Below, one piece after another: positions 1 to 64,000 of a DNA stretch of 64,000 nucleotides. The notes under the pieces were generated by a model. That model did not search any database and was not told the origin of the DNA. It saw nothing but the letters and a program-made list of their open reading frames with translations. Position numbers and translations under genes: made by a program. The stretch is from Mucilaginibacter defluvii (GTDB lineage: Bacteria > Bacteroidota > Bacteroidia > Sphingobacteriales > Sphingobacteriaceae), in contig NZ_BAABJI010000004.1 in the NCBI RefSeq assembly GCF_039543225.1, positions 186,001 through 250,000 of the forward strand. Reading direction: 5' to 3'. Numbering within the stretch: position 1 is the stretch's first letter; each line of letters starts with the position of its first letter.

Positions 1-425
1 ATTACCCGGCCACGCTGGTTAATCTCGAATACATCTGTAACAACGGCTAATGATATAGCGCCGATAACGCCGCCAAACAAGCCGGTGAAAATACGTGCGC
101 CAAGCAGCATCCAGTAACTATTGGCCAGGCCGCAGCACAACGTGCCGATGATAAAGCCGGTATAAAAGAAAAGCAATAGCTTTTTACGGTCAAATTTGTC
201 GGCAAATCCCGCGGCCAGCAAGCCCGATGCGCCGGCACTGAAAGCGTATGATGATACCACCATACCGAACCGCGACGGCGTCATATCCAACGATTTCATC
301 AGGATATCACCCAGCGGGGAAAGCACCATAAAATCAAGCACTACGGTAAATTGCAGTAAGGCCAGCAGAGCGATAAGTAATTTTTGATAAGCGGTAAATG
401 TTACCGCTGTTTTATCAGGTTTCAT
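1..425 (-). CDS. MFS transporter, N-terminal part (cut by window start)
   Basis: Reading the minus strand from the ATG at 425 gives an uninterrupted frame to the window edge, about 141 residues. It starts MKPDKTAVTFTAYQKL and continues with a hydrophobic helix and the stretch DFMVLSPLGD typical of the first helix and loop of drug/sugar-efflux major facilitator proteins. The basic loop motif FADKFDRKKLLLF lies between helices 2 and 3, as in motif A of the family, and a further hydrophobic segment follows (WMLLGARIFTGLFGGVIGAI). It should be an inner-membrane proton-coupled transporter of about 12 helices. The substrate cannot be told from this fragment, and the C-terminal two thirds lie outside the window. 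Confidence 0.85.
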   Translation of the reverse strand, partial: MKPDKTAVTFTAYQKLLIALLALLQFTVVLDFMVLSPLGDILMKSLDMTPSRFGMVVSSYAFSAGASGLLAAGFADKFDRKKLLLFFYTGFIIGTLCCGLANSYWMLLGARIFTGLFGGVIGAISLAVVTDVFEINQRGRV

Positions 426-599
426 TTGTTTATGCGTTTAACCATCTGACAAGGCTTATTGAGTACTATCGCCATGCCGATGATAGCTTGTTCAGGTTTA
501 TTGACGAATGATTTACGGAAAGATTTTCAAACACCCTAAATTTTCGCGCTTTCGTAATTAAATACACACGTTCATACTTTAAATATTTTTAGCATGATT

Positions 600-3068
600 T
601 TATTGAAATGTACTATCCCTGCGTGTTGGTTGATTAGCTGGCGGGCGCGCAACGGTAGCAGTATCCTTTTGTGGTACAACGGCAGGCATAATAACCGGCG
701 CTGTATTCAGCGTACCATCCTGAACACGGTTACGGTTTACATCCTTCAGATTACCCGGACCAACGTTAATGCTCGAATCTCGCGCGGCACTATCTGTAGG
801 GTTTACCTGTTGCATCACAGCCGGCTTTTTACTGTTGCCTGATGACGACTGCTCTTTTGCACCACCCGGCGTTTTTGATGCACCTTTTGTGGCTGCTGCT
901 TTCTTAGCCTCCGCAGCTGCTGCCTCTGCCCGTTCAGCAGCACGTTTGGCTGCTGAACGCCTGGCAGAATTAATTACCGCTTCTTTTGATGCCGGGCGTT
1001 CCTTTGGCTTCCAGATAAAGCCTTTCAGTATACGGTCATCTTCAGTAAACTTGCCAAGCGGGCCGTACCGGATGTCCGGTTTTGAGAGGAAAGCCATTTT
1101 AAGCGGCTTATTAGCGGCAAACCTGATGCGCATACGGCTGCTGAGCGACCGCCCCATACCTGTAACCGTTTTAGTGGTGCTATCGCGGTCAAAGTAAATA
1201 CTTTCTGCGTTGCCATCAACAAACATTACGTTGAGCTTATTATCTTTAAAAAAGCCACGCATTTTTTTACCGCCCACCTGGTTAAAGTGAGTTGAATCAT
1301 CCTTATCAACGTTCACCACAAATGAGTTGTAGAAGATGTCCATATTGTCCAGCTTCTTATTCTTCATCTGCAGGTTAATGGTATCGCCTGATAGCTGCGA
1401 GCCCTGCGTCCACATTATTGGCTTAACATAGCAGCGTATGGTTGAGTCGGCATAGCTGTAGAACATGGAGTCGGCCTTAGCCTGCAAGTCCGATTTATAG
1501 ATCCGGGCATCGTGGTAAGCAAAAATTACACGCACGCGGCTGGTATCACTCAGTTTAACCTTAGTAGTCATATAAACTGAATCGACCTTACCGGGAATAT
1601 TACCCAGTTTAGCCGCGGTATCGGCATTTGCTTTAGCCGTAGTATCTGTTTTAAGCGTGCTGTCTTTTTTTGTCTTTGTACTTTTTTGTGCCGTGTCCTT
1701 TCGTACCGGTTGCGGTTTGGGTTTGCCAAACAGCATCGGGTTACGGTAGCCGGTATCAAACCGCATCGCCGGCGGATTAAGCGTAAGTACCTTTGGCGAG
1801 GTTTTATAAACAATAGGCTTAGGCTTTGCCGGGCCTGCGGCAGGTTTTACTGATGTATCCCTAAAATTGGCCAGTCGCCGCTGTTCCTGTAACGCTTTTA
1901 AGTTTTTATAAGTAAACATCTGCGTCTCCAGCGTATCAGCGCTCATGTATACCGAGTCGACCTTGATACGCTCACCCTTTTCATTTATAATTATAGTGGA
2001 TGTTGAGGTGGTTGCAGGTGCCCTGGATTTTCCTTTGGGTTTCCCGGCAGGCTTCTTAATTGTAGCCGATAGCACTTTAACGTCAAGCGGTTTGGCCGGT
2101 TTTTTAGGCGATACTTTACCGAGGCTATCCGTTTTTATCTTGTCGAGCTTTTGGATAGTATCGGTTTTGGTGGTGTCCTTTTCTTCGGTAACCAATATAA
2201 TGTAAGCATTCTCGGTAACCAGGGTACGCTCCTCTTTACGGTTAAATATACCCAAATCACCTTTCATGGTTATCTTTTGTTCCCTGTCGATAAACGTGAT
2301 CCGCTTTATGGCGCGCCCCAGGCCCAGCAAACGGTCATAAAACAAGGTATCCCCTTTAAGCGATTTAGTCCCCTGCTTGTAAAGGTTATTCTTGGTAAAA
2401 AAGGCTTGCTCGTTAACCGTGTTGTATGTACCAAACTCGGTATATAAGGTGTCTTTATCTTTGGCTTTACCGTAAATGTTGGTTGGCCCGTAAAAGTAGG
2501 CTATGCGGCTCCCACTGTTGTACCGCATGGTATCGGTTTTGATCAGCGCGTCAACCGTATTCAGCACCACATCATACCTGAAATAAGCATCGCGCGAACT
2601 CGCGAAGTAATAGCCATTCTTACTTGTAAGCGTGTTATCCTTATTGATAAGCTTACCACCTCCTGTATAAGTGCCTATGCGTGTGGCCGTATTATAGGTC
2701 AGGTAATCGGTAGTAAGGATAGCATCCTTATCAATCATCCGCACATTGTTGGTTAGGATGGCGGTTTTGGTATTACCATTATAATTCAGCTTATCGCCAT
2801 ATATATTCAGTGTATCGCCCTGCGTAATGTGCACATTGCCAAAAGCGTCAAAAGCGTTATCCTGCGGATAAAAGTATGCACTGTCTGACTGCAGGATAGA
2901 AAAATCCTGTTGAAAGGTGCCGTTAAAAACCTTTAATATATCCTTACCGTTGCGTTTAATGCCCTCGCTCCGGTCAGACCGCGTAAGCCGCACCTGCGAT
3001 TTTTTTTGCTGGCCGAACGCCGCGCCTGCGAGCAGCAGCAAGAGTATACTTAAAAGGCATTTATTCAC
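600..3068 (-). CDS. OstA/LptA-like periplasmic protein with long Lys/Pro-rich insertions
   Basis: 822 residues with a cleavable signal peptide (MNKCLLSILLLLLAGAAFGQ). Residues about 35-300 form repeated beta-strand units (GDTLNIYGDKLNYNGNTKTA, AILTTDYLTYNTATRIGTYT) characteristic of the OstA/LptA N-terminal domain, which binds lipid A during lipopolysaccharide transport. A second beta-rich stretch (about 505-690) repeats the pattern. Between them lies a low-complexity Lys/Thr/Pro linker, and the C-terminal 120 residues are Ala/Lys then Ser/Pro-rich and probably disordered. Two copies of KVDSVYM (T or S follows) mark the two beta blocks. Family members in Bacteroidota are usually shorter, so the insertions are notable. 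It is divergent from tilS with a 51-base gap. A role in LPS transport to the outer membrane is inferred from the fold only. Confidence 0.75.
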   Translation of the reverse strand: MNKCLLSILLLLLAGAAFGQQKKSQVRLTRSDRSEGIKRNGKDILKVFNGTFQQDFSILQSDSAYFYPQDNAFDAFGNVHITQGDTLNIYGDKLNYNGNTKTAILTNNVRMIDKDAILTTDYLTYNTATRIGTYTGGGKLINKDNTLTSKNGYYFASSRDAYFRYDVVLNTVDALIKTDTMRYNSGSRIAYFYGPTNIYGKAKDKDTLYTEFGTYNTVNEQAFFTKNNLYKQGTKSLKGDTLFYDRLLGLGRAIKRITFIDREQKITMKGDLGIFNRKEERTLVTENAYIILVTEEKDTTKTDTIQKLDKIKTDSLGKVSPKKPAKPLDVKVLSATIKKPAGKPKGKSRAPATTSTSTIIINEKGERIKVDSVYMSADTLETQMFTYKNLKALQEQRRLANFRDTSVKPAAGPAKPKPIVYKTSPKVLTLNPPAMRFDTGYRNPMLFGKPKPQPVRKDTAQKSTKTKKDSTLKTDTTAKANADTAAKLGNIPGKVDSVYMTTKVKLSDTSRVRVIFAYHDARIYKSDLQAKADSMFYSYADSTIRCYVKPIMWTQGSQLSGDTINLQMKNKKLDNMDIFYNSFVVNVDKDDSTHFNQVGGKKMRGFFKDNKLNVMFVDGNAESIYFDRDSTTKTVTGMGRSLSSRMRIRFAANKPLKMAFLSKPDIRYGPLGKFTEDDRILKGFIWKPKERPASKEAVINSARRSAAKRAAERAEAAAAEAKKAAATKGASKTPGGAKEQSSSGNSKKPAVMQQVNPTDSAARDSSINVGPGNLKDVNRNRVQDGTLNTAPVIMPAVVPQKDTATVARPPANQPTRRDSTFQ

Positions 3069-3086
3069 GTTGGCAAAATTAGTTTT

Positions 3087-3115
3087 TTGCGGGGCTTATT
3101 AAATTAATAATTTTG
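3087..3115 (+). promoter_or_regulatory. Bacteroidota-type promoter of tilS
   Basis: TTG (3087-3089, within a run of T) lies 18 bases before TAATTTTG (3108-3115), matching the TTTG/TAnnTTTG pattern. The -7 box ends only 4 bases before the tilS ATG at 3120, so transcription should begin at or within a base or two of the start codon. Confidence 0.55.
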
Positions 3116-3119
3116 ATGC

Positions 3120-4451
3120 ATGCTCCCTGTTAAGCGCTTTACTGATTTTATTGAGCAAAATAATCTTTTTACGCAGCAAAACAGCATTTTGGTTGCCGTT
3201 AGCGGTGGTATTGATTCTGTTTTGCTTGCCCGGTTATTCAGCGCGGCAGGTTACACTTTTGGCATAGCGCATTGCAACTTTGGGCTTCGCGGCAGCGAGG
3301 CCGAGGCCGATCAGCAATTTTGCCGCAGCCTGGCCATGCAGCTCAGCGCACCTTTTCATACCATCAATTTTGATACCACTGCATATGCAGATATGCGTAA
3401 AATATCCATACAAATGGCGGCAAGGGAACTGAGGTACAACTGGTTTGAGCAAATAAGGCAGCAACATAATTACCACCTCATCGCGCTTGGCCACCACAAG
3501 AACGATACGATTGAAACAATATTGTTAAACCTTACACGCGGCACCGGCATTGCAGGCCTGCACGGCATCCTGCCTAAAAAAGGGGTATTGGTGAGGCCAC
3601 TGCTATTCCTCTCCCGGGAGGAAATAGCGACTGTTGTTGCAGAGGAGAATATATTTTATGTTGAGGATAGCTCGAACGCCTCAACCAAGTACGCGCGTAA
3701 CAAGATAAGGCATGAAGTAATACCCAAACTACGGGGACTCAACCCAAGCCTTGAGAATACTTTTGATAATAACCTGCGCCACTTCCGCCAATTGGAAGAA
3801 CTATTGGCGTTAAAGGTTGAGGAGGCAAGAATACATTTGTTCATCCAGCACGATGATGAGATACATATAGCTGTTGATGCCGTTAAAGCGCTGCAACCGC
3901 AACAGCTTTTACTATACAAACTGCTGCAACCATATGGCTTTGCCGAGCCTGTGGTTGATGATGTGATTGCATCGCTGGATGCGCAAAGCGGTAAATGGTT
4001 TGCTTCGGCGACACACCAGCTGACCATTGACCGGGGCAAACTGATATTGGTTGAGAACAACCCAGCATCAGTTGAAAGCATTACTATCAATGAAACTGAC
4101 CACGAGGTGCATTTTAACGGGCAGCGCGTCGCCAGTTTGCATGATGACTCGCCATTGATTATTAAAGATAACCCTTTCTCGGTATCAATAGATCGCGATA
4201 AACTGATCTATCCGCTCAGCATCCGCCACTGGCAACAAAGCGATTATTTTTATCCACTGGGGATGAAAACCCGTAAAAAGCTGAGCGATTTCTTCATTAA
4301 CCTGAAAATTCCGCTGCACAAAAAACAGCATATTCCGTTATTGGTGAATGGCAACGGCGATATTATGTGGATAGCCGGCTACCGGCCTGATGAACGCTAC
4401 AAGGTTGGCCCTAACACTAAAAAAGTTACTATATTCGAACTGTTTAAATAG
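3120..4451 (+). CDS. tilS: tRNA(Ile)-lysidine synthase TilS
   Basis: 443 residues. TilS adds lysine to C34 of the AUA-reading tRNA(Ile) using ATP, so that the tRNA reads AUA as isoleucine; it is cytoplasmic and essential. The PP-loop motif AVSGGIDSVLLARLF is at residues 26-40, followed by the family signatures HCNFGLRGSEAEADQQF and GHHKNDTIETILLNLTRGTG and the downstream DSSNASTKYARNKIRH. The C-terminal TilS domain ends with GYRPDERYKVGPNTKK. The start at 3120 gives the usual N-terminus of the family. The small membrane protein gene follows after 3 bases, so the two are probably co-transcribed. Confidence 0.96.
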   Translation: MLPVKRFTDFIEQNNLFTQQNSILVAVSGGIDSVLLARLFSAAGYTFGIAHCNFGLRGSEAEADQQFCRSLAMQLSAPFHTINFDTTAYADMRKISIQMAARELRYNWFEQIRQQHNYHLIALGHHKNDTIETILLNLTRGTGIAGLHGILPKKGVLVRPLLFLSREEIATVVAEENIFYVEDSSNASTKYARNKIRHEVIPKLRGLNPSLENTFDNNLRHFRQLEELLALKVEEARIHLFIQHDDEIHIAVDAVKALQPQQLLLYKLLQPYGFAEPVVDDVIASLDAQSGKWFASATHQLTIDRGKLILVENNPASVESITINETDHEVHFNGQRVASLHDDSPLIIKDNPFSVSIDRDKLIYPLSIRHWQQSDYFYPLGMKTRKKLSDFFINLKIPLHKKQHIPLLVNGNGDIMWIAGYRPDERYKVGPNTKKVTIFELFK

Positions 4452-4454
4452 AGC

Positions 4455-4937
4455 ATGAGCGAAAAACCGGTTTACATCGAGAAACAATACCTCGGCAGGG
4501 AGTTTATACCGCTAACTATCAGGCTGGTACTGGCCATGTCGTGCTTCGCGGCTTATTTCTTTACCGAGGGCAACGCCCGCAACGGGGATCTGCTGATTGT
4601 GGTGGGTTTCGCTATTATTATCATCTCTATCATCATGGGCTTTTTGCTGCACTTTCGTACACGGGTGCAAAATAAAAGCATTATGCTGGATGGTTTGTGG
4701 ACCACCCGCCTGGTAAAGATCGATCTGAACAGCATTGTAAAAGCCGAAAAGGGCACTTACAGCCGCTACCTGTTCAATAACCCGGTTTACAACCTGCATA
4801 CCCGCGGCACCATCCGTTTTTACGCAGGCGGCAAGGATGCCATACACCTTACCGACCGCGACGGCCTGCTGTACATCATCGGTTCGCAGCATGCCAATGA
4901 ACTGCTCCGGGCTATCCTGAGCGAAATGAGGCGATAA
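4455..4937 (+). CDS. Small membrane protein with two helices and a PH-like soluble tail
   Basis: 160 residues. Two hydrophobic segments (about 21-38 and 46-66) are followed by a soluble C-terminal domain in which strand-like stretches (NKSIMLDGLWTTRLVKIDL, GTIRFYAGGKDAIHLTDRDG) and a final helix (GSQHANELLRAIL) resemble the bacterial PH-like domains found in membrane-anchored proteins of this phylum. No catalytic motif is visible. It starts 3 bases after tilS and is probably translated from the same mRNA. The function is unknown; the PH-like assignment is a fold impression and not a firm family call. Confidence 0.7.
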   Translation: MSEKPVYIEKQYLGREFIPLTIRLVLAMSCFAAYFFTEGNARNGDLLIVVGFAIIIISIIMGFLLHFRTRVQNKSIMLDGLWTTRLVKIDLNSIVKAEKGTYSRYLFNNPVYNLHTRGTIRFYAGGKDAIHLTDRDGLLYIIGSQHANELLRAILSEMRR

Positions 4938-4972
4938 TTCATCGTCGCTTACTGTACTTTAATTTTTTCCGC

Positions 4973-5905
4973 ATGTCATCATCACCCTTTCGTATTATAT
5001 CGCTTTTACCATCAGCTACGGAAATTATCTGCGCTTTAGGTTTGGAACAATACCTGGTTGGCCGCTCGCACGAGTGCGACTACCCGGAAAGTGTAAAAGC
5101 CCTGCCTGTTTGCACGGAGGCTAATATTCCTGACGGATTAAGCAGCGCCGAGATCGATAATAAGGTAAAAGAGATACTGAACGACGCGCTATCATTATAC
5201 ACTGTAAAAAAGGAAGTGATCAAAGAACTGCAGCCCGATGTGGTGATCACACAAGCGCAATGCGAAGTTTGCGCGGTATCGCTCCCCGAAGTAGAACAGG
5301 CGCTGGCGGACCATCTGGATAAACCGGCGCAGATCATATCATTGCAACCTAATAGTATTGATGATATGCTGACCGATATTAAGCGTGTAGCATCAACATT
5401 AAATGTAGCCGATCCCGGTGATGCGCTGATAGAAGACCTGGAAGACCGCATAAACATCATTCGCCACAAACTGAAATTTATTGATGCCAAGCCGACCGTG
5501 GCCTGTGTTGAATGGCTTGACCCATTGATGGTATCAGGCAACTGGATACCCGAACTGGTGAGTATTGCCGGTGGCACACCTGTATTGGCCGAGGCAGGCA
5601 AGCATTCGCCTTATGTGGATTGGGATGCTATCCGCCTGGCCGACCCGGATGTTATTGTACTGATGCCTTGCGGTTTCGCAATTGACCGCACCATGCGCGA
5701 AATTAATTTAATTCTGGACAAACCCGGCTTTGCAGAACTAAAAGCCATTAAGAACAACCGGCTATACATTGCCGATGGCAACCAATACTTTAACCGCCCC
5801 GGCCCAAGGCTGGTAGACTCGTTAGAGATCATGGCCGAGATCATCAACCCTAAGCAGTTCATCTTCGGATTTGAAGGTAACGGCTGGATCAAGTTCAGCG
5901 TATAA
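4973..5905 (+). CDS. BtuF-like cobalamin/corrinoid-binding protein without signal peptide
   Basis: 310 residues of the periplasmic-binding-protein class III fold. The N-terminus FRIISLLPSATEIICALGLE and GRSHECDYP match the BtuF/cobalamin-binding group, and DVVITQAQCEVCAVSLPEVE plus the C-terminal GPRLVDSLEIMAEII are typical of its second lobe. Such proteins normally hand vitamin B12 to BtuCD, but here there is no signal peptide or lipobox, so it is either cytoplasmic or exported in another way. No btuCD genes and no cobalamin riboswitch lie next to it. Many related proteins in this phylum also lack a signal and have no proven function, so the substrate is uncertain. Confidence 0.75.
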   Translation: MSSSPFRIISLLPSATEIICALGLEQYLVGRSHECDYPESVKALPVCTEANIPDGLSSAEIDNKVKEILNDALSLYTVKKEVIKELQPDVVITQAQCEVCAVSLPEVEQALADHLDKPAQIISLQPNSIDDMLTDIKRVASTLNVADPGDALIEDLEDRINIIRHKLKFIDAKPTVACVEWLDPLMVSGNWIPELVSIAGGTPVLAEAGKHSPYVDWDAIRLADPDVIVLMPCGFAIDRTMREINLILDKPGFAELKAIKNNRLYIADGNQYFNRPGPRLVDSLEIMAEIINPKQFIFGFEGNGWIKFSV

Positions 5906-5940
5906 AAAATGGCCTTTAGCTTATCGCTAAAGGCCATTTT
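5906..5940. terminator. Bidirectional intrinsic terminator between btuF-like gene and asnS
   Basis: A perfect 15-bp inverted repeat (arms 5906-5920 and 5926-5940, loop TTATC) begins with AAAA and ends with TTTT, so it gives a GC-rich hairpin followed by a T-tract on either strand. It sits directly after the plus-strand stop codon and 19 bases beyond the minus-strand asnS stop. Confidence 0.9.
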
Positions 5941-5958
5941 ACTTTTGTATCTCTGTTA

Positions 5959-7407
5959 TTAAAATTCTGCGTTTTTAGGGAACCTCGGGAAAGGGATCAC
6001 GTCGCGGATGTTGCCCATGCCGGTAACAAACAGTACCAAACGCTCAAAGCCTAAACCAAAACCGGCGTGCGGACAGGCACCAAAGCGGCGGGTATCCAGG
6101 TACCACCAAAGTTCCTCTTTAGGGATGCCCATCTCATCCATACGTTTTTCAAGTCTGTCTAAACGCTCCTCACGTTGCGAACCGCCCACAATTTCACCGA
6201 TGCCCGGGAAAAGAATATCCATCGCTCGTACCGTTTCGCGGCCATTGGCATCGGGCTCGTTCTGGCGCATGTAGAAGGCTTTGATCTCCTTTGGATAATC
6301 CGTCAGGATGACCGGTTTTTTAAAGTGCTTCTCCACCAGGTAACGCTCGTGCTCTGATTGCAGATCAGTACCCCAGCCTTCAACCAGGTACTGGAATTTC
6401 TTTTTCTTATTCGGGGTCGAATCTTTTAATATATCGATAGCCTCGGTATAGGTAAGGCGCACAAAATCGTTCTCCAGGCAAAATTCCAGCTTTTCAAGCA
6501 GCGTCATTTCTGAGCGCTCGTTCTGCGGCTTTTGCTTGTCTTCTTCCTGTAAACGCTGGCTCAGGAATTCGATGTCTTCCCGGTTTTTATCCAGCGCGTA
6601 TTTTATTACGTACTTCAACAACGCCTCAGCCAGGTCCATGTTGTCATCCAGATCATAAAAAGCCATTTCGGGCTCTATCATCCAAAACTCGGCAAGGTGG
6701 CGGGTGGTGTTTGAATTTTCCGCACGGAAAGTCGGGCCGAAGGTATAAATATCGCTCAGCGCCATGGCACCCAGCTCGCCCTCCAACTGGCCTGATACAG
6801 TAAGGTTGGTCGCCTTACCAAAGAAATCCTGCTTGTAATCGATCTCGCCGCTATCTGTACGCGGCAGGTTATCCAGATCAAGGTTAGTTACCTTAAAGGC
6901 TTCACCCGCGCCTTCCGCATCAGAGGCGGTTATTACCGGTGTATGCAGATAAACAAAACCGCGTTCCTGGAAAAACTGGTGAACAGCGAACGACAAACTG
7001 TTTCGCACCCTGAACACCGCGCCAAACGTATTGGTACGGAAACGCAGGTGCGCTATCTCGCGCAAAAATTCCAGGCTGTGCTTTTTAGGTTGCAGCGGAT
7101 ATTTCTCCGGGTCACTGTCGCCCAGTATCTCTATCTCTTTAGCTTTAATGTCGATTTTTTGGCCTTTACCTAATGATGGCACTACGGTACCGGTAACGCT
7201 TAATGCCGCACCGGTTGTAATACGCTTTAATAAAGCGGCATCGGTATTCTCAAAATCAACAACTATCTGTACGTTATTATTGGTTGAACCATCGTTTAAA
7301 GCTATGAACTGGTTGTTGCGGAAGGTACGCACCCATCCTTTTACGGTTACATCAATGTTGGTTGCATCGCTCTCCAACAAGGCTTTAATCTTAATTCTCT
7401 GGCCCAT
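5959..7407 (-). CDS. asnS: Asparaginyl-tRNA synthetase
   Basis: 482 residues; charges tRNA(Asn) with asparagine. An N-terminal OB-fold anticodon-binding domain ([20 protein letters not shown], about 18-37) precedes the class II catalytic domain. Visible class II motifs are the motif 2 region [20 protein letters not shown] and the C-terminal motif 3 [16 protein letters not shown] followed by [11 protein letters not shown] start it at the ATG at 7407 (MGQRIKIK): a longer frame would need a TTG at 7431 that lies inside a good -7 promoter box (7429-7436). The gene is convergent with the BtuF-like gene and lies downstream of two lipoprotein genes. Confidence 0.95.
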
Positions 7408-7428
7408 ATGATTTATATTATTGAGCGC

Positions 7429-7436
7429 CAAAAATA
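7429..7436 (-). promoter_or_regulatory. -7 promoter box of asnS
   Basis: On the minus strand this reads TATTTTTG, a full match to TAnnTTTG, with TTG about 18 bases further upstream inside the 3' end of the lipoprotein gene. It leaves a leader of about 20 bases and supports the asnS start at 7407. Confidence 0.5.
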
Positions 7437-7439
7437 CAA

Positions 7440-7925
7440 TTATTTAGCTAAAGCCAACCTGAATCGGCCTTTTGAAAAATAAATTTCATGTGCGGCATTT
7501 CCGGCCCATGCCGGCACCCTTACTTCTGTATTAACAGTTAAAACACCATTAAAAACACCTGTGGCTTCGTCGTATTCGTTCACGTCGAAAGAATTGACAG
7601 GAGAAAGGTCTGCTAAGTAATCTAAACCGTTTTTATCGTAATATCTGCAGGCAACCCCTAAAAGCTTATAATTACCTTTTCCTTTAAAATCTTCGATAGC
7701 AATTACGAGCTTTTCTTCGCCGGACTTTACTTCGATATATAACCGCCCACGATTTAAGTAGCATATATTAGGTTCTGCAATCCATGCGCTATCATTCTTA
7801 TAACTGTACACATAAAATTCAGGTAGTTGGGGTTGAGCTATCGGGTCGCAGCAAACTTTTTCGCCTTTACTGCATGAAGATAAAAGTGAAATAAAAAGCA
7901 CAATGTAACAGAGATAGGTTTTCAT
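7440..7925 (-). CDS. Small lipoprotein, paralogue of the next upstream gene
   Basis: 161 residues. The lipoprotein signal [18 protein letters not shown] is followed by SKGEKVCCD, a motif shared with the neighbouring gene (SKGRRVCCD). The rest is a predicted beta-rich domain with several aromatic residues ([16 protein letters not shown]) and ends with a strand [10 protein letters not shown] resembling FSRGKFRAEL of its neighbour. It is therefore one of two tandem paralogues that have diverged strongly. Anchoring in the outer or inner membrane facing the periplasm is expected. I recognise no family and can name no function. Confidence 0.75.
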
Positions 7926-7951
7926 ACAACTTAAACAGCCTTGTCATACTT

Positions 7952-8449
7952 TTATTGCATGCCGGGCTCCGGCAACTCAGCCCTGAATTTGCCGCGCGAG
8001 AAAATTGCTTCGTTTACATAGGGCGTTCCGGCGTATCGCCCGCTTTTTACGAACCGGATATTGAACTCGCCCTGTATCAGGCCTTTTTTAAGATCATAAC
8101 CGGTGATGATAACCTGGTTCAACGTATCAGCCGCTGCCGGGTATTCAGCGCCCATTACGTCGCCACCAACGGTGATATAATACATTCCGTTACGCGGTGT
8201 AACGTAGTACTTACCCGTGCTGACAGGCTTGATAATTATCCGGATATGCTCGTCGCCTTTAGTACCGAATATGTAAAGCGAATCGTGCAACAGGCGTGTC
8301 TCCACAAAATTTGCCCGCCACACTGAATCGGCCCGGGTGGCGCTCATAAAAATGGAATTATCTTCAGGGAGGTCACAGCAAACCCTTCTGCCTTTTGAGC
8401 AGCCGGCTAACACCAATGCGGTAAATACAATAAATAAGAGCTTTTTCAT
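7952..8449 (-). CDS. Small lipoprotein, paralogue of the next downstream gene
   Basis: 165 residues with the signal MKKLLFIVFTALVLAGC and the lipobox followed by SKGRRVCCDLPED. The mature part looks like an all-beta domain (ADSVWRANFVETRLLHDSLY, EHIRIIIKPVSTGKYYVTP) and closes with EAIFSRGKFRAEL. It is 26 bases upstream of its paralogue on the same strand and probably shares its mRNA. The paired cysteines directly after the lipid-anchor region (VCCD) are retained in both and could form a disulphide or bind a ligand, which is speculation. No family recognised. Confidence 0.75.
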   Translation of the reverse strand: MKKLLFIVFTALVLAGCSKGRRVCCDLPEDNSIFMSATRADSVWRANFVETRLLHDSLYIFGTKGDEHIRIIIKPVSTGKYYVTPRNGMYYITVGGDVMGAEYPAAADTLNQVIITGYDLKKGLIQGEFNIRFVKSGRYAGTPYVNEAIFSRGKFRAELPEPGMQ

Positions 8450-8553
8450 AACGGTAATGGCTTATTCAGGTTTAACTATTATACGCACCGTTAATTATTT
8501 ATGCTACAAGCGTAACACATCAAATAAATGTTAACTTCATATAATATGTTAAG

Positions 8554-9171
8554 TTATTTGTAATCAACAATATTAAGGGAGTTGCTGCAAAAACTGTACT
8601 CATGCTCCTGGTTGGAGCATATAATGGTCAAACGCCCGGCGGAAAAACGCTCAACCAGGCTAAGGTACCAGTCGACCCCTTGAGTATCGAGATTAGAGGT
8701 CGGCTCATCCAGCATCAGCATAGGCGTGTCCGAACAAAAGGCAAGCGCCAATTTAAGCCGCTGTTTCATGCCGGATGAAAAATATTTTACCAGCTTGTTT
8801 TTGCTGCTTTGCATATTAAGCAGGTTAATCAATCCCACCTGATTAATGCCAGGTTTATACGGTTTAAACTTGAAATTAAAATCGATTACCTCTGCCAAAG
8901 TAAACTCCTCGATAAGTTCGAGGTAAGGCGCGGCCAAACTTAAGTGTTTAAAAACCTGCTCCGCTTCAACATCGCTGCCATCAAGCGAAAAAGATATTTT
9001 ACCTTTTGAAGGGGAAAGACTGCCGTTAAGCACCTGCAGCAAAGTTGATTTTCCGGAACCGTTCGGCCCCAGCACTGCATAGCTTTCGCCGGCTGCAAAA
9101 CTATAGTTCACCCCTTTGAAAATCCAATCGCGGTTAAACCGCCGGCCTATATCGTTGAGGGTGATGCTCAT
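8554..9171 (-). CDS. ABC transporter ATP-binding subunit (CcmA-like, lone)
   Basis: 205 residues, a single nucleotide-binding domain. The Walker A motif GPNGSGKST is at about 35-43, the signature YFSSGMKQRLKLALAF at about 130-145, and Walker B MLMLDEPTSNLD just after it. The short length and signature resemble the CcmA-type ATPases of heme/cytochrome c maturation exporters, but no membrane partner is adjacent, so the transported substrate is not known. It lies downstream of lpxA on the same strand, separated by a 145-base palindromic repeat. It may act with a permease encoded elsewhere. Confidence 0.85.
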   Translation of the reverse strand: MSITLNDIGRRFNRDWIFKGVNYSFAAGESYAVLGPNGSGKSTLLQVLNGSLSPSKGKISFSLDGSDVEAEQVFKHLSLAAPYLELIEEFTLAEVIDFNFKFKPYKPGINQVGLINLLNMQSSKNKLVKYFSSGMKQRLKLALAFCSDTPMLMLDEPTSNLDTQGVDWYLSLVERFSAGRLTIICSNQEHEYSFCSNSLNIVDYK

Positions 9172-9173
9172 TT

Positions 9174-9318
9174 TGTCTTGAACCCGAATTTATGAATTAG
9201 AGAATTTACAGAGTTTGTCATGAACCGGAACTTGCTGAATTTTATAATTTAAAGAATTTAAGAAGCATGCAAAAAAATTCTGCCTATTCTCCAATTCTGT
9301 AAACTCTGGTTCAAGACA
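9174..9318. repeat. Palindromic intergenic repeat (TGTCTTGAACC ends)
   Basis: The element is bounded by exact inverted 11-mers, TGTCTTGAACC (9174-9184) and GGTTCAAGACA (9308-9318). Inside, AGAATTTACAGAGTTT and ATTCTGTAAACTCT are a second imperfect inverted pair, and TCATGAACCGG repeats part of the end motif. It fills the whole gap between lpxA and the ABC ATPase gene. It codes for nothing and resembles dispersed palindromic repeats I know from related genomes. Confidence 0.75.
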
Positions 9319-9323
9319 GAAAC

Positions 9324-10106
9324 TTATATCCCAAACCCCTTCATAATACCGCGCTGGGAGTTTTGTACAAAGTTTACAATCTCGTCGCGCTCAACCGTTG
9401 GGTTAAACTCAGCTTCGATTATATCGAGCGCCTTGGTAACATTGTATTTTTTCAGGAAGATGATACGGTAGATCTCCTGAATCTCATTAATGCTCTCGGC
9501 CGAGAAACCACGGCGCCGTAAACCTACCGAGTTTATACCGATATAAGACAATGGCTCACGGCCAGCCTTGGTATACGGTGGCACATCCTTACGTACCAGT
9601 GATCCGCCTGAGATCATGCTGTGCGCGCCAATCTCAACAAACTGGTGCACTGCCGATGTACCGCCAATAAAGGCGTAATCGTACACGTTGATGTGGCCGG
9701 CCAGCTGTACCGAATTGGCTATAATTACATTATCGCCCACCACACAATCATGCGCTACGTGTACATAGGCCATCAGCAGGCAGTTGCTGCCAATGGTAGT
9801 GGTGTTTTTGTCAAGTGCGGTACCGCGGTTAAGGGTAACGCATTCGCGGATAACGGTATTATCGCCAATGGTAACGGTACTTGGCTCGCCTTTATATTTT
9901 AAATCCTGCGGCGGGGCAGATACTACAGCCCCCGGAAATATACGGCAGTTTTTGCCTATGCGGGCGCCATCCATAATTACGCTGTTTGAGCCTACCCAGG
10001 TACCCTCACCTATCTCAACATCCTTATGTATGGTTACAAACGGTTCAATCACCACGTTATCGGCAATGCGTGCCTGCGGGTGTATATATGCCAAAGGCTG
10101 TATCAT
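9324..10106 (-). CDS. lpxA: UDP-N-acetylglucosamine O-acyltransferase LpxA
   Basis: 260 residues. LpxA starts lipid A synthesis by moving a 3-hydroxyacyl chain from ACP to the 3-OH of UDP-GlcNAc; it is a cytoplasmic trimer. The protein shows left-handed beta-helix hexapeptide repeats from residue 1 (PLAYIHPQARIADNVVIEPF) to about 190, the catalytic-histidine segment YVHVAHDCVVGD, and the family C-terminal helical part beginning NSVGLRRRGFS. It starts 3 bases after the lpxC/fabZ stop codon and is the last gene of the lpx cluster before the repeat. Confidence 0.96.
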   Translation of the reverse strand: MIQPLAYIHPQARIADNVVIEPFVTIHKDVEIGEGTWVGSNSVIMDGARIGKNCRIFPGAVVSAPPQDLKYKGEPSTVTIGDNTVIRECVTLNRGTALDKNTTTIGSNCLLMAYVHVAHDCVVGDNVIIANSVQLAGHINVYDYAFIGGTSAVHQFVEIGAHSMISGGSLVRKDVPPYTKAGREPLSYIGINSVGLRRRGFSAESINEIQEIYRIIFLKKYNVTKALDIIEAEFNPTVERDEIVNFVQNSQRGIMKGFGI

Positions 10107-10109
10107 GTA

Positions 10110-11537
10110 TTAATCTTTGTTTTTTGTTTTTACTATCTGGGCCATCAACTCGGCTTCAACTACAACGCGTTCGCCTACCATACCTACGCCTTTCATTTGC
10201 GCAATGCCACGGCGTATAGGTGCAACCAGGTCGCAGCGGAATATAATTGTATCACCCGGTGTTACCTTATCTTTAAAGCGGGCATTTTCTATTTTAAGGA
10301 AAAGCGTAATGTAGTTTTCCGGATCAGGCACGGTGTTCAGCACCAAAATACCACCAGTTTGTGCCATAGCCTCTATCTGCAAAACACCAGGGAAAAGCGG
10401 CGCACCCGGAAAGTGCCCCATAAACAAATCCTCGTTCATGGTAACGTTTTTTAAACCTACCACGTGAGTTTTGGTTAGTTCCAAAATCTTATCAACCATC
10501 AGAAATGGTTGACGGTGAGGCAATATGTCCATGATCTGCACAGTATCATAGTGCGGCTTCATGTTCGGATCGTAAACCTTAAGGTGTTTTTTGCTGCGTT
10601 CTTTTTTTATGAGTGCCTTAATTTTTTTGCCAAAGGCGATGTTTGCCGCATGGCCCGGCCTTGCTGCCATGATGTGCCCTTTAAGCGGAACTCCAACCAG
10701 GGCAAGGTCGCCTATCATGTCCAGCAGTTTGTGCCTTGCAGGCTCGTTCTGATGGCGTAGTTCAATATTGTTGAGGATGCCTTGCGGCGCAACTTTGATG
10801 TCCTTACGGTTAAACAGTTTGGCCAGGTGTGCCAATTCTTCCTCGTCAACCTGTTTGTCAACAACAACAATGGCATTGTTAAGGTCGCCGCCTTTAATCA
10901 GGTTGTGCTTTAACAGCATCTCCAGTTCATGCAAAAAGCAGAACGTGCGGCATGAGGCTATCTCCTTGGTAAACTCGTTAATGGTTGATATACTGGCATG
11001 CTGACTGCCCAGTACATCCGAGTTATAATCAACCATACAGGTAAAGCGGTAATCATCAAGCGGCATGGCCACCATTTCCACTTTACGTTCGGCTTCGGTG
11101 TAATGTATATTATGGGTAATATGATAATATTCACGGTCGGCATCCTGCTCAACAAAACCGCCGCCGGTTAGGGCGTTAACAAACTCAATGGCACTGCCAT
11201 CCATAATAGGCGTTTCGGGGCCGTCCAGATCAATCAATACGTTATCGATCTCCAAACCCACGAGGGCTGCCAGTACGTGTTCAACGGTACTAACGCTTGC
11301 GCCGTTTTGCGATATGGTGGTTCCGCGCGATGTGTCGGTAACGTTATCTACATCAGCATCAATTACCGGTTGCCCTTCAACATCCACTCGGCGAAATTTA
11401 TAGCCATGGTTTTCGGGGGCTGGGTTAAAGGTCATGGTAACCTTTTCGCCGGTGTGCAAACCGGTACCTGAAACAGATACAGGCAATTTAATAGTTCGTT
11501 GTTTTACGTTCATATAGTTAACATTAACTGCACTCAT
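10110..11537 (-). CDS. lpxC/fabZ: Bifunctional LpxC deacetylase / FabZ-type 3-hydroxyacyl-ACP dehydratase fusion
   Basis: 475 residues. The N-terminal part (about 1-310) is UDP-3-O-acyl-GlcNAc deacetylase: [20 protein letters not shown] carries one zinc histidine and [14 protein letters not shown] the second histidine and the aspartate. The C-terminal part (about 325-475) is Fab[16 protein letters not shown] with the catalytic His and [20 protein letters not shown] with the catalytic Glu. This fusion joins the committed step of lipid A synthesis to fatty-acid elongation in one polypeptide and is standard in Bacteroidota. Its start overlaps the lpxD stop as ATGA (11534-11537), which suggests translational coupling. 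Confidence 0.96.
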
Positions 11538-12577
11538 GTTTTGTTGTTATGCAGTTCAGCAATCATTTTTTCTAATTCGGCCACGCGCTTTTCAAGCCCG
11601 GGCAGGCGGCGCGTGTTTACATGCGCGCGTAAATAGTCCTTATAAGGCAGGTAAGGTGAGCCGCCCCATTGTTTACCTTCATCTTTTATAGAGCTGTTGA
11701 TACCGGTTTGTGCCGATAGCTGTGTACCTTTGGCAATGGTTAAATGCCCGGCAATACCTACCTGGCCGCCAATAACCGCCTGCTCGCCAATTTTGGTACT
11801 GCCTGATATACCCGCCTGCCCGGCAATAACCGTATTTTGCCCAACCTCAACATTGTGGGCAATCTGCACCAAGTTATCAATTTTTGCGCCTTTGCGTATG
11901 ATGGTAGAGCCCATAGTAGCACGGTCAACCGCCGTATTGGCGCCAATCTCCACATCATCTTGAATAATTACATTACCTATCTGGCTTATCTTTTTATAGG
12001 AGCCGTCAGCGTTTGGCGCAAAGCCAAAGCCATCGCTGCCGATAACCGCGCCGGAGTGAATAATTACATTATCACCTACAACACAGTCAAAATAAACTTT
12101 TACACCAGCAAATAAGGTAACATTACTACCGATGGTAACATTGTCGGCTATATAGGTATTGGGGTATATCTTGCTGTTGTCGCCTACGGTTGCATTCGGA
12201 CCAATGTAGGCAAATGCCCCTATAAACACATTGTTGCCCACCCTGGCGGTGGGGTGTATAAAGCTCGGCTGCTCAATGCCGGTTTTGTTTAGTTTGATGG
12301 TATTGTATTGCTCCAGCAAAACCGAGAAAGCGCTGTAAGCATTCTCAACCCGTATCAGCGTAGCGCTTACCGGGCCGGTTAATACATAATCCTCATTAAT
12401 AATAACTACCGAAGCGCCCGTAGTATACAGGTGCTGCTCATATTTAGGGTTAGCCAAAAATGAAAGCGATCCGGGGGTGCCTTCTTCAATTTTAGCCAGT
12501 TTATCAACCGCTACCAAAGCATCACCTTCAACAGTTCCGTTCAATAATAAGCTAATCTGCTGGGCAGTAAATTGCAT
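11534..12577 (-). CDS. lpxD: UDP-3-O-acylglucosamine N-acyltransferase LpxD
   Basis: 347 residues. LpxD adds the N-linked hydroxyacyl chain to the LpxC product in lipid A synthesis. The N-terminal uridine-binding domain starts [20 protein letters not shown]; hexapeptide repeats run from about 105 to 300, including [20 protein letters not shown], which holds the catalytic His region. The C-terminus is a short coiled helix ([16 protein letters not shown]). The gene overlaps lpxC/fabZ by 4 bases. It has its own well-formed promoter, whose -7 box ends 4 bases before the start codon. Confidence 0.96.
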
Positions 12578-12581
12578 CGCA

Positions 12582-12612
12582 CAAAGTTATATGTTAATAT
12601 TAAAGCAACAAA
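12582..12612 (-). promoter_or_regulatory. Strong Bacteroidota promoter of lpxD
   Basis: On the minus strand TTTG (12612-12609) is followed after exactly 19 bases by TAACTTTG (12589-12582), a full match to the consensus. Four bases (TGCG) then lead to the lpxD ATG at 12577, so the mRNA is predicted to be leaderless or nearly so. Confidence 0.65.
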
Positions 12613-12631
12613 TAATACAAACGTTCATAAT

Positions 12632-13858
12632 TTATATCAATTGTTTAGGGTAGCACAGTATGTGCTTGGTAACCGTTTTGGCTAAGGCGGTAAGGTTGGC
12701 GTTATCGCTGGCGGCGGTTATATCCTTTACACTTCCATCCTTCATCAATATGCGTATGTTGGTATCGTCAACCTTGTAAGCATCATTCAGTACAGTATCG
12801 GTAAACACAAAAAAAGCGGCCTCTTCTTCGCTTATGTTGTAATATACGGATGCTTTTTGCCGGAGGTTGTTTACCATCAACTCATCCGGTTTACTGTTGG
12901 TAATGTCAACATGTAACAGATCGCGGTAAACCAGGTTGCGGCACAGGGTAGCTAAAATAACATCATCGCAATTAACCCAAACCTTTACAGCCGACATGAT
13001 GTCGGTATCGTCCATCTGCGCGAATATCTCCAGGTGTTCCGGGTTGTGAATAAACGCCTCCCTGCTGATTTCATAGTACAAAAAATGGCATAACGCAGGT
13101 GTACAAAACAGTTTTTTACCAATAAGCGCCAACTGGCGTGCGCGTACCAGTATTTTATTCAAACCCTGCTCGGCGGCTATAACCGTTTTATGCAGGTATA
13201 CCTGCCAGTACATCAGGCGGCGGGCGATCAGGAATTTTTCAATAGAATAAATACCCTTTTCTTCCACCACTATCTGCCCGTCGTACAGGTTAAGCATTTT
13301 AATAATACGGTCGCTGCCTACCATACCCTCAATTACGCCGGTGAAAAAGCTGTCGCGGTTAAGGTAATCCAGCCGGTCCATATCTAACTGCCCTGATACC
13401 AACTGATGCAGAAAACGGCGGGGATAGGTATCGTTAAATATATTAATAGCCATATTAAGCCGCCCGTCAAACTCAACATTCAGCCGGTTCATTAATAAGG
13501 ATGATATATCCTCATGGCTTATGCCCTGCACAATGGTGCTCTCGAGCGCGTGCGAGAACGGGCCGTGCCCAACATCGTGCAGCAATATGGCAATAGTAAC
13601 AGCTTCTTCTTCTGCCTCGCTGATCTCGTGTCCTTTATTGCGCAGAGTTTCAATAGCGAGCCCCATCAAGTGCATGGCGCCCAGCGCGTGGTGAAAACGG
13701 GTATGTATGGAGCCTGGATACACCATATGTGTCATGCCCGATTGCTTGATGTAACGTAACCGCTGAAAGTAACGGTGCTCAATCAGTTTAAACACCAGCC
13801 CCTCAGGTATGCTGATGAATCCGTATACCGGATCGTTAATGATCTTCTTTTTATTCAA
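12632..13858 (-). CDS. HD-domain phosphohydrolase (dGTPase/SAMHD1-like)
   Basis: 408 residues. The metal-binding HD motif is clear: TRFHHALGAMHLMGLAIETL, then AILLHDVGHGPFSHALEST, and later QLDMDRLDYLNRDSFFTGV. Proteins of this group hydrolyse dNTPs or act as related metal phosphohydrolases in the cytoplasm; the substrate of this one is not shown. The start is a TTG (13858): it gives the conserved N-terminus KKKIINDPVYGFI, while the first in-frame ATG lies inside the HD domain and no upstream ATG is available. It precedes lpxD on the same strand with a 54-base gap, but lpxD has its own promoter. It is divergent from porX. Confidence 0.88.
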   Translation of the reverse strand: MNKKKIINDPVYGFISIPEGLVFKLIEHRYFQRLRYIKQSGMTHMVYPGSIHTRFHHALGAMHLMGLAIETLRNKGHEISEAEEEAVTIAILLHDVGHGPFSHALESTIVQGISHEDISSLLMNRLNVEFDGRLNMAINIFNDTYPRRFLHQLVSGQLDMDRLDYLNRDSFFTGVIEGMVGSDRIIKMLNLYDGQIVVEEKGIYSIEKFLIARRLMYWQVYLHKTVIAAEQGLNKILVRARQLALIGKKLFCTPALCHFLYYEISREAFIHNPEHLEIFAQMDDTDIMSAVKVWVNCDDVILATLCRNLVYRDLLHVDITNSKPDELMVNNLRQKASVYYNISEEEAAFFVFTDTVLNDAYKVDDTNIRILMKDGSVKDITAASDNANLTALAKTVTKHILCYPKQLI

Positions 13859-13908
13859 TGCCTTAAAAAACTGTGCAAATGTGTTAAATATGCTTAACTA
13901 AAGTATCG

Positions 13909-13916
13909 TATATTTG
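13909..13916 (+). promoter_or_regulatory. -7 promoter box of porX
   Basis: TATATTTG matches TAnnTTTG fully. No clear TTTG lies 19 bases upstream. The box would give a leader of about 75 bases before the ATG at 13995, and it argues against earlier in-frame TTG starts that overlap the box itself. Confidence 0.45.
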
Positions 13917-13994
13917 TTATTTTTTGTTAACGCGCCTATTTACAAACAACAAAAGCCCGAAAATAAGGTTATAACCCAACTAAATAATATTACG

Positions 13995-15551
13995 ATGCAG
14001 GATACCACCATATTATGGGCCGACGATGAAATCGACCTGTTAAAGCCCCATATACTTTTTTTAAATGAAAAGGGTTATAAAGTAACCACCGTGACCAGCG
14101 GTAACGACGCCGTTGAAGCCTTTAAGAACGGTTACTTTGACCTGGTTTTTCTGGATGAGAACATGCCCGGCCTTACGGGCTTGGAAACACTATCGCAGAT
14201 AAAGAACCTGAACAATGATGTGCCGATTGTGCTGATCACCAAAAGCGAGGAAGAGTATTTGATGGAGGATGCCATCGGCTCCAAAATTGATGACTACCTG
14301 ATAAAGCCGGTTCACCCGAAGCAGATACTGCTCACCATAAAAAAACTGACTGAAAACAAACGCCTGGTTACTGAGAAAACAACCATGGCTTACCAGCAGG
14401 ATTTCCGTACGCTGGGCATGACGCTGAACGATAACCTGAGCTACCAGGAATGGATAGACGTGTATAAAAAACTTATCTACTGGGAGCTTGAACTGGAGCA
14501 ACTGGAAGATGCGGGCATGCACGAAATTCTGACCCTGCAAAAAGCCGAGGCCAATACGCAGTTTTGTAAATACATCGAAAAAAATTACCTAAACTGGGTT
14601 AAAAATCCGGAAAGCGGCCCCATCAGCTCACCGCAATTATTTAAGAAAAAGGTGTTCCCGAAACTGGACGGTGAGGGCAAGCCATTGTTTTTTATATTGA
14701 TAGATAACCTGCGTTACGATCAGTTCCGCATTATTAACCCGCTGATATCTGAATATTTCAGGCTGGAAGAAGAGGATATTTACTTTAGCATTTTGCCTAC
14801 GGCTACGCAATACGCGCGTAACGCCATATTTTCGGGCCTGATGCCGCTGGAGATGGAGCGCCGTTTTCCGGATAAATGGCAGAATGACGAGGACGAGGGT
14901 GGCAAAAACCTTTTTGAGGACGACTTTTTGGGTGACAACATTAAACGCAATCTGCGCAAGGAGTGTAAGTATTCATACCACAAGATATTGAACCTTGACG
15001 AGGGCAGATCGTTAAACGAGTCGGTTAACAACCTGATGAATAACGATTTGAACGTAGTGGTGTATAACTTTGTGGATATGCTATCACATGCCCGTACTGA
15101 TATGCAGATGATACGCGAACTGGCCAGCGATGATGCCGCTTACCGATCATTAACGCTATCATGGTTTGAGCATTCGCCGCTGTTTGAATTGTTGAAGTAC
15201 CTGGCGCAAAAGCAGGTAAGGGTAATTATTACTACAGATCATGGTACCATTAAGGTAAAAAACCCGAGCAAGATCATCGGCGACCGTAATACCAATACCA
15301 ACCTGCGTTACAAGCAGGGACGGAACCTTAACTTTAATGCCAAGGATGTGTTGCATATACGCAACCCGCACGATGCCATGCTGCCTAAGCTGCATGTAAG
15401 CTCAAGCTTCGTTTTCGCTAAAAATGATGGCTATTTTGTATACCCGAATAATTACAACCATTTTGTGAATTTTTATAACGAAACCTTCCAGCACGGGGGC
15501 ATTTCGTTAGAAGAGATGATCATTCCGATAGCTACTTACGGGCCTAAATAA
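13995..15551 (+). CDS. porX: PorX-type response regulator with PglZ/alkaline phosphatase-superfamily output domain
   Basis: 518 residues. The N-terminal receiver domain (about 1-125) has the acidic pair D10-D11, the phosphorylatable D54 in LVFLDENMPG and the Lys in YLIKPVHPKQ. The rest is a PglZ-type phosphatase-superfamily domain: FFILIDNLRYDQFRIINPL and IITTDHGTIKVKNPSK are the metal-binding stretches. This architecture is that of PorX, which in Porphyromonas gingivalis works with PorY to control type IX secretion and can cleave small phosphodiesters. I take the ATG at 13995 because the frame upstream runs through the promoter. The sensor kinase is not adjacent. The gene stands alone on the plus strand, upstream of the VapBC remnant. 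Confidence 0.92.
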   Translation: MQDTTILWADDEIDLLKPHILFLNEKGYKVTTVTSGNDAVEAFKNGYFDLVFLDENMPGLTGLETLSQIKNLNNDVPIVLITKSEEEYLMEDAIGSKIDDYLIKPVHPKQILLTIKKLTENKRLVTEKTTMAYQQDFRTLGMTLNDNLSYQEWIDVYKKLIYWELELEQLEDAGMHEILTLQKAEANTQFCKYIEKNYLNWVKNPESGPISSPQLFKKKVFPKLDGEGKPLFFILIDNLRYDQFRIINPLISEYFRLEEEDIYFSILPTATQYARNAIFSGLMPLEMERRFPDKWQNDEDEGGKNLFEDDFLGDNIKRNLRKECKYSYHKILNLDEGRSLNESVNNLMNNDLNVVVYNFVDMLSHARTDMQMIRELASDDAAYRSLTLSWFEHSPLFELLKYLAQKQVRVIITTDHGTIKVKNPSKIIGDRNTNTNLRYKQGRNLNFNAKDVLHIRNPHDAMLPKLHVSSSFVFAKNDGYFVYPNNYNHFVNFYNETFQHGGISLEEMIIPIATYGPK

Positions 15552-15568
15552 TTCTAAGCTTTTTTGCT

Positions 15569-15576
15569 TAAATTTG
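15569..15576 (+). promoter_or_regulatory. -7 box of the vapBC module
   Basis: TAAATTTG is a full match to TAnnTTTG and ends only 3 bases before the vapB ATG at 15580, again predicting a leaderless transcript. It overlaps the right arm of a short inverted repeat (TAAGC 15555-15559 / GCTTA 15566-15570) that may be a weak operator or terminator. Confidence 0.45.
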
Positions 15577-15579
15577 AGT

Positions 15580-15744
15580 ATGGTACTTACGTTAAAAACT
15601 AATAAAGATATTGGTAAGCTTAAAAAGGCTCTTGCTGACAGGAAAGTCGTAAAAAAGTTTGACGCTCAAAAATTTTGTGGTGTATTAAAAACTGACGAAG
15701 ACGGATTGACCATTCAGAAAAAGCTGAGAAATGAGTGGAACTGA
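15580..15744 (+). CDS. vapB: VapB-type antitoxin (small)
   Basis: 54 residues: starts MVLTLKTNKDIGKLKKAL, contains KKFDAQKFCGVLKTDEDG and ends QKKLRNEWN. This short, basic protein with a C-terminal tail of the type KKFDAxKFCGVLK...IQKKLRNEW is the usual partner of PIN toxins in Bacteroidota. It should bind the PIN toxin through its C-terminal part and repress the operon through its N-terminal part. Its last codons overlap the toxin start by 14 bases, a common toxin-antitoxin arrangement. The antitoxin gene is intact even though the toxin frame is broken. Confidence 0.8.
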   Translation: MVLTLKTNKDIGKLKKALADRKVVKKFDAQKFCGVLKTDEDGLTIQKKLRNEWN

Positions 15745-16104
15745 TATCTTTATTGATACTAATATTTGTATTTATTTACTAAATGGTGATGCTACACTTT
15801 CAGAATTATTGCAAGATCAAAGTATATCCATCTCTGTAATAACGGAGATGGAATTATATGCTTACCATCAGAATGATGATTCGGCAAAAGCAATTCTCGA
15901 TGACTTTATCAGATCTGTTTATGTGGTAAATATTGATGAAGAGGTTAAAGCAAACACAATTGCTATCAGGAAGAAGTATAGATTGAAACTGCCTGATAGT
16001 ATATTGCTGCATCAGCTATAACCTTCAATACTCCGTTAATCACCGCTGACAAAGGATTTAGGAGAGTTGGTCAGCTTGATCTTGTTATTTATCAAAAAAA
16101 TTAA
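15731..16104 (+). pseudogene. vapC: VapC-type PIN-domain toxin, broken by a single-base deletion
   Basis: The open frame gives 96 residues (stop at 16021) with the PIN start FIDTNICIYLLNG (D9), the middle acidic residue in VITEMELYAY (E41) and PDSI (D89). The stretch after about 16000 continues in another frame as IAASAITFNTPLITADKGF and RRVGQLDLVIYQ up to the stop at 16102-16104, which is the normal VapC C-terminus with the last acidic residue in TADKGF. One base missing near 16001-16004 (AGTATATTGCTG where AGTATAATTGCTG is expected) explains it; the repaired protein would have 124 residues, the usual length. The truncated product lacks one catalytic-site aspartate and the last strand, so it is probably inactive. 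Confidence 0.82.
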
Positions 16105-16105
16105 A

Positions 16106-16522
16106 GTGCAAATCAACGTTACATCGCTAAGCGAATTACCCGATGCTGCCCGCCAGTTAATTTCTCATGCCGGCACTAGCAAGATTTTTGTTTTTTATGG
16201 CGATATGGGGGCGGGTAAAACTACATTGATAAAAGAGCTGGCTGCCGCGCTTGGCGTTACCGAGGCGGTTACCAGCCCAACATTCTCTATCGTGAATGAG
16301 TACATAATCCCTTCTGGCAAAGCCTATCATTTTGATTTTTACCGGCTCAAAAAACAAAGCGAAGCGTTGGATATGGGCTATGAGGAATATTTTTACTCGG
16401 GCAATTACTGCTTTATTGAATGGCCCGAAAAAATACCTGATCTGCTGCCTGAGCACTACACCCGCGTGTCTATAACCGCTTTAGATGACAACCGGCGACA
16501 GCTTGTGGTTGAAAATATTTAG
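16106..16522 (+). CDS. tsaE: tRNA threonylcarbamoyladenosine biosynthesis ATPase TsaE
   Basis: 138 residues from a GTG at 16106. TsaE is the ATPase that works with TsaB and TsaD to make t6A at position 37 of ANN-reading tRNAs. Walker A GDMGAGKTTLIKELAAALG (about 32-50), VTSPTFSIVNEY and the HFDFYRL segment followed by FIEWPEKI are the family signatures. The longer frame from a TTG at 16067 would overlap the vapC C-terminal remnant, whose stop ends at 16104; I therefore prefer the GTG one base later. Alanine dehydrogenase follows 56 bases downstream on the same strand. Confidence 0.92.
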   Translation: MQINVTSLSELPDAARQLISHAGTSKIFVFYGDMGAGKTTLIKELAAALGVTEAVTSPTFSIVNEYIIPSGKAYHFDFYRLKKQSEALDMGYEEYFYSGNYCFIEWPEKIPDLLPEHYTRVSITALDDNRRQLVVENI

Positions 16523-16578
16523 GTGCGATTATTGTTTAAATCTGTATCTTCAACATCCGTAAATTTATTGCAAGCCAA

Positions 16579-17805
16579 ATGAGTTCAGGTAAATACAGCG
16601 GTTTTAGCGATGTGGCACGGCAGGCATTGATGCAAACCCAGGAATCAATGCTGGAAGTTAAAACCCGCAAGAACAAGCTCTACATAGGTATACCTAAAGA
16701 AGTTTCTTTCCAGGAGAACCGCATACCGCTTACGCCGCTTTCGGTAGCGTTGCTGGTAAATAACGGGCATGATGTAATGCTGGAAAGCAATGCAGGTAAA
16801 GCAGCCAACTTCCTGGATAAGGACTACAGCGAACAGGGCGGCCGTATAGTATATGATACCAAAACCGTTTACGAGGCTGACATCATCATCAAGATAGCCC
16901 CGCCTACCCTGGCCGAAATTGAGCTGATGAAACCGGGCCAGTTGCTGATATCGACCCTGCAGCCTGCCACCATGAAGGCTGAAGTACTACAAGCCTTGCT
17001 CAACAAAAAAATTACCGCGCTTTGCTTTGAGCACCTGCTCGACGAAGGCGGCACCCTGACCGTAGTGCGCGCCATGAGCGAAATTGTTGGCGCCACCTCA
17101 ATATTGATAGCTGCTGAATACCTGAGCAATGTTTTTGAGGGGAAAGGCTTGATGCTTGGCGGTATTACGGGCGTTCCCCCCACCGAAATTGTGATATTAG
17201 GCGCAGGCACAGTAGGCGAATATGCCGCGCGTACAGCCATATCATTAGGCGCCGAGGTAAAGGTTTTTGACCCGTCGATATACAAACTACGCCGCTTGCA
17301 GAATAACATAGGTAGCCGGGTATTTACCTCGGTTGTGCAGCCTATTGTGCTCGAGAAAGCCATTACCACCTGCGATGTAGCCATCGGTGCGCTGCGCGCG
17401 CAGGCAGGCCGCAGTCCGTGTATTATAAGCGAGGAAACCGTAAGCCGCATGAAGCGCGATTCGGTTATCATTGATGTAAGCATTGACCAGGGCGGCTGCT
17501 TCGAAACATCCGAGGTAACCAACCACACCAACCCTGTTTTCCGCAAGTACGACGTAACGCATTATTGCGTGCCAAACATAGCCTCACGTGTAGCGCGTAC
17601 CGCTACATATGCGCTCACCAACATATTCGCCCCGATACTGGTTGATATCGGCGACCAGGGCGGTATTAAAAATGTGATCTGGCAAAAAACAGGTGTGCGC
17701 AATGCGGTCTATATTTACCAGGGTCATCTCACCAACAAGCATTTAGGCGATCGTTTTAATATTCCTTGTAAGGATCTGGATCTGTTGATTGTATCCAACA
17801 TCTGA
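16579..17805 (+). CDS. ald: Alanine dehydrogenase
   Basis: 408 residues. Catalyses NAD-dependent interconversion of L-alanine with pyruvate and ammonium in the cytoplasm. After a 30-residue N-terminal extension come YIGIPKEVSFQENRIPLTP (substrate-binding Arg and Lys region), FEHLLDEGGTLTVVRAMSEI and the Rossmann NAD motif VILGAGTVGEYAARTAISLG, then VIIDVSIDQGGCFETSE, typical of alanine dehydrogenase as opposed to saccharopine-type relatives. A later insertion and tail (NVIWQKTGVRNAVYIYQGH) is seen in the Bacteroidota form. It starts 56 bases after tsaE, and the dipeptidase gene follows 5 bases after its stop, so ald and the dipeptidase are probably one unit that yields and uses alanine. Confidence 0.92.
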   Translation: MSSGKYSGFSDVARQALMQTQESMLEVKTRKNKLYIGIPKEVSFQENRIPLTPLSVALLVNNGHDVMLESNAGKAANFLDKDYSEQGGRIVYDTKTVYEADIIIKIAPPTLAEIELMKPGQLLISTLQPATMKAEVLQALLNKKITALCFEHLLDEGGTLTVVRAMSEIVGATSILIAAEYLSNVFEGKGLMLGGITGVPPTEIVILGAGTVGEYAARTAISLGAEVKVFDPSIYKLRRLQNNIGSRVFTSVVQPIVLEKAITTCDVAIGALRAQAGRSPCIISEETVSRMKRDSVIIDVSIDQGGCFETSEVTNHTNPVFRKYDVTHYCVPNIASRVARTATYALTNIFAPILVDIGDQGGIKNVIWQKTGVRNAVYIYQGHLTNKHLGDRFNIPCKDLDLLIVSNI

Positions 17806-17810
17806 TAACC

Positions 17811-18491
17811 ATGCGGCTGCTTTTATTAATCAGCTTGGCTTGTTTACTGACTACAAATGCCCGTGCGCAGGTTTACAAATACATCGACAGTAGCAAGGTA
17901 ACCGGTTACAATGCCTATAAACAGCAGGTAGCCGCCCACCCTCAAAAACGATTGGTAAACCTAAAAGAGTTTATACCCGGCGTAGTGCTTGACATTCGAT
18001 ACGCAACCGCCAATAATTTCACTGGTCGCCCTGTATACAACAAAGCTGCGGCCTTTGCCAGGCTGCCCGTAGCCGAAGCCTTAAAAGCCGTACAGGCGGA
18101 GCTTAATAAAAAAGGGCTTGGCTTAAAAATTTTTGACGCCTACCGGCCGTACGCCATTACCGTTAAGTTTTACGAAATAGCCACCGATACCACTTATGTT
18201 GCTGATCCGCGAAAAGGCTCCCGCCATAACCGCGGCTGCGCGGTTGACCTTACCCTTATCAACCTTAAAACTGAACTTGAACTGGAAATGCCTACAGGCT
18301 ATGATAGCTTTACGCCACATGCATCAGCAAATTATAATAATCTCCCGCTGAAAAAGCTCAATAACCGCAAGTTGCTCCGCGATGTTATGGAGCGCCACGG
18401 CTTTAAGGTATACAGCAGCGAGTGGTGGCATTTTGATTATACAGGCTGGCAGAATTTTGAATTACTGAACATTCCTTTCAACCAATTGTAA
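17811..18491 (+). CDS. D-alanyl-D-alanine dipeptidase, VanX/DdpX family (peptidase M15D)
   Basis: 226 residues with a signal peptide (MRLLLLISLACLLTTNARAQ), so it acts in the periplasm. The zinc site is present: GSRHNRGCAVDLTL supplies His and Asp, and YSSEWWHFDY the catalytic Glu and third ligand His; FDAYRPYAITVKF contains the conserved Arg of the family. It should cleave D-Ala-D-Ala released from peptidoglycan precursors or turnover. With alanine dehydrogenase just upstream (5-base gap) a role in recycling alanine from cell wall is more likely than glycopeptide resistance, for which no vanH or vanA partner is visible. Confidence 0.9.
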   Translation: MRLLLLISLACLLTTNARAQVYKYIDSSKVTGYNAYKQQVAAHPQKRLVNLKEFIPGVVLDIRYATANNFTGRPVYNKAAAFARLPVAEALKAVQAELNKKGLGLKIFDAYRPYAITVKFYEIATDTTYVADPRKGSRHNRGCAVDLTLINLKTELELEMPTGYDSFTPHASANYNNLPLKKLNNRKLLRDVMERHGFKVYSSEWWHFDYTGWQNFELLNIPFNQL

Positions 18492-18607
18492 CAGCATTAT
18501 AACATTGTTTTCAGGCATTTAAAAAGCCCCTAATTACATTTTGCCAAAACATAAACATTTATGGTGCTGTTAGCTTTAAGGTTTAACAAAACACATTTTG
18601 CCTGCCT

Positions 18608-19651
18608 ATGAAAATGTTTAGCAAAGAATACTTTAAGCAGTTATGGAAAGTACTCCTGGCCACTTTCAGTAGTTTTGGTAATGATAACGGCTTAAAATTG
18701 AGCGCCTCGCTCGCTTACTATACCATATTTTCGTTAGCTCCGCTGCTTATCCTGGTGCTTGCATTAACCGGTATATTTTTAAAGGATGCCGGTAACCGTA
18801 ACGAGTTGTACGATCAGTTACAGCAATATGTGGGCGCTCAGGCTACAGAGCAAATCAAGGCTACTATCAAATCGCAGGATATAGCGGGTAAAAGCGGTAT
18901 AGGTCTGGTTGTAGGCATAGCTACCCTGTTGCTTGGTGCAAGCAGTATATTTTTGGAGATACAGGATTCGCTTAACCTGATATGGCGCGTTAAGGCCAAG
19001 CCAAAAAAGGGCTGGGTACGTTTGCTCAAAAATAGGTTCCTGTCCTTTTCATTGATTGTAAGCCTGGGCTTTTTGTTGTTGGCTTCGCTCGTGGTGAGCA
19101 TCATCATCAGCGCTATTAGTGATAAAATTGAAGCCTGGCTGCCCAAAGTGTTGGGGAACGATATATCAGCCGTGGTGGGCACAACCCTTATATTTGCCAT
19201 AAATTTTGGCGTAACGCTGCTGGTAATTTCCGTATTGTTCGGTATCATTTTCAAAGTGTTGCCTGATGTCAAGATCAAGTGGAAGGACGTTCGGGCGGGT
19301 GCCATATTCACGGCCATTCTGTTTATCATAGGCCAATACATCATCAGCCTGTACATACAATATACCGCGCAGGGCTCAGCCTACGGCACCGCCGGCTCTA
19401 TCATCGTGATCCTGGTTTGGATTTATTATACCGCTGCCATCTTATATATAGGTGCTGAATTTACCCAGGTTTATGCTGAAGCACGTGGCAGCCGTATTGA
19501 ACCCGCGCCTTATGCAGTAGTAATCAGGCAAACCGAGTATGAAACTAAAACCAGTGAATTACCGTTGCAAAACCCGGAATTGGATGGTGTACTTAAATGC
19601 GATACGGACGATAAAGACAACCCCGAATGTAAGGACGATTCAAAATCCTGA
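18608..19651 (+). CDS. YihY/BrkB family inner-membrane protein
   Basis: 347 residues with about six hydrophobic segments. The family hallmarks are SASLAYYTIFSLAPLLILVLALTG in the first quarter, FLEIQDSLNLIWRVKAKPKKGW, and YGTAGSIIVILVWIYYTAAILYIGAEFTQVYAE near the C-terminus. The last 60 residues are acidic and hydrophilic (KCDTDDKDNPECKDDSKS). The family was once called ribonuclease BN but that activity belongs to another protein; its real function is unsettled. It stands alone, 116 bases after the dipeptidase gene. Confidence 0.9.
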   Translation: MKMFSKEYFKQLWKVLLATFSSFGNDNGLKLSASLAYYTIFSLAPLLILVLALTGIFLKDAGNRNELYDQLQQYVGAQATEQIKATIKSQDIAGKSGIGLVVGIATLLLGASSIFLEIQDSLNLIWRVKAKPKKGWVRLLKNRFLSFSLIVSLGFLLLASLVVSIIISAISDKIEAWLPKVLGNDISAVVGTTLIFAINFGVTLLVISVLFGIIFKVLPDVKIKWKDVRAGAIFTAILFIIGQYIISLYIQYTAQGSAYGTAGSIIVILVWIYYTAAILYIGAEFTQVYAEARGSRIEPAPYAVVIRQTEYETKTSELPLQNPELDGVLKCDTDDKDNPECKDDSKS

Positions 19652-19710
19652 TAATTAATTTGTTTAATGGCAGGTACAATGCGTAAATTTAAGTACCGGT
19701 TATAAACAGA

Positions 19711-20958
19711 TTGATTAGGGCTTTATCTATACGGCGGTTTTTCAGCGTCGCACTATGTATCATTACTTTTTGGTGCGGGTTGCTATGTATTGCCCGCGCG
19801 CAGCATTTTGATTTTGATGCATCCCGAAAAAAACTTTCTATTCCGTTTCGCTTTGTACGTAATTCAGTAATCGTCCCGGTAAATATAAACGGCAAAGGGC
19901 CGTACAATTTTATACTCGACTCCGGCGTAGGCCTAATGCTGATCACGCAACCTAACTTGGTTGATTCGCTCAACATTGATTATAAAAGGCTGGTGAAGAT
20001 ACCCGGCCTTGGCGATGGCGATGATGCACAGGCATACATTACAGGCCAAATTGACGTGAAGATTGCCGGAACGCAGGGCTACGGTATATCAGCGGCTATT
20101 TTAAAAACGGATAACCTTAATCTTTCGGGCTTTGTAGGCATGCCCATACACGGTCTAATCGGGTATGAATTTTTCAATAACCTGGTTGTACAGATCAACC
20201 TGGCCGATACCACATTAAACATTTACCGTCCTAAAGATATTAACCGCATCAGGAAAAAAGGCGACAGGATACCGATGGTTATTGAAGAGAAAAAGCCTTA
20301 CATCTTTACAAAAGTTACTTTGCCTGATGGATCGTCATCCCTCAACAAACTGCTTGTTGACCTGGGCGCCGGGCATGCGCTATCGCTGGATTACCTGATA
20401 CAGAAAAAAGGTATGCCTGATAAATTTATTGCCGCCAATTTAGGCGTTGGGCTCAACGGCCCCATTACCGGTTTTATAGCCCGCGCTAAACAGCTCGATC
20501 TGGGTACTTACAAAATACACTATCCGCTTACCTCATTTCCGGATGGTAATAACACCAACATCAGACCTTCCATACCGCGCGACGGTAACATTGGGATGGA
20601 AATATTAAAGCGTTTTAAAATCACGTTTGACTATAGCGGAAATGCCGTCTATCTCAAAAAGGCTGCTAAATTCAGGGAACCGTTTGAGCACGACATGACG
20701 GGCATTGAGTATTACGCCTCGGGGCCGGGCTTACAGCACGTAATTATAAGCAGAGTAGAGCCAGGCTCATCCGGCTATGAGATTGGACTTGAACGCGGGG
20801 ATGAGATTGTATCAGTTAATTTTAAACCTGTATACAGGATGAGCCTGGAAGAGATCGACAATATTTTTAAATCAAAGCATGAGCGCACCGTTTTGCTTGA
20901 AATATACCATAGCGGTAAAGCCGAAATGGTTGTGCTCACCTTGAGGCGACGAATTTGA
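19711..20958 (+). CDS. Retropepsin-like aspartyl protease with C-terminal PDZ domain
   Basis: 415 residues, start TTG at 19711, giving a signal peptide (FFSVALCIITFWCGLLCIARA). Two aspartyl-protease half sites are visible: YNFILDSGVGLMLITQPN (D-S-G) in the first repeat and NKLLVDLGAGHALSLD in the second, each followed by a strand pair (GLIGYEFFNNLVVQIN and GNIGMEILKRFKITFDYSG). Residues about 330-415 form a PDZ domain (VIISRVEPGSSGYEIGLERG). Such proteins are probably periplasmic or membrane-attached proteases; substrates are not known. In the second half-site the catalytic Thr/Ser after Asp is replaced (D-L-G), which may mean only one active Asp site. It converges with a small unknown gene on the minus strand. 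Confidence 0.8.
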   Translation: MIRALSIRRFFSVALCIITFWCGLLCIARAQHFDFDASRKKLSIPFRFVRNSVIVPVNINGKGPYNFILDSGVGLMLITQPNLVDSLNIDYKRLVKIPGLGDGDDAQAYITGQIDVKIAGTQGYGISAAILKTDNLNLSGFVGMPIHGLIGYEFFNNLVVQINLADTTLNIYRPKDINRIRKKGDRIPMVIEEKKPYIFTKVTLPDGSSSLNKLLVDLGAGHALSLDYLIQKKGMPDKFIAANLGVGLNGPITGFIARAKQLDLGTYKIHYPLTSFPDGNNTNIRPSIPRDGNIGMEILKRFKITFDYSGNAVYLKKAAKFREPFEHDMTGIEYYASGPGLQHVIISRVEPGSSGYEIGLERGDEIVSVNFKPVYRMSLEEIDNIFKSKHERTVLLEIYHSGKAEMVVLTLRRRI

Positions 20959-20965
20959 GAGGCGC

Positions 20966-21232
20966 CTATTTAAGCTTGCTCAAATTGTCAAAAAATGCGG
21001 ATTGCAGATCAAGCAGTGAACGCACCGGTATTTTTTCGCCGTAAACATCAAAACACAGGTACTTTGATTTCGCCGGATCATCCTGCTTTTCTTTTTCTAT
21101 TAGGTTAAATGTTTCGAAAAAATAATGCTTAGTAGTAACATTATCTTTGCTTGATTGAGAGTTAAGGCTGAAACCGACCTTGTCGATCCATTTGTGAACC
21201 CGTGAATGTAAGGATGCTCTTAATTTTGCCAT
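20966..21232 (-). CDS. Small cytoplasmic protein of unknown function
   Basis: 88 residues, charged, without signal peptide or membrane segment: MAKLRASLHSRVHKWIDKVG at the start, then HYFFETFNLIEKEKQDDP and a C-terminal helix SLLDLQSAFFDNLSKL. I recognise no family. The ATG start and codon use are normal for the region and the stop lies 7 bases from the stop of the convergent protease gene. It may be a lineage-restricted protein. Confidence 0.6.
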   Translation of the reverse strand: MAKLRASLHSRVHKWIDKVGFSLNSQSSKDNVTTKHYFFETFNLIEKEKQDDPAKSKYLCFDVYGEKIPVRSLLDLQSAFFDNLSKLK

Positions 21233-21418
21233 AGGATTGATATTTAATCTATTAACGATTTTTAATTTGTATTTGTTGCCGGTTTTTCACAATAAGTTTA
21301 TAAACAGTTGTTATTAAGTTAAACTACTACACGCTGTTTAAAGCTAAATCGATAACTTTACCATAGGTTAATTTTATTTATCTACAACCCTTGAGCGTAA
21401 ACGTTGTAATATTGTAGC

Positions 21419-21871
21419 ATGAGAGCAGTATTACAACGTGTTAGCGAAGCGGCCTGCCGGGTTGACGGAGAGGTAACCGGGCAAATCGGCACAGGCTTTT
21501 TGGTATTATTGGGCGTTGAGGACGCCGATACAGTTGAGGATATACAATGGCTTGCCCAAAAAATTGCCAATATGCGTGTATTTAGCGACGAAAACGGCCT
21601 GATGAACAAAGCGCTGGCAGATGTTAACGGCAGTATTTTACTTATTTCGCAGTTTACACTGTTCGCTCAAACTAAAAAGGGCAATCGCCCGTCGTTTATC
21701 AGGGCTGCACGCCCTGAAAAGGCAATACCGCTTTACGAGCAAATGATAACGGAGTTAAGCAAGCTAACGGGTAAAACTGTGGCAACCGGTATTTTCGGCG
21801 CGGATATGAAGGTAAGCCTGGTAAACGATGGCCCTGTAACGATCACCATCGATACCAAGGTGAAGGAATAA
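21419..21871 (+). CDS. dtd: D-aminoacyl-tRNA deacylase
   Basis: 150 residues, the normal DTD length. It removes D-amino acids (and glycine from tRNA(Ala)) from mischarged tRNA in the cytoplasm. Starts MRAVLQRVSEAACRVDGEVT as in the family; the active-site motif LLISQFTLFAQTKKGNRPSF (SQFTL) is at about 77-96 and the cross-subunit Gly-cisPro motif NDGPVTITID is at the C-terminus. It begins a plus-strand run with mazG and the DUF4349 lipoprotein gene; spacing is 32 and 6 bases. Confidence 0.96.
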   Translation: MRAVLQRVSEAACRVDGEVTGQIGTGFLVLLGVEDADTVEDIQWLAQKIANMRVFSDENGLMNKALADVNGSILLISQFTLFAQTKKGNRPSFIRAARPEKAIPLYEQMITELSKLTGKTVATGIFGADMKVSLVNDGPVTITIDTKVKE

Positions 21872-21903
21872 ACATCTCCCTGAAAAAAATTAAATATTGA
21901 TTT

Positions 21904-22230
21904 ATGGAAATTAAGGAAGCGCAGCATCTTGTTGATAGCTGGATAAAAACAACAGGTGTGCGGTATTTTAACGAGTTAACCAATACCGCCATTTTAATGG
22001 AAGAAGTAGGTGAAGTGGCCCGCATTATGGCCAGGCAATACGGCGAGCAATCATTCAAAAAATCAGATACAGAGGTTAACCTGGCTGATGAAATGGCCGA
22101 TGTGTTGTTTGTACTGATTTGCCTGGCCAACCAAACCGGTATTGACCTTACTGATGCACTGTCAAAAAACCTGGACAAAAAGAATATCCGCGATGCCGAC
22201 AGGCACAAGAACAATGAGAAACTAAAATAG
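21904..22230 (+). CDS. MazG-like nucleotide pyrophosphohydrolase
   Basis: 108 residues, a single four-helix MazG domain. The metal-binding motif EExGE..R is seen in LMEEVGEVARIMARQYGEQ and the second acidic pair in LADEMADVLFVLICLANQTG. It should hydrolyse (d)NTPs to NMPs and pyrophosphate for nucleotide pool cleaning. The short single-domain form differs from E. coli MazG, which has two domains. It sits 32 bases after dtd and 6 bases before the DUF4349 lipoprotein gene, probably in one operon. Confidence 0.88.
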   Translation: MEIKEAQHLVDSWIKTTGVRYFNELTNTAILMEEVGEVARIMARQYGEQSFKKSDTEVNLADEMADVLFVLICLANQTGIDLTDALSKNLDKKNIRDADRHKNNEKLK

Positions 22231-22236
22231 AAGGAT

Positions 22237-23100
22237 ATGAAAAAATTTGCGCTTGCCGCTATAGCGGCATTAGTTATTACCGGATGCCAGGATAAAAAAG
22301 GAGTTTCGTACGGTTTTGCCGATAAAGCTGAAAATTTAACAGTTAACGATGTTGTTTTAACTGAGCCGCCGGTAGCTAATCAGTCATTAAAAGCAACGCC
22401 GGAACCATCGTCATCTATACAAAAAAAGATCATTAAGGAAGGTGATATCAGCTTTGAAACCAACGATATTGTCAAGGCGCGCAAACGGGTAACGGATGCC
22501 TTGAAAGCCGTTGGCGGCTACGTGAATGAAGAGCGGCAGGCCAATAACAGTTACGAAAAACGTAACGAATATACGTTGGATGTGCGCATCCCGGCCGCTA
22601 AGTTTGACGGCTTTTTAAAGGACATTACATCCGCGGGCGACAGGATAGAATCAAAAAGCATTCGTTCAAGAGATGTTACTACCGAATATATTGACGTTAC
22701 CACCCGCCTCAACAATAAAAAGGCGCTGGAAAAACGTTACCTCGAACTATTAAGCAAAGCCGGTAAAATGGCCGATGTACTCGAGATAGAGAATAAGCTG
22801 AATGACGTACGCACCGAAATTGAAAGCAACCAGGGTCAACTCAATTACCTGAGTAAACAAATCGACTTCAGCTCGTTAAATATTACCTTTTACACACAGC
22901 AATCATCCAAAGATAACGGCCAGGGCTTTGGCTACAGGTGGCAAAAAGCGATAGGCGACAGTGTTGATATCGCAGTAACATTATTCTTCGGACTGATTAC
23001 TTTGTGGCCGGTATGGCTGGCGGCGGCAATTATTGTGTATGTTGTGCGCCGGTTAATAAAACGCCGCAACGCTAAACGTGCGAAACAACAGGCCAGTTAA
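22237..23100 (+). CDS. DUF4349 lipoprotein with C-terminal membrane helix
   Basis: 287 residues. The lipobox VITGC (Cys at 17) anchors the N-terminus. The core has IIKEGDISFETNDIVKARKR, VGGYVNEERQ and LDVRIPAAKFDGFLKDI, typical of DUF4349, then a coiled-coil region (NDVRTEIESNQGQLNYLSKQ) and a C-terminal hydrophobic helix (LFFGLITLWPVWLAAAIIVYVV) followed by a basic tail. The function of this family is unknown; both ends are membrane-attached so it may span or sense the envelope. Its stop codon shares a TTAA with the convergent comB. Confidence 0.88.
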   Translation: MKKFALAAIAALVITGCQDKKGVSYGFADKAENLTVNDVVLTEPPVANQSLKATPEPSSSIQKKIIKEGDISFETNDIVKARKRVTDALKAVGGYVNEERQANNSYEKRNEYTLDVRIPAAKFDGFLKDITSAGDRIESKSIRSRDVTTEYIDVTTRLNNKKALEKRYLELLSKAGKMADVLEIENKLNDVRTEIESNQGQLNYLSKQIDFSSLNITFYTQQSSKDNGQGFGYRWQKAIGDSVDIAVTLFFGLITLWPVWLAAAIIVYVVRRLIKRRNAKRAKQQAS

Positions 23101-23846
23101 ACGCTTAGCTTAACCAGTTTTTCGCCCTGCAAAACGGGGATGGCGGTGGTTAAATCAACATTAAGGCAAAAGGCAATATCCTTTTCAATGCCCAGCTGTT
23201 TAAGGCGTTCGCTGTGCGATGTTTTGCTGAGATAGCCGGCAAGGTCGTCCTTCGCTAACTGATAAAGGTCGTTTGCGGCAATGGCCGGGTCATCTGTGCG
23301 GTGTACGGAGCCTTTAAGCTGTTCAACCACGGCACCGGCAAACAGGGTATCTTCCAGGTTAAAGTTATTTTTCCAGCCCGAGCATACCAGCAAAATGTTT
23401 TCATGCTGATCTTTCAGCCAGCTGCACAAGGCCGTCAGGTTTAAAAACGAGCCGATAACAATCTGCTTTGCACTGCGCGAAAGGTGCAGCGCGTGCGTGC
23501 CGTTGGTTGTGGTGAGTACAACTATTTTTCCGGCAACCTTTTCGGCAGTGTACGAAAAGGGTGAGTTTCCAAAATCAAACCCGGCAACCACCTGGCCATC
23601 ACGCTCGGCAGCCAGCAGGTAGCTGAGGCCCTTTTCACGGTAAGCGGCGCATTCCTCCACCTGCGATACGGGGATGATGGCTTCGGCACCGTTTTCAATA
23701 CCGTAGCAAATAGATGTTGTGGCGCGAAATACATCGATCACCACAACAATATATTCTTCCACCTTGTAAAGCGGCAGCAGGGCCGGGGTTAGGCAAACCG
23801 CTAACTTTGGCCTGCTTTGCGTTACGCTGTTTGTTTGATCAGTCAA
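23097..23846 (-). CDS. comB: 2-phosphosulfolactate phosphatase ComB
   Basis: 249 residues from a TTG at 23846; the upstream frame is closed by an in-frame TAG, so this is the longest possible form and the true start could be slightly downstream. ComB removes phosphate from 2-phosphosulfolactate, a step described in coenzyme M synthesis and present in many bacteria that make sulfolactate-related compounds. VVVIDVFRATTSICYGIENG, VVLTTTNGTHAL and LLVCSGWKNNFNLEDTLFAG are family signatures. No ComA or ComC is next to it. It is convergent with the DUF4349 gene with overlapping stops and 15 bases from gcvT on the same strand. Confidence 0.88.
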   Translation of the reverse strand: MTDQTNSVTQSRPKLAVCLTPALLPLYKVEEYIVVVIDVFRATTSICYGIENGAEAIIPVSQVEECAAYREKGLSYLLAAERDGQVVAGFDFGNSPFSYTAEKVAGKIVVLTTTNGTHALHLSRSAKQIVIGSFLNLTALCSWLKDQHENILLVCSGWKNNFNLEDTLFAGAVVEQLKGSVHRTDDPAIAANDLYQLAKDDLAGYLSKTSHSERLKQLGIEKDIAFCLNVDLTTAIPVLQGEKLVKLSV

Positions 23847-23861
23847 CTCGGGGAAATACTA

Positions 23862-24941
23862 CTATTTGTAAAAAGGAGGTTTGGCAACCTTAGCCTTTAC
23901 TTTGTTATCACGAATTTTGATATAGATCTCGGTACCTTCTTTAGCAAAGGCGTTGGCCACATAACCTAAGCCAACCGCTTTTTGCAGCGACGGCGATTGC
24001 GTGCCCGATGTTACCCGGCCAATGTTGTTGCCTTCGGCATCAACTATCTCATAATCGTGGCGAGGTATGCCGCGCTCTATCATTTCAAAACCTACCAGCT
24101 TTTTGCTTACACCGGCCTGTTTTTGCTCGGCCAGGTTTGCCGAGTTGGTAAACTCCTTACTGAATTTAGTTACCCAGCCTAAACCGGCCTCAAGCGGTGA
24201 GGTAGTATCGTCAATGTCATTACCATAAAGACAAAAACCCATCTCTAAACGCAAGGTATCACGTGCGCCCAAACCTATCGGCTTAATGCCGAAGGGCTCG
24301 CCTGCCTTAAAAATGGCATCCCAGATAGCTTCAGCATTGGCGTTATTAAAATAGATCTCAAAACCACCCGCACCGGTATAACCCGTTGCTGATACCAGCA
24401 CGTTATCAATACCTGCAAAGGTGCCTTTTTTAAAGGTGTAGTATTCCATTGAAGCCAGGTCGATATCGGTCAGGCTTTGCAGGGCTTCGGCTGCTTTAGG
24501 GCCTTGCACGGCCAGCAGCGAGGTACGGTCTGATATATCTTTCATATCAACACCTTCGGTATTGAATTTTAATATCCAGTTCCAGTCCTTTTCAATATTC
24601 GAGGCGTTAACTACCAGCATATAGGTTTTTTCGTCAATACGGTAAACCAGCAAGTCGTCAACAATACCGCCGTCCTCATTAGGCAGGCATGAGTATTGCA
24701 CCTTGCCGTCATACAATTTTGAGGCGTCGTTACTGGTTACACGCTGTATCAGGTCAAGCGCCTTATCGCCTTTCAGGATGAATTCGCCCATGTGGCTTAC
24801 GTCAAAAACGCCAACGGCTTTGCGCACGGTTTCATGTTCGGCATTGATGCCGGCGTATTGTACAGGCATATTGTAACCGGCAAAAGGCACCATTTTAGCG
24901 CCCGCCTTAATATGTATATCGGTTAATGCGGTATTTTTCAT
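23862..24941 (-). CDS. gcvT: Aminomethyltransferase, glycine cleavage system T protein
   Basis: 359 residues. GcvT transfers the methylene group from the lipoyl arm of GcvH to tetrahydrofolate, releasing ammonia. N-terminus [18 protein letters not shown], then [14 protein letters not shown] (catalytic Asp region) and the folate-binding stretch [16 protein letters not shown]; the C-terminal barrel has [18 protein letters not shown] and [20 protein letters not shown]. The start follows a -7 box with 16 bases between. gcvH and gcvP are not in the window. comB lies just downstream. Confidence 0.96.
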
Positions 24942-24957
24942 TTCAGTTAATATGCCG

Positions 24958-24965
24958 CAAAAGTA
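24958..24965 (-). promoter_or_regulatory. -7 promoter box of gcvT
   Basis: Minus strand TACTTTTG, a full TAnnTTTG match, 16 bases before the gcvT ATG. No clear -33 TTG. The 42-base gap upstream of gcvT is too short for a glycine riboswitch, so none is present here. Confidence 0.45.
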
Positions 24966-24983
24966 GTAAAAATACCCTGATTT

Positions 24984-26186
24984 TTAAGGCCTGATCAATT
25001 GGCTGTAGTAGCCGGTAAGGCGGTTGGTAACGGCTGTTACATTGTGGCGTTCCTCAACCAGCTTGCGGGCGTTTTCGCCAATACGGCGGCAATACTGCTC
25101 ATCGGCAATGCAACGCTTAATCGCATTTAAAAACTCGGTACGGGTGTTGGCGATAATGATGTTCTGGCCGTGCGTATAATCAATCCCCTCAGCTCCCAAT
25201 GATGTAGAGATAATACATTTCTGCATGGCCATACCCTCAACAATCTTCACCCGCATACCACCGCCTGAAAGCAACGGAACAATCATGATAGCTTTGCTGT
25301 TTACAAACTCCAGCGCATCATCAACCTCGCCCTGGATGTATATTTTACCGGGCACCTCGTAATCATCAAATGTTTCGGGTATATCATTACCGGCCAGGTA
25401 AAAGCGAACGCGCAAATCACCCTCTGTAAGGTCGGCATGAAAATTATCAATAAACCACTCAATACCTTCCAGGTTGGGCATCCAGCCTAATGAGCCTAAA
25501 AAGAAAAGGCTTGGGAACTCCGTTTTTTCGGTACATGGCGCATATTTATCCAACTCGATACTGATGGGCAAAATTTCTACCGGGGCTTTGGCCCCGTACT
25601 CAATAATGCAATTCTTATCCTGATCGGTAAAGGCGATGATGCCGTCAAACCGGCTTAGCTGACTAATCTCATAGTCCTTTATCCGCTTGGCCAGCAACAT
25701 CAGGTATATCCGCTTAAACGGATCGGCCTTGCGCTGCGCTATGCGGTGCCATACCTGGTGCTCTATATTATGGGCGCGGTAAATTATTTTAGCTTTTGAA
25801 TATTTTTTTACCGCGTTAAGATATGGCGTTACGAACAAGCCCTCAAATTGCACAATATCGTAATCGGTTTTACGCAATTCATCAATCAGTAACTTTTCGG
25901 CACGCTCATCAAAATACTTATCAATAAAAGGTACAGCCGCGGTAAACAAACTCGTAAAGCCCTTTAAAAAACCGATATCAGTATTTACGCTGCAGTGGCG
26001 GTAGGTGATACTATCCAGTATATCGTCTGATTTGTAATGGCGATCTGTTACCTGCTTTTCATCTAAGGATATCAACGTTACCTGATGGCCCTGCGCAAGC
26101 AATCCCCGTATGGTATTATATACCACAATAGGGTAACCGCCGTTTTGCGGAAACAAAGCCCGGTGAGTCAGTATCAAAATATTCAA
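24984..26186 (-). CDS. Glycosyltransferase, GT-B fold (family 4-like)
   Basis: About 400 residues, with TTG at 26186 as the likely start (MNILILTHRALFPQNGG, the usual beginning of this group); a longer frame from TTG at 26234 would add a non-conserved 16 residues. The N-terminal lobe binds the acceptor (LFPQNGGYPIVVYNTIRGLL) and the C-terminal lobe carries LFFLGSLGWMPNLEGIEWFI and IVPLLSGGGMRVKIVEGMAM, the nucleotide-sugar binding region including the EGMA motif. It should build a cell-surface or exopolysaccharide glycan on the cytoplasmic side. It is a single gene, not part of a visible polysaccharide cluster. Confidence 0.88.
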   Translation of the reverse strand: MNILILTHRALFPQNGGYPIVVYNTIRGLLAQGHQVTLISLDEKQVTDRHYKSDDILDSITYRHCSVNTDIGFLKGFTSLFTAAVPFIDKYFDERAEKLLIDELRKTDYDIVQFEGLFVTPYLNAVKKYSKAKIIYRAHNIEHQVWHRIAQRKADPFKRIYLMLLAKRIKDYEISQLSRFDGIIAFTDQDKNCIIEYGAKAPVEILPISIELDKYAPCTEKTEFPSLFFLGSLGWMPNLEGIEWFIDNFHADLTEGDLRVRFYLAGNDIPETFDDYEVPGKIYIQGEVDDALEFVNSKAIMIVPLLSGGGMRVKIVEGMAMQKCIISTSLGAEGIDYTHGQNIIIANTRTEFLNAIKRCIADEQYCRRIGENARKLVEERHNVTAVTNRLTGYYSQLIRP

Positions 26187-26299
26187 AACAGAAAAAGAAG
26201 GTTTACAGGGATAAAAATATCGTAATTGAAGCAAACAGACAAATAGCGCGCCTATAGTATGACACTCAATCTACATAAAAACTTATAACACAGGCAACA

Positions 26300-26911
26300 T
26301 TACAATGTATCCTGAAACTTGAGCTTTAGCTGCGGCTCTGTTACTTTAAAGCTTAGCCGGTGGTATGGCGTATGGCCGTTTTGCAAAACCATATTGCGGT
26401 GTTTTATGGTAGGATATCCTTTGTTACTGTGCCAATCGTACTGCGGGTGTTCGGCAGCGATCAGCTTCATATAATCGTCGCGATAGGTTTTGGCCAGTAT
26501 GGATGCAGCCGCGATACTGTAATACTTGGCATCGCCCTCTACAATGCAAAAGTGCGGCGTGGTACCGTATTTGTTAAAGCGGTTACCATCAATAATTAGA
26601 AATTCGGGTGTAATACTTAACTGCTCAATTGCCCGGTGCATGGCTAAAAAAGAAGCGTTCAGGATATTGATGCTATCAATCTCCTTGTTGCAGCATGATG
26701 CTACCGCCCAGGCTAAAGCAGTTTGCTGTATCTCGTCGCGCAGTTTATAACGGGCATCTTCGGGCAGTTGCTTGGAATCATTGAGCAGCGGATGTTCAAA
26801 ATCGGCAGGTAAAATTACCGCGGCAGCAAAAACCGGCCCAGCCAAACAACCACGGCCTGCCTCATCACACCCCGCTTCAAGCAAATCATACTGATACCGC
26901 GCTAACAACAT
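26300..26911 (-). CDS. rnhB: Ribonuclease HII
   Basis: 203 residues. Removes ribonucleotides and RNA primers from RNA-DNA hybrids in the cytoplasm. The active-site start [21 protein letters not shown] (D and E of DEAGRG) is at about 13-33; later [20 protein letters not shown] with the further acidic residue and [20 protein letters not shown], as in the family. The gene stands alone; upstream, 159 bases without another gene separate it from a divergent response regulator. Confidence 0.95.
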
Positions 26912-27070
26912 ACGTTTAATTCTATTCCAAATATCGGCTTATTGCCCATTTTCAGCAACATGGTTTTAATATAAGCAAAATGCTTACAACTTTATTTTAT
27001 TGTTGTTAAAACATTTATTGGCATAGTAATATTATAATTGTGCAAAAATTAAAATTGCGCGTATTCCCAA

Positions 27071-27442
27071 ATGAGCGACCCGGCGAAAACTATAATAATT
27101 TTTGATGACGATAACGATATTCTTTCCATCTGTTCGTACATTTTAGAAGAACACGGCTGGAACGTGCATACTTTTGAGGATTGCAATGATATTGTTAACC
27201 GTGTTTCAGTTATTATGCCGGATGTAATTTTGATGGATAACTGGATACCCGACACCGGCGGCATAAAAGCTACGCGCACCCTTAAAGAAAACGAGGACCT
27301 GAAAAATATTCCGGTAGTATATTTTTCTGCAAACAGCGATATTGAATCACTTGCAGGTGCAGCAGGCGCCGAAACTTACCTGGCAAAACCATTTGATCTG
27401 GACGACCTGGTATCTACCATAGCAAAAGTGGCGCACAAATAA
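27071..27442 (+). CDS. Single-domain response regulator (CheY-like receiver)
   Basis: 123 residues, a receiver domain with no output domain. The acidic triad D12-D14, phospho-acceptor D56 in VILMDNWIPDTGG and Lys in YLAKPFDLDD are all present; the Thr/Ser switch is VVYFSANSD. It should receive a phosphoryl group from a histidine kinase encoded elsewhere and act by protein contact, as in phosphorelays. No kinase is adjacent. Confidence 0.9.
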   Translation: MSDPAKTIIIFDDDNDILSICSYILEEHGWNVHTFEDCNDIVNRVSVIMPDVILMDNWIPDTGGIKATRTLKENEDLKNIPVVYFSANSDIESLAGAAGAETYLAKPFDLDDLVSTIAKVAHK

Positions 27443-27489
27443 TCTCTGCACGCCACACTTTTTATTACTTATATAATTTACTCCGACCA

Positions 27490-30456
27490 TTACATTGGGC
27501 CGCCACCCGGAGGCGGCCCACCTGCTCCCGGGCCACCGCCGCCTTGACGGTAATCGCGGCCGCCTTGTGATGGCGCACCACCTGCAAATTTGCGTAACCT
27601 TAAAGAGAAGGTAAGCAATACATAGCGGCTAAGCCTGTTCACGTTACTTTGTGTGGTGATAGTGCCATTATCAGTTGAGGTAAAACCCCGGTTCTGGTTC
27701 AACAGGTCAAGCCCTGACAGGCGTATGGTAGCTACATTATCTTTCAGGAAACGGCGTTCCACATAAACATTCAGGATGTTAGGATTGGTAACTGCAACGT
27801 TATAGCCATAATTTATCGATCGGGTAAAATCATAAAACAGCGTCCAATCTTTCCAGAAATAGTTTTTACCGTTAACACCCAGGTTTAATGTACGGGCATT
27901 GGTATTTAGCAATGGGTTATTACCGATAGCGCTAACCGTACGGTTTATGGCGTAGCTGCTGTTCACCTCGGCATCCATCACATCATCGATATTAACCCTG
28001 AAACGTACACCGGGAGTTAACACCAGGTTTTTAGAGATATTCTTCTCGAAAGCTGATGCGCGGTTCAAGCTATCCACGCTGTTTGAGTAACCAATGTTGT
28101 TGCTGTAAGAAACGTTACCATTCAGGAACAAAGTGTATTTACGCTCGGCAAATGGTTTTGAAAACACACCAAAACCGCTTAACTGGTAATAGCCATCGGC
28201 ATTACGATAAGTAGTTAAGTTGGTATTCTGCAGGTTTTTTAGCGATGGATCTGCCGCCAGCGTAGCCTCAGTAAATCTGGAGTAAGTAGTGGTTTGCGAT
28301 ACCACCTGGTCCATAGTAGTGGTGTAAGCAAATCGGGTAAAGAAAACATTGCCTGTCTCAAAGCTAAAGTTGTTATAGCGCGCTTCGAGCGTGTTAGTGA
28401 ACGATGGTTTCAGATCAGGATTACCCAACACCGGGTACAAAGCGTTCGACAGGTCGAGCACCGGCTGTAACTGGTTGAACGATGGCTGATTGGCTTGCCC
28501 GTTATAATTAAAATTGATTGATTTGCTGCGCGAAAAGTTATAAACAAAGCGCGCGGTAGGTATAAAGTTAAAAGTGTTTTTAACGGTTTGCGGCGCATTT
28601 ATCGAGTTGCCTTTTAACGAGGCCGGCTGCACACCGAAACCGGCGGTCAGGTTATATTTACTTTCAACCAAACGGTAGTTAAGCCCTACTCTGTTGGTGG
28701 TAAAAGTATAATCGTAACTATTGCTCAACAGCGCATAACGGTTAAAGTCGCCATCGTTATAACTGGTTGGTGGCGTGGTACCGGTGTAGCTTAAGGTATC
28801 CGTCAATTTATCACTGCTGGTGTTAGAGTGATTATAAGCGTAATTAAGCTCAAGGAATGATACTTTGCTCAAGGGCTCCATGTAAGCAAAGTTGGCACCC
28901 CAGGTAGTAGTACGGCTATTAGTATTAATGCGCTGGTTTAATGGTGTAGTTGGTGTACCCGCGGTATAGTTGTATATGGGGTTATCAAACTGATCGTTCT
29001 TGGCGGTGTTCCAGCTTAAGTTTAAGCTGAAGTTACGGCCGCGCCTGCCAAACTTGTGGTTATATAACGCATTGATGCCATAGCTTGGCGATGTTGTATT
29101 GGTTAATGAGTTAACGGTATAAGACTGGTTAGCGCTTGCACGGGCACTATCGGCAAGGGTATAAACCACATCCTCGGTACCCACTGTGTTAGTACGCGAG
29201 TATGAGAAAGACGGCGTGAACTTGAAGTAGTTTACCGTATCGGGTTTCCACTCCACGTTAAAATTAAAACGGTGATTTAACGGGCTGTTGGTTTCGCGGC
29301 TGTTCGAGCTGCTGGTGCTCGGGTTCTGGAAACGGTTTATCTGTAACGATGAATTGTTGGTAAACGTACTGTTATCGTTAAAGCTGTAACTACCGTAAAC
29401 CGATACATTTTTACCCCATTGATCCCTAAAGTTAAGGCCTAATGATTTAGCATCTGTAATACCGTTTGCATTGGTAGTAGTGCTGCCACCGCCACCACGC
29501 AGGGCGTTACCACGGCCACCGCCGCCCCTGCCGCCGCCATTAAAGTTGCCGCCAAAACCACCGCCGGTTGATCCGCCGAAGCTAAACGTGTTTAAGTTGG
29601 TGTTGTTCAGGTTGCCTAAAACGGATATTTGCTGATCGCCTTTAAATTTAAAATAGTTTACATTACCCAGGTAACGGTTGGCATTATTAGCCTCGTTACT
29701 TGGCAGCGCGTCGGTACCCTCACCGGCAGTTGCCTGTAAAGAGTAGCCGTAGTTTTTATCCTTACGGATGTTAATATTCAATATCTTATTCGGTTCACCC
29801 GTTTTAACACCGGTAAGGTTAGCCTGGTCGCCGTAATCATCAATAATCTGCACGCTTTCCACAATGTCTGCAGGCAGGTTTTGGGTTGCTGTTTTTAAGT
29901 CGCCGGCAAAAAAATCCTTGCCGTTAACACGTACCCGGGTAACTGATTTACCTTGGGCAGAAACGTTACCATCCTTATCAACATCAACACCTGGCATTTT
30001 GCGTATGGCATCCTCAACCGGGGCATTGTCGCGCACTTTGTAGGTGCTTATTTTGTATTCAACGGTATCCTCCTTAAGCGTTACCGGGTTGGGCGCACCT
30101 ACTATATTCACCTGGTTAAGCTGGTTATTTTGCACCTGGATCATAATGTTACCTAACGATACCGGTTCGGTACCCGCCTCAAGCGAGTAATGTTTAAGCA
30201 ATACCTGGTAACCGATGGAAGTTACCGTAACATTTATTTTAGTGCCTTTTACTGATGGAAAGTTGAATTTGCCGTTCATGTCCGCCGCCGCTACAACGCT
30301 GTCGCCCTCTGCCGAGGTAAGTTTTACACTTGCGCCGGGCACTGAAAGCTTTGTAGAATCTATCACTGTTCCGCTAACCGACCGGCCTGTTTGCGCATAG
30401 GTAGTTAGCGTTACCGCAAACATCATGGCCAGCATCAGTAAATATCGTTTCATCAT
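27490..30456 (-). CDS. TonB-dependent receptor-type outer membrane beta-barrel protein with glycine-rich segments
   Basis: 988 residues. Signal peptide (MLAMMFAVTLTTYAQ), then a carboxypeptidase-regulatory-like domain (SGTVIDSTKLSVPGASVKLT, about 25-110), a plug-like domain (DAIRKMPGVDVDKDGNVSAQ and ADIVESVQIIDDYGDQAN) and a large beta-barrel with alternating aromatic strands to the end. It belongs to the outer membrane beta-barrel group related to TonB-dependent receptors but is not SusC and has no SusD partner. Odd features are two Gly-rich segments: one near 300-335 (GGSTGGGFGGNFNGGGRGGG) in the barrel start and a C-terminal tail of Gly/Pro after residue 960. Ligand unknown. Confidence 0.85.
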   Translation of the reverse strand: MMKRYLLMLAMMFAVTLTTYAQTGRSVSGTVIDSTKLSVPGASVKLTSAEGDSVVAAADMNGKFNFPSVKGTKINVTVTSIGYQVLLKHYSLEAGTEPVSLGNIMIQVQNNQLNQVNIVGAPNPVTLKEDTVEYKISTYKVRDNAPVEDAIRKMPGVDVDKDGNVSAQGKSVTRVRVNGKDFFAGDLKTATQNLPADIVESVQIIDDYGDQANLTGVKTGEPNKILNINIRKDKNYGYSLQATAGEGTDALPSNEANNANRYLGNVNYFKFKGDQQISVLGNLNNTNLNTFSFGGSTGGGFGGNFNGGGRGGGGRGNALRGGGGSTTTNANGITDAKSLGLNFRDQWGKNVSVYGSYSFNDNSTFTNNSSLQINRFQNPSTSSSNSRETNSPLNHRFNFNVEWKPDTVNYFKFTPSFSYSRTNTVGTEDVVYTLADSARASANQSYTVNSLTNTTSPSYGINALYNHKFGRRGRNFSLNLSWNTAKNDQFDNPIYNYTAGTPTTPLNQRINTNSRTTTWGANFAYMEPLSKVSFLELNYAYNHSNTSSDKLTDTLSYTGTTPPTSYNDGDFNRYALLSNSYDYTFTTNRVGLNYRLVESKYNLTAGFGVQPASLKGNSINAPQTVKNTFNFIPTARFVYNFSRSKSINFNYNGQANQPSFNQLQPVLDLSNALYPVLGNPDLKPSFTNTLEARYNNFSFETGNVFFTRFAYTTTMDQVVSQTTTYSRFTEATLAADPSLKNLQNTNLTTYRNADGYYQLSGFGVFSKPFAERKYTLFLNGNVSYSNNIGYSNSVDSLNRASAFEKNISKNLVLTPGVRFRVNIDDVMDAEVNSSYAINRTVSAIGNNPLLNTNARTLNLGVNGKNYFWKDWTLFYDFTRSINYGYNVAVTNPNILNVYVERRFLKDNVATIRLSGLDLLNQNRGFTSTDNGTITTQSNVNRLSRYVLLTFSLRLRKFAGGAPSQGGRDYRQGGGGPGAGGPPPGGGPM

Positions 30457-30801
30457 TTTTTGGGGGTGTGTATTATTTTGTAATTATTAAAATTGGGTTA
30501 ATGCATGTTTGTTTATGCAAATGTTTAACTAAAAAATGTTAAAAAATGTTGTCATACAGTATTGTTACACAAGCGTTAATCGGGCTTATCTCAATAAAGT
30601 TCTTAGTAAACAGTCAAATTTGCGCCAATCAGCATAAAACCGGTGGTTTTATTAACTTATAGCGCTATCAAATGAACCAAAAATTAAAAATCCGGCTCAT
30701 TTAACAATCTTGTTACTAACTATCGGGCGGGTAATTTGGCAGGGTTCAATGTATATAAAAACAGATAGGGCGCATAATTTAACAGTCAGTACAGTAGCCT
30801 A
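30457..30801. other. 345-base intergenic stretch
   Basis: No gene seen. It holds the promoter region of the outer membrane protein gene (minus strand), in which I could not find a convincing TAnnTTTG, and an 8-bp perfect inverted repeat ATAAAACC/GGTTTTAT (30634-30641 and 30645-30652, loop GGT) without a T-tract. The sequence is A/T-rich and shows no tRNA-like fold. Confidence 0.6.
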
Positions 30802-31722
30802 TTAACTGCGAGTATCATTGCCGTTATAAATGCTCAAGTAACTTTCGTAGCGTGAGGGCGCTATATCTTCGTTTTCAAGCGCTTCAAGCACGGCACATCC
30901 AGGCTCATTAATATGTCGGCAGTTATTAAAGCGGCAATCGTGCATACGCTCCCGCATTTCGGGAAAGAAGTGGCTGAGCTCCTGTTTCTCAATATCGATG
31001 ATACCCAGCTCACGTATGCCGGGCGTATCAATAATAAATCCGCCTTGCGGCAGTTCAAACATTTCGGCAAAGGTAGTGGTGTGCATGCCCTTATCGCTCC
31101 ATTCAGATATCTGGTGTGTACGCAGGTCAAGGTCTGGCAACAGGCGGTTGATCAAACTTGATTTACCTACGCCGGAATGACCGGAGATCAGGGTGATATT
31201 ATCTTTGAGCAAAGCCTGTACAGCGTCAATATTAGTACCCTCAAGCGCCGATACCTCATAGCAGGGATAACCAATATCCTCGTAAATGGCTTTATAAGCC
31301 TGTAATATTTCCAAGCCTTCGTCGCTAAAAAGGTCGAGTTTATTAAAGATCAGTTTAGCCGGAATATCATAGGCTTCGGCGGTAACCAAAAAGCGGTCGA
31401 TAAAACCCAGCGAGGTTCGCGGCGAGGCCAGGGTTACCACCAGCAAGGCCTGATCCAGATTGGCGGCAATGATCTGCGCTTGTTTTGACAGGTTGATGGA
31501 TTTGCGGATGATATAATTTTTACGCGGATGCAGATTGGTGATCACCCCGGTGCCTTGCTCGGGTTCCAATTCAAAATCAACCACATCGCCAACGGCAATG
31601 GGGTTGGTAGTGGTAATACCCTTTATACGGAACTTGCCCTTTATACGGCAATCGTAACGTTGTCCGTCGGGCGTTTGCGCCTGGTACCAGCTCCCGGTTG
31701 ATTTTGTAATTAATCCCTGCAT
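30802..31722 (-). CDS. rsgA: Ribosome small-subunit-dependent GTPase RsgA
   Basis: 306 residues. RsgA helps late maturation of the 30S subunit. It starts with an OB-fold (TKSTGSWYQAQTPDGQRYDC) and has a circularly permuted GTPase domain in which NKLD (G4) precedes the P-loop LISGHSGVGKSSLINRLLP (G1) and DTPGIRELG (G3). The C-terminal zinc motif is complete: CRFNNCRHINEPGCAV. The gene stands alone upstream of the outer membrane protein gene. Confidence 0.95.
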   Translation of the reverse strand: MQGLITKSTGSWYQAQTPDGQRYDCRIKGKFRIKGITTTNPIAVGDVVDFELEPEQGTGVITNLHPRKNYIIRKSINLSKQAQIIAANLDQALLVVTLASPRTSLGFIDRFLVTAEAYDIPAKLIFNKLDLFSDEGLEILQAYKAIYEDIGYPCYEVSALEGTNIDAVQALLKDNITLISGHSGVGKSSLINRLLPDLDLRTHQISEWSDKGMHTTTFAEMFELPQGGFIIDTPGIRELGIIDIEKQELSHFFPEMRERMHDCRFNNCRHINEPGCAVLEALENEDIAPSRYESYLSIYNGNDTRS

Positions 31723-31820
31723 TATCGCGGTAAAGTTAGGTATTTGTATTTGCCTGCTATAAAAATTGTGTCAGTTGCCAAAAACAGCTAACTTTAAGAG
31801 CTTTAATACTAAAGCAAAAC

Positions 31821-32630
31821 ATGAAGATCGCCTTAGCCTCGCCGCCCTTTCCGGGCAGTATTCATCAAGCCCTTTTAAATCTCGAACAACTTACTGAGCA
31901 GGCCGCTGGCCAGGGAGCTGTAATTATCTGTTTCCCCGAAACCTATATTCCGGGGTACCCGATGCCGGGCTTTAAGCCGGAACAAGGCTCGTCCGAGAAA
32001 ATGGATGCCGCACTGAAAAGAGTCTGTAAGATAGCCTCTCAGCATAACATCGCCATTATTATACCGATGGATAAATACACGCCCGAAGGCATATATAATG
32101 TAGCTTACGTAATATCGGCACAGGGCGAGGTGCTGGGCTATCAAACCAAAAATCAGCTCGACCCTTCGGAAGACAATATATGGATTCCTGGCACGGAACG
32201 CGAACTGTTTGAAGTAAACGGATTGAAATTTGGCATCACTATTTGCCATGAAGGTTTCCGCTACCCGGAGTCAGTACGCTGGGCGGCACGCAATGGGGCG
32301 CATGTGGTTTTTCACCCGCATTTTGGCGGTAGTGATATCACCGGCACCACGCCAACTGAATGGGGCAGCATGAGCAGCCCTTACTATGAAAAGGCTATGA
32401 TGATGCGCGCCCTGGAGAACACTATTTACTTTGCCAGCGTTAATAATGCCACCCGCTATCCCGATTCGGCATCATCAGTAATAGCGCCTGATGGTACCTG
32501 TTTGGCGTATCAGCCTTATGGCGTTCCGGGTGTAATGGTGGTTGATATTGATCCGGCGCTGGCTACAGGCAATCTCGCAAAAAGATTTAAGCCAGCGCTT
32601 TATGCCGACGAATATTCAAAAATAAAATAG
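31821..32630 (+). CDS. Nitrilase-superfamily carbon-nitrogen hydrolase
   Basis: 269 residues, cytoplasmic. The catalytic triad of the superfamily is visible: E40 in CFPETYIPGYP, K110 in YQTKNQLDPSEDN and C142 in GITICHEGFRYPE. Members hydrolyse amides, nitriles or N-carbamoyl compounds; the closest branch cannot be set from sequence reading alone. It lies 98 bases downstream of the divergent rsgA and just ahead of the threonine leader on the same strand, from which it is separated by the leader promoter region. Confidence 0.88.
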   Translation: MKIALASPPFPGSIHQALLNLEQLTEQAAGQGAVIICFPETYIPGYPMPGFKPEQGSSEKMDAALKRVCKIASQHNIAIIIPMDKYTPEGIYNVAYVISAQGEVLGYQTKNQLDPSEDNIWIPGTERELFEVNGLKFGITICHEGFRYPESVRWAARNGAHVVFHPHFGGSDITGTTPTEWGSMSSPYYEKAMMMRALENTIYFASVNNATRYPDSASSVIAPDGTCLAYQPYGVPGVMVVDIDPALATGNLAKRFKPALYADEYSKIK

Positions 32631-32636
32631 CGTTGT

Positions 32637-32668
32637 GCTTGCTATTTTAAAATATTACTACTTTATTT
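32637..32668 (+). promoter_or_regulatory. Probable promoter of the threonine operon
   Basis: TTG (about 32639) lies about 20 bases before TTTATTTG (about 32661-32668), which misses the TAnnTTTG consensus at one base only. It would start transcription some 25 bases before the leader peptide ATG. Position is a reading by eye. Confidence 0.4.
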
Positions 32669-32697
32669 GCCATGACCTTAGTGCGATAAGAAATTAT

Positions 32698-32763
32698 ATG
32701 TATAACAGCAACACCATTATTATTACCATTATTACCACCGGCATAGATATCGGAGGAAAGTAA
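32698..32763 (+). CDS. thrL: Threonine operon leader peptide (Thr/Ile-rich)
   Basis: A 21-codon frame: MYNSNT followed by a block of Ile and Thr codons (III T II TT), then GIDIGGK and TAA. Eleven of 21 residues are Thr or Ile, the end products of the pathway whose genes follow, exactly as in the thrL leader of enterobacteria (sequence unrelated). Codons 6-14 form the control block. Its last codons (32751-32760) can pair with the 5' arm of the downstream terminator, so ribosome position decides which RNA fold forms. Too short for usual gene calling, but its composition and position leave little doubt. Confidence 0.85.
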   Translation: MYNSNTIIITIITTGIDIGGK

Positions 32764-32813
32764 TCGTATGGTGTAAATAAAGATAAAACAAACCAACTGA
32801 CCGCCTTCCTCCG
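32751..32813 (+). promoter_or_regulatory. Antiterminator of the thr attenuator
   Basis: CGGAGGAA (32751-32758), inside the last leader codons, is an exact complement of TTCCTCCG (32806-32813), which covers half of the terminator's 5' arm and its loop. When a ribosome stalls on the Thr/Ile codons this segment is free and can block the terminator; when it reaches the stop codon it covers the segment and the terminator can form. Confidence 0.7.
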
Positions 32814-32837
32814 ACAAAGAGGAAGGCGGTTTTTTTT
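32801..32837 (+). terminator. Attenuator terminator upstream of thrA
   Basis: Ten-bp stem CCGCCTTCCT / AGGAAGGCGG (32801-32810 and 32820-32829) with a 9-base loop, followed by eight T. It ends 18 bases before the thrA start and is a classical intrinsic terminator. Confidence 0.92.
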
Positions 32838-32855
32838 AATAGCTATATCAACAAA

Positions 32856-35306
32856 ATGAAAGTCTTAAAATTCGGGGGCACCTCCGTAGGCTCAGTAAGC
32901 AGCATAACAACCCTGCTGCAAATAGTAAAAAACGACGTTGAGCAAGGCGAACGCCCGGTGGTGGTGCTATCGGCCATGAGCGGGGTTACCAACCTGCTGA
33001 TCAATATGGCCGAAGAGGCTGCCAAAGGCAACGAATTTACCGCGCAGCTTGCCGAGCTGGAACGCCGCCACTTTGATGTGGTAAAAAGCCTGCTCGATAT
33101 TCAGAACCAAAACCCGGCTTTCACTCGTCTGAAAATTCATTTCAACCAGTTGGAAGAATTGCTGCAAGGCGTACTTACCCTGCGTGAGCTGACCGCCAAA
33201 ACCCGCGACCTGATTGTTAGTTTTGGTGAGCGTTGCTCAACGCTGATGATCAGTAAAATCGCGGCCCAGCACTTTGGCAATGCCTTTTTTGTTGATGCAT
33301 CCGAAGCAATAAAGACCGACAGCGCCTTTGGTAATGCCCGGGTTGATACCGCGCTAAGCGAATTGCTGATCCGCGATCTGTATGCCAGCCATGCTGATAA
33401 AGTGTTGTTTGTTACCGGTTTTATTGCCAGTAACGAGGCCGGGCAGATCACCACGCTTGGTCGTGGCGGCAGTGATTATACTGCCGCTATCTTCGGTGCG
33501 GCCTTGAATGCACAGGAAATACAGATATGGACCGACGTAAACGGCATGATGACCGCCGACCCGCGCATGGTTAAAAAGGCCTTCCCGCTGAGCGAGCTGA
33601 CCTATACCGAGGCCATGGAGCTATCTTACTTTGGTGCCAAGGTGATCTACCCACCAACCATGATCCCGGCTTTTTTGAAAAAGATCCCTATCGTTATAAA
33701 AAATACTTTTGAACCTGAATTTGCAGGTACGGTTATACAGCACGAAAGCAAGGCATCCAACCAGCCTATAAAGGGTATATCATCCATCAATAACATCAGC
33801 ATACTTAATTTAATGGGTAGCGGCATGGTGGGTAAATCGGGCTTTAGCGGGCGTTTGTTCTCGCTGCTGGCCCGCGAGCAGATCAATGTTATCCTCATCA
33901 CCCAGTCGTCATCTGAGCATAGCATCACCTTTGCCATACAACCCGGTGATGCCGTACGCGCCAAAGCCATTATTGAGCAGGAGTTTGAATTGGAAATATT
34001 AGCCAATAAACTGGAACCCATCACCGTTGAAGAAAACCTGGCCATATTAGCCGTTGTTGGCGAAAACATGAAACAAACACCGGGCGTTTCGGGCAAGCTG
34101 TTTCATGCGCTGGGCCGTAATGGTGTAAATGTAAGGGCTATTGCACAGGGATCATCAGAATACAATATTTCGGTGATCATCAGCGAATATGACCTGGGCA
34201 AAGCGCTCAATGCCGTACACGATGCCTTTTTTGTTGACCTGTATAAAACCTTACATGCTTTTTGCCTGGGTACCGGCAACATCGGCAAAACACTGTTCGG
34301 CCAGCTTAAAGCCCATGCCGGTTTTTTACTTAGCGAAAATGGCATACAGGTAAAGGTAGTAGGCATCAGCAATACCCGCAAAATGATGTTCAATACCGAT
34401 GGCATCGACCTTGAAAATTGGCAACCCGCGCTTGAAGCCAGTACAAATGCAGCCGACCTGCGTTTGTTTATAGACACCATGAAGAGCATGAACCTGCCTA
34501 ACTGCGTGTTTATTGATAATACGGCAAGCCCGGTTCCGGTAGAGTTTTATGAGGAGGTGCTCAACTCAGCCATATCCGTAGTAACCTGTAATAAAATAGG
34601 CAACTCGGGCAGCTACAGCCGCTACAAAGCCTTTAAGGATGCGGCACGTACCCGCGGTGTCGACTTTTTTTATGAAACCAATGTGGGTGCAGGTTTGCCC
34701 ATCATCCGTACACTGAAAGACCTGATGAACAGCGGCGACCGGGTGCAACGTATCGAGGCCATCCTGTCGGGTACCATATCATTCATCTTTAACCAGTTTA
34801 AGGGCGATGCCAATTTTCATGACGTGGTTAAACTGGCGCAGGAGAAAGGCTACACCGAGCCAGACCCGCGCGACGACCTGCGCGGTACCGACTTTATGCG
34901 TAAGATATTGATCCTGGCGCGTGATGCCGGGCATACTTTAGAAGCCGCCGATGTGGAGATACAAAGCATACTGCCGCAAGCCTGCCTTGATGCTACTACC
35001 GTAGATGATTTTTACGCCGCGCTTAAAGCTGAGGACGCTTACTTTACCAACCTGAAACAACAGGCTGAAAGCGGTGGCAAGGTATTGCGTTACATTGGCA
35101 AACTGGAGGACAGCAAGGCATCCATCACCCTACAAATGGTTGATGAAAACCATCCGTTCTACATGCTGTCGGGCAGTGATAACATCATATCCTTTACTAC
35201 TGACAGGTACAAGGAGCGTCCATTGGTAGTAAAAGGCCCGGGCGCCGGTGCCGAGGTAACCGCCGCAGGCGTATTTGCTGATTTGATAAACGTGGGCGCT
35301 AATTAG
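32856..35306 (+). CDS. thrA: Bifunctional aspartate kinase / homoserine dehydrogenase I
   Basis: 816 residues. Residues 1-290 are the aspartate kinase (MKVLKFGGTSVG and FGERCSTLMIS, plus TLGRGGSDYTAAIFGAAL); 310-460 are two ACT regulatory domains (LMGSGMVGKSGFSGRLFSLL, TPGVSGKLFHALGRNGVNVR) for feedback by threonine; 465-816 the homoserine dehydrogenase with the NAD(P) motif (LGTGNIGKTLFGQL), GVDFFYETNVGAGLPIIRTL and the catalytic Lys/Asp region KGYTEPDPRDDLRGTDFMRK. It performs steps 1 and 3 of the threonine/methionine branch. It is controlled by the attenuator upstream and followed by thrB after 51 bases that carry a repeat. Confidence 0.97.
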   Translation: MKVLKFGGTSVGSVSSITTLLQIVKNDVEQGERPVVVLSAMSGVTNLLINMAEEAAKGNEFTAQLAELERRHFDVVKSLLDIQNQNPAFTRLKIHFNQLEELLQGVLTLRELTAKTRDLIVSFGERCSTLMISKIAAQHFGNAFFVDASEAIKTDSAFGNARVDTALSELLIRDLYASHADKVLFVTGFIASNEAGQITTLGRGGSDYTAAIFGAALNAQEIQIWTDVNGMMTADPRMVKKAFPLSELTYTEAMELSYFGAKVIYPPTMIPAFLKKIPIVIKNTFEPEFAGTVIQHESKASNQPIKGISSINNISILNLMGSGMVGKSGFSGRLFSLLAREQINVILITQSSSEHSITFAIQPGDAVRAKAIIEQEFELEILANKLEPITVEENLAILAVVGENMKQTPGVSGKLFHALGRNGVNVRAIAQGSSEYNISVIISEYDLGKALNAVHDAFFVDLYKTLHAFCLGTGNIGKTLFGQLKAHAGFLLSENGIQVKVVGISNTRKMMFNTDGIDLENWQPALEASTNAADLRLFIDTMKSMNLPNCVFIDNTASPVPVEFYEEVLNSAISVVTCNKIGNSGSYSRYKAFKDAARTRGVDFFYETNVGAGLPIIRTLKDLMNSGDRVQRIEAILSGTISFIFNQFKGDANFHDVVKLAQEKGYTEPDPRDDLRGTDFMRKILILARDAGHTLEAADVEIQSILPQACLDATTVDDFYAALKAEDAYFTNLKQQAESGGKVLRYIGKLEDSKASITLQMVDENHPFYMLSGSDNIISFTTDRYKERPLVVKGPGAGAEVTAAGVFADLINVGAN

Positions 35307-35310
35307 AACA

Positions 35311-35338
35311 CCGCCCCCTAACCCCCTGAAGGGGGAAC
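35311..35338. repeat. GC-rich palindromic repeat between thrA and thrB
   Basis: CCGCCCCCTAACCCCCTGAA and the following GGGGGAAC contain the inverted repeat CCCCCT/AGGGGG (35322-35327 and 35330-35335). This type of sequence is dispersed in many Bacteroidota intergenic regions. A related sequence lies 60 bases downstream inside thrB, in opposite orientation. Confidence 0.6.
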
Positions 35339-35357
35339 TTAAAATACAAAAACGATC

Positions 35358-36362
35358 ATGAGTAACGATTTACAGGAAATAAATACAAACAGCGCTTTCA
35401 CACCCTTTAGGGGGATGGGGGGCCTGACGGCGGACAGTGTACACGTTTTTGCCCCGGCAACCGTAGCCAACGTAGTTTGCGGGTTTGATGTTTTAGGCTT
35501 TGCCGTTAACGAGCCCGGCGATGAGGTGGTTATGCGGGTTAAGGATACACCCGGCATCACCATCAGTAAAATCACGGGTGATGATGGCAGACTGCCGCTT
35601 GACCCGGCTAAGAACACCGTGAGTGTAAGCGTACAGCATTATCTGAATAGCATTGGCCGTGCCGATATCGGCTTGGATATTGAACTGCATAAAAAGATGC
35701 CTATCGGCAGTGGTTTGGGTTCAAGCTCGGCCAGTACGGTTGCGGGTTTGTATGCCATTAAAACCCTGATGGGTGATGACCGCGACCCTATAAACCTGCT
35801 GCCCTTTGCCATGAAAGGCGAGGAAATGGCCTGCGGGCATGGCCATGCAGATAACGTTGCGCCCGCCCTGTTAGGTGGCTTTGTGCTGATACGCAGTTAC
35901 GAACCGCTTGATGTGGTGCGCCTGCCGCATCCAAAGGATCTTTGGTGTGCTGTGGTATTCCCTGATGTTGATGTGCCAACCCGCGAGGCGCGTCAGATCA
36001 TTCGTAATAAAATAAATATGAAGGATGCCGTAACGCAATGGGGTAACATAGCAGGTTTAGTAAGTGGTTTGTTTATGCAGGATATTGACCTGATAGGCCG
36101 CAGTATGAAGGATGTACTGGTTGAACCGGTACGCTCCATGCTGATACCTGATTTTTACAAGATGCGCGAAATTGCCATGAGCAACGGCGCAGTAAGCTTC
36201 GGCATATCAGGCTCGGGGCCATCGGTATTCGCCTTTACCCGCGACGAGCAAACGGCAAAGGATATCACCCAAAAACTACAACAACACTTAACAGGATTAA
36301 AGATCGGCTCCAATACCTATGTATCTACGATAAATGATGCAGGGCCGAGAGTAATAGGATAA
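35358..36362 (+). CDS. thrB: Homoserine kinase
   Basis: 334 residues from ATG 35358. ThrB phosphorylates homoserine with ATP ahead of threonine synthase. GHMP kinase features: N-terminal ADSVHVFAPATVANVVCGFD, the P-loop-like MPIGSGLGSSSASTVAGL and the C-terminal SFGISGSGPSVFAFTRD. The first 25 residues (MSNDLQEINTNSAFTPFRGM and on) are not typical of the family, which starts about at DSVHVFAPAT, and are encoded partly by a GC-rich repeat. A second ATG at 35415 (MGGLTADSVH), preceded by AGGGGG, would give a normal-length 315-residue protein and is a fair alternative. Start therefore uncertain; gene certain. Confidence 0.93.
   Translation: MSNDLQEINTNSAFTPFRGMGGLTADSVHVFAPATVANVVCGFDVLGFAVNEPGDEVVMRVKDTPGITISKITGDDGRLPLDPAKNTVSVSVQHYLNSIGRADIGLDIELHKKMPIGSGLGSSSASTVAGLYAIKTLMGDDRDPINLLPFAMKGEEMACGHGHADNVAPALLGGFVLIRSYEPLDVVRLPHPKDLWCAVVFPDVDVPTREARQIIRNKINMKDAVTQWGNIAGLVSGLFMQDIDLIGRSMKDVLVEPVRSMLIPDFYKMREIAMSNGAVSFGISGSGPSVFAFTRDEQTAKDITQKLQQHLTGLKIGSNTYVSTINDAGPRVIG
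35395..35423. repeat. Inverted copy of the GC-rich repeat inside the thrB 5' end
   Basis: CTTTCACACCCTTTAGGGGG followed by ATGGGGGGC resembles the reverse complement of the repeat at 35311-35338 (TTCCCCCTTCAGGGGGTTAG and GGGG). It encodes thrB residues about 14-22 if the first ATG is used, and includes a palindrome CCCT-TT-AGGG. Confidence 0.5.
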
Positions 36363-36363
36363 A

Positions 36364-36464
36364 GGATTTCGGAATTCGGATTTTCAATTTCGAATTTTAT
36401 CCTATCCTATAAGTAAATAATTGAACAACAATAAATCCGAAATCAAAAATTTGCATTTCGAAAT
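36364..36464. repeat. Degenerate palindromic repeat between thrB and thrC
   Basis: GATTTCGGAATTCGGATTTT at 36365-36384 and AAATCCGAAATC at 36433-36444 are imperfect inverted copies, as are AATTTCGAA and TTTCGAAAT nearby. It fills the 110-base gap and looks like an intergenic repeat; no promoter or terminator with T-tract was seen. Confidence 0.5.
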
Positions 36465-36472
36465 AAGAGGTC

Positions 36473-37777
36473 ATGGAACTATACAGCACCAACAATACAT
36501 CAACAAGCGTATCATTTAAAGAAGCGGTTTTTAACAGTATGCCGCAGGATAAAGGTTTATATATGCCGGTAAACATTCCGCGCTTAAGCGACGAGTTTAT
36601 CAGCAACCTGGGCGAGCTAACCCTGCCGGAGATAGCCTTTGGCGTAGCCAAAAATATATTGGGCGATACCATCCCCGAGGCTGAACTGAGAGCACTGATA
36701 GATGATGCTATTAACTTTGATGCCCCGGTAGTGGAGCTGGAGGATGATGTATATGTGCTGGAGCTGTTCCACGGTCCGTCATTAGCCTTTAAGGATTTTG
36801 GTGCCCGCTTTATGAGCCGCATAATGAGCTATTTTTTAGAGGCAGGCGAGAAGCAGCTTGATGTACTGGTAGCCACCTCGGGCGATACCGGCGGTGCCGT
36901 AGCCTTGGGTTTTTTAGGCGTGCCGAATACCCGTGTTACGATCCTTTACCCTAAAGGTAAAGTAAGCGGCGTGCAGGAGCAGCAGCTAACCACCAACGGC
37001 CAAAACATCCGCGCGCTGGAGGTCGAAGGTACTTTTGATGATTGCCAGGCCTTGGTTAAGCAAGCTTTTACCGATGCGGAACTGAATGCGACCTACCGCC
37101 TTACATCAGCCAACTCTATTAACATCGCACGCTTGATACCGCAAACTTTTTACTACTTTAATGCCTATGCGCAGTTGCTGCGAAAGGGCAAAAGCAAGGT
37201 AGCTTTTGCGGTGCCAAGCGGTAACTTTGGTAATATTGGTGCAGGTTTGTTAGCCTGGAAAATGGGCTTGCCGGTTGTGCAATTTATTGCCGCTACCAAT
37301 GCTAATGATACAGTACCCGCGTTCTTAAAAACCGGTGTTTATGAGCCAAAGCCATCGGTATCAACCATATCAAACGCGATGGATGTTGGCAACCCAAGCA
37401 ACTGGGTGCGCATTGCCGATCTGTTTAAAGCTGACGAAACGGCATTGAAGCAACTCATCACTGGGTACAGTTATAACGATGAACAAACTGTTGAGGCTAT
37501 CGAAAAGGTTTATGCTGATCACCAGTATGTGGTTTGCCCGCACACGGCTATTGCCTGGAAGGCTTTAAAGGAATGGCAGGCAGACCATGCGCAAATAACC
37601 GGTGTTTTCCTGTCAACCGCGCATCCGTGCAAGTTTCCGGATGTAATACCGGCTGATGTAGCGGTGAACATTTCGGTACCCGAATCCGTTAAACAGCTTG
37701 AAGGAAGAGCGAAACAAGCGGTACAAATGCCGGCCAGTTTTGAAGCCTTTAAAACATACCTGTTAAAGAATATTTAA
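36473..37777 (+). CDS. thrC: Threonine synthase
   Basis: 434 residues. Converts O-phosphohomoserine to threonine using pyridoxal phosphate; last gene of the thr pathway here. The N-terminus MELYSTNNTSTSVSFKEAVF, the PLP lysine in HGPSLAFKDFGARFMSRIMS, ATSGDTGGAVALGF and the later FAVPSGNFGNIGAGLLAWKM and NPSNWVRI are signatures of the fold-type II enzyme of the short (bacterial) class. Its stop codon overlaps the following lipoprotein start (TAATG at 37775-37779), so the lipoprotein is probably translated from the thr mRNA. Confidence 0.97.
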   Translation: MELYSTNNTSTSVSFKEAVFNSMPQDKGLYMPVNIPRLSDEFISNLGELTLPEIAFGVAKNILGDTIPEAELRALIDDAINFDAPVVELEDDVYVLELFHGPSLAFKDFGARFMSRIMSYFLEAGEKQLDVLVATSGDTGGAVALGFLGVPNTRVTILYPKGKVSGVQEQQLTTNGQNIRALEVEGTFDDCQALVKQAFTDAELNATYRLTSANSINIARLIPQTFYYFNAYAQLLRKGKSKVAFAVPSGNFGNIGAGLLAWKMGLPVVQFIAATNANDTVPAFLKTGVYEPKPSVSTISNAMDVGNPSNWVRIADLFKADETALKQLITGYSYNDEQTVEAIEKVYADHQYVVCPHTAIAWKALKEWQADHAQITGVFLSTAHPCKFPDVIPADVAVNISVPESVKQLEGRAKQAVQMPASFEAFKTYLLKNI

Positions 37778-38124
37778 TGAAGCTTTTACGCTCCTGTTTT
37801 TTCGTTGGTGCATTATTACTTTCCCTGGGCTGCAAGCAAAAGTTTGACAAGGAAAAGTGGAGCCAAAAAAAAGAGTGGGACTATCCGCATCGCAACAAAA
37901 TGGTGAAAGATCTGCTCAAAAACCATGAGCTAAAGGGTAAACCGTTTAGCGATGTGAGAGCAATGCTGGGCGAACCTGACGACGTGGACGGCAAACAAGC
38001 CTATTACGATATTATAATGAAGTATGGGAGCGACATGGAACCTACCTACTCAAAGGAACTGGCTATATCCTTTAATGCTGATTCGGTTGTAATGGCGGTT
38101 GAAGTGCAGGAGCATAAAAATTGA
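37777..38124 (+). CDS. Small lipoprotein coupled to thrC, paralogue of the next gene
   Basis: 115 residues. Signal MKLLRSCFFVGALLLSLGC, then KQKFDKEKWSQKKEWDYPHR. The segment RNKMVKDLLKNHELKGKPFS and MLGEPDDVDGKQAYYDI have a helix-helix-strand pattern like the small SmpA/BamE-type lipoprotein fold, but this is a weak impression. The next gene has the same plan (FNRKLWNDAEGLDFKYRDGM, LLKNRKIKGMRFYQV, YYDIDVKY), so they are tandem paralogues. Its ATG overlaps the thrC stop codon by one base. Function unknown. Confidence 0.75.
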   Translation: MKLLRSCFFVGALLLSLGCKQKFDKEKWSQKKEWDYPHRNKMVKDLLKNHELKGKPFSDVRAMLGEPDDVDGKQAYYDIIMKYGSDMEPTYSKELAISFNADSVVMAVEVQEHKN

Positions 38125-38150
38125 GTATCTTCGCGCTATAATTATCAGCC

Positions 38151-38516
38151 ATGTTAAATAAGGTACTTTTTGTCAGTTTTTCTTTGTTGGTGATATTGCT
38201 TTCAGCCTGCCGCCGCGATCAGCCTTTTAACCGCAAACTGTGGAATGATGCTGAAGGGCTCGACTTTAAGTACCGCGACGGCATGTTAAACGATTTGCTA
38301 AAGAACAGAAAGATAAAAGGCATGCGGTTTTATCAGGTAACCGATAGCCTGGGCTGGCCTCAAGGTAAAAAGGATAATTATATTTATTATGACATTGATG
38401 TAAAATACGATGGCTACCCCCCAAGCTATGTAAAGCGCCTGTATGTTTATTTTAAGGATTCAGTAGCGGTAAGCACCAAGATTTACGAGCATACGGAGAA
38501 GAAAAAGAAGAAATAG
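38151..38516 (+). CDS. Small lipoprotein, second member of the pair
   Basis: 121 residues. Signal with lipobox LLSAC, then RRDQPFNRKLWNDAEG. It shares with the preceding lipoprotein the motifs W-x(3-8)-D-x(4)-R, LLKN, a Gly-x-x-F turn and YYDI followed by a final strand, and ends with a basic KKKKK tail that the neighbour lacks. Gap to the previous gene 26 bases, in which TATCTTCG approximates a -7 box, so it may also be transcribed alone. Function unknown. Confidence 0.72.
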   Translation: MLNKVLFVSFSLLVILLSACRRDQPFNRKLWNDAEGLDFKYRDGMLNDLLKNRKIKGMRFYQVTDSLGWPQGKKDNYIYYDIDVKYDGYPPSYVKRLYVYFKDSVAVSTKIYEHTEKKKKK

Positions 38517-38536
38517 ACTTCCGTTAAACATGCAGC

Positions 38537-38638
38537 GGAGATGCCATCCATTCGAACGGCAGCGAGAAACCTGTTGCGTTGGACAAAAAAGCGACAGATG
38601 TCTCCTCGTATTTCGTTCGAAATAACAAAGGAGATGCC
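38537..38638. repeat. Degenerate palindromic repeat, family of the element at 42169
   Basis: ATTCGAACGGCAGCGAGAAA on the left and GACAGATGTCTCCTCGTATT followed by TCGTTCGAAATAACAAA on the right are the two arms of a diverged copy of the element at 42169-42250. The 9-mer GGAGATGCC occurs directly on both sides (38537-38545 and 38630-38638), compatible with a target-site duplication but also with chance overlap of the arm. Confidence 0.6.
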
Positions 38639-38644
38639 GGATGT

Positions 38645-39049
38645 CTACGTTGTTTTAGCCAATACCCGCATCAGCGATGCATCCAGTATAGCAGTAAAAA
38701 TGCTTACCTTTTCGGCGGTATCTGCCAGCAAATCCTCAGGATAAATAAAGTTGTTTACGCCAATGGCTTTCAGCAATTCATCCGTTTCGGTATGCGGCTT
38801 TAGCTTATAACAGCAAATTTTAGTTTTTTTATAAAAGGCGTTCATGCGCAGGCGGCGAACGATACGTTCAATATCAGTTTTAATATACTCGTAATCAAAC
38901 AGGATCAAGTCGGGCTTCATCTCAAATATTACCGGGAAGATACGCGAGGTATCGGCAATATGCTTTACATAATCGTATTCGGCTGCTAAACGACGGGGGC
39001 AATTATCGGGGGCTACAAGTAGTACGTTTTTAAAACGTTGTCGTGTCAT
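38645..39049 (-). CDS. Degenerate receiver-like protein
   Basis: 134 residues. The order of predicted strands and helices follows a CheY-like receiver: NVLLVAPDN for the first strand, PDLILFDYEYIK for strand 3 with D52 at the phospho-acceptor place, and GVNNFIYPEDLL near the end. The acidic pair after strand 1 is lost (only D15) and no clear conserved Lys after strand 5 is present, so normal phosphorylation is doubtful. It may act as a phosphorylation-independent pseudo-receiver. Stands alone between a repeat and the prfB terminator. Confidence 0.6.
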   Translation of the reverse strand: MTRQRFKNVLLVAPDNCPRRLAAEYDYVKHIADTSRIFPVIFEMKPDLILFDYEYIKTDIERIVRRLRMNAFYKKTKICCYKLKPHTETDELLKAIGVNNFIYPEDLLADTAEKVSIFTAILDASLMRVLAKTT

Positions 39050-39162
39050 GCTCAGTTAATTAGGGGTGATAAAATTAAACTGTATAATTCACAATATCAA
39101 GCATTTATTATTTAAAAGAGTGTTAATTCTTTATTCACCTCATAAATGCCAAAACTTATTAA

Positions 39163-39197
39163 ACTAAAAAAGCCCTTAATTTATTGTTAAGGGCTTT
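39163..39197 (-). terminator. Intrinsic terminator of prfB
   Basis: Inverted repeat AAAGCCCTTAA (39169-39179) / TTAAGGGCTTT (39187-39197) with a 7-base loop. On the minus strand the hairpin is followed by a run of T (complement of TAAAAAAG), 32 bases after the prfB stop. Confidence 0.85.
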
Positions 39198-39228
39198 ATA
39201 TTATTCAAAACCGGTGCCAAAAAGCTGT

Positions 39229-40318
39229 TTATTTGTCGCCGCCGAACTCCATTAAATAGGCTTTTAAAAAGTCGTTGATATCGCCATCAAGCACGGCCTG
39301 CGCGTTTGATGTTTCGTGGTCGGTACGCAAATCCTTTACCAGTTTATACGGGTGTAAAACGTAGTTACGAATTTGCGATCCCCATTCTATCTTCTTTTTA
39401 TTACCCTCAATAGCGTTGGTGGTTTCCATACGCTTGCGCATTTCAATCTCGTATAATTGCGATTTCAGCAACCGGATAGCGTTCTCTTTGTTTTGCAACT
39501 GCGAGCGCGACTCCTGGTTTTTAATGATAATGCCCGATGGTTTGTGATACAAACGCACGGCTGTTTCCACTTTGTTCACGTTTTGCCCGCCGGCACCACC
39601 CGAGCGGAAGGTTTCAAACTCAATATCGGCCGGGTTAACTTCAATCTCAATAGTATCATCAACTAACGGATATACATATACGGATGCGAATGAGGTATGG
39701 CGCTTGGCATTGGCATCAAACGGAGATACACGCACCAGGCGGTGCACGCCATTTTCACCTTTAAGATAGCCATAGGCAAAATCGCCCTCAAACTGCAGGG
39801 TAACGGTTTTTATGCCGGCCACATCGCCTTCCTGCGAATCCTGCTCGGTAACCTTGTAGCCGTTTTTTTCGCCCCACATAATGTACATGCGCATCAGCAT
39901 GCTGGCCCAGTCGCAGCTTTCGGTACCACCGGCACCTGCGGTTATCTGTAATACGGCATTCAGCTGGTCTTCCTCGGCCGAAAGCATATTTTTAAATTCC
40001 AGCTCCTCTATGGCTACAGTAGCGGCATTAAACTGCTCCTTCATCTCGGGCTCGGTAGCATCGCCGGCCTGGTAAAATTCATACAATACCTGCGTATCGT
40101 CAACAATGGATGCCACGCGCTGGTAAGCGTCGGTCCATATTTTTTTGGCCTTGATGGATGCCAATACCTTTTCGGCCTCTTTGGGGGCATCCCAAAAATG
40201 TGGGCCTATGGTAATTTCCTGTTCTTCGTTCAGTTTTTCAAGCTTGGCATCAATGTCAAAGATGCCTCCTCAGGGAAGCTGTTCTATCCCTTAAATCCTG
40301 TATTTGTTCCTTGGTCAT
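39229..40318 (-). CDS. prfB: Peptide chain release factor 2, with programmed +1 frameshift
   Basis: RF2 (about 362 residues) recognises UGA and UAA and releases the peptide. The first 20 codons, from ATG 40318 ([20 protein letters not shown]), end at an in-frame TGA at 40258-40256. Skipping one T after CTT joins it to [20 protein letters not shown] and the 311-residue remainder. The site CTTTGAC preceded by AGGAGG is the standard RF2 autoregulatory frameshift. The long part holds [15 protein letters not shown] (SPF stop-codon recognition) and [16 protein letters not shown] (GGQ peptidyl hydrolysis). Without the shift only a 20-residue peptide is made when RF2 is abundant. Confidence 0.97.
40255..40270 (-). 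promoter_or_regulatory. RF2 programmed frameshift site
   Basis: On the minus strand AGGAGG (40270-40265), three bases (CAT), then CTTTGAC (40261-40255). The internal Shine-Dalgarno-like hexamer, its 3-base spacing to CTT and the TGA-C stop context match the well-studied RF2 site, even though the phylum rarely uses Shine-Dalgarno for initiation. Confidence 0.93.
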
Positions 40319-40322
40319 ACGG

Positions 40323-40330
40323 CAAATATA
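40323..40330 (-). promoter_or_regulatory. -7 promoter box of prfB
   Basis: Minus strand TATATTTG, a full TAnnTTTG match ending 4 bases (CCGT) before the prfB ATG at 40318. Predicts a leaderless prfB transcript. The -33 element is not clear. Confidence 0.45.
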
Positions 40331-40443
40331 AATATTTGTAAACGCGCGGGCTTACAAAACGTTTTTAATGAGGCGGTAAAAACAGCCGCTTTAAACATTC
40401 GTGTAAAAACGTGACGTGCTATTTACTTTAATCACTTTTATAA

Positions 40444-42132
<1,689 letters not shown>

Positions 42133-42168
42133 AAACCTCACCATTTTTGAGGGGGTTCAAAAATAAAT

Positions 42169-42250
42169 TTGTCATTTCGAACGAGGTACGAGGAGAAATC
42201 TGTCGCTGTTTTGTTAACGCAGACAGATCTCTCCTTCGTCGAGATGACAA
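42169..42250. repeat. Palindromic repeat (TTGTCATTTCG ends)
   Basis: Ends TTGTCATTTCG and CGAGATGACAA are inverted copies with one mismatch; inside, GAGAAATCTGTC and GACAGATCTCTC are a second inverted pair separated by about 15 bases around GTTTTGTTAACG. AATAAAT occurs directly on both flanks (42162-42168, 42249-42255). A diverged copy is at 38537-38638. Looks like a non-autonomous mobile palindrome. Confidence 0.75.
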
Positions 42251-42298
42251 TAAATTAAAATAAAAGCTACAAGCACAATCTATAAATAACCAATCCCC

Positions 42299-42363
42299 CC
42301 GGCCTTTTAATTTTCGGATAGCACTAAGGAAGCACTGCCTTTCAAAGAAAATTAAACAGCCGG
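42299..42363. repeat. Second palindromic element
   Basis: Arms CCGGCCTTTTAATTTTC (42299-42315) and GAAAATTAAACAGCCGG (42347-42363) pair in 15 of 17 positions around a loop that itself contains AGCACT-AAGGA-AGCACT. Probably another repeat family. Confidence 0.65.
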
Positions 42364-42372
42364 CGATTTTTC

Positions 42373-42396
42373 TTTCTTTTGATCGCTCAAAAGAAA
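42373..42396. repeat. Perfect 10-bp hairpin
   Basis: TTTCTTTTGA (42373-42382) and TCAAAAGAAA (42387-42396) are exact inverted repeats around loop TCGC. No T-tract follows on the plus strand; as it lies beside the element at 42299 it may be part of the same repeat. Confidence 0.6.
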
Positions 42397-42544
42397 TTTA
42401 GGACAGGTTATGAGCCGTGCTAAAAAAATGCATTACAGCACCTCATAATAAAAGCTCTTTCTCCCTCTGAAATATATTTCATTAATTTGTCCCTCCGCTT
42501 TTTAATGGTAAAACATTTTTTACCGGCGGCACATTTTAATTGTA

Positions 42545-43552
42545 ATGCAAAAGCAACCTAAAAAAATAGCGGTTATTGGCGGTGGCAGTTGGGCTACGGC
42601 AAACATCAAAATGTTGAGCGATAACGTCACCCCTAAACAAATATACTGGTGGATGCGTAACCCGGAAGCTGTTGAGCACATTCACAAATTCAGGCACAAC
42701 CCCAACTATTTAAGTTCGGTTGAAATAAAGGTACCGGCCGAAAATATATCCACCGATATAAAATATATCATAAGCAACGCCGACATGGTGCTGCTGAACG
42801 TGCCTGCCGCATTTTTGAAAGAAGCATTAAAAGGCATAACGCCTGATGATCTGAGGGGTAAAAAAATAATATCGGCCATAAAAGGCATTGTTCCGGATGA
42901 GAACCAGATCATCGGGGAGTTTTTGCAGCAGCATTGTATGGTACCCGCCCGGGATATCATCGTGATTAGCGGGCCATGCCATGCCGAGGAAGTGGCACTG
43001 GAAAAGCTGTCGTACTTAACTATCGCCTCGCAAGACACAGAACTTGCCGCAGAATTTGCCGGCATGATCAGCAACCGATACCTGAAAACCATCGTGTCCG
43101 ACGATATATATGGTACCGAATACGCCGCCGTATTAAAAAACATATATGCCATAGCCAGCGGTATTTGCCACGGCGTGGGTTATGGCGATAACTTTCAGGC
43201 GGTACTGATATCAAACGCTATAAAAGAGCTTAAAAACTTCCTGGATGCCGTGCATCCCATTGATCGTGATATAAAAGAGAGCGCTTACCTGGGTGACCTG
43301 CTGGTAACCGCTTATTCGCAATTTAGCCGTAACCGCACCTTTGGCAACATGATCGGCAAGGGCTATACGGTAACTTCAGCTCAATTAGAAATGAATATGA
43401 TTGCCGAGGGCTATTACGCTATCAATTGTTTGTATGAGGTTAACAAACAGCATAAGGTAAATATGCCTATTTGCGATGCAGTTTACAGCATCCTGTATCA
43501 AAAAAAATCGCCGGTTTTGGAGATGAAGAATTTGGCAGAGAAATTGAGCTGA
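42545..43552 (+). CDS. gpsA: Glycerol-3-phosphate dehydrogenase (NAD(P)+)
   Basis: 335 residues, usual length. Makes sn-glycerol-3-phosphate from dihydroxyacetone phosphate for phospholipid synthesis. N-terminal NAD(P)-binding IAVIGGGSWATANIKML, then ISAIKGIVPDENQIIGEFL, ISGPCHAEEVALEKLS and the substrate-binding GTEYAAVLKNIYAIASGICH with the catalytic Lys; C-terminal RNRTFGNMIGKGY. A small secreted protein gene follows 25 bases later. Confidence 0.97.
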   Translation: MQKQPKKIAVIGGGSWATANIKMLSDNVTPKQIYWWMRNPEAVEHIHKFRHNPNYLSSVEIKVPAENISTDIKYIISNADMVLLNVPAAFLKEALKGITPDDLRGKKIISAIKGIVPDENQIIGEFLQQHCMVPARDIIVISGPCHAEEVALEKLSYLTIASQDTELAAEFAGMISNRYLKTIVSDDIYGTEYAAVLKNIYAIASGICHGVGYGDNFQAVLISNAIKELKNFLDAVHPIDRDIKESAYLGDLLVTAYSQFSRNRTFGNMIGKGYTVTSAQLEMNMIAEGYYAINCLYEVNKQHKVNMPICDAVYSILYQKKSPVLEMKNLAEKLS

Positions 43553-43577
43553 TTAATCAACTTAATTATCTGATAAC

Positions 43578-43871
43578 ATGAAAAATATAGTAAAAGCCGC
43601 TATTGTAGCGGCAGGCTTATTTGCCGCCTCATACAGCTATGCGCAAAGTGTAGGTCAGGACGTAAAGAAAACGGCCAAAAAAGTAGGCAACAAAACGGCG
43701 GAGGTCGCTTCAAAAGGCGCTTCTTCAGTAGTTGATAAAAAATACGACGGCAAAGCCGGCCCTAATAATGAGACCATCTTTATTGATAAAAACTCGGCCT
43801 ATTATTACATCAACAAAAAAGGTAAACGCGTATATATCCCGAAAGAGCAACTACGTGATAAAGTAGAATAA
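43578..43871 (+). CDS. Small secreted basic protein
   Basis: 97 residues. Signal peptide (IVKAAIVAAGLFAASYSYAQ), then a Lys/Ala-rich helix (GQDVKKTAKKVGNKTAEVAS) and a short beta segment (ETIFIDKNSAYYYINKKGKR followed by VYIPKEQLRDKVE) that is found as a small repeat in many secreted Bacteroidota proteins. Predicted to be periplasmic. Function unknown. It shares a bidirectional terminator with the convergent DUF4136 gene. Confidence 0.75.
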   Translation: MKNIVKAAIVAAGLFAASYSYAQSVGQDVKKTAKKVGNKTAEVASKGASSVVDKKYDGKAGPNNETIFIDKNSAYYYINKKGKRVYIPKEQLRDKVE

Positions 43872-43910
43872 AATAAAAAACGCCCGCTGATTTAGCGGAC
43901 GTTTTTTATT
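43872..43910. terminator. Bidirectional terminator after the small secreted protein gene
   Basis: AATAAAAAACGCCCGCT and AGCGGACGTTTTTTATT are inverted copies with one mismatch around loop GATTT; A-run on one side and T-run on the other serve both strands (the DUF4136 gene ends at 43926 on the minus strand). Confidence 0.88.
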
Positions 43911-43925
43911 TGGAGTTTAACGTAA

Positions 43926-44558
43926 TTATGATTTACGCTGCGGGTTATTCAGATCAAGCTTTTCGATAATACCGCTTACTACTTTCGGCAAATCATTAAT
44001 AGCTTTTTGCGGGTTACGCACCTCGCCTACCCCATAACCACGCCAAACCATTTTACCGGTTTTGCGGTCAATTAGGTCGATGATAACGGTGCCTTCGCGG
44101 TACGGAACACGTTCGGCGAAACCGCCGCCGCCCCAGCCGCCCCAACCCCAGCCGCCACCATAAAACGGACGGTAGCCCCAGCCACCCCATCCGCCCCAGC
44201 CCCAGCCAAAGCCCGGATAACCCCAGCCACCCCAACCACCGCCATAGTAGTTGGTTTTGTAGCCACGGCCGGTCATGGTGGTATAGTTAACCAACAAATC
44301 AGGTTGCGCAGGTTGCTCAACGAGGCCTTTCGCTTTTAACGCTTCAATGGCGGCGTCTTTAATATTGGCATCGGCAATGTCGTTAGCATAAATTTTACGT
44401 GGGTTATTGCTTGGTTTCGGTGCCTCAACAAAAGCGAAACTGCGGTATGCGCTTAAGTTTGTTTTGTTTTTGGCAGCGGTATAATAACGGTAATTGGAGC
44501 AGGCACTCAACCCTGCAAGCAGGAACAGCACCAGCCCTGCATATATTAATTTTCTCAT
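43926..44558 (-). CDS. DUF4136 lipoprotein with Gly/Trp-rich segment
   Basis: 210 residues. Lipobox LSAC at the end of MRKLIYAGLVLFLLAGLSAC. The DUF4136 core is seen in NLSAYRSFAFVEAPK, AAIEALKAKGLVEQPAQPDL and DLIDRKTGKMVWRGYGVGEV, ending with a helical segment. Between residues about 105 and 145 lies a low-complexity block of Gly and Trp (GGWGGWGYPGFGWGWGGWGG and similar), typical of some secreted proteins of the phylum. Membrane-anchored on the periplasmic or outer face. Function of DUF4136 unknown. The gene is convergent with the small secreted protein gene. Confidence 0.85.
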   Translation of the reverse strand: MRKLIYAGLVLFLLAGLSACSNYRYYTAAKNKTNLSAYRSFAFVEAPKPSNNPRKIYANDIADANIKDAAIEALKAKGLVEQPAQPDLLVNYTTMTGRGYKTNYYGGGWGGWGYPGFGWGWGGWGGWGYRPFYGGGWGWGGWGGGGFAERVPYREGTVIIDLIDRKTGKMVWRGYGVGEVRNPQKAINDLPKVVSGIIEKLDLNNPQRKS

Positions 44559-44630
44559 AACCTTATATCTCCCTTTTCTTGTTTAGACCATATACGCTGT
44601 AAATGGTTTAATATATATGTTTAAATATTT

Positions 44631-46280
44631 TTACGACAGATACTTACCCACTATCGGCATACGCCTGCCCATGCCAAATGCTTTTGGCGATACCCTTAAA
44701 ATAGGCGGTGTTTGGTAGCGCTTATGCTCAGCGGTATTAACCAGTTTTATTACCCTGCGCACGGTGGCTTCGTCAAAGCCCATGTGTATAATTTCTGATG
44801 ATGAACGCCGGTTTTCCAGGTACTCTACCAGTATTTTATCCAGCACGTCATACTCCGGCAGCGAGTCAGTATCTTTTTGATCGGGCCTTAACTCTGCCGA
44901 AGGCGGTTTAATAATGGTATTTTCTGGTATAATCTCACGCTCGCGGTTAATGTATCGTGCCAGTTCAAACACCTGTGATTTATAAACATCGCCTATTACC
45001 GAAATACCGCCGCACATATCGCCATACAACGTACCGTAGCCCACAGCAGCCTCGCTTTTGTTGGATGTATTGAGCAATATGTAACCAAACTTGTTGCACA
45101 TAGCCATCAACAGTACGGCACGGCTGCGCGATTGTATGTTCTCCTCGGCAATATTGAACGGCAGGTTTTTAAACTGCGGCGCTAACGCTGTTTCAAAAGC
45201 ATCGGTAACATCCTTTATAGCGATGGTTTCTGATTTACAGCCAAGCGCATTCACCAGGTCTTCCGCATCCTTAAGGGAGTGGTCTGTTGAATATTTGGAG
45301 GGCAATAATACGGCCATCACGTTTTCAGGGCCTAAAGCCTCGGCAGCCAAAGCACATACCACGGCCGAGTCAATACCGCCTGACAGGCCCAAAGTGGCAC
45401 GCGTAAAACCTGATTTATAAAAATAATCGCGTATACCTAATAACAGCCCCTGGTGAATTTGGGCTATATCGCTTTCACGTTCGGCCCTGATACCCTTTTG
45501 ATGTGTAAAGGTGACAGAGGCATCATCGTTCAGGGTGTAATAGGCTATGCTCTCCTCAAAATATGGCATCTCGTCAATGAGGTTACCGGCGTTATCAAAC
45601 ACCATTGATCCGCCATCAAAAATCAACTCAGTTTGCGCGCCCACCTGGTTAACGTAAAACAAAGGCAGGTTATAACGTGCGGCATTATCTTTCAGGATAG
45701 CGATACGTTCTTCATCGTGATTATACGCGAAAGGCGAGGCCGCGATATTGATCATTACTGTAGGCTGCTGCTTAATCAGCGTATCCATCGGGCGGGTAAT
45801 GTATAACGGGTTCTCGATTGTATTCCACAAATCCTCGCAAATGGTTAACGCAATGCGGTGCCCTTTGAAGTCGATACAGTTAAACTCTGTCGACGGTTCA
45901 AAATACCGGTATTCATCAAATACATCGTAGTTAGGTAACAGGGCTTTATCGACACGGTGCTGTACCTTGCCATCGCTAATGAAATAAGCAGAATTATTTA
46001 GATCCTTCCCTTCCGGCTTATCGTTCTCCGTCGGCAGGCCTATAATACACGCTATATCCATACACTCCTGTGCTATTTTTTGAGCGGCATCCTCACAAAG
46101 GCCTATGAACTCCTTAAACTCCAGAAAATCGCGCGCGGGATATCCGCATACGCTTAGCTCGGCAAATACTACCAGATCGGCCCCTTCAGCCCGGGCCTTT
46201 TTCAGGGCATCAATGGCTTTCGCCGTGTTCGATTCAAAGTTACCGATATGATAGTTGAGCTGCGCTAAAGCGATCTTCAT
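44631..46280 (-). CDS. nadE: Glutamine-dependent NAD+ synthetase
   Basis: 549 residues. The N-terminal nitrilase-type glutaminase (about 1-260) supplies ammonia; the C-terminal half uses ATP to amidate nicotinic acid adenine dinucleotide. Glutaminase triad region: VFAELSVCGYP (Glu), VDKALLPNYDVFDE (Lys) and ALTICEDLWN (Cys). The synthetase P-loop is LGLSGGIDSAVVCAL, with LLNTSNKSEAAVGYGTLYGD and KPPSAELRPDQKDTDSLPEY further on. Divergent from gldB; the two starts are 34 bases apart, so the promoters overlap. Confidence 0.96.
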   Translation of the reverse strand: MKIALAQLNYHIGNFESNTAKAIDALKKARAEGADLVVFAELSVCGYPARDFLEFKEFIGLCEDAAQKIAQECMDIACIIGLPTENDKPEGKDLNNSAYFISDGKVQHRVDKALLPNYDVFDEYRYFEPSTEFNCIDFKGHRIALTICEDLWNTIENPLYITRPMDTLIKQQPTVMINIAASPFAYNHDEERIAILKDNAARYNLPLFYVNQVGAQTELIFDGGSMVFDNAGNLIDEMPYFEESIAYYTLNDDASVTFTHQKGIRAERESDIAQIHQGLLLGIRDYFYKSGFTRATLGLSGGIDSAVVCALAAEALGPENVMAVLLPSKYSTDHSLKDAEDLVNALGCKSETIAIKDVTDAFETALAPQFKNLPFNIAEENIQSRSRAVLLMAMCNKFGYILLNTSNKSEAAVGYGTLYGDMCGGISVIGDVYKSQVFELARYINREREIIPENTIIKPPSAELRPDQKDTDSLPEYDVLDKILVEYLENRRSSSEIIHMGFDEATVRRVIKLVNTAEHKRYQTPPILRVSPKAFGMGRRMPIVGKYLS

Positions 46281-46300
46281 AAGAATGTATGGTTATTTTA

Positions 46301-46308
46301 TAAATTTG
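46301..46308 (+). promoter_or_regulatory. -7 promoter box of gldB
   Basis: TAAATTTG matches TAnnTTTG fully and ends 6 bases before the ATG at 46315. It lies within the 34-base gap to nadE and argues that longer upstream frames are not used. Confidence 0.45.
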
Positions 46309-46314
46309 TACAGG

Positions 46315-47355
46315 ATGAGCATGATTTACACCTGTAACAAAGCAAAACAAATTTATTTATTTTTCAGCATCATGCTACTGTTTTGCGCTTGCGGCGACAG
46401 TAAAAAGGTTGACGTAAGCCATATTGATATCAATGTTACCATCAGCCGTTTTGACCGCGACTTTAATGCTATGCGTACAAAACCCATGCCGCAGCAGGCC
46501 GCGCTGCTGCAACAAAAGTATGGCAGCTTTTACAGCGACTATATTGAACGTGTTTTACAAGCCGGTTCTACCGCCGATACCGCATACTTTAGTACACTTA
46601 AACAGGTATTTGCCGGCAAAGCTTATAACGACCTGAAACACGAGGTTGACTCGGTATACCCCAGCCTTGATTTGCGGGAAGCCGAATTAACAGATGCATT
46701 CAGGCGCATTAAGTACTATTACCCCGGGTTTAAGCCGATGAAGGTCTATGCTTATTTTTCGGGCTTTCAGGCGCAAACATCCATCGGAGATGGATATGTA
46801 GCCGTAGGGCTGGATATGTTTTTAGGTGCCAATTCTAAATTTTATCCGGCGCTGGTGCAGCAATATCCGCACTATCTATCGCGCCGGTTTACGCCTGATA
46901 ATATTACCCCGCGTGTTGTGGAAGCTGTTTTGCGAGAGGACATGTTCCCGGAGAACGATGCCGACAAGACCCTGCTGGCCCGCATGATCTACAATGGTAA
47001 AATTATGTATGCTATGGATGAGGTGCTGCCCGATGTGCCCGATAGTACTAAAATTGGTTATACCGGCAAGCAGCTGCAATGGTGCAATACCTTTAAAAGT
47101 GATATCTGGGCTTACTTTTTAAATGAAAACCTGCTGTATAACTCCGATTATCAAAAAATACAGAATTATTTAAATGAGGCGCCCTTCACACCCGGCCTGG
47201 GTGAGCAAAATGAATCGGCGCCCAAACTCGCGGTTTGGACGGGTTGGCAGATTGTAAGGCAATATATGGGCAAACACGCTGATATCACCCTGCAACAGCT
47301 AATGGCTGAACGCGACGCGCAGAAGATACTCAACGATTCAAAATACCGGCCTTAG
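46315..47355 (+). CDS. gldB: Gliding motility lipoprotein GldB
   Basis: 346 residues from ATG 46315 (a second ATG at 46321 is equally possible). The lipobox is LLFCAC. Regions diagnostic of GldB are ISRFDRDF, PGFKPMKVYAYFSGFQAQTS, VGLDMFLGANSKFYPALVQQ, PHYLSRRFTPDNITPRVVEA, KTLLARMIYNGKIMYAMDEV and PFTPGLGEQNESAPKLAVWT. GldB is needed for gliding in Flavobacterium and belongs to the type IX secretion-related proteins; it sits in the periplasm attached to a membrane. gldC, the usual downstream partner, is absent here; the next gene encodes a lipocalin-like lipoprotein. Linkage to nadE is conserved in the phylum. Confidence 0.9.
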   Translation: MSMIYTCNKAKQIYLFFSIMLLFCACGDSKKVDVSHIDINVTISRFDRDFNAMRTKPMPQQAALLQQKYGSFYSDYIERVLQAGSTADTAYFSTLKQVFAGKAYNDLKHEVDSVYPSLDLREAELTDAFRRIKYYYPGFKPMKVYAYFSGFQAQTSIGDGYVAVGLDMFLGANSKFYPALVQQYPHYLSRRFTPDNITPRVVEAVLREDMFPENDADKTLLARMIYNGKIMYAMDEVLPDVPDSTKIGYTGKQLQWCNTFKSDIWAYFLNENLLYNSDYQKIQNYLNEAPFTPGLGEQNESAPKLAVWTGWQIVRQYMGKHADITLQQLMAERDAQKILNDSKYRP

Positions 47356-47371
47356 CTTTACACCGATTTTA

Positions 47372-47379
47372 TATCTTTG
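47372..47379 (+). promoter_or_regulatory. -7 promoter box of the lipocalin-like lipoprotein gene
   Basis: TATCTTTG, full TAnnTTTG match, 20 bases before the ATG at 47400, between gldB and that gene. Suggests it is not dependent on gldB transcription. Confidence 0.45.
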
Positions 47380-47399
47380 CGCTATCTAAATTTTATTAC

Positions 47400-47867
47400 A
47401 TGACGAAATTTTACGCGCCGCTGCTCATCCTTTGCAGCATTCTGTTCTTCTCCTGTAAAAAGGATAACGAAAGAAACATTGACAACACCATCAGCATTGT
47501 TGGTAAATGGAAATTAGTTAAAGACAGCTACAGCCTTTACAACGGTGATAAACTGGAATATAGTGACGATAGTATTGATGAATTAGACCCTGAATATTTG
47601 TATTTGTATGCCGATGGAACAGGCAAAAGTGCAAACACTACAGACACATGGGGCAAATTCAACTATACATTCACCAATAATCAAATAAACTACAGTAATT
47701 ACGTTGCTTACAACGATGGCAATCCGCTACCGGAGATAGAACCTTTTAGCCTGAGCGTAACATCGTTAACGGCAACTAAGCTCGTAATACACGAAGAAGG
47801 CACCGAGGTACATGATAACGTTACTTACCGGTTTGTTATCAATTCGGAATTTACCCGCGAAAAGTGA
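47400..47867 (+). CDS. Lipocalin-like lipoprotein
   Basis: 155 residues. Signal and lipobox MTKFYAPLLILCSILFFSC, then acidic linker and IVGKWKLVKDSYSLYNGDKL, the GxW beginning typical of lipocalin-like domains of Bacteroidota. A run of strands follows, with TWGKFNYTFTNNQINYSNYV and KLVIHEEGTEVHDNVTYRFV at the end. No conserved catalytic residues; such domains bind small hydrophobic ligands or peptides. It follows gldB but has its own promoter and terminator. Confidence 0.78.
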   Translation: MTKFYAPLLILCSILFFSCKKDNERNIDNTISIVGKWKLVKDSYSLYNGDKLEYSDDSIDELDPEYLYLYADGTGKSANTTDTWGKFNYTFTNNQINYSNYVAYNDGNPLPEIEPFSLSVTSLTATKLVIHEEGTEVHDNVTYRFVINSEFTREK

Positions 47868-47874
47868 TTAAACC

Positions 47875-47908
47875 AAAACAGCTGCCTTGGTCAGGCAGCT
47901 GTTTTTTT
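47875..47908. terminator. Bidirectional terminator
   Basis: AAAACAGCTGCCT (47875-47887) and AGGCAGCTGTTTT (47893-47905) form a perfect 13-bp stem around TGGTC with A-run and T-run on the two sides, between the convergent lipocalin-like gene and sugar dehydrogenase gene. Confidence 0.9.
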
Positions 47909-47923
47909 GATATGTACTCAATA

Positions 47924-49063
47924 TTATTTTTTGTTCGGTATCAGCTTTAATAAAGCACCAGGGCCTTCGGTAACAGCGTATATGTAACCATCAGGGCTTT
48001 CAGCAACGTAACGGAAACGGCCTTTATTCTGCAACAGGCGCTGCTCTGATTTATACTCAGTACCGTTAATCGTTACACGGTTAATGTGCATTAAAGCAAG
48101 CGCACCCACCAGGAGGTTGCCTTTCCAACCCGGGTATTTATCGCCGGTGACAATGCTTAAACCACAGGTAGCAATTGAAGGCACCCAATAATGTTTAGGA
48201 TTCTCGATGCCGGGCAACTCTTTATTAGGTGTTAACACGGTGCCATCATAGTTAATGCCGTATGATGTTTTTGGCCATCCATAGTTTTTGCCCTTTTCAA
48301 TCAGGTTAAGCTCGTCACCGCCTTTAGGGCCATGCTCAACTTCCCAGATATGGTTGTTCACTGCATCATAAACCATACCCTGCGGATTACGGTGCCCTAA
48401 CGTCCAGATAGAGCCATGCGCGCCCGGCTGACCCACGAAAGGATTATCCTGCGGTATGCGGCCATCATCAAACAGGCGGTGTATTTTACCATGGTCGTTA
48501 TCAAGCTCCTGCACCTTTGGCTGGGTACCACGCTCGCCGGAGCTTACATACAGGTAACCGTCCTTATCAAATACCACGCGGCTGCCAAAGTGAAAATCAG
48601 CGGAGATATACGGCTTGGCGGTATAAATATCCGTGAGGTCGGTAATGTTATTACCGTTAAGTTTGAAGCGGGCAAGCGCTGTTGTGGCGCCACCTTCAAC
48701 CGGTTTGGCGTAGGTAATATATATCCAGCCGTTCTTTTTATAGTCAGGATGCAGCTTGATGTCCATTAAACCGCCCTGTCCTTTATTAAACACGGCCGGC
48801 ACGCCTTTAAGCTTTTCACCGGTAAATTTATCGTTCTTAAAAACCAGTATCTCACCGGCACGCTCGGTAACCAGCAGGCGGCCATCAGGCAGCCATACCA
48901 TCCCCCACGGGTTACTTAGTTCGCTGTAAATTGTTTTTACGGTAAAGCCGGTACTGTCGGCTACCTTGGGTTCTTCCTTTTCTACATCATTGGCAGGCTT
49001 GGTACTGCATGATAGTAGTATGATTGCCGAGGCAAACAATGCCGGCAAAAAGGCTCTCTTCAT
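47924..49063 (-). CDS. PQQ-type sugar dehydrogenase lipoprotein
   Basis: 379 residues from ATG 49063, which gives the clean signal MKRAFLPALFASAIILLSC with lipobox LLSC; longer frames add non-signal sequence. It is a six-bladed beta-propeller of the soluble glucose/sorbosone dehydrogenase type: ELSNPWGMVWLPDGRLLVTE, FNKGQGGLMDIKLHPDYKKN, HFGSRVVFDKDGYLYVSSGE and IWTLGHRNPQGMVYDAVNNH, and the metal/PQQ region VEHGPKGGDELNLIEKGKNY. It should oxidise aldose sugars in the periplasm, feeding electrons to the respiratory chain, if PQQ is available; no pqq genes are seen here. Outer leaflet or periplasmic location is by lipid anchor. Confidence 0.88.
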   Translation of the reverse strand: MKRAFLPALFASAIILLSCSTKPANDVEKEEPKVADSTGFTVKTIYSELSNPWGMVWLPDGRLLVTERAGEILVFKNDKFTGEKLKGVPAVFNKGQGGLMDIKLHPDYKKNGWIYITYAKPVEGGATTALARFKLNGNNITDLTDIYTAKPYISADFHFGSRVVFDKDGYLYVSSGERGTQPKVQELDNDHGKIHRLFDDGRIPQDNPFVGQPGAHGSIWTLGHRNPQGMVYDAVNNHIWEVEHGPKGGDELNLIEKGKNYGWPKTSYGINYDGTVLTPNKELPGIENPKHYWVPSIATCGLSIVTGDKYPGWKGNLLVGALALMHINRVTINGTEYKSEQRLLQNKGRFRYVAESPDGYIYAVTEGPGALLKLIPNKK

Positions 49064-49335
49064 AATCGATTTTAAAAGGTGATGATTCATGACTATAAAG
49101 CTACTGCATAAATATATACTTAGTATGTACTTTTTTAGCAAAAGCGCACATTGTATCAACCAAATTACCTGCTAAATAACCGCTTTGCTTTTTTAAGCGC
49201 CCGCGGGCATTAACCGCCTGTATTAATATTACTTTACATACCCGCACAGCAAAACATTTTGAATTTAATTGGCTTTATAGTTTCAGTTATTTTTTCATAT
49301 TTGTTATAAATATTTACTTATAAATACAATCCCCT

Positions 49336-51558
49336 ATGGCGTTTAATGTTGATCTGACCAACTGTGACAGAGAACCTATTCACATACCCGGCCAAATTCA
49401 GCCTTATGGTTTTTTGATAGCAGTTGATAACGACAATATTATACGCTATCATAGCGAGAATGTAAGCGACTTAATACCGGGCCTGCCATCGCTTTTATTA
49501 GGTAAGGAATTAAGCGAGGTGGAGTATGCCCTGAGCCCAAACGAGCCGATGGGCTTTATCAGCCAGCTGGTTACCTTCGGCAAAACAACCAAAAGCTTTG
49601 AGCAGATCAATCCTTTTCAGCTGGAGTTAAACGGCAATAGCTATTACATGATCATTCACCAGGCCGACGATTTGTTTGTACTGGAGTTTGAGCCCGCTAA
49701 TTCTGAGGCGACCGCGGATATGCAAAAGATGATCGGGCGTTCGATATCTGAAATGCTGGCCGACAAAAACCTGCAAAACCTGTTGAACAACTCGGCTGAG
49801 CAGGTAAAAAAAGTGATCGGGTATGACCGCGTGATGGTTTACCGCTTTGCTGCCGACGGGCACGGCGTGGTAATAGCCGACGCCAGAAACGAGGAGCTGG
49901 AATCATGGCTGGGTTTGCATTACCCTGCATCAGACATACCCAAACAAGCGCGCGAGCTTTACAAACTCAACCACACCCGTATCATAGCGGATGTAAACAG
50001 CATCCCCTCAAAAATAGTAACCCTTGCTGACGGCGAGCCGCAACCACTCAACCTCACCTGCTCGCAATTGCGTGCCGTATCGCCCATCCATATACAATAC
50101 CTAAAAAACATGGGGGTGGCGTCGAGCTTCAGTATATCATTAATGTACAAAAAAGAGCTTTGGGGGCTGATTGCCTGCCATAGCTATACACCAAGATATA
50201 TTGACTATAAAGCCCGTGAGTCCGCCAAACTAATTGGGCAGATACTATCATCAGCTTTAGAATTCAGGCAGGATGAGGAAAACCAGCAGCTGCAGGACCA
50301 GCTATTTGCAAACGTCGAAAAAATATCCAAGCAGATGCAGCGCAGCAACAGCCTGGAAGATGCACTTACTACCGATGAGGTTAGCATCCTTAACGTTACT
50401 TATGCCGACGGCGCCGTGTTAATTTATGAAGGCAATACCTTTAAATTTGGAAAAGTACCTAACGACGATCAGTTAGCCGGGCTGCTGCAATGGATAAAGA
50501 CTGATGTTACGGACACTTTCTTTTGCACCGATCACCTGTCAAACAAATATGCGCCGGCACTAAAATATAAGGATATAGCGAGCGGCATTATCGTATCGGC
50601 TATATCAAAGGAGATGGGCGAATATATGATATGGTTTAAGCCCGAACAGCTAAAACAGATCACCTGGGCAGGAAATCCCGAAAAGCCGGCAGAGGTGGAC
50701 AACAATGGCATGCTGAACATATCGCCACGCACCTCGTTCGAAGCCTGGGCCGAAACGGTTACGGCACGCTCCGCTGCCTGGAGCAACGAGGAAGTTAAAG
50801 CCGTTATACGCTTAAAGGAAGAGCTCACTTACGCCATCAACCAAAAAGCGAGTGCGATCCGTCAGCTTAACGAGAAGCTTAAACAGGCTTATGAGGAGCT
50901 TGACACCTTTAGCTTCACCATATCGCACGATTTAAAAAACCCGATATCGGTAATCAAAAGCTATGCCCAGTTACTTACCCGTGATGCATCCATCCGCCCA
51001 GAAGCATTACGCGTTATTGACCGTATTGTTGACCGCGCCGACAAGATGAATTACATGATTAATGAGGTGCTGGATTACTCGCGCATCGGCCGTTCAGAGA
51101 TCGACTTTATGGATGTAAAGATAGGGCCAATGGTAAATGACATTATTAAGGACCTATCACTGGTATATGATACCGCACGGCTACAGATTACCATAGGTGA
51201 AACGCCGGTTGTAAAAGGCGACCCGATTATGCTGTTACAGGTTTTTGCCAACCTGTTGAGTAATGCTATTAAATACTCGCAGCGTGCTGATCCGCAACAA
51301 ATAAGCATTGAAGGTAAAATAACTGATACCGGGGTACTTTACCGGATAAAAGATAACGGGCTTGGTATTGATATTAAGCAACTTCCGCGCATATTTGAGC
51401 TATTTAACCGCACGGACAATGTGAAGGACATTGAGGGCAGCGGCGTTGGCCTGGCCATAGTAAAGCGCATTGTTGAAAAGCACCGCGGCAAAATATGGGT
51501 GGATAGCGAGTTGGGCAAGGGTTCAACCTTTTATGTAGAATTCAGCAACCCCGCTTAA
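49336..51558 (+). CDS. bphP: Bacteriophytochrome histidine kinase
   Basis: 740 residues. PAS domain with the chromophore cysteine at C10 (TNCDREPIHIPGQIQPYGFL), GAF domain with the bilin-pocket motif YPASDIPKQARELY and AVSPIHIQYLKNMGVASSFS, then a PHY domain (about 320-505). The kinase module follows: dimerisation helix with the phospho-accepting H531 in FSFTISHDLKNPISVIKSYA, and ATPase motifs LLSNAIKYSQR (N box), DNGLGIDIKQL (G1) and GSGVGLAIVKRIVEKH (G2). It senses red/far-red light through biliverdin and autophosphorylates; no response regulator is adjacent. Its stop shares TTAA with the convergent heme oxygenase gene. Note that N-terminal cysteines of this type also bind biliverdin in proteobacterial phytochromes. 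Confidence 0.94.
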   Translation: MAFNVDLTNCDREPIHIPGQIQPYGFLIAVDNDNIIRYHSENVSDLIPGLPSLLLGKELSEVEYALSPNEPMGFISQLVTFGKTTKSFEQINPFQLELNGNSYYMIIHQADDLFVLEFEPANSEATADMQKMIGRSISEMLADKNLQNLLNNSAEQVKKVIGYDRVMVYRFAADGHGVVIADARNEELESWLGLHYPASDIPKQARELYKLNHTRIIADVNSIPSKIVTLADGEPQPLNLTCSQLRAVSPIHIQYLKNMGVASSFSISLMYKKELWGLIACHSYTPRYIDYKARESAKLIGQILSSALEFRQDEENQQLQDQLFANVEKISKQMQRSNSLEDALTTDEVSILNVTYADGAVLIYEGNTFKFGKVPNDDQLAGLLQWIKTDVTDTFFCTDHLSNKYAPALKYKDIASGIIVSAISKEMGEYMIWFKPEQLKQITWAGNPEKPAEVDNNGMLNISPRTSFEAWAETVTARSAAWSNEEVKAVIRLKEELTYAINQKASAIRQLNEKLKQAYEELDTFSFTISHDLKNPISVIKSYAQLLTRDASIRPEALRVIDRIVDRADKMNYMINEVLDYSRIGRSEIDFMDVKIGPMVNDIIKDLSLVYDTARLQITIGETPVVKGDPIMLLQVFANLLSNAIKYSQRADPQQISIEGKITDTGVLYRIKDNGLGIDIKQLPRIFELFNRTDNVKDIEGSGVGLAIVKRIVEKHRGKIWVDSELGKGSTFYVEFSNPA

Positions 51559-52121
51559 TTGCAGCGTGCAATCCAGTCGGCAAAGTGCCTGAATGTACTG
51601 TTGGCCGATTCGGTCACAACCTCCTGCTCCGCTTCGGTTTGCGCCTGGTTGTTCATTTTTTCTTTAAAAGCGTTCCACATGTTCATGGTATCATCGCCAT
51701 AACTGTTGAAAAACGAAAGGGCGTTACCGTGTGACGGATCGAGCTTTTGCACAATCATTTTACTGATAATTTTACCGCCAAGGGTTGAACCCTCAATTAC
51801 GTACAGCGCACCCAAGGCCTGCAAGTGGTTGGTTAATACCGGCAGGCTGTCGCCATCGGCCACGACAGGCACATTCTCGTTAAGCGCTTCCAAATCTTCG
51901 GCTATAGCTGAGGTTTTACGGCGCTGATGGTAATCATCTATTAAAGTGGTATCAATAGCGGCATCAATATGTTTTTCAAGCCCGCCAAAATAGCCGTAAA
52001 ACATTTTTAATAATGAGGCGTAATCATCCTTATTACTTATCGCCTTTATACGGCCAATTAGGGCTACTTCTGTTTGGTGGTGATATGTTTTGGTTTCGTC
52101 TTTCAGTTTTTCAGATAGCAT
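51555..52121 (-). CDS. bphO: Heme oxygenase (biliverdin-producing, BphO type)
   Basis: 188 residues. Opens the heme ring to biliverdin, iron and CO. The N-terminus MLSEKLKDETKTYHHQTEVA carries the proximal heme ligand H14 (TYHHQTE) and the distal helix contains YVIEGSTLGGKIISKMIVQK with the Gly-rich flexible segment of the family. Location next to the bacteriophytochrome, which needs biliverdin as chromophore, supports a role in chromophore supply. The genes are convergent with overlapping stop codons, unlike the co-directional bphO-bphP operons known from other bacteria. Iron acquisition is an alternative use. Confidence 0.87.
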   Translation of the reverse strand: MLSEKLKDETKTYHHQTEVALIGRIKAISNKDDYASLLKMFYGYFGGLEKHIDAAIDTTLIDDYHQRRKTSAIAEDLEALNENVPVVADGDSLPVLTNHLQALGALYVIEGSTLGGKIISKMIVQKLDPSHGNALSFFNSYGDDTMNMWNAFKEKMNNQAQTEAEQEVVTESANSTFRHFADWIARCN

Positions 52122-52171
52122 ATTTTCTTTTTGGGGGATATATCTTTAATAACAACTTCAAAAGCAAAAGT

Positions 52172-52627
52172 TTATTTCAACAGGCCCGAAAATACTAAAA
52201 CCTGCAATGTGATGTTAGCATAAACACCGGCCAACACATCATCCATCATTACGCCCAGGCCGCCTTTTAGCGCTTCCATGCGACGCACGCCAAGTGGTTT
52301 TACCATGTCAAAAAAGCGAAACAGTATCAGCCCGGCAACAAGCAGTTTAATATTATTGACGGGCACAAACAGCATGGTTATCCACATACCCGCAACCTCG
52401 TCAATAACTACACGGTAGCTGTCCTTACCCCAAAATGGTTCCACCTTGTTACCGGTGTATATACCAATAAGCAGTATAGCCAAACCAATCAGTACGTTGG
52501 GTAAAGGCATCAACACTGCCGGAACCTGCCATAGAAAATAAAGCACAACGCAGGTAAAAATGGAGGCATACGTGCCGCCACCTTTTATGTAACCAATGCC
52601 GAATAGAGACGCGATCAGTTTATTCAT
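52172..52627 (-). CDS. pgpA: Phosphatidylglycerophosphatase A
   Basis: 151 residues, three or four membrane helices. Dephosphorylates phosphatidylglycerol phosphate in phospholipid synthesis. The signature VVIDEVAGMWITMLFVPVNN and the later FRFFDMVKPLGVRRMEALKG and GLGVMMDDVLAGVYAN, with acidic metal-binding residues, are characteristic of the PgpA family. It overlaps the terC stop codon by one base (52627), so the two are probably one operon. Confidence 0.95.
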   Translation of the reverse strand: MNKLIASLFGIGYIKGGGTYASIFTCVVLYFLWQVPAVLMPLPNVLIGLAILLIGIYTGNKVEPFWGKDSYRVVIDEVAGMWITMLFVPVNNIKLLVAGLILFRFFDMVKPLGVRRMEALKGGLGVMMDDVLAGVYANITLQVLVFSGLLK

Positions 52628-53445
52628 TAGCTCTTTTTTAGCACCCCCTCTGCATCTTCTGCTACTTCAGGCTCAATCACATTTCTTTTAGGGAAGTTGA
52701 ATAGCAACGAAGTTACCACCGGGATTATAAATATGGCTACGGTAAAGATGGACACGAACAGATCGGTACGCTCACCCTCAATAGCATGGGATAATGGTGT
52801 TTCGGGGTAAAAGTGGGTATATAATGATGATGACAGTTTAAGCCCTAATACACCGATCACGATGAACGCGATGGTTTCCAGAAAGGTGAACTTTTCCATC
52901 AGCTTAACAAAAGCCTGCGCCACAAAACGCATAGCCAGTATGCCGATGAATACGCCCGTATAGATCAAAAAAACGTGGTCAGTAAAGGCTACGGCGGCAA
53001 ATACGTTGTCGATGGAAAAGGCGAGGTCCATCACCTCAACCAGCGCTACAGTTGCCCAAAAGTTACCTATTAAACCTACGGTTGATTTATAAATCCAGCT
53101 TTCGTTTTTATCAACGTTCTCGTCTTCCTTATCGGCTGACTTGCCGGCTTTGGTTTTAAAATAGTTGAAAGCCAGGTATAATAAGTACAGGCCACCCAAC
53201 GGTTTAAGCCACCATATTTTTACCAGCCATGCCGCTAAAAATAAACAAATGCCCCTGAAAACATAAGCGCCTATAATGCCATAACGCAGGGCTTTATTAC
53301 GCTGCTCCTTCGGCAGATCAAGCACCATGGTAGCCAATACCGCGGCGTTATCAACCGAGAGCAGGCTCTCTATAACAATCAGGTTCAGGATGATAAGTAA
53401 ACCTGCTTTAATATCTTCCCCTAACAGGGTGTGTAAAAAATCCAT
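52627..53445 (-). CDS. TerC-family integral membrane protein
   Basis: 272 residues with seven or more hydrophobic helices. The family's two acidic intramembrane motifs are present: NLIVIESLLSVDNAAVLATM and MDLAFSIDNVFAAVAFTD, plus RYGIIGAYVFRGICLFLAAW. TerC proteins move or co-handle metal ions such as Mn2+ or help resistance to tellurite and secretion-related metalation. The C-terminal tail is hydrophilic. It starts 85 bases before the next plus-strand region and overlaps pgpA by one base. Confidence 0.9.
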   Translation of the reverse strand: MDFLHTLLGEDIKAGLLIILNLIVIESLLSVDNAAVLATMVLDLPKEQRNKALRYGIIGAYVFRGICLFLAAWLVKIWWLKPLGGLYLLYLAFNYFKTKAGKSADKEDENVDKNESWIYKSTVGLIGNFWATVALVEVMDLAFSIDNVFAAVAFTDHVFLIYTGVFIGILAMRFVAQAFVKLMEKFTFLETIAFIVIGVLGLKLSSSLYTHFYPETPLSHAIEGERTDLFVSIFTVAIFIIPVVTSLLFNFPKRNVIEPEVAEDAEGVLKKS

Positions 53446-53576
53446 GTAAAAATGCCGGTAAACGCGGCGCGTAAAGGTCGCAATTATTTACTTAACTTTT
53501 TTGGTAGCAGTGCGTGTTAAGCACAATATTGCATGGGTTATATTATAAACGTAAAAGTTTTAAAAACCAAATCATT

Positions 53577-53598
53577 TTTACTATGTTTGCATAGTAAA
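53577..53598 (+). promoter_or_regulatory. Operator-like palindrome around a -7 box
   Basis: TTTACTATG (53577-53585) and CATAGTAAA (53590-53598) are perfect 9-bp inverted arms around TTTG. TATGTTTG (53582-53589), a full TAnnTTTG match, straddles the left arm and the loop, so a dimeric regulator bound here would cover the promoter of the 53615 gene. Confidence 0.6.
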
Positions 53599-53614
53599 GT
53601 ACATTCATTTGATA

Positions 53615-53947
53615 ATGAGAGTAAGCCTGTTAAGATATCTGCTCACCTTCGTGCTCATTTTTTCCGTAATGGAAAAAACAGGTATCTCCCTGCTCTCTAT
53701 AATCAGCCATACCGGCACCGAGCTTTCTGAAAAAATTTATGCCGACGATGAGGAAAATTCATCGTCACGTACCGAAAGTAAGGAAACGGTTATGAATGAA
53801 TTTTGGCTGCACCACCCGGAATGGCTGCTACCCGCCCCGCATTTTAAAGCGCGCGCAAATACTTACTTACATGCCGATAGCGACGATCTTTCGGCTTACT
53901 TTCCATCTGTACCTACTCCCCCGCCAAACGGCCGTTTTTTAGCCTGA
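53615..53947 (+). CDS. Small secreted or membrane-anchored protein of unknown function
   Basis: 110 residues from ATG 53615. The N-terminus MRVSLLRYLLTFVLIFSVME is a signal anchor, then an acidic Ser-rich linker (DDEENSSSRTESKETVMNEF), WLHHPEWLLPAP and a Pro-rich C-terminus (FPSVPTPPPNGRF). I recognise no domain. It sits behind an operator-like palindrome and is followed 91 bases later by the S74-like gene on the same strand, so the two may be regulated together. Confidence 0.6.
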   Translation: MRVSLLRYLLTFVLIFSVMEKTGISLLSIISHTGTELSEKIYADDEENSSSRTESKETVMNEFWLHHPEWLLPAPHFKARANTYLHADSDDLSAYFPSVPTPPPNGRFLA

Positions 53948-54038
53948 GCGCTTTTTTTATTTTTTTACCCCTTTAACTAAACGCATGCGGCAGCGGTTGC
54001 CGCCCACGTTTGTTTAACCTTTATTTTTAATTTATATC

Positions 54039-54467
54039 ATGACTATCAATAAAATTGGTGTTGCCCTGGCAACCATTGCAAGTGCTTTTATATTAAACAC
54101 GGCTTCGGCGCAAACTGTAAGCGACAAGCAACTGAAAAAGAACAGCGAACCAATACGTAATTCGCTTAGCTACGTTAATCAGCTCGAGCCGCTTAAGTTT
54201 GAGTTTGATAAAGACAAATACAAACAATTAAACTTACCATCAGGCACCCAGTACGGTTTCTCGGCTGACGACGTTAAGCTGATACTGCCCGAACTGGTAA
54301 AACAGGATAACAAGTGGTACAGTGCCGGTAAAAACAACCAGCGCACCGTGACCACCGGTACAATTGATTACGAGAAGCTGATACCTATATTGGTTGGCGC
54401 CATTAAAGAGCAGCAAGCCGAAATAAACGAGCTGCGCAGCCACATACAGCAGCTAAAAAGCAAGTAA
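54039..54467 (+). CDS. Secreted protein resembling the S74 endosialidase chaperone domain
   Basis: 142 residues. Signal peptide (VALATIASAFILNTASAQ), then NSLSYVNQLEPLKFEFDKDK, GTQYGFSADDVKLILPELVK and TIDYEKLIPILVGAIKEQQA, followed by a coiled helix EINELRSHIQQLKSK. These are features of the intramolecular chaperone domain of endosialidases and tail fibres (peptidase S74-like), where a trimeric coiled coil follows YDxLIPLLxxAIKEQQ. Usually the domain closes a large trimeric adhesin or fibre; here it stands alone on a secreted protein. Function unknown; a protein-trimerisation role is inferred only. Confidence 0.7.
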   Translation: MTINKIGVALATIASAFILNTASAQTVSDKQLKKNSEPIRNSLSYVNQLEPLKFEFDKDKYKQLNLPSGTQYGFSADDVKLILPELVKQDNKWYSAGKNNQRTVTTGTIDYEKLIPILVGAIKEQQAEINELRSHIQQLKSK

Positions 54468-54490
54468 ACAGTGAGTTTAGTTATAGTGAG

Positions 54491-54524
54491 AGCGCCCTTG
54501 GGCATAATGCCGGGGCGCTTTTTT
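54491..54524 (+). terminator. Terminator of the S74-like gene
   Basis: AGCGCCC (54491-54497) and GGGCGCT (54513-54519) form a stem with a 15-base loop, followed by six T on the plus strand, 24 bases after the stop. Confidence 0.75.
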
Positions 54525-54528
54525 ATGC

Positions 54529-54559
54529 AAAAAAGCCGCCCCCTTGCGGAGCGGCTTTT
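54529..54559 (-). terminator. Terminator of the alpha-glucan locus
   Basis: AAAAGCCGC (54531-54539) and GCGGCTTTT (54551-54559) form a perfect 9-bp stem; on the minus strand it ends in a T-run. It lies about 44 bases after the GH13 stop (54603) and ends the Sus-like transcript. Confidence 0.82.
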
Positions 54560-54602
54560 CTAACTAAATTAAACCAACAACATTTAACACAAATGCTGTT
54601 AT

Positions 54603-56504
54603 CTATTGCAGCTGTGCTGAGCTGTATATGTGATACTCGCCCGGTTGCAGGGTGAGGCTCATGCTTGTGCTGGTTACGTTAAGCGTGCTGCCGGTAACAT
54701 AATCATACCAGGTACCGGTTTTGGTGAATGCTAGTGTAGCGGTTTTGGCTGTTACATCATAATTACCTACTACCTGCACATCAACCCCGCTTCCGCTAAG
54801 CGCCATATTTTTCACCGCGCCCGTAAGGGTATAGGTTGCGGTATTAGCACCAAACACCGGGTTTTTCAACTTCATTTTTATGTATTTGGCGTATGCATTG
54901 TACAGTGCCTTGCGCTCGGGTACGTCTTGATAATTCCAAAGTATGGGCTTGTTACCGGTACGGCCGTTCTGGTCAATGCTGACGTCATAACCCAGCTCAC
55001 CAAATTGCCAAATCATTTTCGGGCCCGGCGATGCCATCAGAAAGGCCGCCGTCATGGCGCCGCGTTTCAGGCCATTGTTCAGCAGGCGGGCATTGTAACC
55101 ATCCTGATTACCATAGGTTATATTTTTAAACATCACGCGCTCCTCGTCATGACTCTCGGCATAGCTCACCAAACCATCAGCAATGGTAAAGGTGTGCGCG
55201 GCAAACATAAGTTGCGACAGGTCTGACGTGTTTATCCAACCCATATTAGCTTCCTGAAAACCATGAGCCAGGTTATTCCAAAGCATCATGCCTTCAGCAG
55301 CAAGCTCCTTTTCTTCCTGTGCGGCGGCAAAGTGCTCCAATATCACATAAACGTTAGGGTCAACGGTTTTAATGAAGTTGTTATAATCTTTCCAGATGGC
55401 AATGCGGCTGGCATCGTATGCAGACCATGCGTTCACATCATTCGGGTTATTGCTTTGCGTAAAACCTTTTGAAAGGTCGAAACGGTAACCGTCAATTTTA
55501 TACTCTTTCAACCAGTGGCGCATTACGTTTTTTGAGAAATACCTGGTTGCCGGGCTTTCGTGGTTAAAATCATACCCCACATTAAACGGGTGCTTGGCAT
55601 CCACATTAAACCACGGGCTTAATGATGATGGCTTGCCGGTATTTTGGTCAAAGTACATGCGCACCATGGGCGATGAGCCAAAGGCATGGTTAAGCACAAT
55701 ATCCATAATAACAGCAATACCGCGCTGGTGGCAGGCATCAACCAGCGCTTTCAGGTCGTTTTTGGTACCATAATACTTATCGGGCGCGAAAAAGAAGGAA
55801 TCATTATACCCCCATGATTCATTGCCCTCAAATTCAGCAACCGGCATCAGCTCAATAGCGTTAACACCAAGCCGACTGATGTAATCCAGCGTATCAATAA
55901 TGGTTTTGTAGCTATGATCTTTAACAAAATCGCGCACCAGTAATTCGTATACCACCAGGTCCTTTTTAGCGGGGCGGGTAAAGCTACTCACTTTCCAGGT
56001 GTATGAAGGCTGGTTGGCCTGCATTACACTTACAATGGAAGTGGTTTTTCCTGCCGGATAAGCTTTCAGGTTAGGGTATACCGATGCCGGGATATATTTA
56101 TCGTTATCCGGGTCAAGTATCTTCTCGGTATAAGGGTCGGCTACACGCAGGTTACCGTTAATTAAATATTGATAAGCATACTCGGTATTGGCATCCAGGT
56201 TATCAACCTGCGCCCACCACCGGGTACCATCGGTACTGCGTTTCATGGTGGTTGTGGTCCAGTTATTAAAATCGCCAATTACCGATACCGATACCTTACC
56301 CGGCGCGTACAGGTTAAATATGGCCGATGTACCGTTATTAATAAATGTAACCCCATCGCCCGCATTGTTAGGGATGCCGTTGCTGCTGGTATCCGGCGTT
56401 TCGGTTTCCGGATCAGTAGGCGTTGGACCAGCAGGACTGCTTTTTTTACAGGCCACATTGGCCAGCAGCAGCGCTATAATGGATAGTTTATATATTACTC
56501 TCAT
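54603..56504 (-). CDS. Alpha-amylase family GH13 lipoprotein
   Basis: 633 residues. Lipobox NVAC, followed by an acidic/Pro/Thr linker and an N-terminal CBM48-like domain (YAPGKVSVSVIGDFNNWTTT). The GH13 barrel has VLNHAFGSSPMVRMY (conserved region I), the nucleophile region GYRFDLSKGF, catalytic Glu in VYVILEHFAAAQEE and the transition-state Asp in SYAESHDEERVM. A C-terminal beta domain closes the chain. It should cleave alpha-1,4 glucans at the cell surface or in the periplasm. Last gene of the locus, 20 bases after the GH31 stop. It is more like the outer, membrane-anchored amylases (SusG type) in being a lipoprotein, but sequence is not clearly SusG. Confidence 0.9.
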   Translation of the reverse strand: MRVIYKLSIIALLLANVACKKSSPAGPTPTDPETETPDTSSNGIPNNAGDGVTFINNGTSAIFNLYAPGKVSVSVIGDFNNWTTTTMKRSTDGTRWWAQVDNLDANTEYAYQYLINGNLRVADPYTEKILDPDNDKYIPASVYPNLKAYPAGKTTSIVSVMQANQPSYTWKVSSFTRPAKKDLVVYELLVRDFVKDHSYKTIIDTLDYISRLGVNAIELMPVAEFEGNESWGYNDSFFFAPDKYYGTKNDLKALVDACHQRGIAVIMDIVLNHAFGSSPMVRMYFDQNTGKPSSLSPWFNVDAKHPFNVGYDFNHESPATRYFSKNVMRHWLKEYKIDGYRFDLSKGFTQSNNPNDVNAWSAYDASRIAIWKDYNNFIKTVDPNVYVILEHFAAAQEEKELAAEGMMLWNNLAHGFQEANMGWINTSDLSQLMFAAHTFTIADGLVSYAESHDEERVMFKNITYGNQDGYNARLLNNGLKRGAMTAAFLMASPGPKMIWQFGELGYDVSIDQNGRTGNKPILWNYQDVPERKALYNAYAKYIKMKLKNPVFGANTATYTLTGAVKNMALSGSGVDVQVVGNYDVTAKTATLAFTKTGTWYDYVTGSTLNVTSTSMSLTLQPGEYHIYSSAQLQ

Positions 56505-56524
56505 AACTTATATTTTGGTAGCTG

Positions 56525-58978
56525 TTAATAGTTAATAACAAATTCGGCGCTGTTGTTAGGCAAGGTAACCGTGCGCGTATTGCTACCCTCGGCAGCATTG
56601 GCCACGCCCTGCGGATCAAATTTTGAAACCGGATTGATGAACGATACAAACTCCGCTTTAGCCTGCAACTGTTTGCCGCCGGCTTTTAGGTCGGTATTGC
56701 CAAAACCGTGCATATACAAGCGGATATGTTTAAACTTTGATGCCATCGATCCATCCGCCTTTGCAAACGTGATGGCTTTTTTGGCGGCATTATAGCTGAT
56801 GGTGCGTTTATAAAAGCTGCCTTTTTCGTAATCGTAGCTTTCACCGTCATCCTCATAATACACAAAGCTGTTATTTACATCGCCTTTGTAAATATGTACG
56901 TTAAGCGTATCGGTAGGTTTTTCTGTAGTGTTTTGTATCAGCGATTGCATCGGGATGATGGCACTCTCCTTTACATAAACCGGCAACTTGTTGTTGGCCA
57001 GTTTAACAATAGTTTCGGTACCGCCATCACTCAACTCATCCGAATACAGGTTATACCATTTGCCTTTGGGCAGATAAACGATTCCGTACGCATCAGCACC
57101 GGCAAACGGCGCTACCAGAAAAGCATTGCCAAACAGGTATTGGTTTTGATACTGGTATACCTTCGCATCGTGCGTATAATTGATAGCCAGGGAGCGTACT
57201 ACAGGCAAACCATCCTGTGTGGCTTCATAAAAGGTAGAGTATAGATATGGCAGCAGTTTATAGCGCAGGTTAATGTAGTTGCGCGCTACCTCCAGTGTTT
57301 CCTCACCAAAAGCCCATGGCTCGGCCGATTTGGTGTTTACACCGGTGTGGTTACGGAAGTATGGATTAAATGCGCCTATCTGCACCCACTTAGTGTACAG
57401 CGCAACGCTGGCATTGCCGGTAAAGCCGCCTATATCCATACCACTGAAAGGCACGCCGCTCAGCCCTAAACTGCTCAGCAGCCTAACGCCTTGCAGCATG
57501 TGGTCATCTTCGGCACGGTTATCACCAGTCCATAGGGCTGAGTAACGTTGCAGCCCTGCATAACCCGAACGGCTCAAAATAAACGGCCGCTTATTCAATG
57601 CCTTGCGGAAACCCTCATAACTGGCCCTGGCCATTTGCATGCCATAAGCATTACGCGCTTCGGGATGGGCTGCCTTACGGCCTTCCCAGTCAAAGATCAC
57701 GTTATCGGGCATTTTCTGTCCCCAGGTGGCAATCTCGTTCATATCATTCCAAATACCGCTAACACCATCAGCAGCGTATTGCTTTATTTCACCCTGCCAC
57801 CAGTCGCGCCCTTTAGCACCGGTAAAGTCTGGGAAATGGCACCAGCCCGGCCACACCTCGCCGGTATAGTTGGTATTATCAGCATATTTTATAAAAATGT
57901 CGCTCTTCTGTCCGCGTTCGTAAACGCCGTAACTGGCCTCGGTTTTTACACCAGGGTCAACAATTACCGTGGTTTTAAAACCCATTTCCTTCAACCGGCT
58001 ATTCATTTTCACGGGATCCGGAAAACGGTTTTTGTCCCAGGTGAACACCTTGTATTTATCCATATAATGGATGTCGAGCGTAATGCCATCAGCAGGTATC
58101 TTTTTCTCGCGCAGTGTTTGGGCTATACGGTACACCTCGGTATCGGGGTAATAACTATAGCGGTTTTGCTGATAGCCCAGGCTCCACAGCGGCGGCAAAT
58201 TCATGCGGCCGGTAAGCGCGGTGTACGAGGTAATGATATCCGCCAGGTTTTTGTGGTAGATGAAGTAATAGTTCATCTCACCGCCACGCGCACCGAATGA
58301 TGAAAAGCGGTTGTTGCTGGCGCCAAAGTTAAAATCGCTTTGCCAGGTATTATCTAAAAATATACCGTAATTCAACCCATGGTGTATGCCGATGTAGAAC
58401 GGAATGGTAGAGTACAACGGATCCTGATCAACACGGTAGCCAAACACGTCCGAGTTCCAGTGCGTATAGCCTGAACCACGGCGGTCAAGCGCGCCGGTTT
58501 TTTCGCCCAGGCCAACAAAACGCTCGCCATCCTGCATTTTTTTGTAAGTAGTTACGTAATCACTTACCCATGAGGTAGCCAGGCCAGTTTCGTCCTGACT
58601 GATCACCTTACCATCAGGCGTATAAAAGGTAACACTGAAAGGCTTTTTACCGATGATCATCTTAACCGAATCGGTAACTAACTGTATCTCGTTATCATTT
58701 TGGGTGATGGATGCCTTTCCCTGTTGTGGCTTGGCTATCACCGCGTACGAAAAATCAGACGCAAGCTCTTTTTTATCAATACGCACCCTGATAACCGAGG
58801 GGCTATACACTGTAATCTCGGCGCGGGCATTTTGCGTAGCGATTTTTAAATGCTGGCCGTTTTCGGTTACTGTGGTAACATCGCCCATTGGCCTAACCGG
58901 GTTGTTTTGAGCAAAAACCGGTAAGGTAAAAGCAAAGCATACCCCGAGAGCCCAAATAGCTCTATCAAATATCTTCAT
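56525..58978 (-). CDS. Alpha-glucosidase, glycoside hydrolase family 31
   Basis: 817 residues with a signal peptide (IWALGVCFAFTLPVFAQ). GH31 features: FVGLGEKTGALDRRGSGYTH, DGITLDIHYMDKYKVFTW, the nucleophile in GIWNDMNEIATW and the acid/base Asp in ALWTGDNRAEDDHMLQGV, then PFSGMDIGGFTG. A C-terminal beta-sandwich follows (KGDVNNSFVYYEDDGESYDY). It should release glucose from oligosaccharides in the periplasm. Gap to susE is 69 bases and contains a hairpin; gap to GH13 is 20 bases. It takes the place that GH97 SusB has in the Bacteroides sus operon. Confidence 0.93.
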   Translation of the reverse strand: MKIFDRAIWALGVCFAFTLPVFAQNNPVRPMGDVTTVTENGQHLKIATQNARAEITVYSPSVIRVRIDKKELASDFSYAVIAKPQQGKASITQNDNEIQLVTDSVKMIIGKKPFSVTFYTPDGKVISQDETGLATSWVSDYVTTYKKMQDGERFVGLGEKTGALDRRGSGYTHWNSDVFGYRVDQDPLYSTIPFYIGIHHGLNYGIFLDNTWQSDFNFGASNNRFSSFGARGGEMNYYFIYHKNLADIITSYTALTGRMNLPPLWSLGYQQNRYSYYPDTEVYRIAQTLREKKIPADGITLDIHYMDKYKVFTWDKNRFPDPVKMNSRLKEMGFKTTVIVDPGVKTEASYGVYERGQKSDIFIKYADNTNYTGEVWPGWCHFPDFTGAKGRDWWQGEIKQYAADGVSGIWNDMNEIATWGQKMPDNVIFDWEGRKAAHPEARNAYGMQMARASYEGFRKALNKRPFILSRSGYAGLQRYSALWTGDNRAEDDHMLQGVRLLSSLGLSGVPFSGMDIGGFTGNASVALYTKWVQIGAFNPYFRNHTGVNTKSAEPWAFGEETLEVARNYINLRYKLLPYLYSTFYEATQDGLPVVRSLAINYTHDAKVYQYQNQYLFGNAFLVAPFAGADAYGIVYLPKGKWYNLYSDELSDGGTETIVKLANNKLPVYVKESAIIPMQSLIQNTTEKPTDTLNVHIYKGDVNNSFVYYEDDGESYDYEKGSFYKRTISYNAAKKAITFAKADGSMASKFKHIRLYMHGFGNTDLKAGGKQLQAKAEFVSFINPVSKFDPQGVANAAEGSNTRTVTLPNNSAEFVINY

Positions 58979-59011
58979 GAAATAAACTGATTAATGTGTG
59001 ATCAGAAAAAA

Positions 59012-59035
59012 TAACCCCGGCTTAGGCCGGGGTTA
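59012..59035 (-). terminator. Hairpin with U-tract between susE and the GH31 gene
   Basis: TAACCCCGGC (59012-59021) and GCCGGGGTTA (59026-59035) are a perfect 10-bp stem, loop TTAG. On the minus strand it is followed by ATTTTTTCTG, a T-tract. It starts 13 bases after the susE stop and lies inside the locus, so it may be a partial terminator. Confidence 0.8.
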
Positions 59036-59047
59036 AAAAGGGTCAGT

Positions 59048-60073
59048 TTATAGTTTAGTAATTGTATACGTTTTGGCGTTAATATCTATGCTTACCCTGT
59101 AATTACCGGCAGCATCTATTTTGATATTATTATCATTGTTTGTATTCAGCACGCCGCCTGCACCACCGTAGTTGGTGCCCCAATCATCATTCAGTCTGAA
59201 TTTAATTTCGCCAACGGTTAGTGGCAAGGTAACGCTCCAAACACCTGTACCATTGTTATACTTCATGTCCGTATCTGAATCCCATCCGGTTGGTGTAGCG
59301 CTGCCGATGATACCCCAGCTGTACTTTTTAATCTCGTAAGTAAGAGCATTCAGGTTAGCGGTGATCTGATAAGAACCCGGGCCTGCAACTTTAAGGTTTC
59401 CGCCTGATGTACTCAATGAGCCGCCTCCACCATCGCCGTAGGCAGTAGCCCAGCTCTTAGCCGGGGTAATTTTAAATTCGTAGTTATTACCGGCATCAGC
59501 GTTATAGTAAATATAACCCGTGTAAATACCGTTTCCGGTGGCTGATATTAAGCTATCGGCAGTAGCCGGATTCCAGCCCTGGTAGTTACCCGGCACATAT
59601 GCCCAGGCAATAAGCGGGTAGGGTTTTACCGACATGCTTACGGTACTTGAATAAATAGTTTTTAGTTTATCATTTACTTCAGATTTAACGCGCGCTTCAA
59701 TTTCCGTAGCCGAATCAAAAGGCAGTTCAAGCGCCAGCAGCACTTGGTTAAACTCCAAAACAGTGTAGGTTTTTGATGTTACTTTGGCATCAATGGCAAC
59801 CTCCTTCGGCGCAGCAAAGTTTGAACCTTTAATAGCTATTTGCAAGGTATTTTTCACCGCCGCTTTGAACCCGAAATCGGGCTCGGTAAAATTAAAAGTT
59901 ACCGCAGTTTCGGCCTCATTCGCTTTCTCAAGGTTTAAAGTAGTTTCTGATGCCTTTAAGGTGCCGCTTGCCGGGCTGTCAGACGCTACACTTTGCACTT
60001 CATCTTTTTTGCATGACCACAGCACCAGCATCATCATGCCAAATGCCAATGTTTTTATGATATGAGATTTCAT
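59048..60073 (-). CDS. susE: SusE-like starch-binding outer membrane lipoprotein
   Basis: 341 residues. Lipobox WSC after MKSHIIKTLAFGMMMLVLW. Residues about 35-150 are the SusE N-terminal domain (NEAETAVTFNFTEPDFGFKA), followed by two starch-binding modules: first YVPGNYQGWNPATADSLISA and KITPAKSWATAYGDGGGGSL, second WGIIGSATPTGWDSDTDMKY and KFRLNDDWGTNYGGAGGVLN. The aromatic residues (W, Y) needed for glucan stacking are conserved in both. It has one module less than SusF. It should hold alpha-glucan at the cell surface for the SusCD importer. Gap to susD 13 bases. Confidence 0.88.
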   Translation of the reverse strand: MKSHIIKTLAFGMMMLVLWSCKKDEVQSVASDSPASGTLKASETTLNLEKANEAETAVTFNFTEPDFGFKAAVKNTLQIAIKGSNFAAPKEVAIDAKVTSKTYTVLEFNQVLLALELPFDSATEIEARVKSEVNDKLKTIYSSTVSMSVKPYPLIAWAYVPGNYQGWNPATADSLISATGNGIYTGYIYYNADAGNNYEFKITPAKSWATAYGDGGGGSLSTSGGNLKVAGPGSYQITANLNALTYEIKKYSWGIIGSATPTGWDSDTDMKYNNGTGVWSVTLPLTVGEIKFRLNDDWGTNYGGAGGVLNTNNDNNIKIDAAGNYRVSIDINAKTYTITKL

Positions 60074-60086
60074 ATATCGTAATATT

Positions 60087-61670
60087 TTAATAGCCTGTAT
60101 TCTGTTTCAGATTCGGGTTAGCTATAATGTCAGTTGATGGGATTGGGAACAAGTTACGGTAAGTTTCAACACCACGGCCGGCCTTTACGCCACCTTTGTA
60201 TGGCCACAGGTACGAGGCATCGGTATATTTACCAAAGCGCACCAGGTCAGTACGGCGCTGGCCTTCCCAGTAAAACTCGCGGCTGCGTTCGTCCAAAATA
60301 TCATTTAATGAAATGGAAGCAACGTTACCTGAAGCATTGCCATAAGCACGGGTACGCAAATTGTTAAAGTAACTGGTTGCGGTTGCAAGGCTACCTCCGT
60401 TACCGCCGCGCAAAGTTGCTTCAGCGTAGATCATGTATGCCTCAGCCAAACGGAACAGCGGGATATCCATTGAACAAAACGTACCGCCTACTGATGGCGC
60501 GGTTGCGCCAGATTGGGTGATGTTTTTGAATTTGGTTACCGCCAAACCATCCGTAAAGGTGGCCAGGTCATCAACATTACGTTTGTCGCCAAAAAACATG
60601 GCGCGCTTATCGGTAGCTCCTGAAGCATCGGTAAACTTGTTCGGCAGGTTTTGACGGGTACGGTTACCACCCCAGCCACCGTTTGGTACGCCAAAGCTGG
60701 TAGGGTTCATAGCTGCATTAATAGCCGCATTGATCAGGTAAGTAGCGCCACCGTAGTTTTGGGTTTTAACACCATCGTAAGCAATTGCGAAGATAGTTTC
60801 AGGGTTGTTTACATTGTTATCAGCCAAAAACAGGTTTTTATATTGGCTATGCAGGGTGTAACCTGCGCCAATTACTTTATTAGCATAGGTGATTGCGTCG
60901 GCATTGCGTTCGCTACCTGTGTAAACCTGGGCGTTCAGGTACAGGCGGGCAAGCAATGCCCAGGCTGCAGCTTTATCAGCACGGCCATATTCGTTAGTGC
61001 GCGGATCTTTTAATAACGTTTCAACAGCCTTCAGTTCTGATTCCACATAGCTGAACAGCGCGGCCCTGGTGGTTTGCTTTGGCAGCTCTTTACCAATATT
61101 ATCATTTTCGGTAATAAACGGCGGGTTACCGTACAGGTCCATCAGCACCCAGTATTGAAAGGCACGCAGAAAACGCGCTTCGGCAATGTAATATTTAATT
61201 TCGGCAGCATCGTTACCGGTAATGTTGCGGCTTGCCAGCTTAGCGTCCGTACTCTCGCGGATAAACTCGTTAACCAGCGTGATCTGGTAAATAGAACGGG
61301 TGTAAAGGCCTTGCAGCATCAGGTTGGTTGATGACCAGGTCATCTGGTCAATCTCTGAAACACCCGGATCACCCAACCAGGCACAAACAGCCTCGTCTGT
61401 TGATAGTTCCTGAGCGCCGAAATACAGGCGGAAAAAGTCGGATGTACCGGCATCAATACCACCCAGATCGCCGCTGCCCGCGCCGCTGTTACCGGTTTGC
61501 GCAAAGCTGCCGTATACTTTGGCCAGCGCGCCCTTGTAACCCGCCGGCGTAGCATAAACCACGTCTGAAGTTACATCATTGGTTGGCTTCAGATTCAAAT
61601 CCTTAGCACACGATGTTACAGCCACAACAATTACCATCAGGGCTGCATATATTTTTAATTTATTTCTCAT
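60087..61670 (-). CDS. susD: SusD/RagB-family outer membrane lipoprotein
   Basis: 527 residues. Lipobox TSC in MRNKLKIYAALMVIVVAVTS plus CAKDLNLKPTNDVTSD. The SusD helical TPR-like fold shows in IKYYIAEARFLRAFQYWVLM and DKAAAWALLARLYLNAQVYT, and the C-terminal LNDILDERSREFYWEGQRRT and FPIPSTDIIANPNLKQNTGY end as in the family. It sits as a lid on SusC and binds the glycan. Directly after susC (21 bases) and before susE. Confidence 0.94.
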   Translation of the reverse strand: MRNKLKIYAALMVIVVAVTSCAKDLNLKPTNDVTSDVVYATPAGYKGALAKVYGSFAQTGNSGAGSGDLGGIDAGTSDFFRLYFGAQELSTDEAVCAWLGDPGVSEIDQMTWSSTNLMLQGLYTRSIYQITLVNEFIRESTDAKLASRNITGNDAAEIKYYIAEARFLRAFQYWVLMDLYGNPPFITENDNIGKELPKQTTRAALFSYVESELKAVETLLKDPRTNEYGRADKAAAWALLARLYLNAQVYTGSERNADAITYANKVIGAGYTLHSQYKNLFLADNNVNNPETIFAIAYDGVKTQNYGGATYLINAAINAAMNPTSFGVPNGGWGGNRTRQNLPNKFTDASGATDKRAMFFGDKRNVDDLATFTDGLAVTKFKNITQSGATAPSVGGTFCSMDIPLFRLAEAYMIYAEATLRGGNGGSLATATSYFNNLRTRAYGNASGNVASISLNDILDERSREFYWEGQRRTDLVRFGKYTDASYLWPYKGGVKAGRGVETYRNLFPIPSTDIIANPNLKQNTGY

Positions 61671-61691
61671 AAAATAATCTCGTTAAATTGG

Positions 61692-64000
61692 TTAAAAACC
61701 TACGTTAACACCCAGTGTGTAAATGCGCGGGCGCGGATAAAGGGTATAATCAATACCGTTAAATATCTCCGGATCAACACCTTTATATTTGCTCACCACA
61801 AATACGTTTTGCACGTTGGCTGAAAAATTATAACGGCCGATATTATAGCTCAGGCTCAGGTTATCCATTTTAAGGAACGATGCGTTACGTATAAAGTAAT
61901 CACTATTGTATTGATTGATTGTGAAACCGCTGTTTAAGAACTCCACCGGCGCATTATTAATGCTACCGGCCGGATTAAGCAGGTTTGAACGTGTAGCCAG
62001 GTTTGATGATACGTTATCATACATATAATTACCCAAACTTGCACGCAACACAGTAGCCAAAGTCCATCTTTGATAGTTTAGCGATGTGCTGAAACCCATC
62101 AGGAATTTAGGCGCGGGGCTTTTATAGAAATACCTGTCGCTGGCGGTAATGGAACCATCACCATTTAAATCCTCGTAAACACCTTCAAGCGGTTTACCAT
62201 CGGTGCCGTATACCTGTTTGTAAACATAGTAGCTGAACGGTGCTTTACCCGCGGTATGTACTTGTATAAAGTTACCTGTAGCACCGGTTATTGAGCCTGC
62301 CTGCTGGAAATAGTTGGGGTTATCAACCAAGGTGAGGTTGGTTACCTTGTTTTGGAGATAGGTGAAGTTAAAGCCCATATCCCAGTTCAGCTTTTTACTT
62401 TTAATTATCGAACCGTTCAGTTCAAGCTCAACACCTTTATTTTCCATGTTACCCACGTTGGTAAGTAACTGATTGCTAAAGTTTGAACCCACAGGTATAT
62501 TAACCACAGCCAACAGGTCTTTAGTTTTTTTGTAAAACACATCCAGCTTACCGGCTAAACGGCCATTCAGGAAACCGAAGTCTAAACCGATGTTACTTGT
62601 GGCGGTAGTTTCCCACTTAATGTCCTTATCATAAGCCAATGGGGCATACATATAATAAAACTCATTACCGAATTGGTATTGCGATTCATTTGAACTCTTC
62701 GCATAGTTAGGTAGGTAAGAGTACAGGCTACCAATATCCTGCTGGCCGGTTACACCGTAGCTTAAACGCAATTTCAGGTCAGACAGCACATTGCTGCTTT
62801 TCAGCATAGGCTCCTCACTGATCCGCCAGGTAAACGCACCTGAAGGAAATACGCCCCAGCGGTTCCTGTTTTCAGGGCTAAACCTTGATGAACCGTCGGT
62901 ACGTACCGTACCTGACAGGATATATTTACCGGCATAAGTGTAAATAGCACGACCATAGTATGATAATAACCTGCTGCGCGGTATATCATACGGGAAAACA
63001 GGGTTTGATATTGCCGTTGTACCATCAAACTGATAACTTGCGTAAGCAAAGTTAGTACGCTTGTTATCATAGTAACCATAACCGGCAATCGCATCAAGGT
63101 TGCTGTTAATTGATTTAAAATCTTTTTTATAGGCAAGAAAGAACTCCAGTACCTTGTTATTAATATCGTTCATATAACGAGAGCGTAAGCCTTTGGTAGC
63201 GTAGTTCTGTGCAGCAAAATCGGGGATAACGGTTGTGCCCTGGCCACGCGAAATATCATAACCCAAGTTAACATTGGCGCGCAATTCAGGTAAAAAAGGT
63301 AAAGTATAATCTACCTGCAAATTGCCAAAACTACGTGCAGCACGTCCTTTATCATCCCTTTGCTCAATTAAGGCTACCGGGTTGCGTGGGGCATTCGGGT
63401 TTGGAACATCTCCGCTAGTCCACTCAAAATAATTGCCGTATTTGTTTTCCGCATTTACAGCCTGGGTTGGGTCAAACATAATGGCTGATCCAATAGCGCC
63501 CTGGTTAGCGAACGTAGAACGTGAGTAACTACCTTTTAAATTCAGATCAATTTTAAGGTGATTATCCAAAAATTTTGGCGAAAGCGTAAGCGCGCCTGAT
63601 ACACGGTTCATGTTATCGCGCATCAGTATACCGTCCTGGTTAAGGTAACCTATGTTTAATCGGTATGGTGTATTTGCTTTTTTACCGGTTACGCTAACAT
63701 TGTTATCGGTTGTAAACGCATTTCGGAATATTTCTTTCTGCCAATCAGTATTCGCGTCGCCCAGCAGGTCTTTTTGCGCTTGTGTTCCGTTAGCATTTAC
63801 ATAATCGCGCACTTCAGCGGCGGATAAGTTATTTACTTTACGCGCAACTGTCGCGATGGAGTTTTGTGACGTAACGTTGATCTGAGGTTTGCCACTGCCT
63901 CCTTTTTTAGTGGTTATCAATATAACGCCATTTGATGCTCTTGAACCGTAAATAGCCGTTGCATTGGCATCTTTTAAAACTGTGAAATTTTCGATATCAT
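61692..64000 (-). CDS. susC: SusC/RagA-family TonB-linked outer membrane protein (N-terminus outside window)
   Basis: The frame is open to the window edge and about 768 residues are visible. At the right end the plug domain is recognisable: DIENFTVLKDANATAIYGSR and ASNGVILITTKKG, followed by the beta-barrel (SQNSIATVARKVNNLSAAEV and on) and the C-terminal strands ending YTLYPRPRIYTLGVNVGF. A methionine start inside the fragment would not be real. SusC forms the outer-membrane pore through which SusD-bound glycan enters using TonB energy. The signal peptide, carboxypeptidase-like domain and TonB box lie beyond 64000. Confidence 0.93.
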   Translation of the reverse strand, partial: DIENFTVLKDANATAIYGSRASNGVILITTKKGGSGKPQINVTSQNSIATVARKVNNLSAAEVRDYVNANGTQAQKDLLGDANTDWQKEIFRNAFTTDNNVSVTGKKANTPYRLNIGYLNQDGILMRDNMNRVSGALTLSPKFLDNHLKIDLNLKGSYSRSTFANQGAIGSAIMFDPTQAVNAENKYGNYFEWTSGDVPNPNAPRNPVALIEQRDDKGRAARSFGNLQVDYTLPFLPELRANVNLGYDISRGQGTTVIPDFAAQNYATKGLRSRYMNDINNKVLEFFLAYKKDFKSINSNLDAIAGYGYYDNKRTNFAYASYQFDGTTAISNPVFPYDIPRSRLLSYYGRAIYTYAGKYILSGTVRTDGSSRFSPENRNRWGVFPSGAFTWRISEEPMLKSSNVLSDLKLRLSYGVTGQQDIGSLYSYLPNYAKSSNESQYQFGNEFYYMYAPLAYDKDIKWETTATSNIGLDFGFLNGRLAGKLDVFYKKTKDLLAVVNIPVGSNFSNQLLTNVGNMENKGVELELNGSIIKSKKLNWDMGFNFTYLQNKVTNLTLVDNPNYFQQAGSITGATGNFIQVHTAGKAPFSYYVYKQVYGTDGKPLEGVYEDLNGDGSITASDRYFYKSPAPKFLMGFSTSLNYQRWTLATVLRASLGNYMYDNVSSNLATRSNLLNPAGSINNAPVEFLNSGFTINQYNSDYFIRNASFLKMDNLSLSYNIGRYNFSANVQNVFVVSKYKGVDPEIFNGIDYTLYPRPRIYTLGVNVGF

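Follow-up and report, generated by a model that had tools for sequence, protein, structure and literature searches.

Upstream of thrA in Mucilaginibacter defluvii, a short open reading frame rich in Thr and Ile codons is followed by a hairpin with a U tract, and the question raised by this locus is whether the arrangement is a threonine operon attenuator of the enterobacterial type. The window, a stretch of 64,000 nucleotides, was analyzed together with related genomes. Judging from sequence comparison, the thrABC leader is very probably a ribosome-mediated transcription attenuator. Covariation and spacing extend amino acid attenuation of thr operons, for which the enterobacterial case is the textbook example, to a Bacteroidota family. 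The preliminary description had proposed an enterobacterial-type attenuator in this one Bacteroidota genome; the attenuator appears real, but it is not a single-genome oddity, since it occurs family-wide and is of a known kind.

Leader elements in the window

The operon genes follow one another on the forward strand. thrA (32856-35306) encodes a fused aspartate kinase/homoserine dehydrogenase I (NF006959, 1052 bits against a cut-off of 726), and the genes for homoserine kinase (thrB, 35358-36362) and threonine synthase (thrC, 36473-37777) both pass their NCBIfam cut-offs. On the other side of the leader, rsgA (30802-31722, reverse strand, TIGR00157 over cut-off) lies 5' of thrA with an amidase-like gene (31821-32630) in between. 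An RsgA-type motif was found inside the 1.5 kb flanks of thrA at 31 of 46 family loci, so that rsgA beside thrA may be the older gene order.

The leader peptide frame (32698-32763, forward strand, as are all elements below) has 21 codons and reads MYNSNTIIITIITTGIDIGGK before its stop codon. Translation confirmed the 11 Thr and Ile residues reported earlier, four Thr and seven Ile. Segment 1 has as its core ACACCAT (32711-32717), within Asn-Thr-Ile codons, which is the exact complement of ATGGTGT (32768-32774), the 3' part of segment 2, located just past the stop codon; this pair adds to the elements listed in the preliminary description. The last two Thr codons (32734-32739) would be the decisive stall site; the second of them begins 13 nt 5' of the antiterminator strand. 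That strand, TCGGAGGAA (32750-32758), forms the 5' part of segment 2 and lies within the last four sense codons.

Segment 3 (32799-32811), recognized by hairpin and complementarity, is the terminator 5' arm, and segment 4 (32819-32837), with its covariation in relatives, comprises the 3' arm and the U8 tract (32830-32837). The terminator (32799-32837) has 13 bp, a 7-nt loop and T8, with a hairpin energy of −23.6 kcal/mol, in keeping with the strong terminator claimed before. Its 5' arm overlaps the antiterminator 3' strand TTCCTCCGA (32806-32814), which consists of the end of segment 3 and the loop bases 32812-32814. The match between 32750-32758 and 32806-32814 is exact over 9 nt, one base longer than the eight first described, and extends to 12 bp if one mismatch is permitted. 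A stretch comprising just the antiterminator pair folded at −20.7 kcal/mol (z −4.2), while the region 32690-32845 gave a z of −4.6, with none of 200 shuffles equally stable. The pattern of strand, arm and hairpin occurs once in the 4.66 Mb genome. A scan for the promoter TAnnTTT[AG] 5' of the leader frame found it in 24 of 78 leaders, no clear excess over the 23% of shuffles, and gave none in the window.

Conservation and covariation in Sphingobacteriaceae

A thrA match was obtained in 99 of the 121 family genomes sampled, and the 450 bases 5' of each were read; the other 22 had no thrA match at E ≤ 1e−20. A short Thr/Ile-rich frame was present upstream of thrA at 97 of the 99 loci, as judged by reading. 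Likewise at 97 of 99, a GC hairpin precedes a run of three or more U, 96 of these being found by script at −12.9 kcal/mol or better and the 97th (L035) by eye, its U tract being interrupted; interrupted tracts are found in a few relatives (L028, L035, L054, L062 and L064). Only L100 and L101 lacked the leader; these two family thrA matches scored lowest among the 99, at 41% and 43% identity. The closest named relatives are Mucilaginibacter, with 79-80% identical ThrA. By a fixed rule, the leader was found in 15 of 15 named family records, including Pedobacter, Sphingobacterium, Parapedobacter and Daejeonella, and by reading in all of 13 extra thrA upstream regions of the same genus (L102-L113, L117) that were kept outside the counts. 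Retention of Thr/Ile codons in homologous leaders, on which the preliminary description had staked its proposal, is therefore borne out. The distance from terminator to thrA ranges from 13 to 199 nt.

For the pairing tests, the 97 leaders were reduced to 79 (alignment A1) by dropping 18 that were at least 88% identical to a kept one. Test totals are 78 and 96, since L035 is included in alignment A1 and absent from the scripted tests. Leader start codons were picked by script, and a few leaders are too long or too short. The coding-frame signal was modest: synonymous changes made up 99 of 417 changed codons in frame, compared with 60 of 414 and 80 of 424 out of frame.

Compensatory changes, the second comparison proposed at the outset, were found in terminator and antiterminator alike. 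For the terminator, 97.0% of cells were paired among the 79 non-redundant leaders, and 7 of 9 pairs had changes on both strands (90 cells). The covariation score was reached by none of 500 shuffles and fell from 0.414 to 0.183 or less when the partner was slid by 1-3 columns. Mutual information on a MAFFT alignment also recovered the terminator. The Thr/Ile repeats blur the register in the remaining two helices; these were instead assessed by comparing pairing energies inside a genus with those across genera, and in addition by a fitted pair count controlled across genera. The per-leader tests ignore relatedness, so the genus counts are the safer ones.

In most genera the antiterminator pairs as GGAGGAAG with CTTCCTCC, and diverged arms have matching strands, as in ATCGGGAGC/GCTCCCGAT (L098), CGGGAC/GTCCCG (L076) and CGAGGGAAG with CTTCTCTCG (genus g15). 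Among the 16 leaders whose terminator arm does not contain CTTCC, the own partner was better than the mean of either CTTCC-type cross in 15, L074 being the exception. Over all leaders the contrast between own and foreign partners is smaller, since most arms share a core: own partners outdid those from other genera in 58 of the 78 leaders and, by genus, in 17 of 18 (p 2.3e−5 at the genus level), with genus g4 running opposite, and the median share of foreign arms with binding equal to or stronger than that of the own arm was 29%. When each genus was represented by one leader, own pairs averaged −16.9 and deranged pairs −15.2, with overlapping ranges. The uninterrupted antiterminator helix had a length of 8.1 with own and 7.1 with foreign partners; it reached at least 6 bp in 74 of 78 leaders, and the shortest was 5 bp.

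The helix between segments 1 and 2 is likely to be real in these leaders, as the same kind of comparison suggests. Own pairing exceeded the mean across genera in 64 of 78 leaders in one direction and in 63 in the other; averaged over both directions, it was stronger in 17 of 18 genera, with g13, g16 and g25 failing in one of the two. Permutation of synonymous codons weakened the helix in 61 of 78 leaders. Thirteen of the 78 ranked among the strongest 5% of their synonymous resamplings, which the window did not (P 0.255), and uninterrupted helices of at least 7 bp were formed by 43 of 78 (55%) with their own partner compared with 45% with foreign ones.

Ribosome geometry and the amino acids sensed

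Relative to the end of the stop codon, the start of the antiterminator in the 96 leaders ranges from 29 nt upstream to 4 nt downstream. The stop position varies because some leaders read through the ATGGTG stretch, while others stop before segment 2. Measured from where the last Thr codon begins, the distance to the antiterminator has a median of 14 nt (interquartile range 11-15, range 3-35) and is within 10-18 nt in 78 of 96 leaders. The spacing is tighter with respect to the Thr codon than to the stop codon, with standard deviations of 4.6 versus 7.7 in the 96 leaders and 5.0 versus 7.0 in the 78 non-redundant ones. A ribosome reaches about 12 nt past its codon (PMC4833913), and the 14-nt Thr spacing is about that reach. 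The elements, their conservation, their covariation and this spacing are direct observations, and the family comparison and the spacing support the stalling geometry described earlier, with the antiterminator strand in the last codons.

Nascent RNA was also folded under the constraint that ribosome-covered bases were barred from pairing, for which reason the outcome is largely geometric. The antiterminator formed in 96 of 96 leaders when the ribosome was placed at the last Thr codon leaving segment 2 clear; at the first Thr codon it formed in 91, at the very last Thr codon, clearing or not, in 78, and at the stop codon in 4 of 96. Equilibrium folding of ribosome-free nascent RNA produced the antiterminator in 63 of 96 leaders, that of the window included (P 0.9997), and therefore misses the default termination of an untranslated leader.

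Three features by which an attenuator is recognized are found here: a short frame rich in the amino acids of the operon (11 of 21 residues; 97 of 99 genomes), an intrinsic terminator between this frame and the first gene, as seen in sequence and covariation, and an exclusive antiterminator that, by geometry and covariation, would be covered at the stop codon and free on stalling. We infer that the frame is translated and that ribosome and polymerase are coupled, as well as how efficient termination is and which amino acids are sensed. RNA polymerase would transcribe the leader with a ribosome trailing closely. When charged Thr-tRNA (here probably Ile-tRNA too) is ample, the ribosome would reach the stop codon and cover segment 2 (32750-32758); the terminator (32799-32837) would then fold and transcription would end before thrA. 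When charged tRNA is scarce, the ribosome would stall in the Thr/Ile run and leave segment 2 exposed; the free segment would pair with 32806-32814 before the terminator 3' arm exists, and the polymerase would enter thrA. Bacteroidota are reported to rely little on Shine-Dalgarno pairing. The leader can serve to test how tightly ribosome and polymerase couple in this phylum.

The preliminary description had counted Thr and Ile, the amino acids made through thrABC. Sensing of Ile is less secure than that of Thr, and its content varies among genera. All 96 scored leaders contain Thr (2-11 codons), which is, on this comparison, the constant signal of the family leaders; Ile ranges from 0 to 12. 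It is possible, if rather unlikely, that the same attenuator senses threonine as its sole signal; the Ile codons would then be passengers that pairing or drift has preserved, and starvation for isoleucine would have little effect. Such a sensor would suit the constancy of Thr (96 of 96 leaders) beside an Ile content that drops to none, and genera g18 and g21, which are nearly Thr-only, with means of 7.0 and 8.5 Thr versus 1.2 and 1.9 Ile. The window's own leader, by contrast, holds seven Ile and four Thr, its genus is balanced at 5.9 Thr and 5.6 Ile per leader, genera g14, g16, g17 and g25 contain more Ile than Thr, and the E. coli leader also combines both amino acids; in addition, the spacing figures from codon to antiterminator cover Thr codons only. 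For the window's genus, sensing of Ile in addition to Thr is probable.

A leader acting through translation, an RNA-binding protein or a metabolite, and not through ribosome stalling and termination, is very improbable. The variable distance between terminator and thrA (13-199 nt) leaves room for other layers of control, and no Rfam family reached its gathering score in the window, so that no known class speaks for or against this kind of control. The U-tract terminator, the covariation and the Thr spacing nevertheless fit stalling and not a ligand-binding fold, and no conserved core was seen by eye in alignment A1 outside the codons and the pairing strands. That the hairpin is simply the ordinary terminator of the amidase-like gene (31821-32630), with a chance frame and coincidental complementarity, agrees with its position 3' of a same-strand gene but is extremely improbable, given that frame and hairpin are retained in 97 of 99 genomes, that antiterminator strand and terminator arm change together and that the fixed rule found a Thr/Ile-rich frame in just 20 of 1760 shuffled non-family upstream sequences.

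Leaders outside the family and relation to known systems

thrA was also searched for in the class, yielding 13/119 with a 115-residue query and 34/159 with the full-length query. In total, 88 non-family thrA loci were scored, 25 from the full-length class search and 63 from a second set, some of which are possibly of the same species. Four loci labelled as other phyla (L201, L203, L226, L232) were kept among the 63, and among the 25, L158, where the cut was misplaced and the frame is not the ThrA start, was counted as a locus without a leader. By the fixed rule, a Thr/Ile-rich leader was present at 36 of the 88 loci, compared with 20 of 1760 shuffles, and 52 had none. Upstream of two genes for similar ThrA proteins, L134 (62% identical) has only a degenerate leader and L197 (65% identical) has no leader.

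Three of the 36, found with R1, a model built from the Sphingobacteriaceae leaders, have the form seen in the window: Epilithonimonas hominis (L191), a Chitinophagaceae metagenome-assembled genome (L184) and Empedobacter tilapiae (L174). ThrA is 63% identical to that of the window in L174 and 52% in L191, versus 46-49% in most other Flavobacteriales loci examined; since these identities are above most others, transfer of the operon with its leader is hinted at for both loci.

In a different form, a tight GC hairpin has the stop codon at its loop, as in ACGGGG-TAA-CCCGT and TACCCC-TTA-GGGGTA. This form was found in 23 of the 36 Thr/Ile leaders (23 of 88 loci) and in 0 of 1760 shuffles, in each case upstream of thrA (L199, L204-L207, L211-L213, L216, L218, L219, L221, L225, L231, L233, L238, L138, L140, L145, L147-L149 and L152). 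By script, none of these 23 loci had an intrinsic terminator before thrA (hairpin of −10 kcal/mol or better and four U), and by eye a stretch holding CATAT follows many of the stop hairpins. In named genomes the motif was found at four places in three of five and at two places in two of six; M. defluvii itself, included in both sets, had none.

From sequence, the stop-hairpin form is possibly a different attenuator output. It is conceivable, although on balance not quite probable, that the Bacteroidota thr leader is an old phylum-wide sensor with exchangeable outputs, a terminator in Sphingobacteriaceae and, in many others that retain the Thr/Ile run, an apparently undescribed stop hairpin, often followed by CATAT. 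This second form would then belong to many Flavobacteriaceae, Cyclobacteriaceae, Chitinophagaceae and relatives, with Rho-dependent termination, pausing or translational control as candidate outputs.

R1 was also run over 295 Bacteroidia genomes, of which 23 matched, ten within the family. Fourteen of the 15 non-family places carried a recognizable leader, L271 being the remaining one. With a frame and a terminator, His leaders precede hisG (L261, L265, L266, L268), and Ile or Ile/Val leaders precede ilvA, ilvE or ilvD (L267, L269, L272, L273), with a further leader of the Ile or Ile/Val type at L263. A Tyr/Phe leader with a terminator precedes a gene for prephenate dehydratase that is below its curated cut-off (L262). 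Two genera have a Cys leader and a terminator ahead of a sulfite/nitrite reductase-like gene; one leader ends in YCCMCKNHRRKCCY (L274, minus strand, gene below curated cut-off) and the other contains NCCMMCMQKRK (L270). The R1 matches also include a Tyr leader before phenylalanine 4-hydroxylase (L275, the same gene as L336) and an Asn-rich leader, MMNFYFNNNFNYATPPGGD, with a terminator before asnA (L264). Ten of the downstream genes were checked by family search; for L261, L266 and L270 the gene name comes from likeness alone. As a general feature of asnA the Asn leader was rejected, an Asn-rich frame being found at one of 12 other asnA loci (L306).

In an uncontrolled count, a frame with at least four Tyr in 10 residues, for example MISTVNNYYYYHTPQAER, was found at 7 of 30 phenylalanine-hydroxylase loci (L327, L334, L335, L336, L337, L344, L346), and in three of the seven a hairpin of −15 kcal/mol or better was followed by U. 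Placed before an enzyme that makes Tyr from Phe, these leaders would be a tyrosine-sensing attenuator. As findings, the stop-hairpin form and the leaders of other operons may be newer than the thr attenuator itself.

Among the papers that the literature searches listed, none was recognized as a description of a Bacteroidota thr leader, although the attenuation survey of Lopatovskaya et al. 2010 (Mol Biol 44:128) may list one. Bacteroid-trp RNA contains Trp codons, and leader-peptide attenuation has been suggested for it. This RNA (RF01692), presented by Weinberg et al. 2010 (PMC2864571) as a predicted cis-regulatory RNA of Bacteroidetes, differs from the present leader in belonging to another operon, and no RF01692 match was found in the window. 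Leader-peptide attenuation is suggested for amino acid operons of Flavobacterium psychrophilum (PMC9723704), and the elements before pheA and hisG are described in other Flavobacteriaceae genera as well; neither threonine nor thrA occurs in the main text of that paper, and the Flavobacterium thr leaders found here are of the stop-hairpin form. Attenuation is also suggested for small reading frames in 5' untranslated regions of Bacteroides thetaiotaomicron (PMC7366714). A 2010 survey states that no such case was known outside Proteobacteria and Actinobacteria before its own Firmicutes examples (PMC2965389).

The Rfam model of the enterobacterial thr leader (RF00506, Thr_leader) matched the window over the whole model (1-118) with 25.3 bits and E 0.0045, below its gathering score of 55, and was the top-scoring of 4227 families. 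On a slightly longer stretch its E-value was 0.0079, and an unrelated sRNA family, RsaJ, had a lower one (0.0042). Of 20 chosen relatives, 19 matched Thr_leader at E ≤ 1 and 13 at E ≤ 0.01, the best with 49.2 bits and none at gathering; unrelated families reached E 0.00013 on the same 20. The Phe_leader and His_leader models scored 23.5 and 21.2 bits on the window. Conversely, R1 gave 35.6 bits with the E. coli thr leader, 20.1 with phe and 13.3 with his, without a match to ilv or leu, and 45-60 bits with the Cys, His and Tyr leaders of other Bacteroidia. Over the M. defluvii genome R1 had 34 matches at E ≤ 10, two of them in the window, at 32682 and 43770. The latter (43770-43910, 29.8 bits) was rejected as a leader, being the 3' end of the frame 43578-43871 with its terminator. 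Since an ordinary terminator scores 29.8 bits and non-thr leaders up to 60, R1 sees the general architecture.

The earlier statement that the leader is unrelated in sequence to enterobacterial thrL was thus too strong, as the models match each other below threshold. The window's leader shares several features with E. coli K-12 thrL (L246): both peptides have 21 codons with Thr-Thr-Gly shortly before the end, both have the antiterminator strand in the last codons, complementary to the terminator 5' arm (244-252 with 280-288 in E. coli), and both precede a fused ThrA (39% identical). The distance from the last Thr codon to the antiterminator is 9 nt in E. coli and 13 nt in the window. The two differ in the pairing sequence, GGTGCGGGC in E. 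coli versus TCGGAGGAA in the window, and in codon content, with Ile exceeding Thr in the window and nearly Thr-only forms in some genera of the family. Mutual recognition below threshold fits homology or convergence, and it makes the choice between them testable. The family also supplies dozens of diverged natural leaders that differ from one another in pairing sequence, in the position of the stop codon and in how much Thr and Ile they contain.
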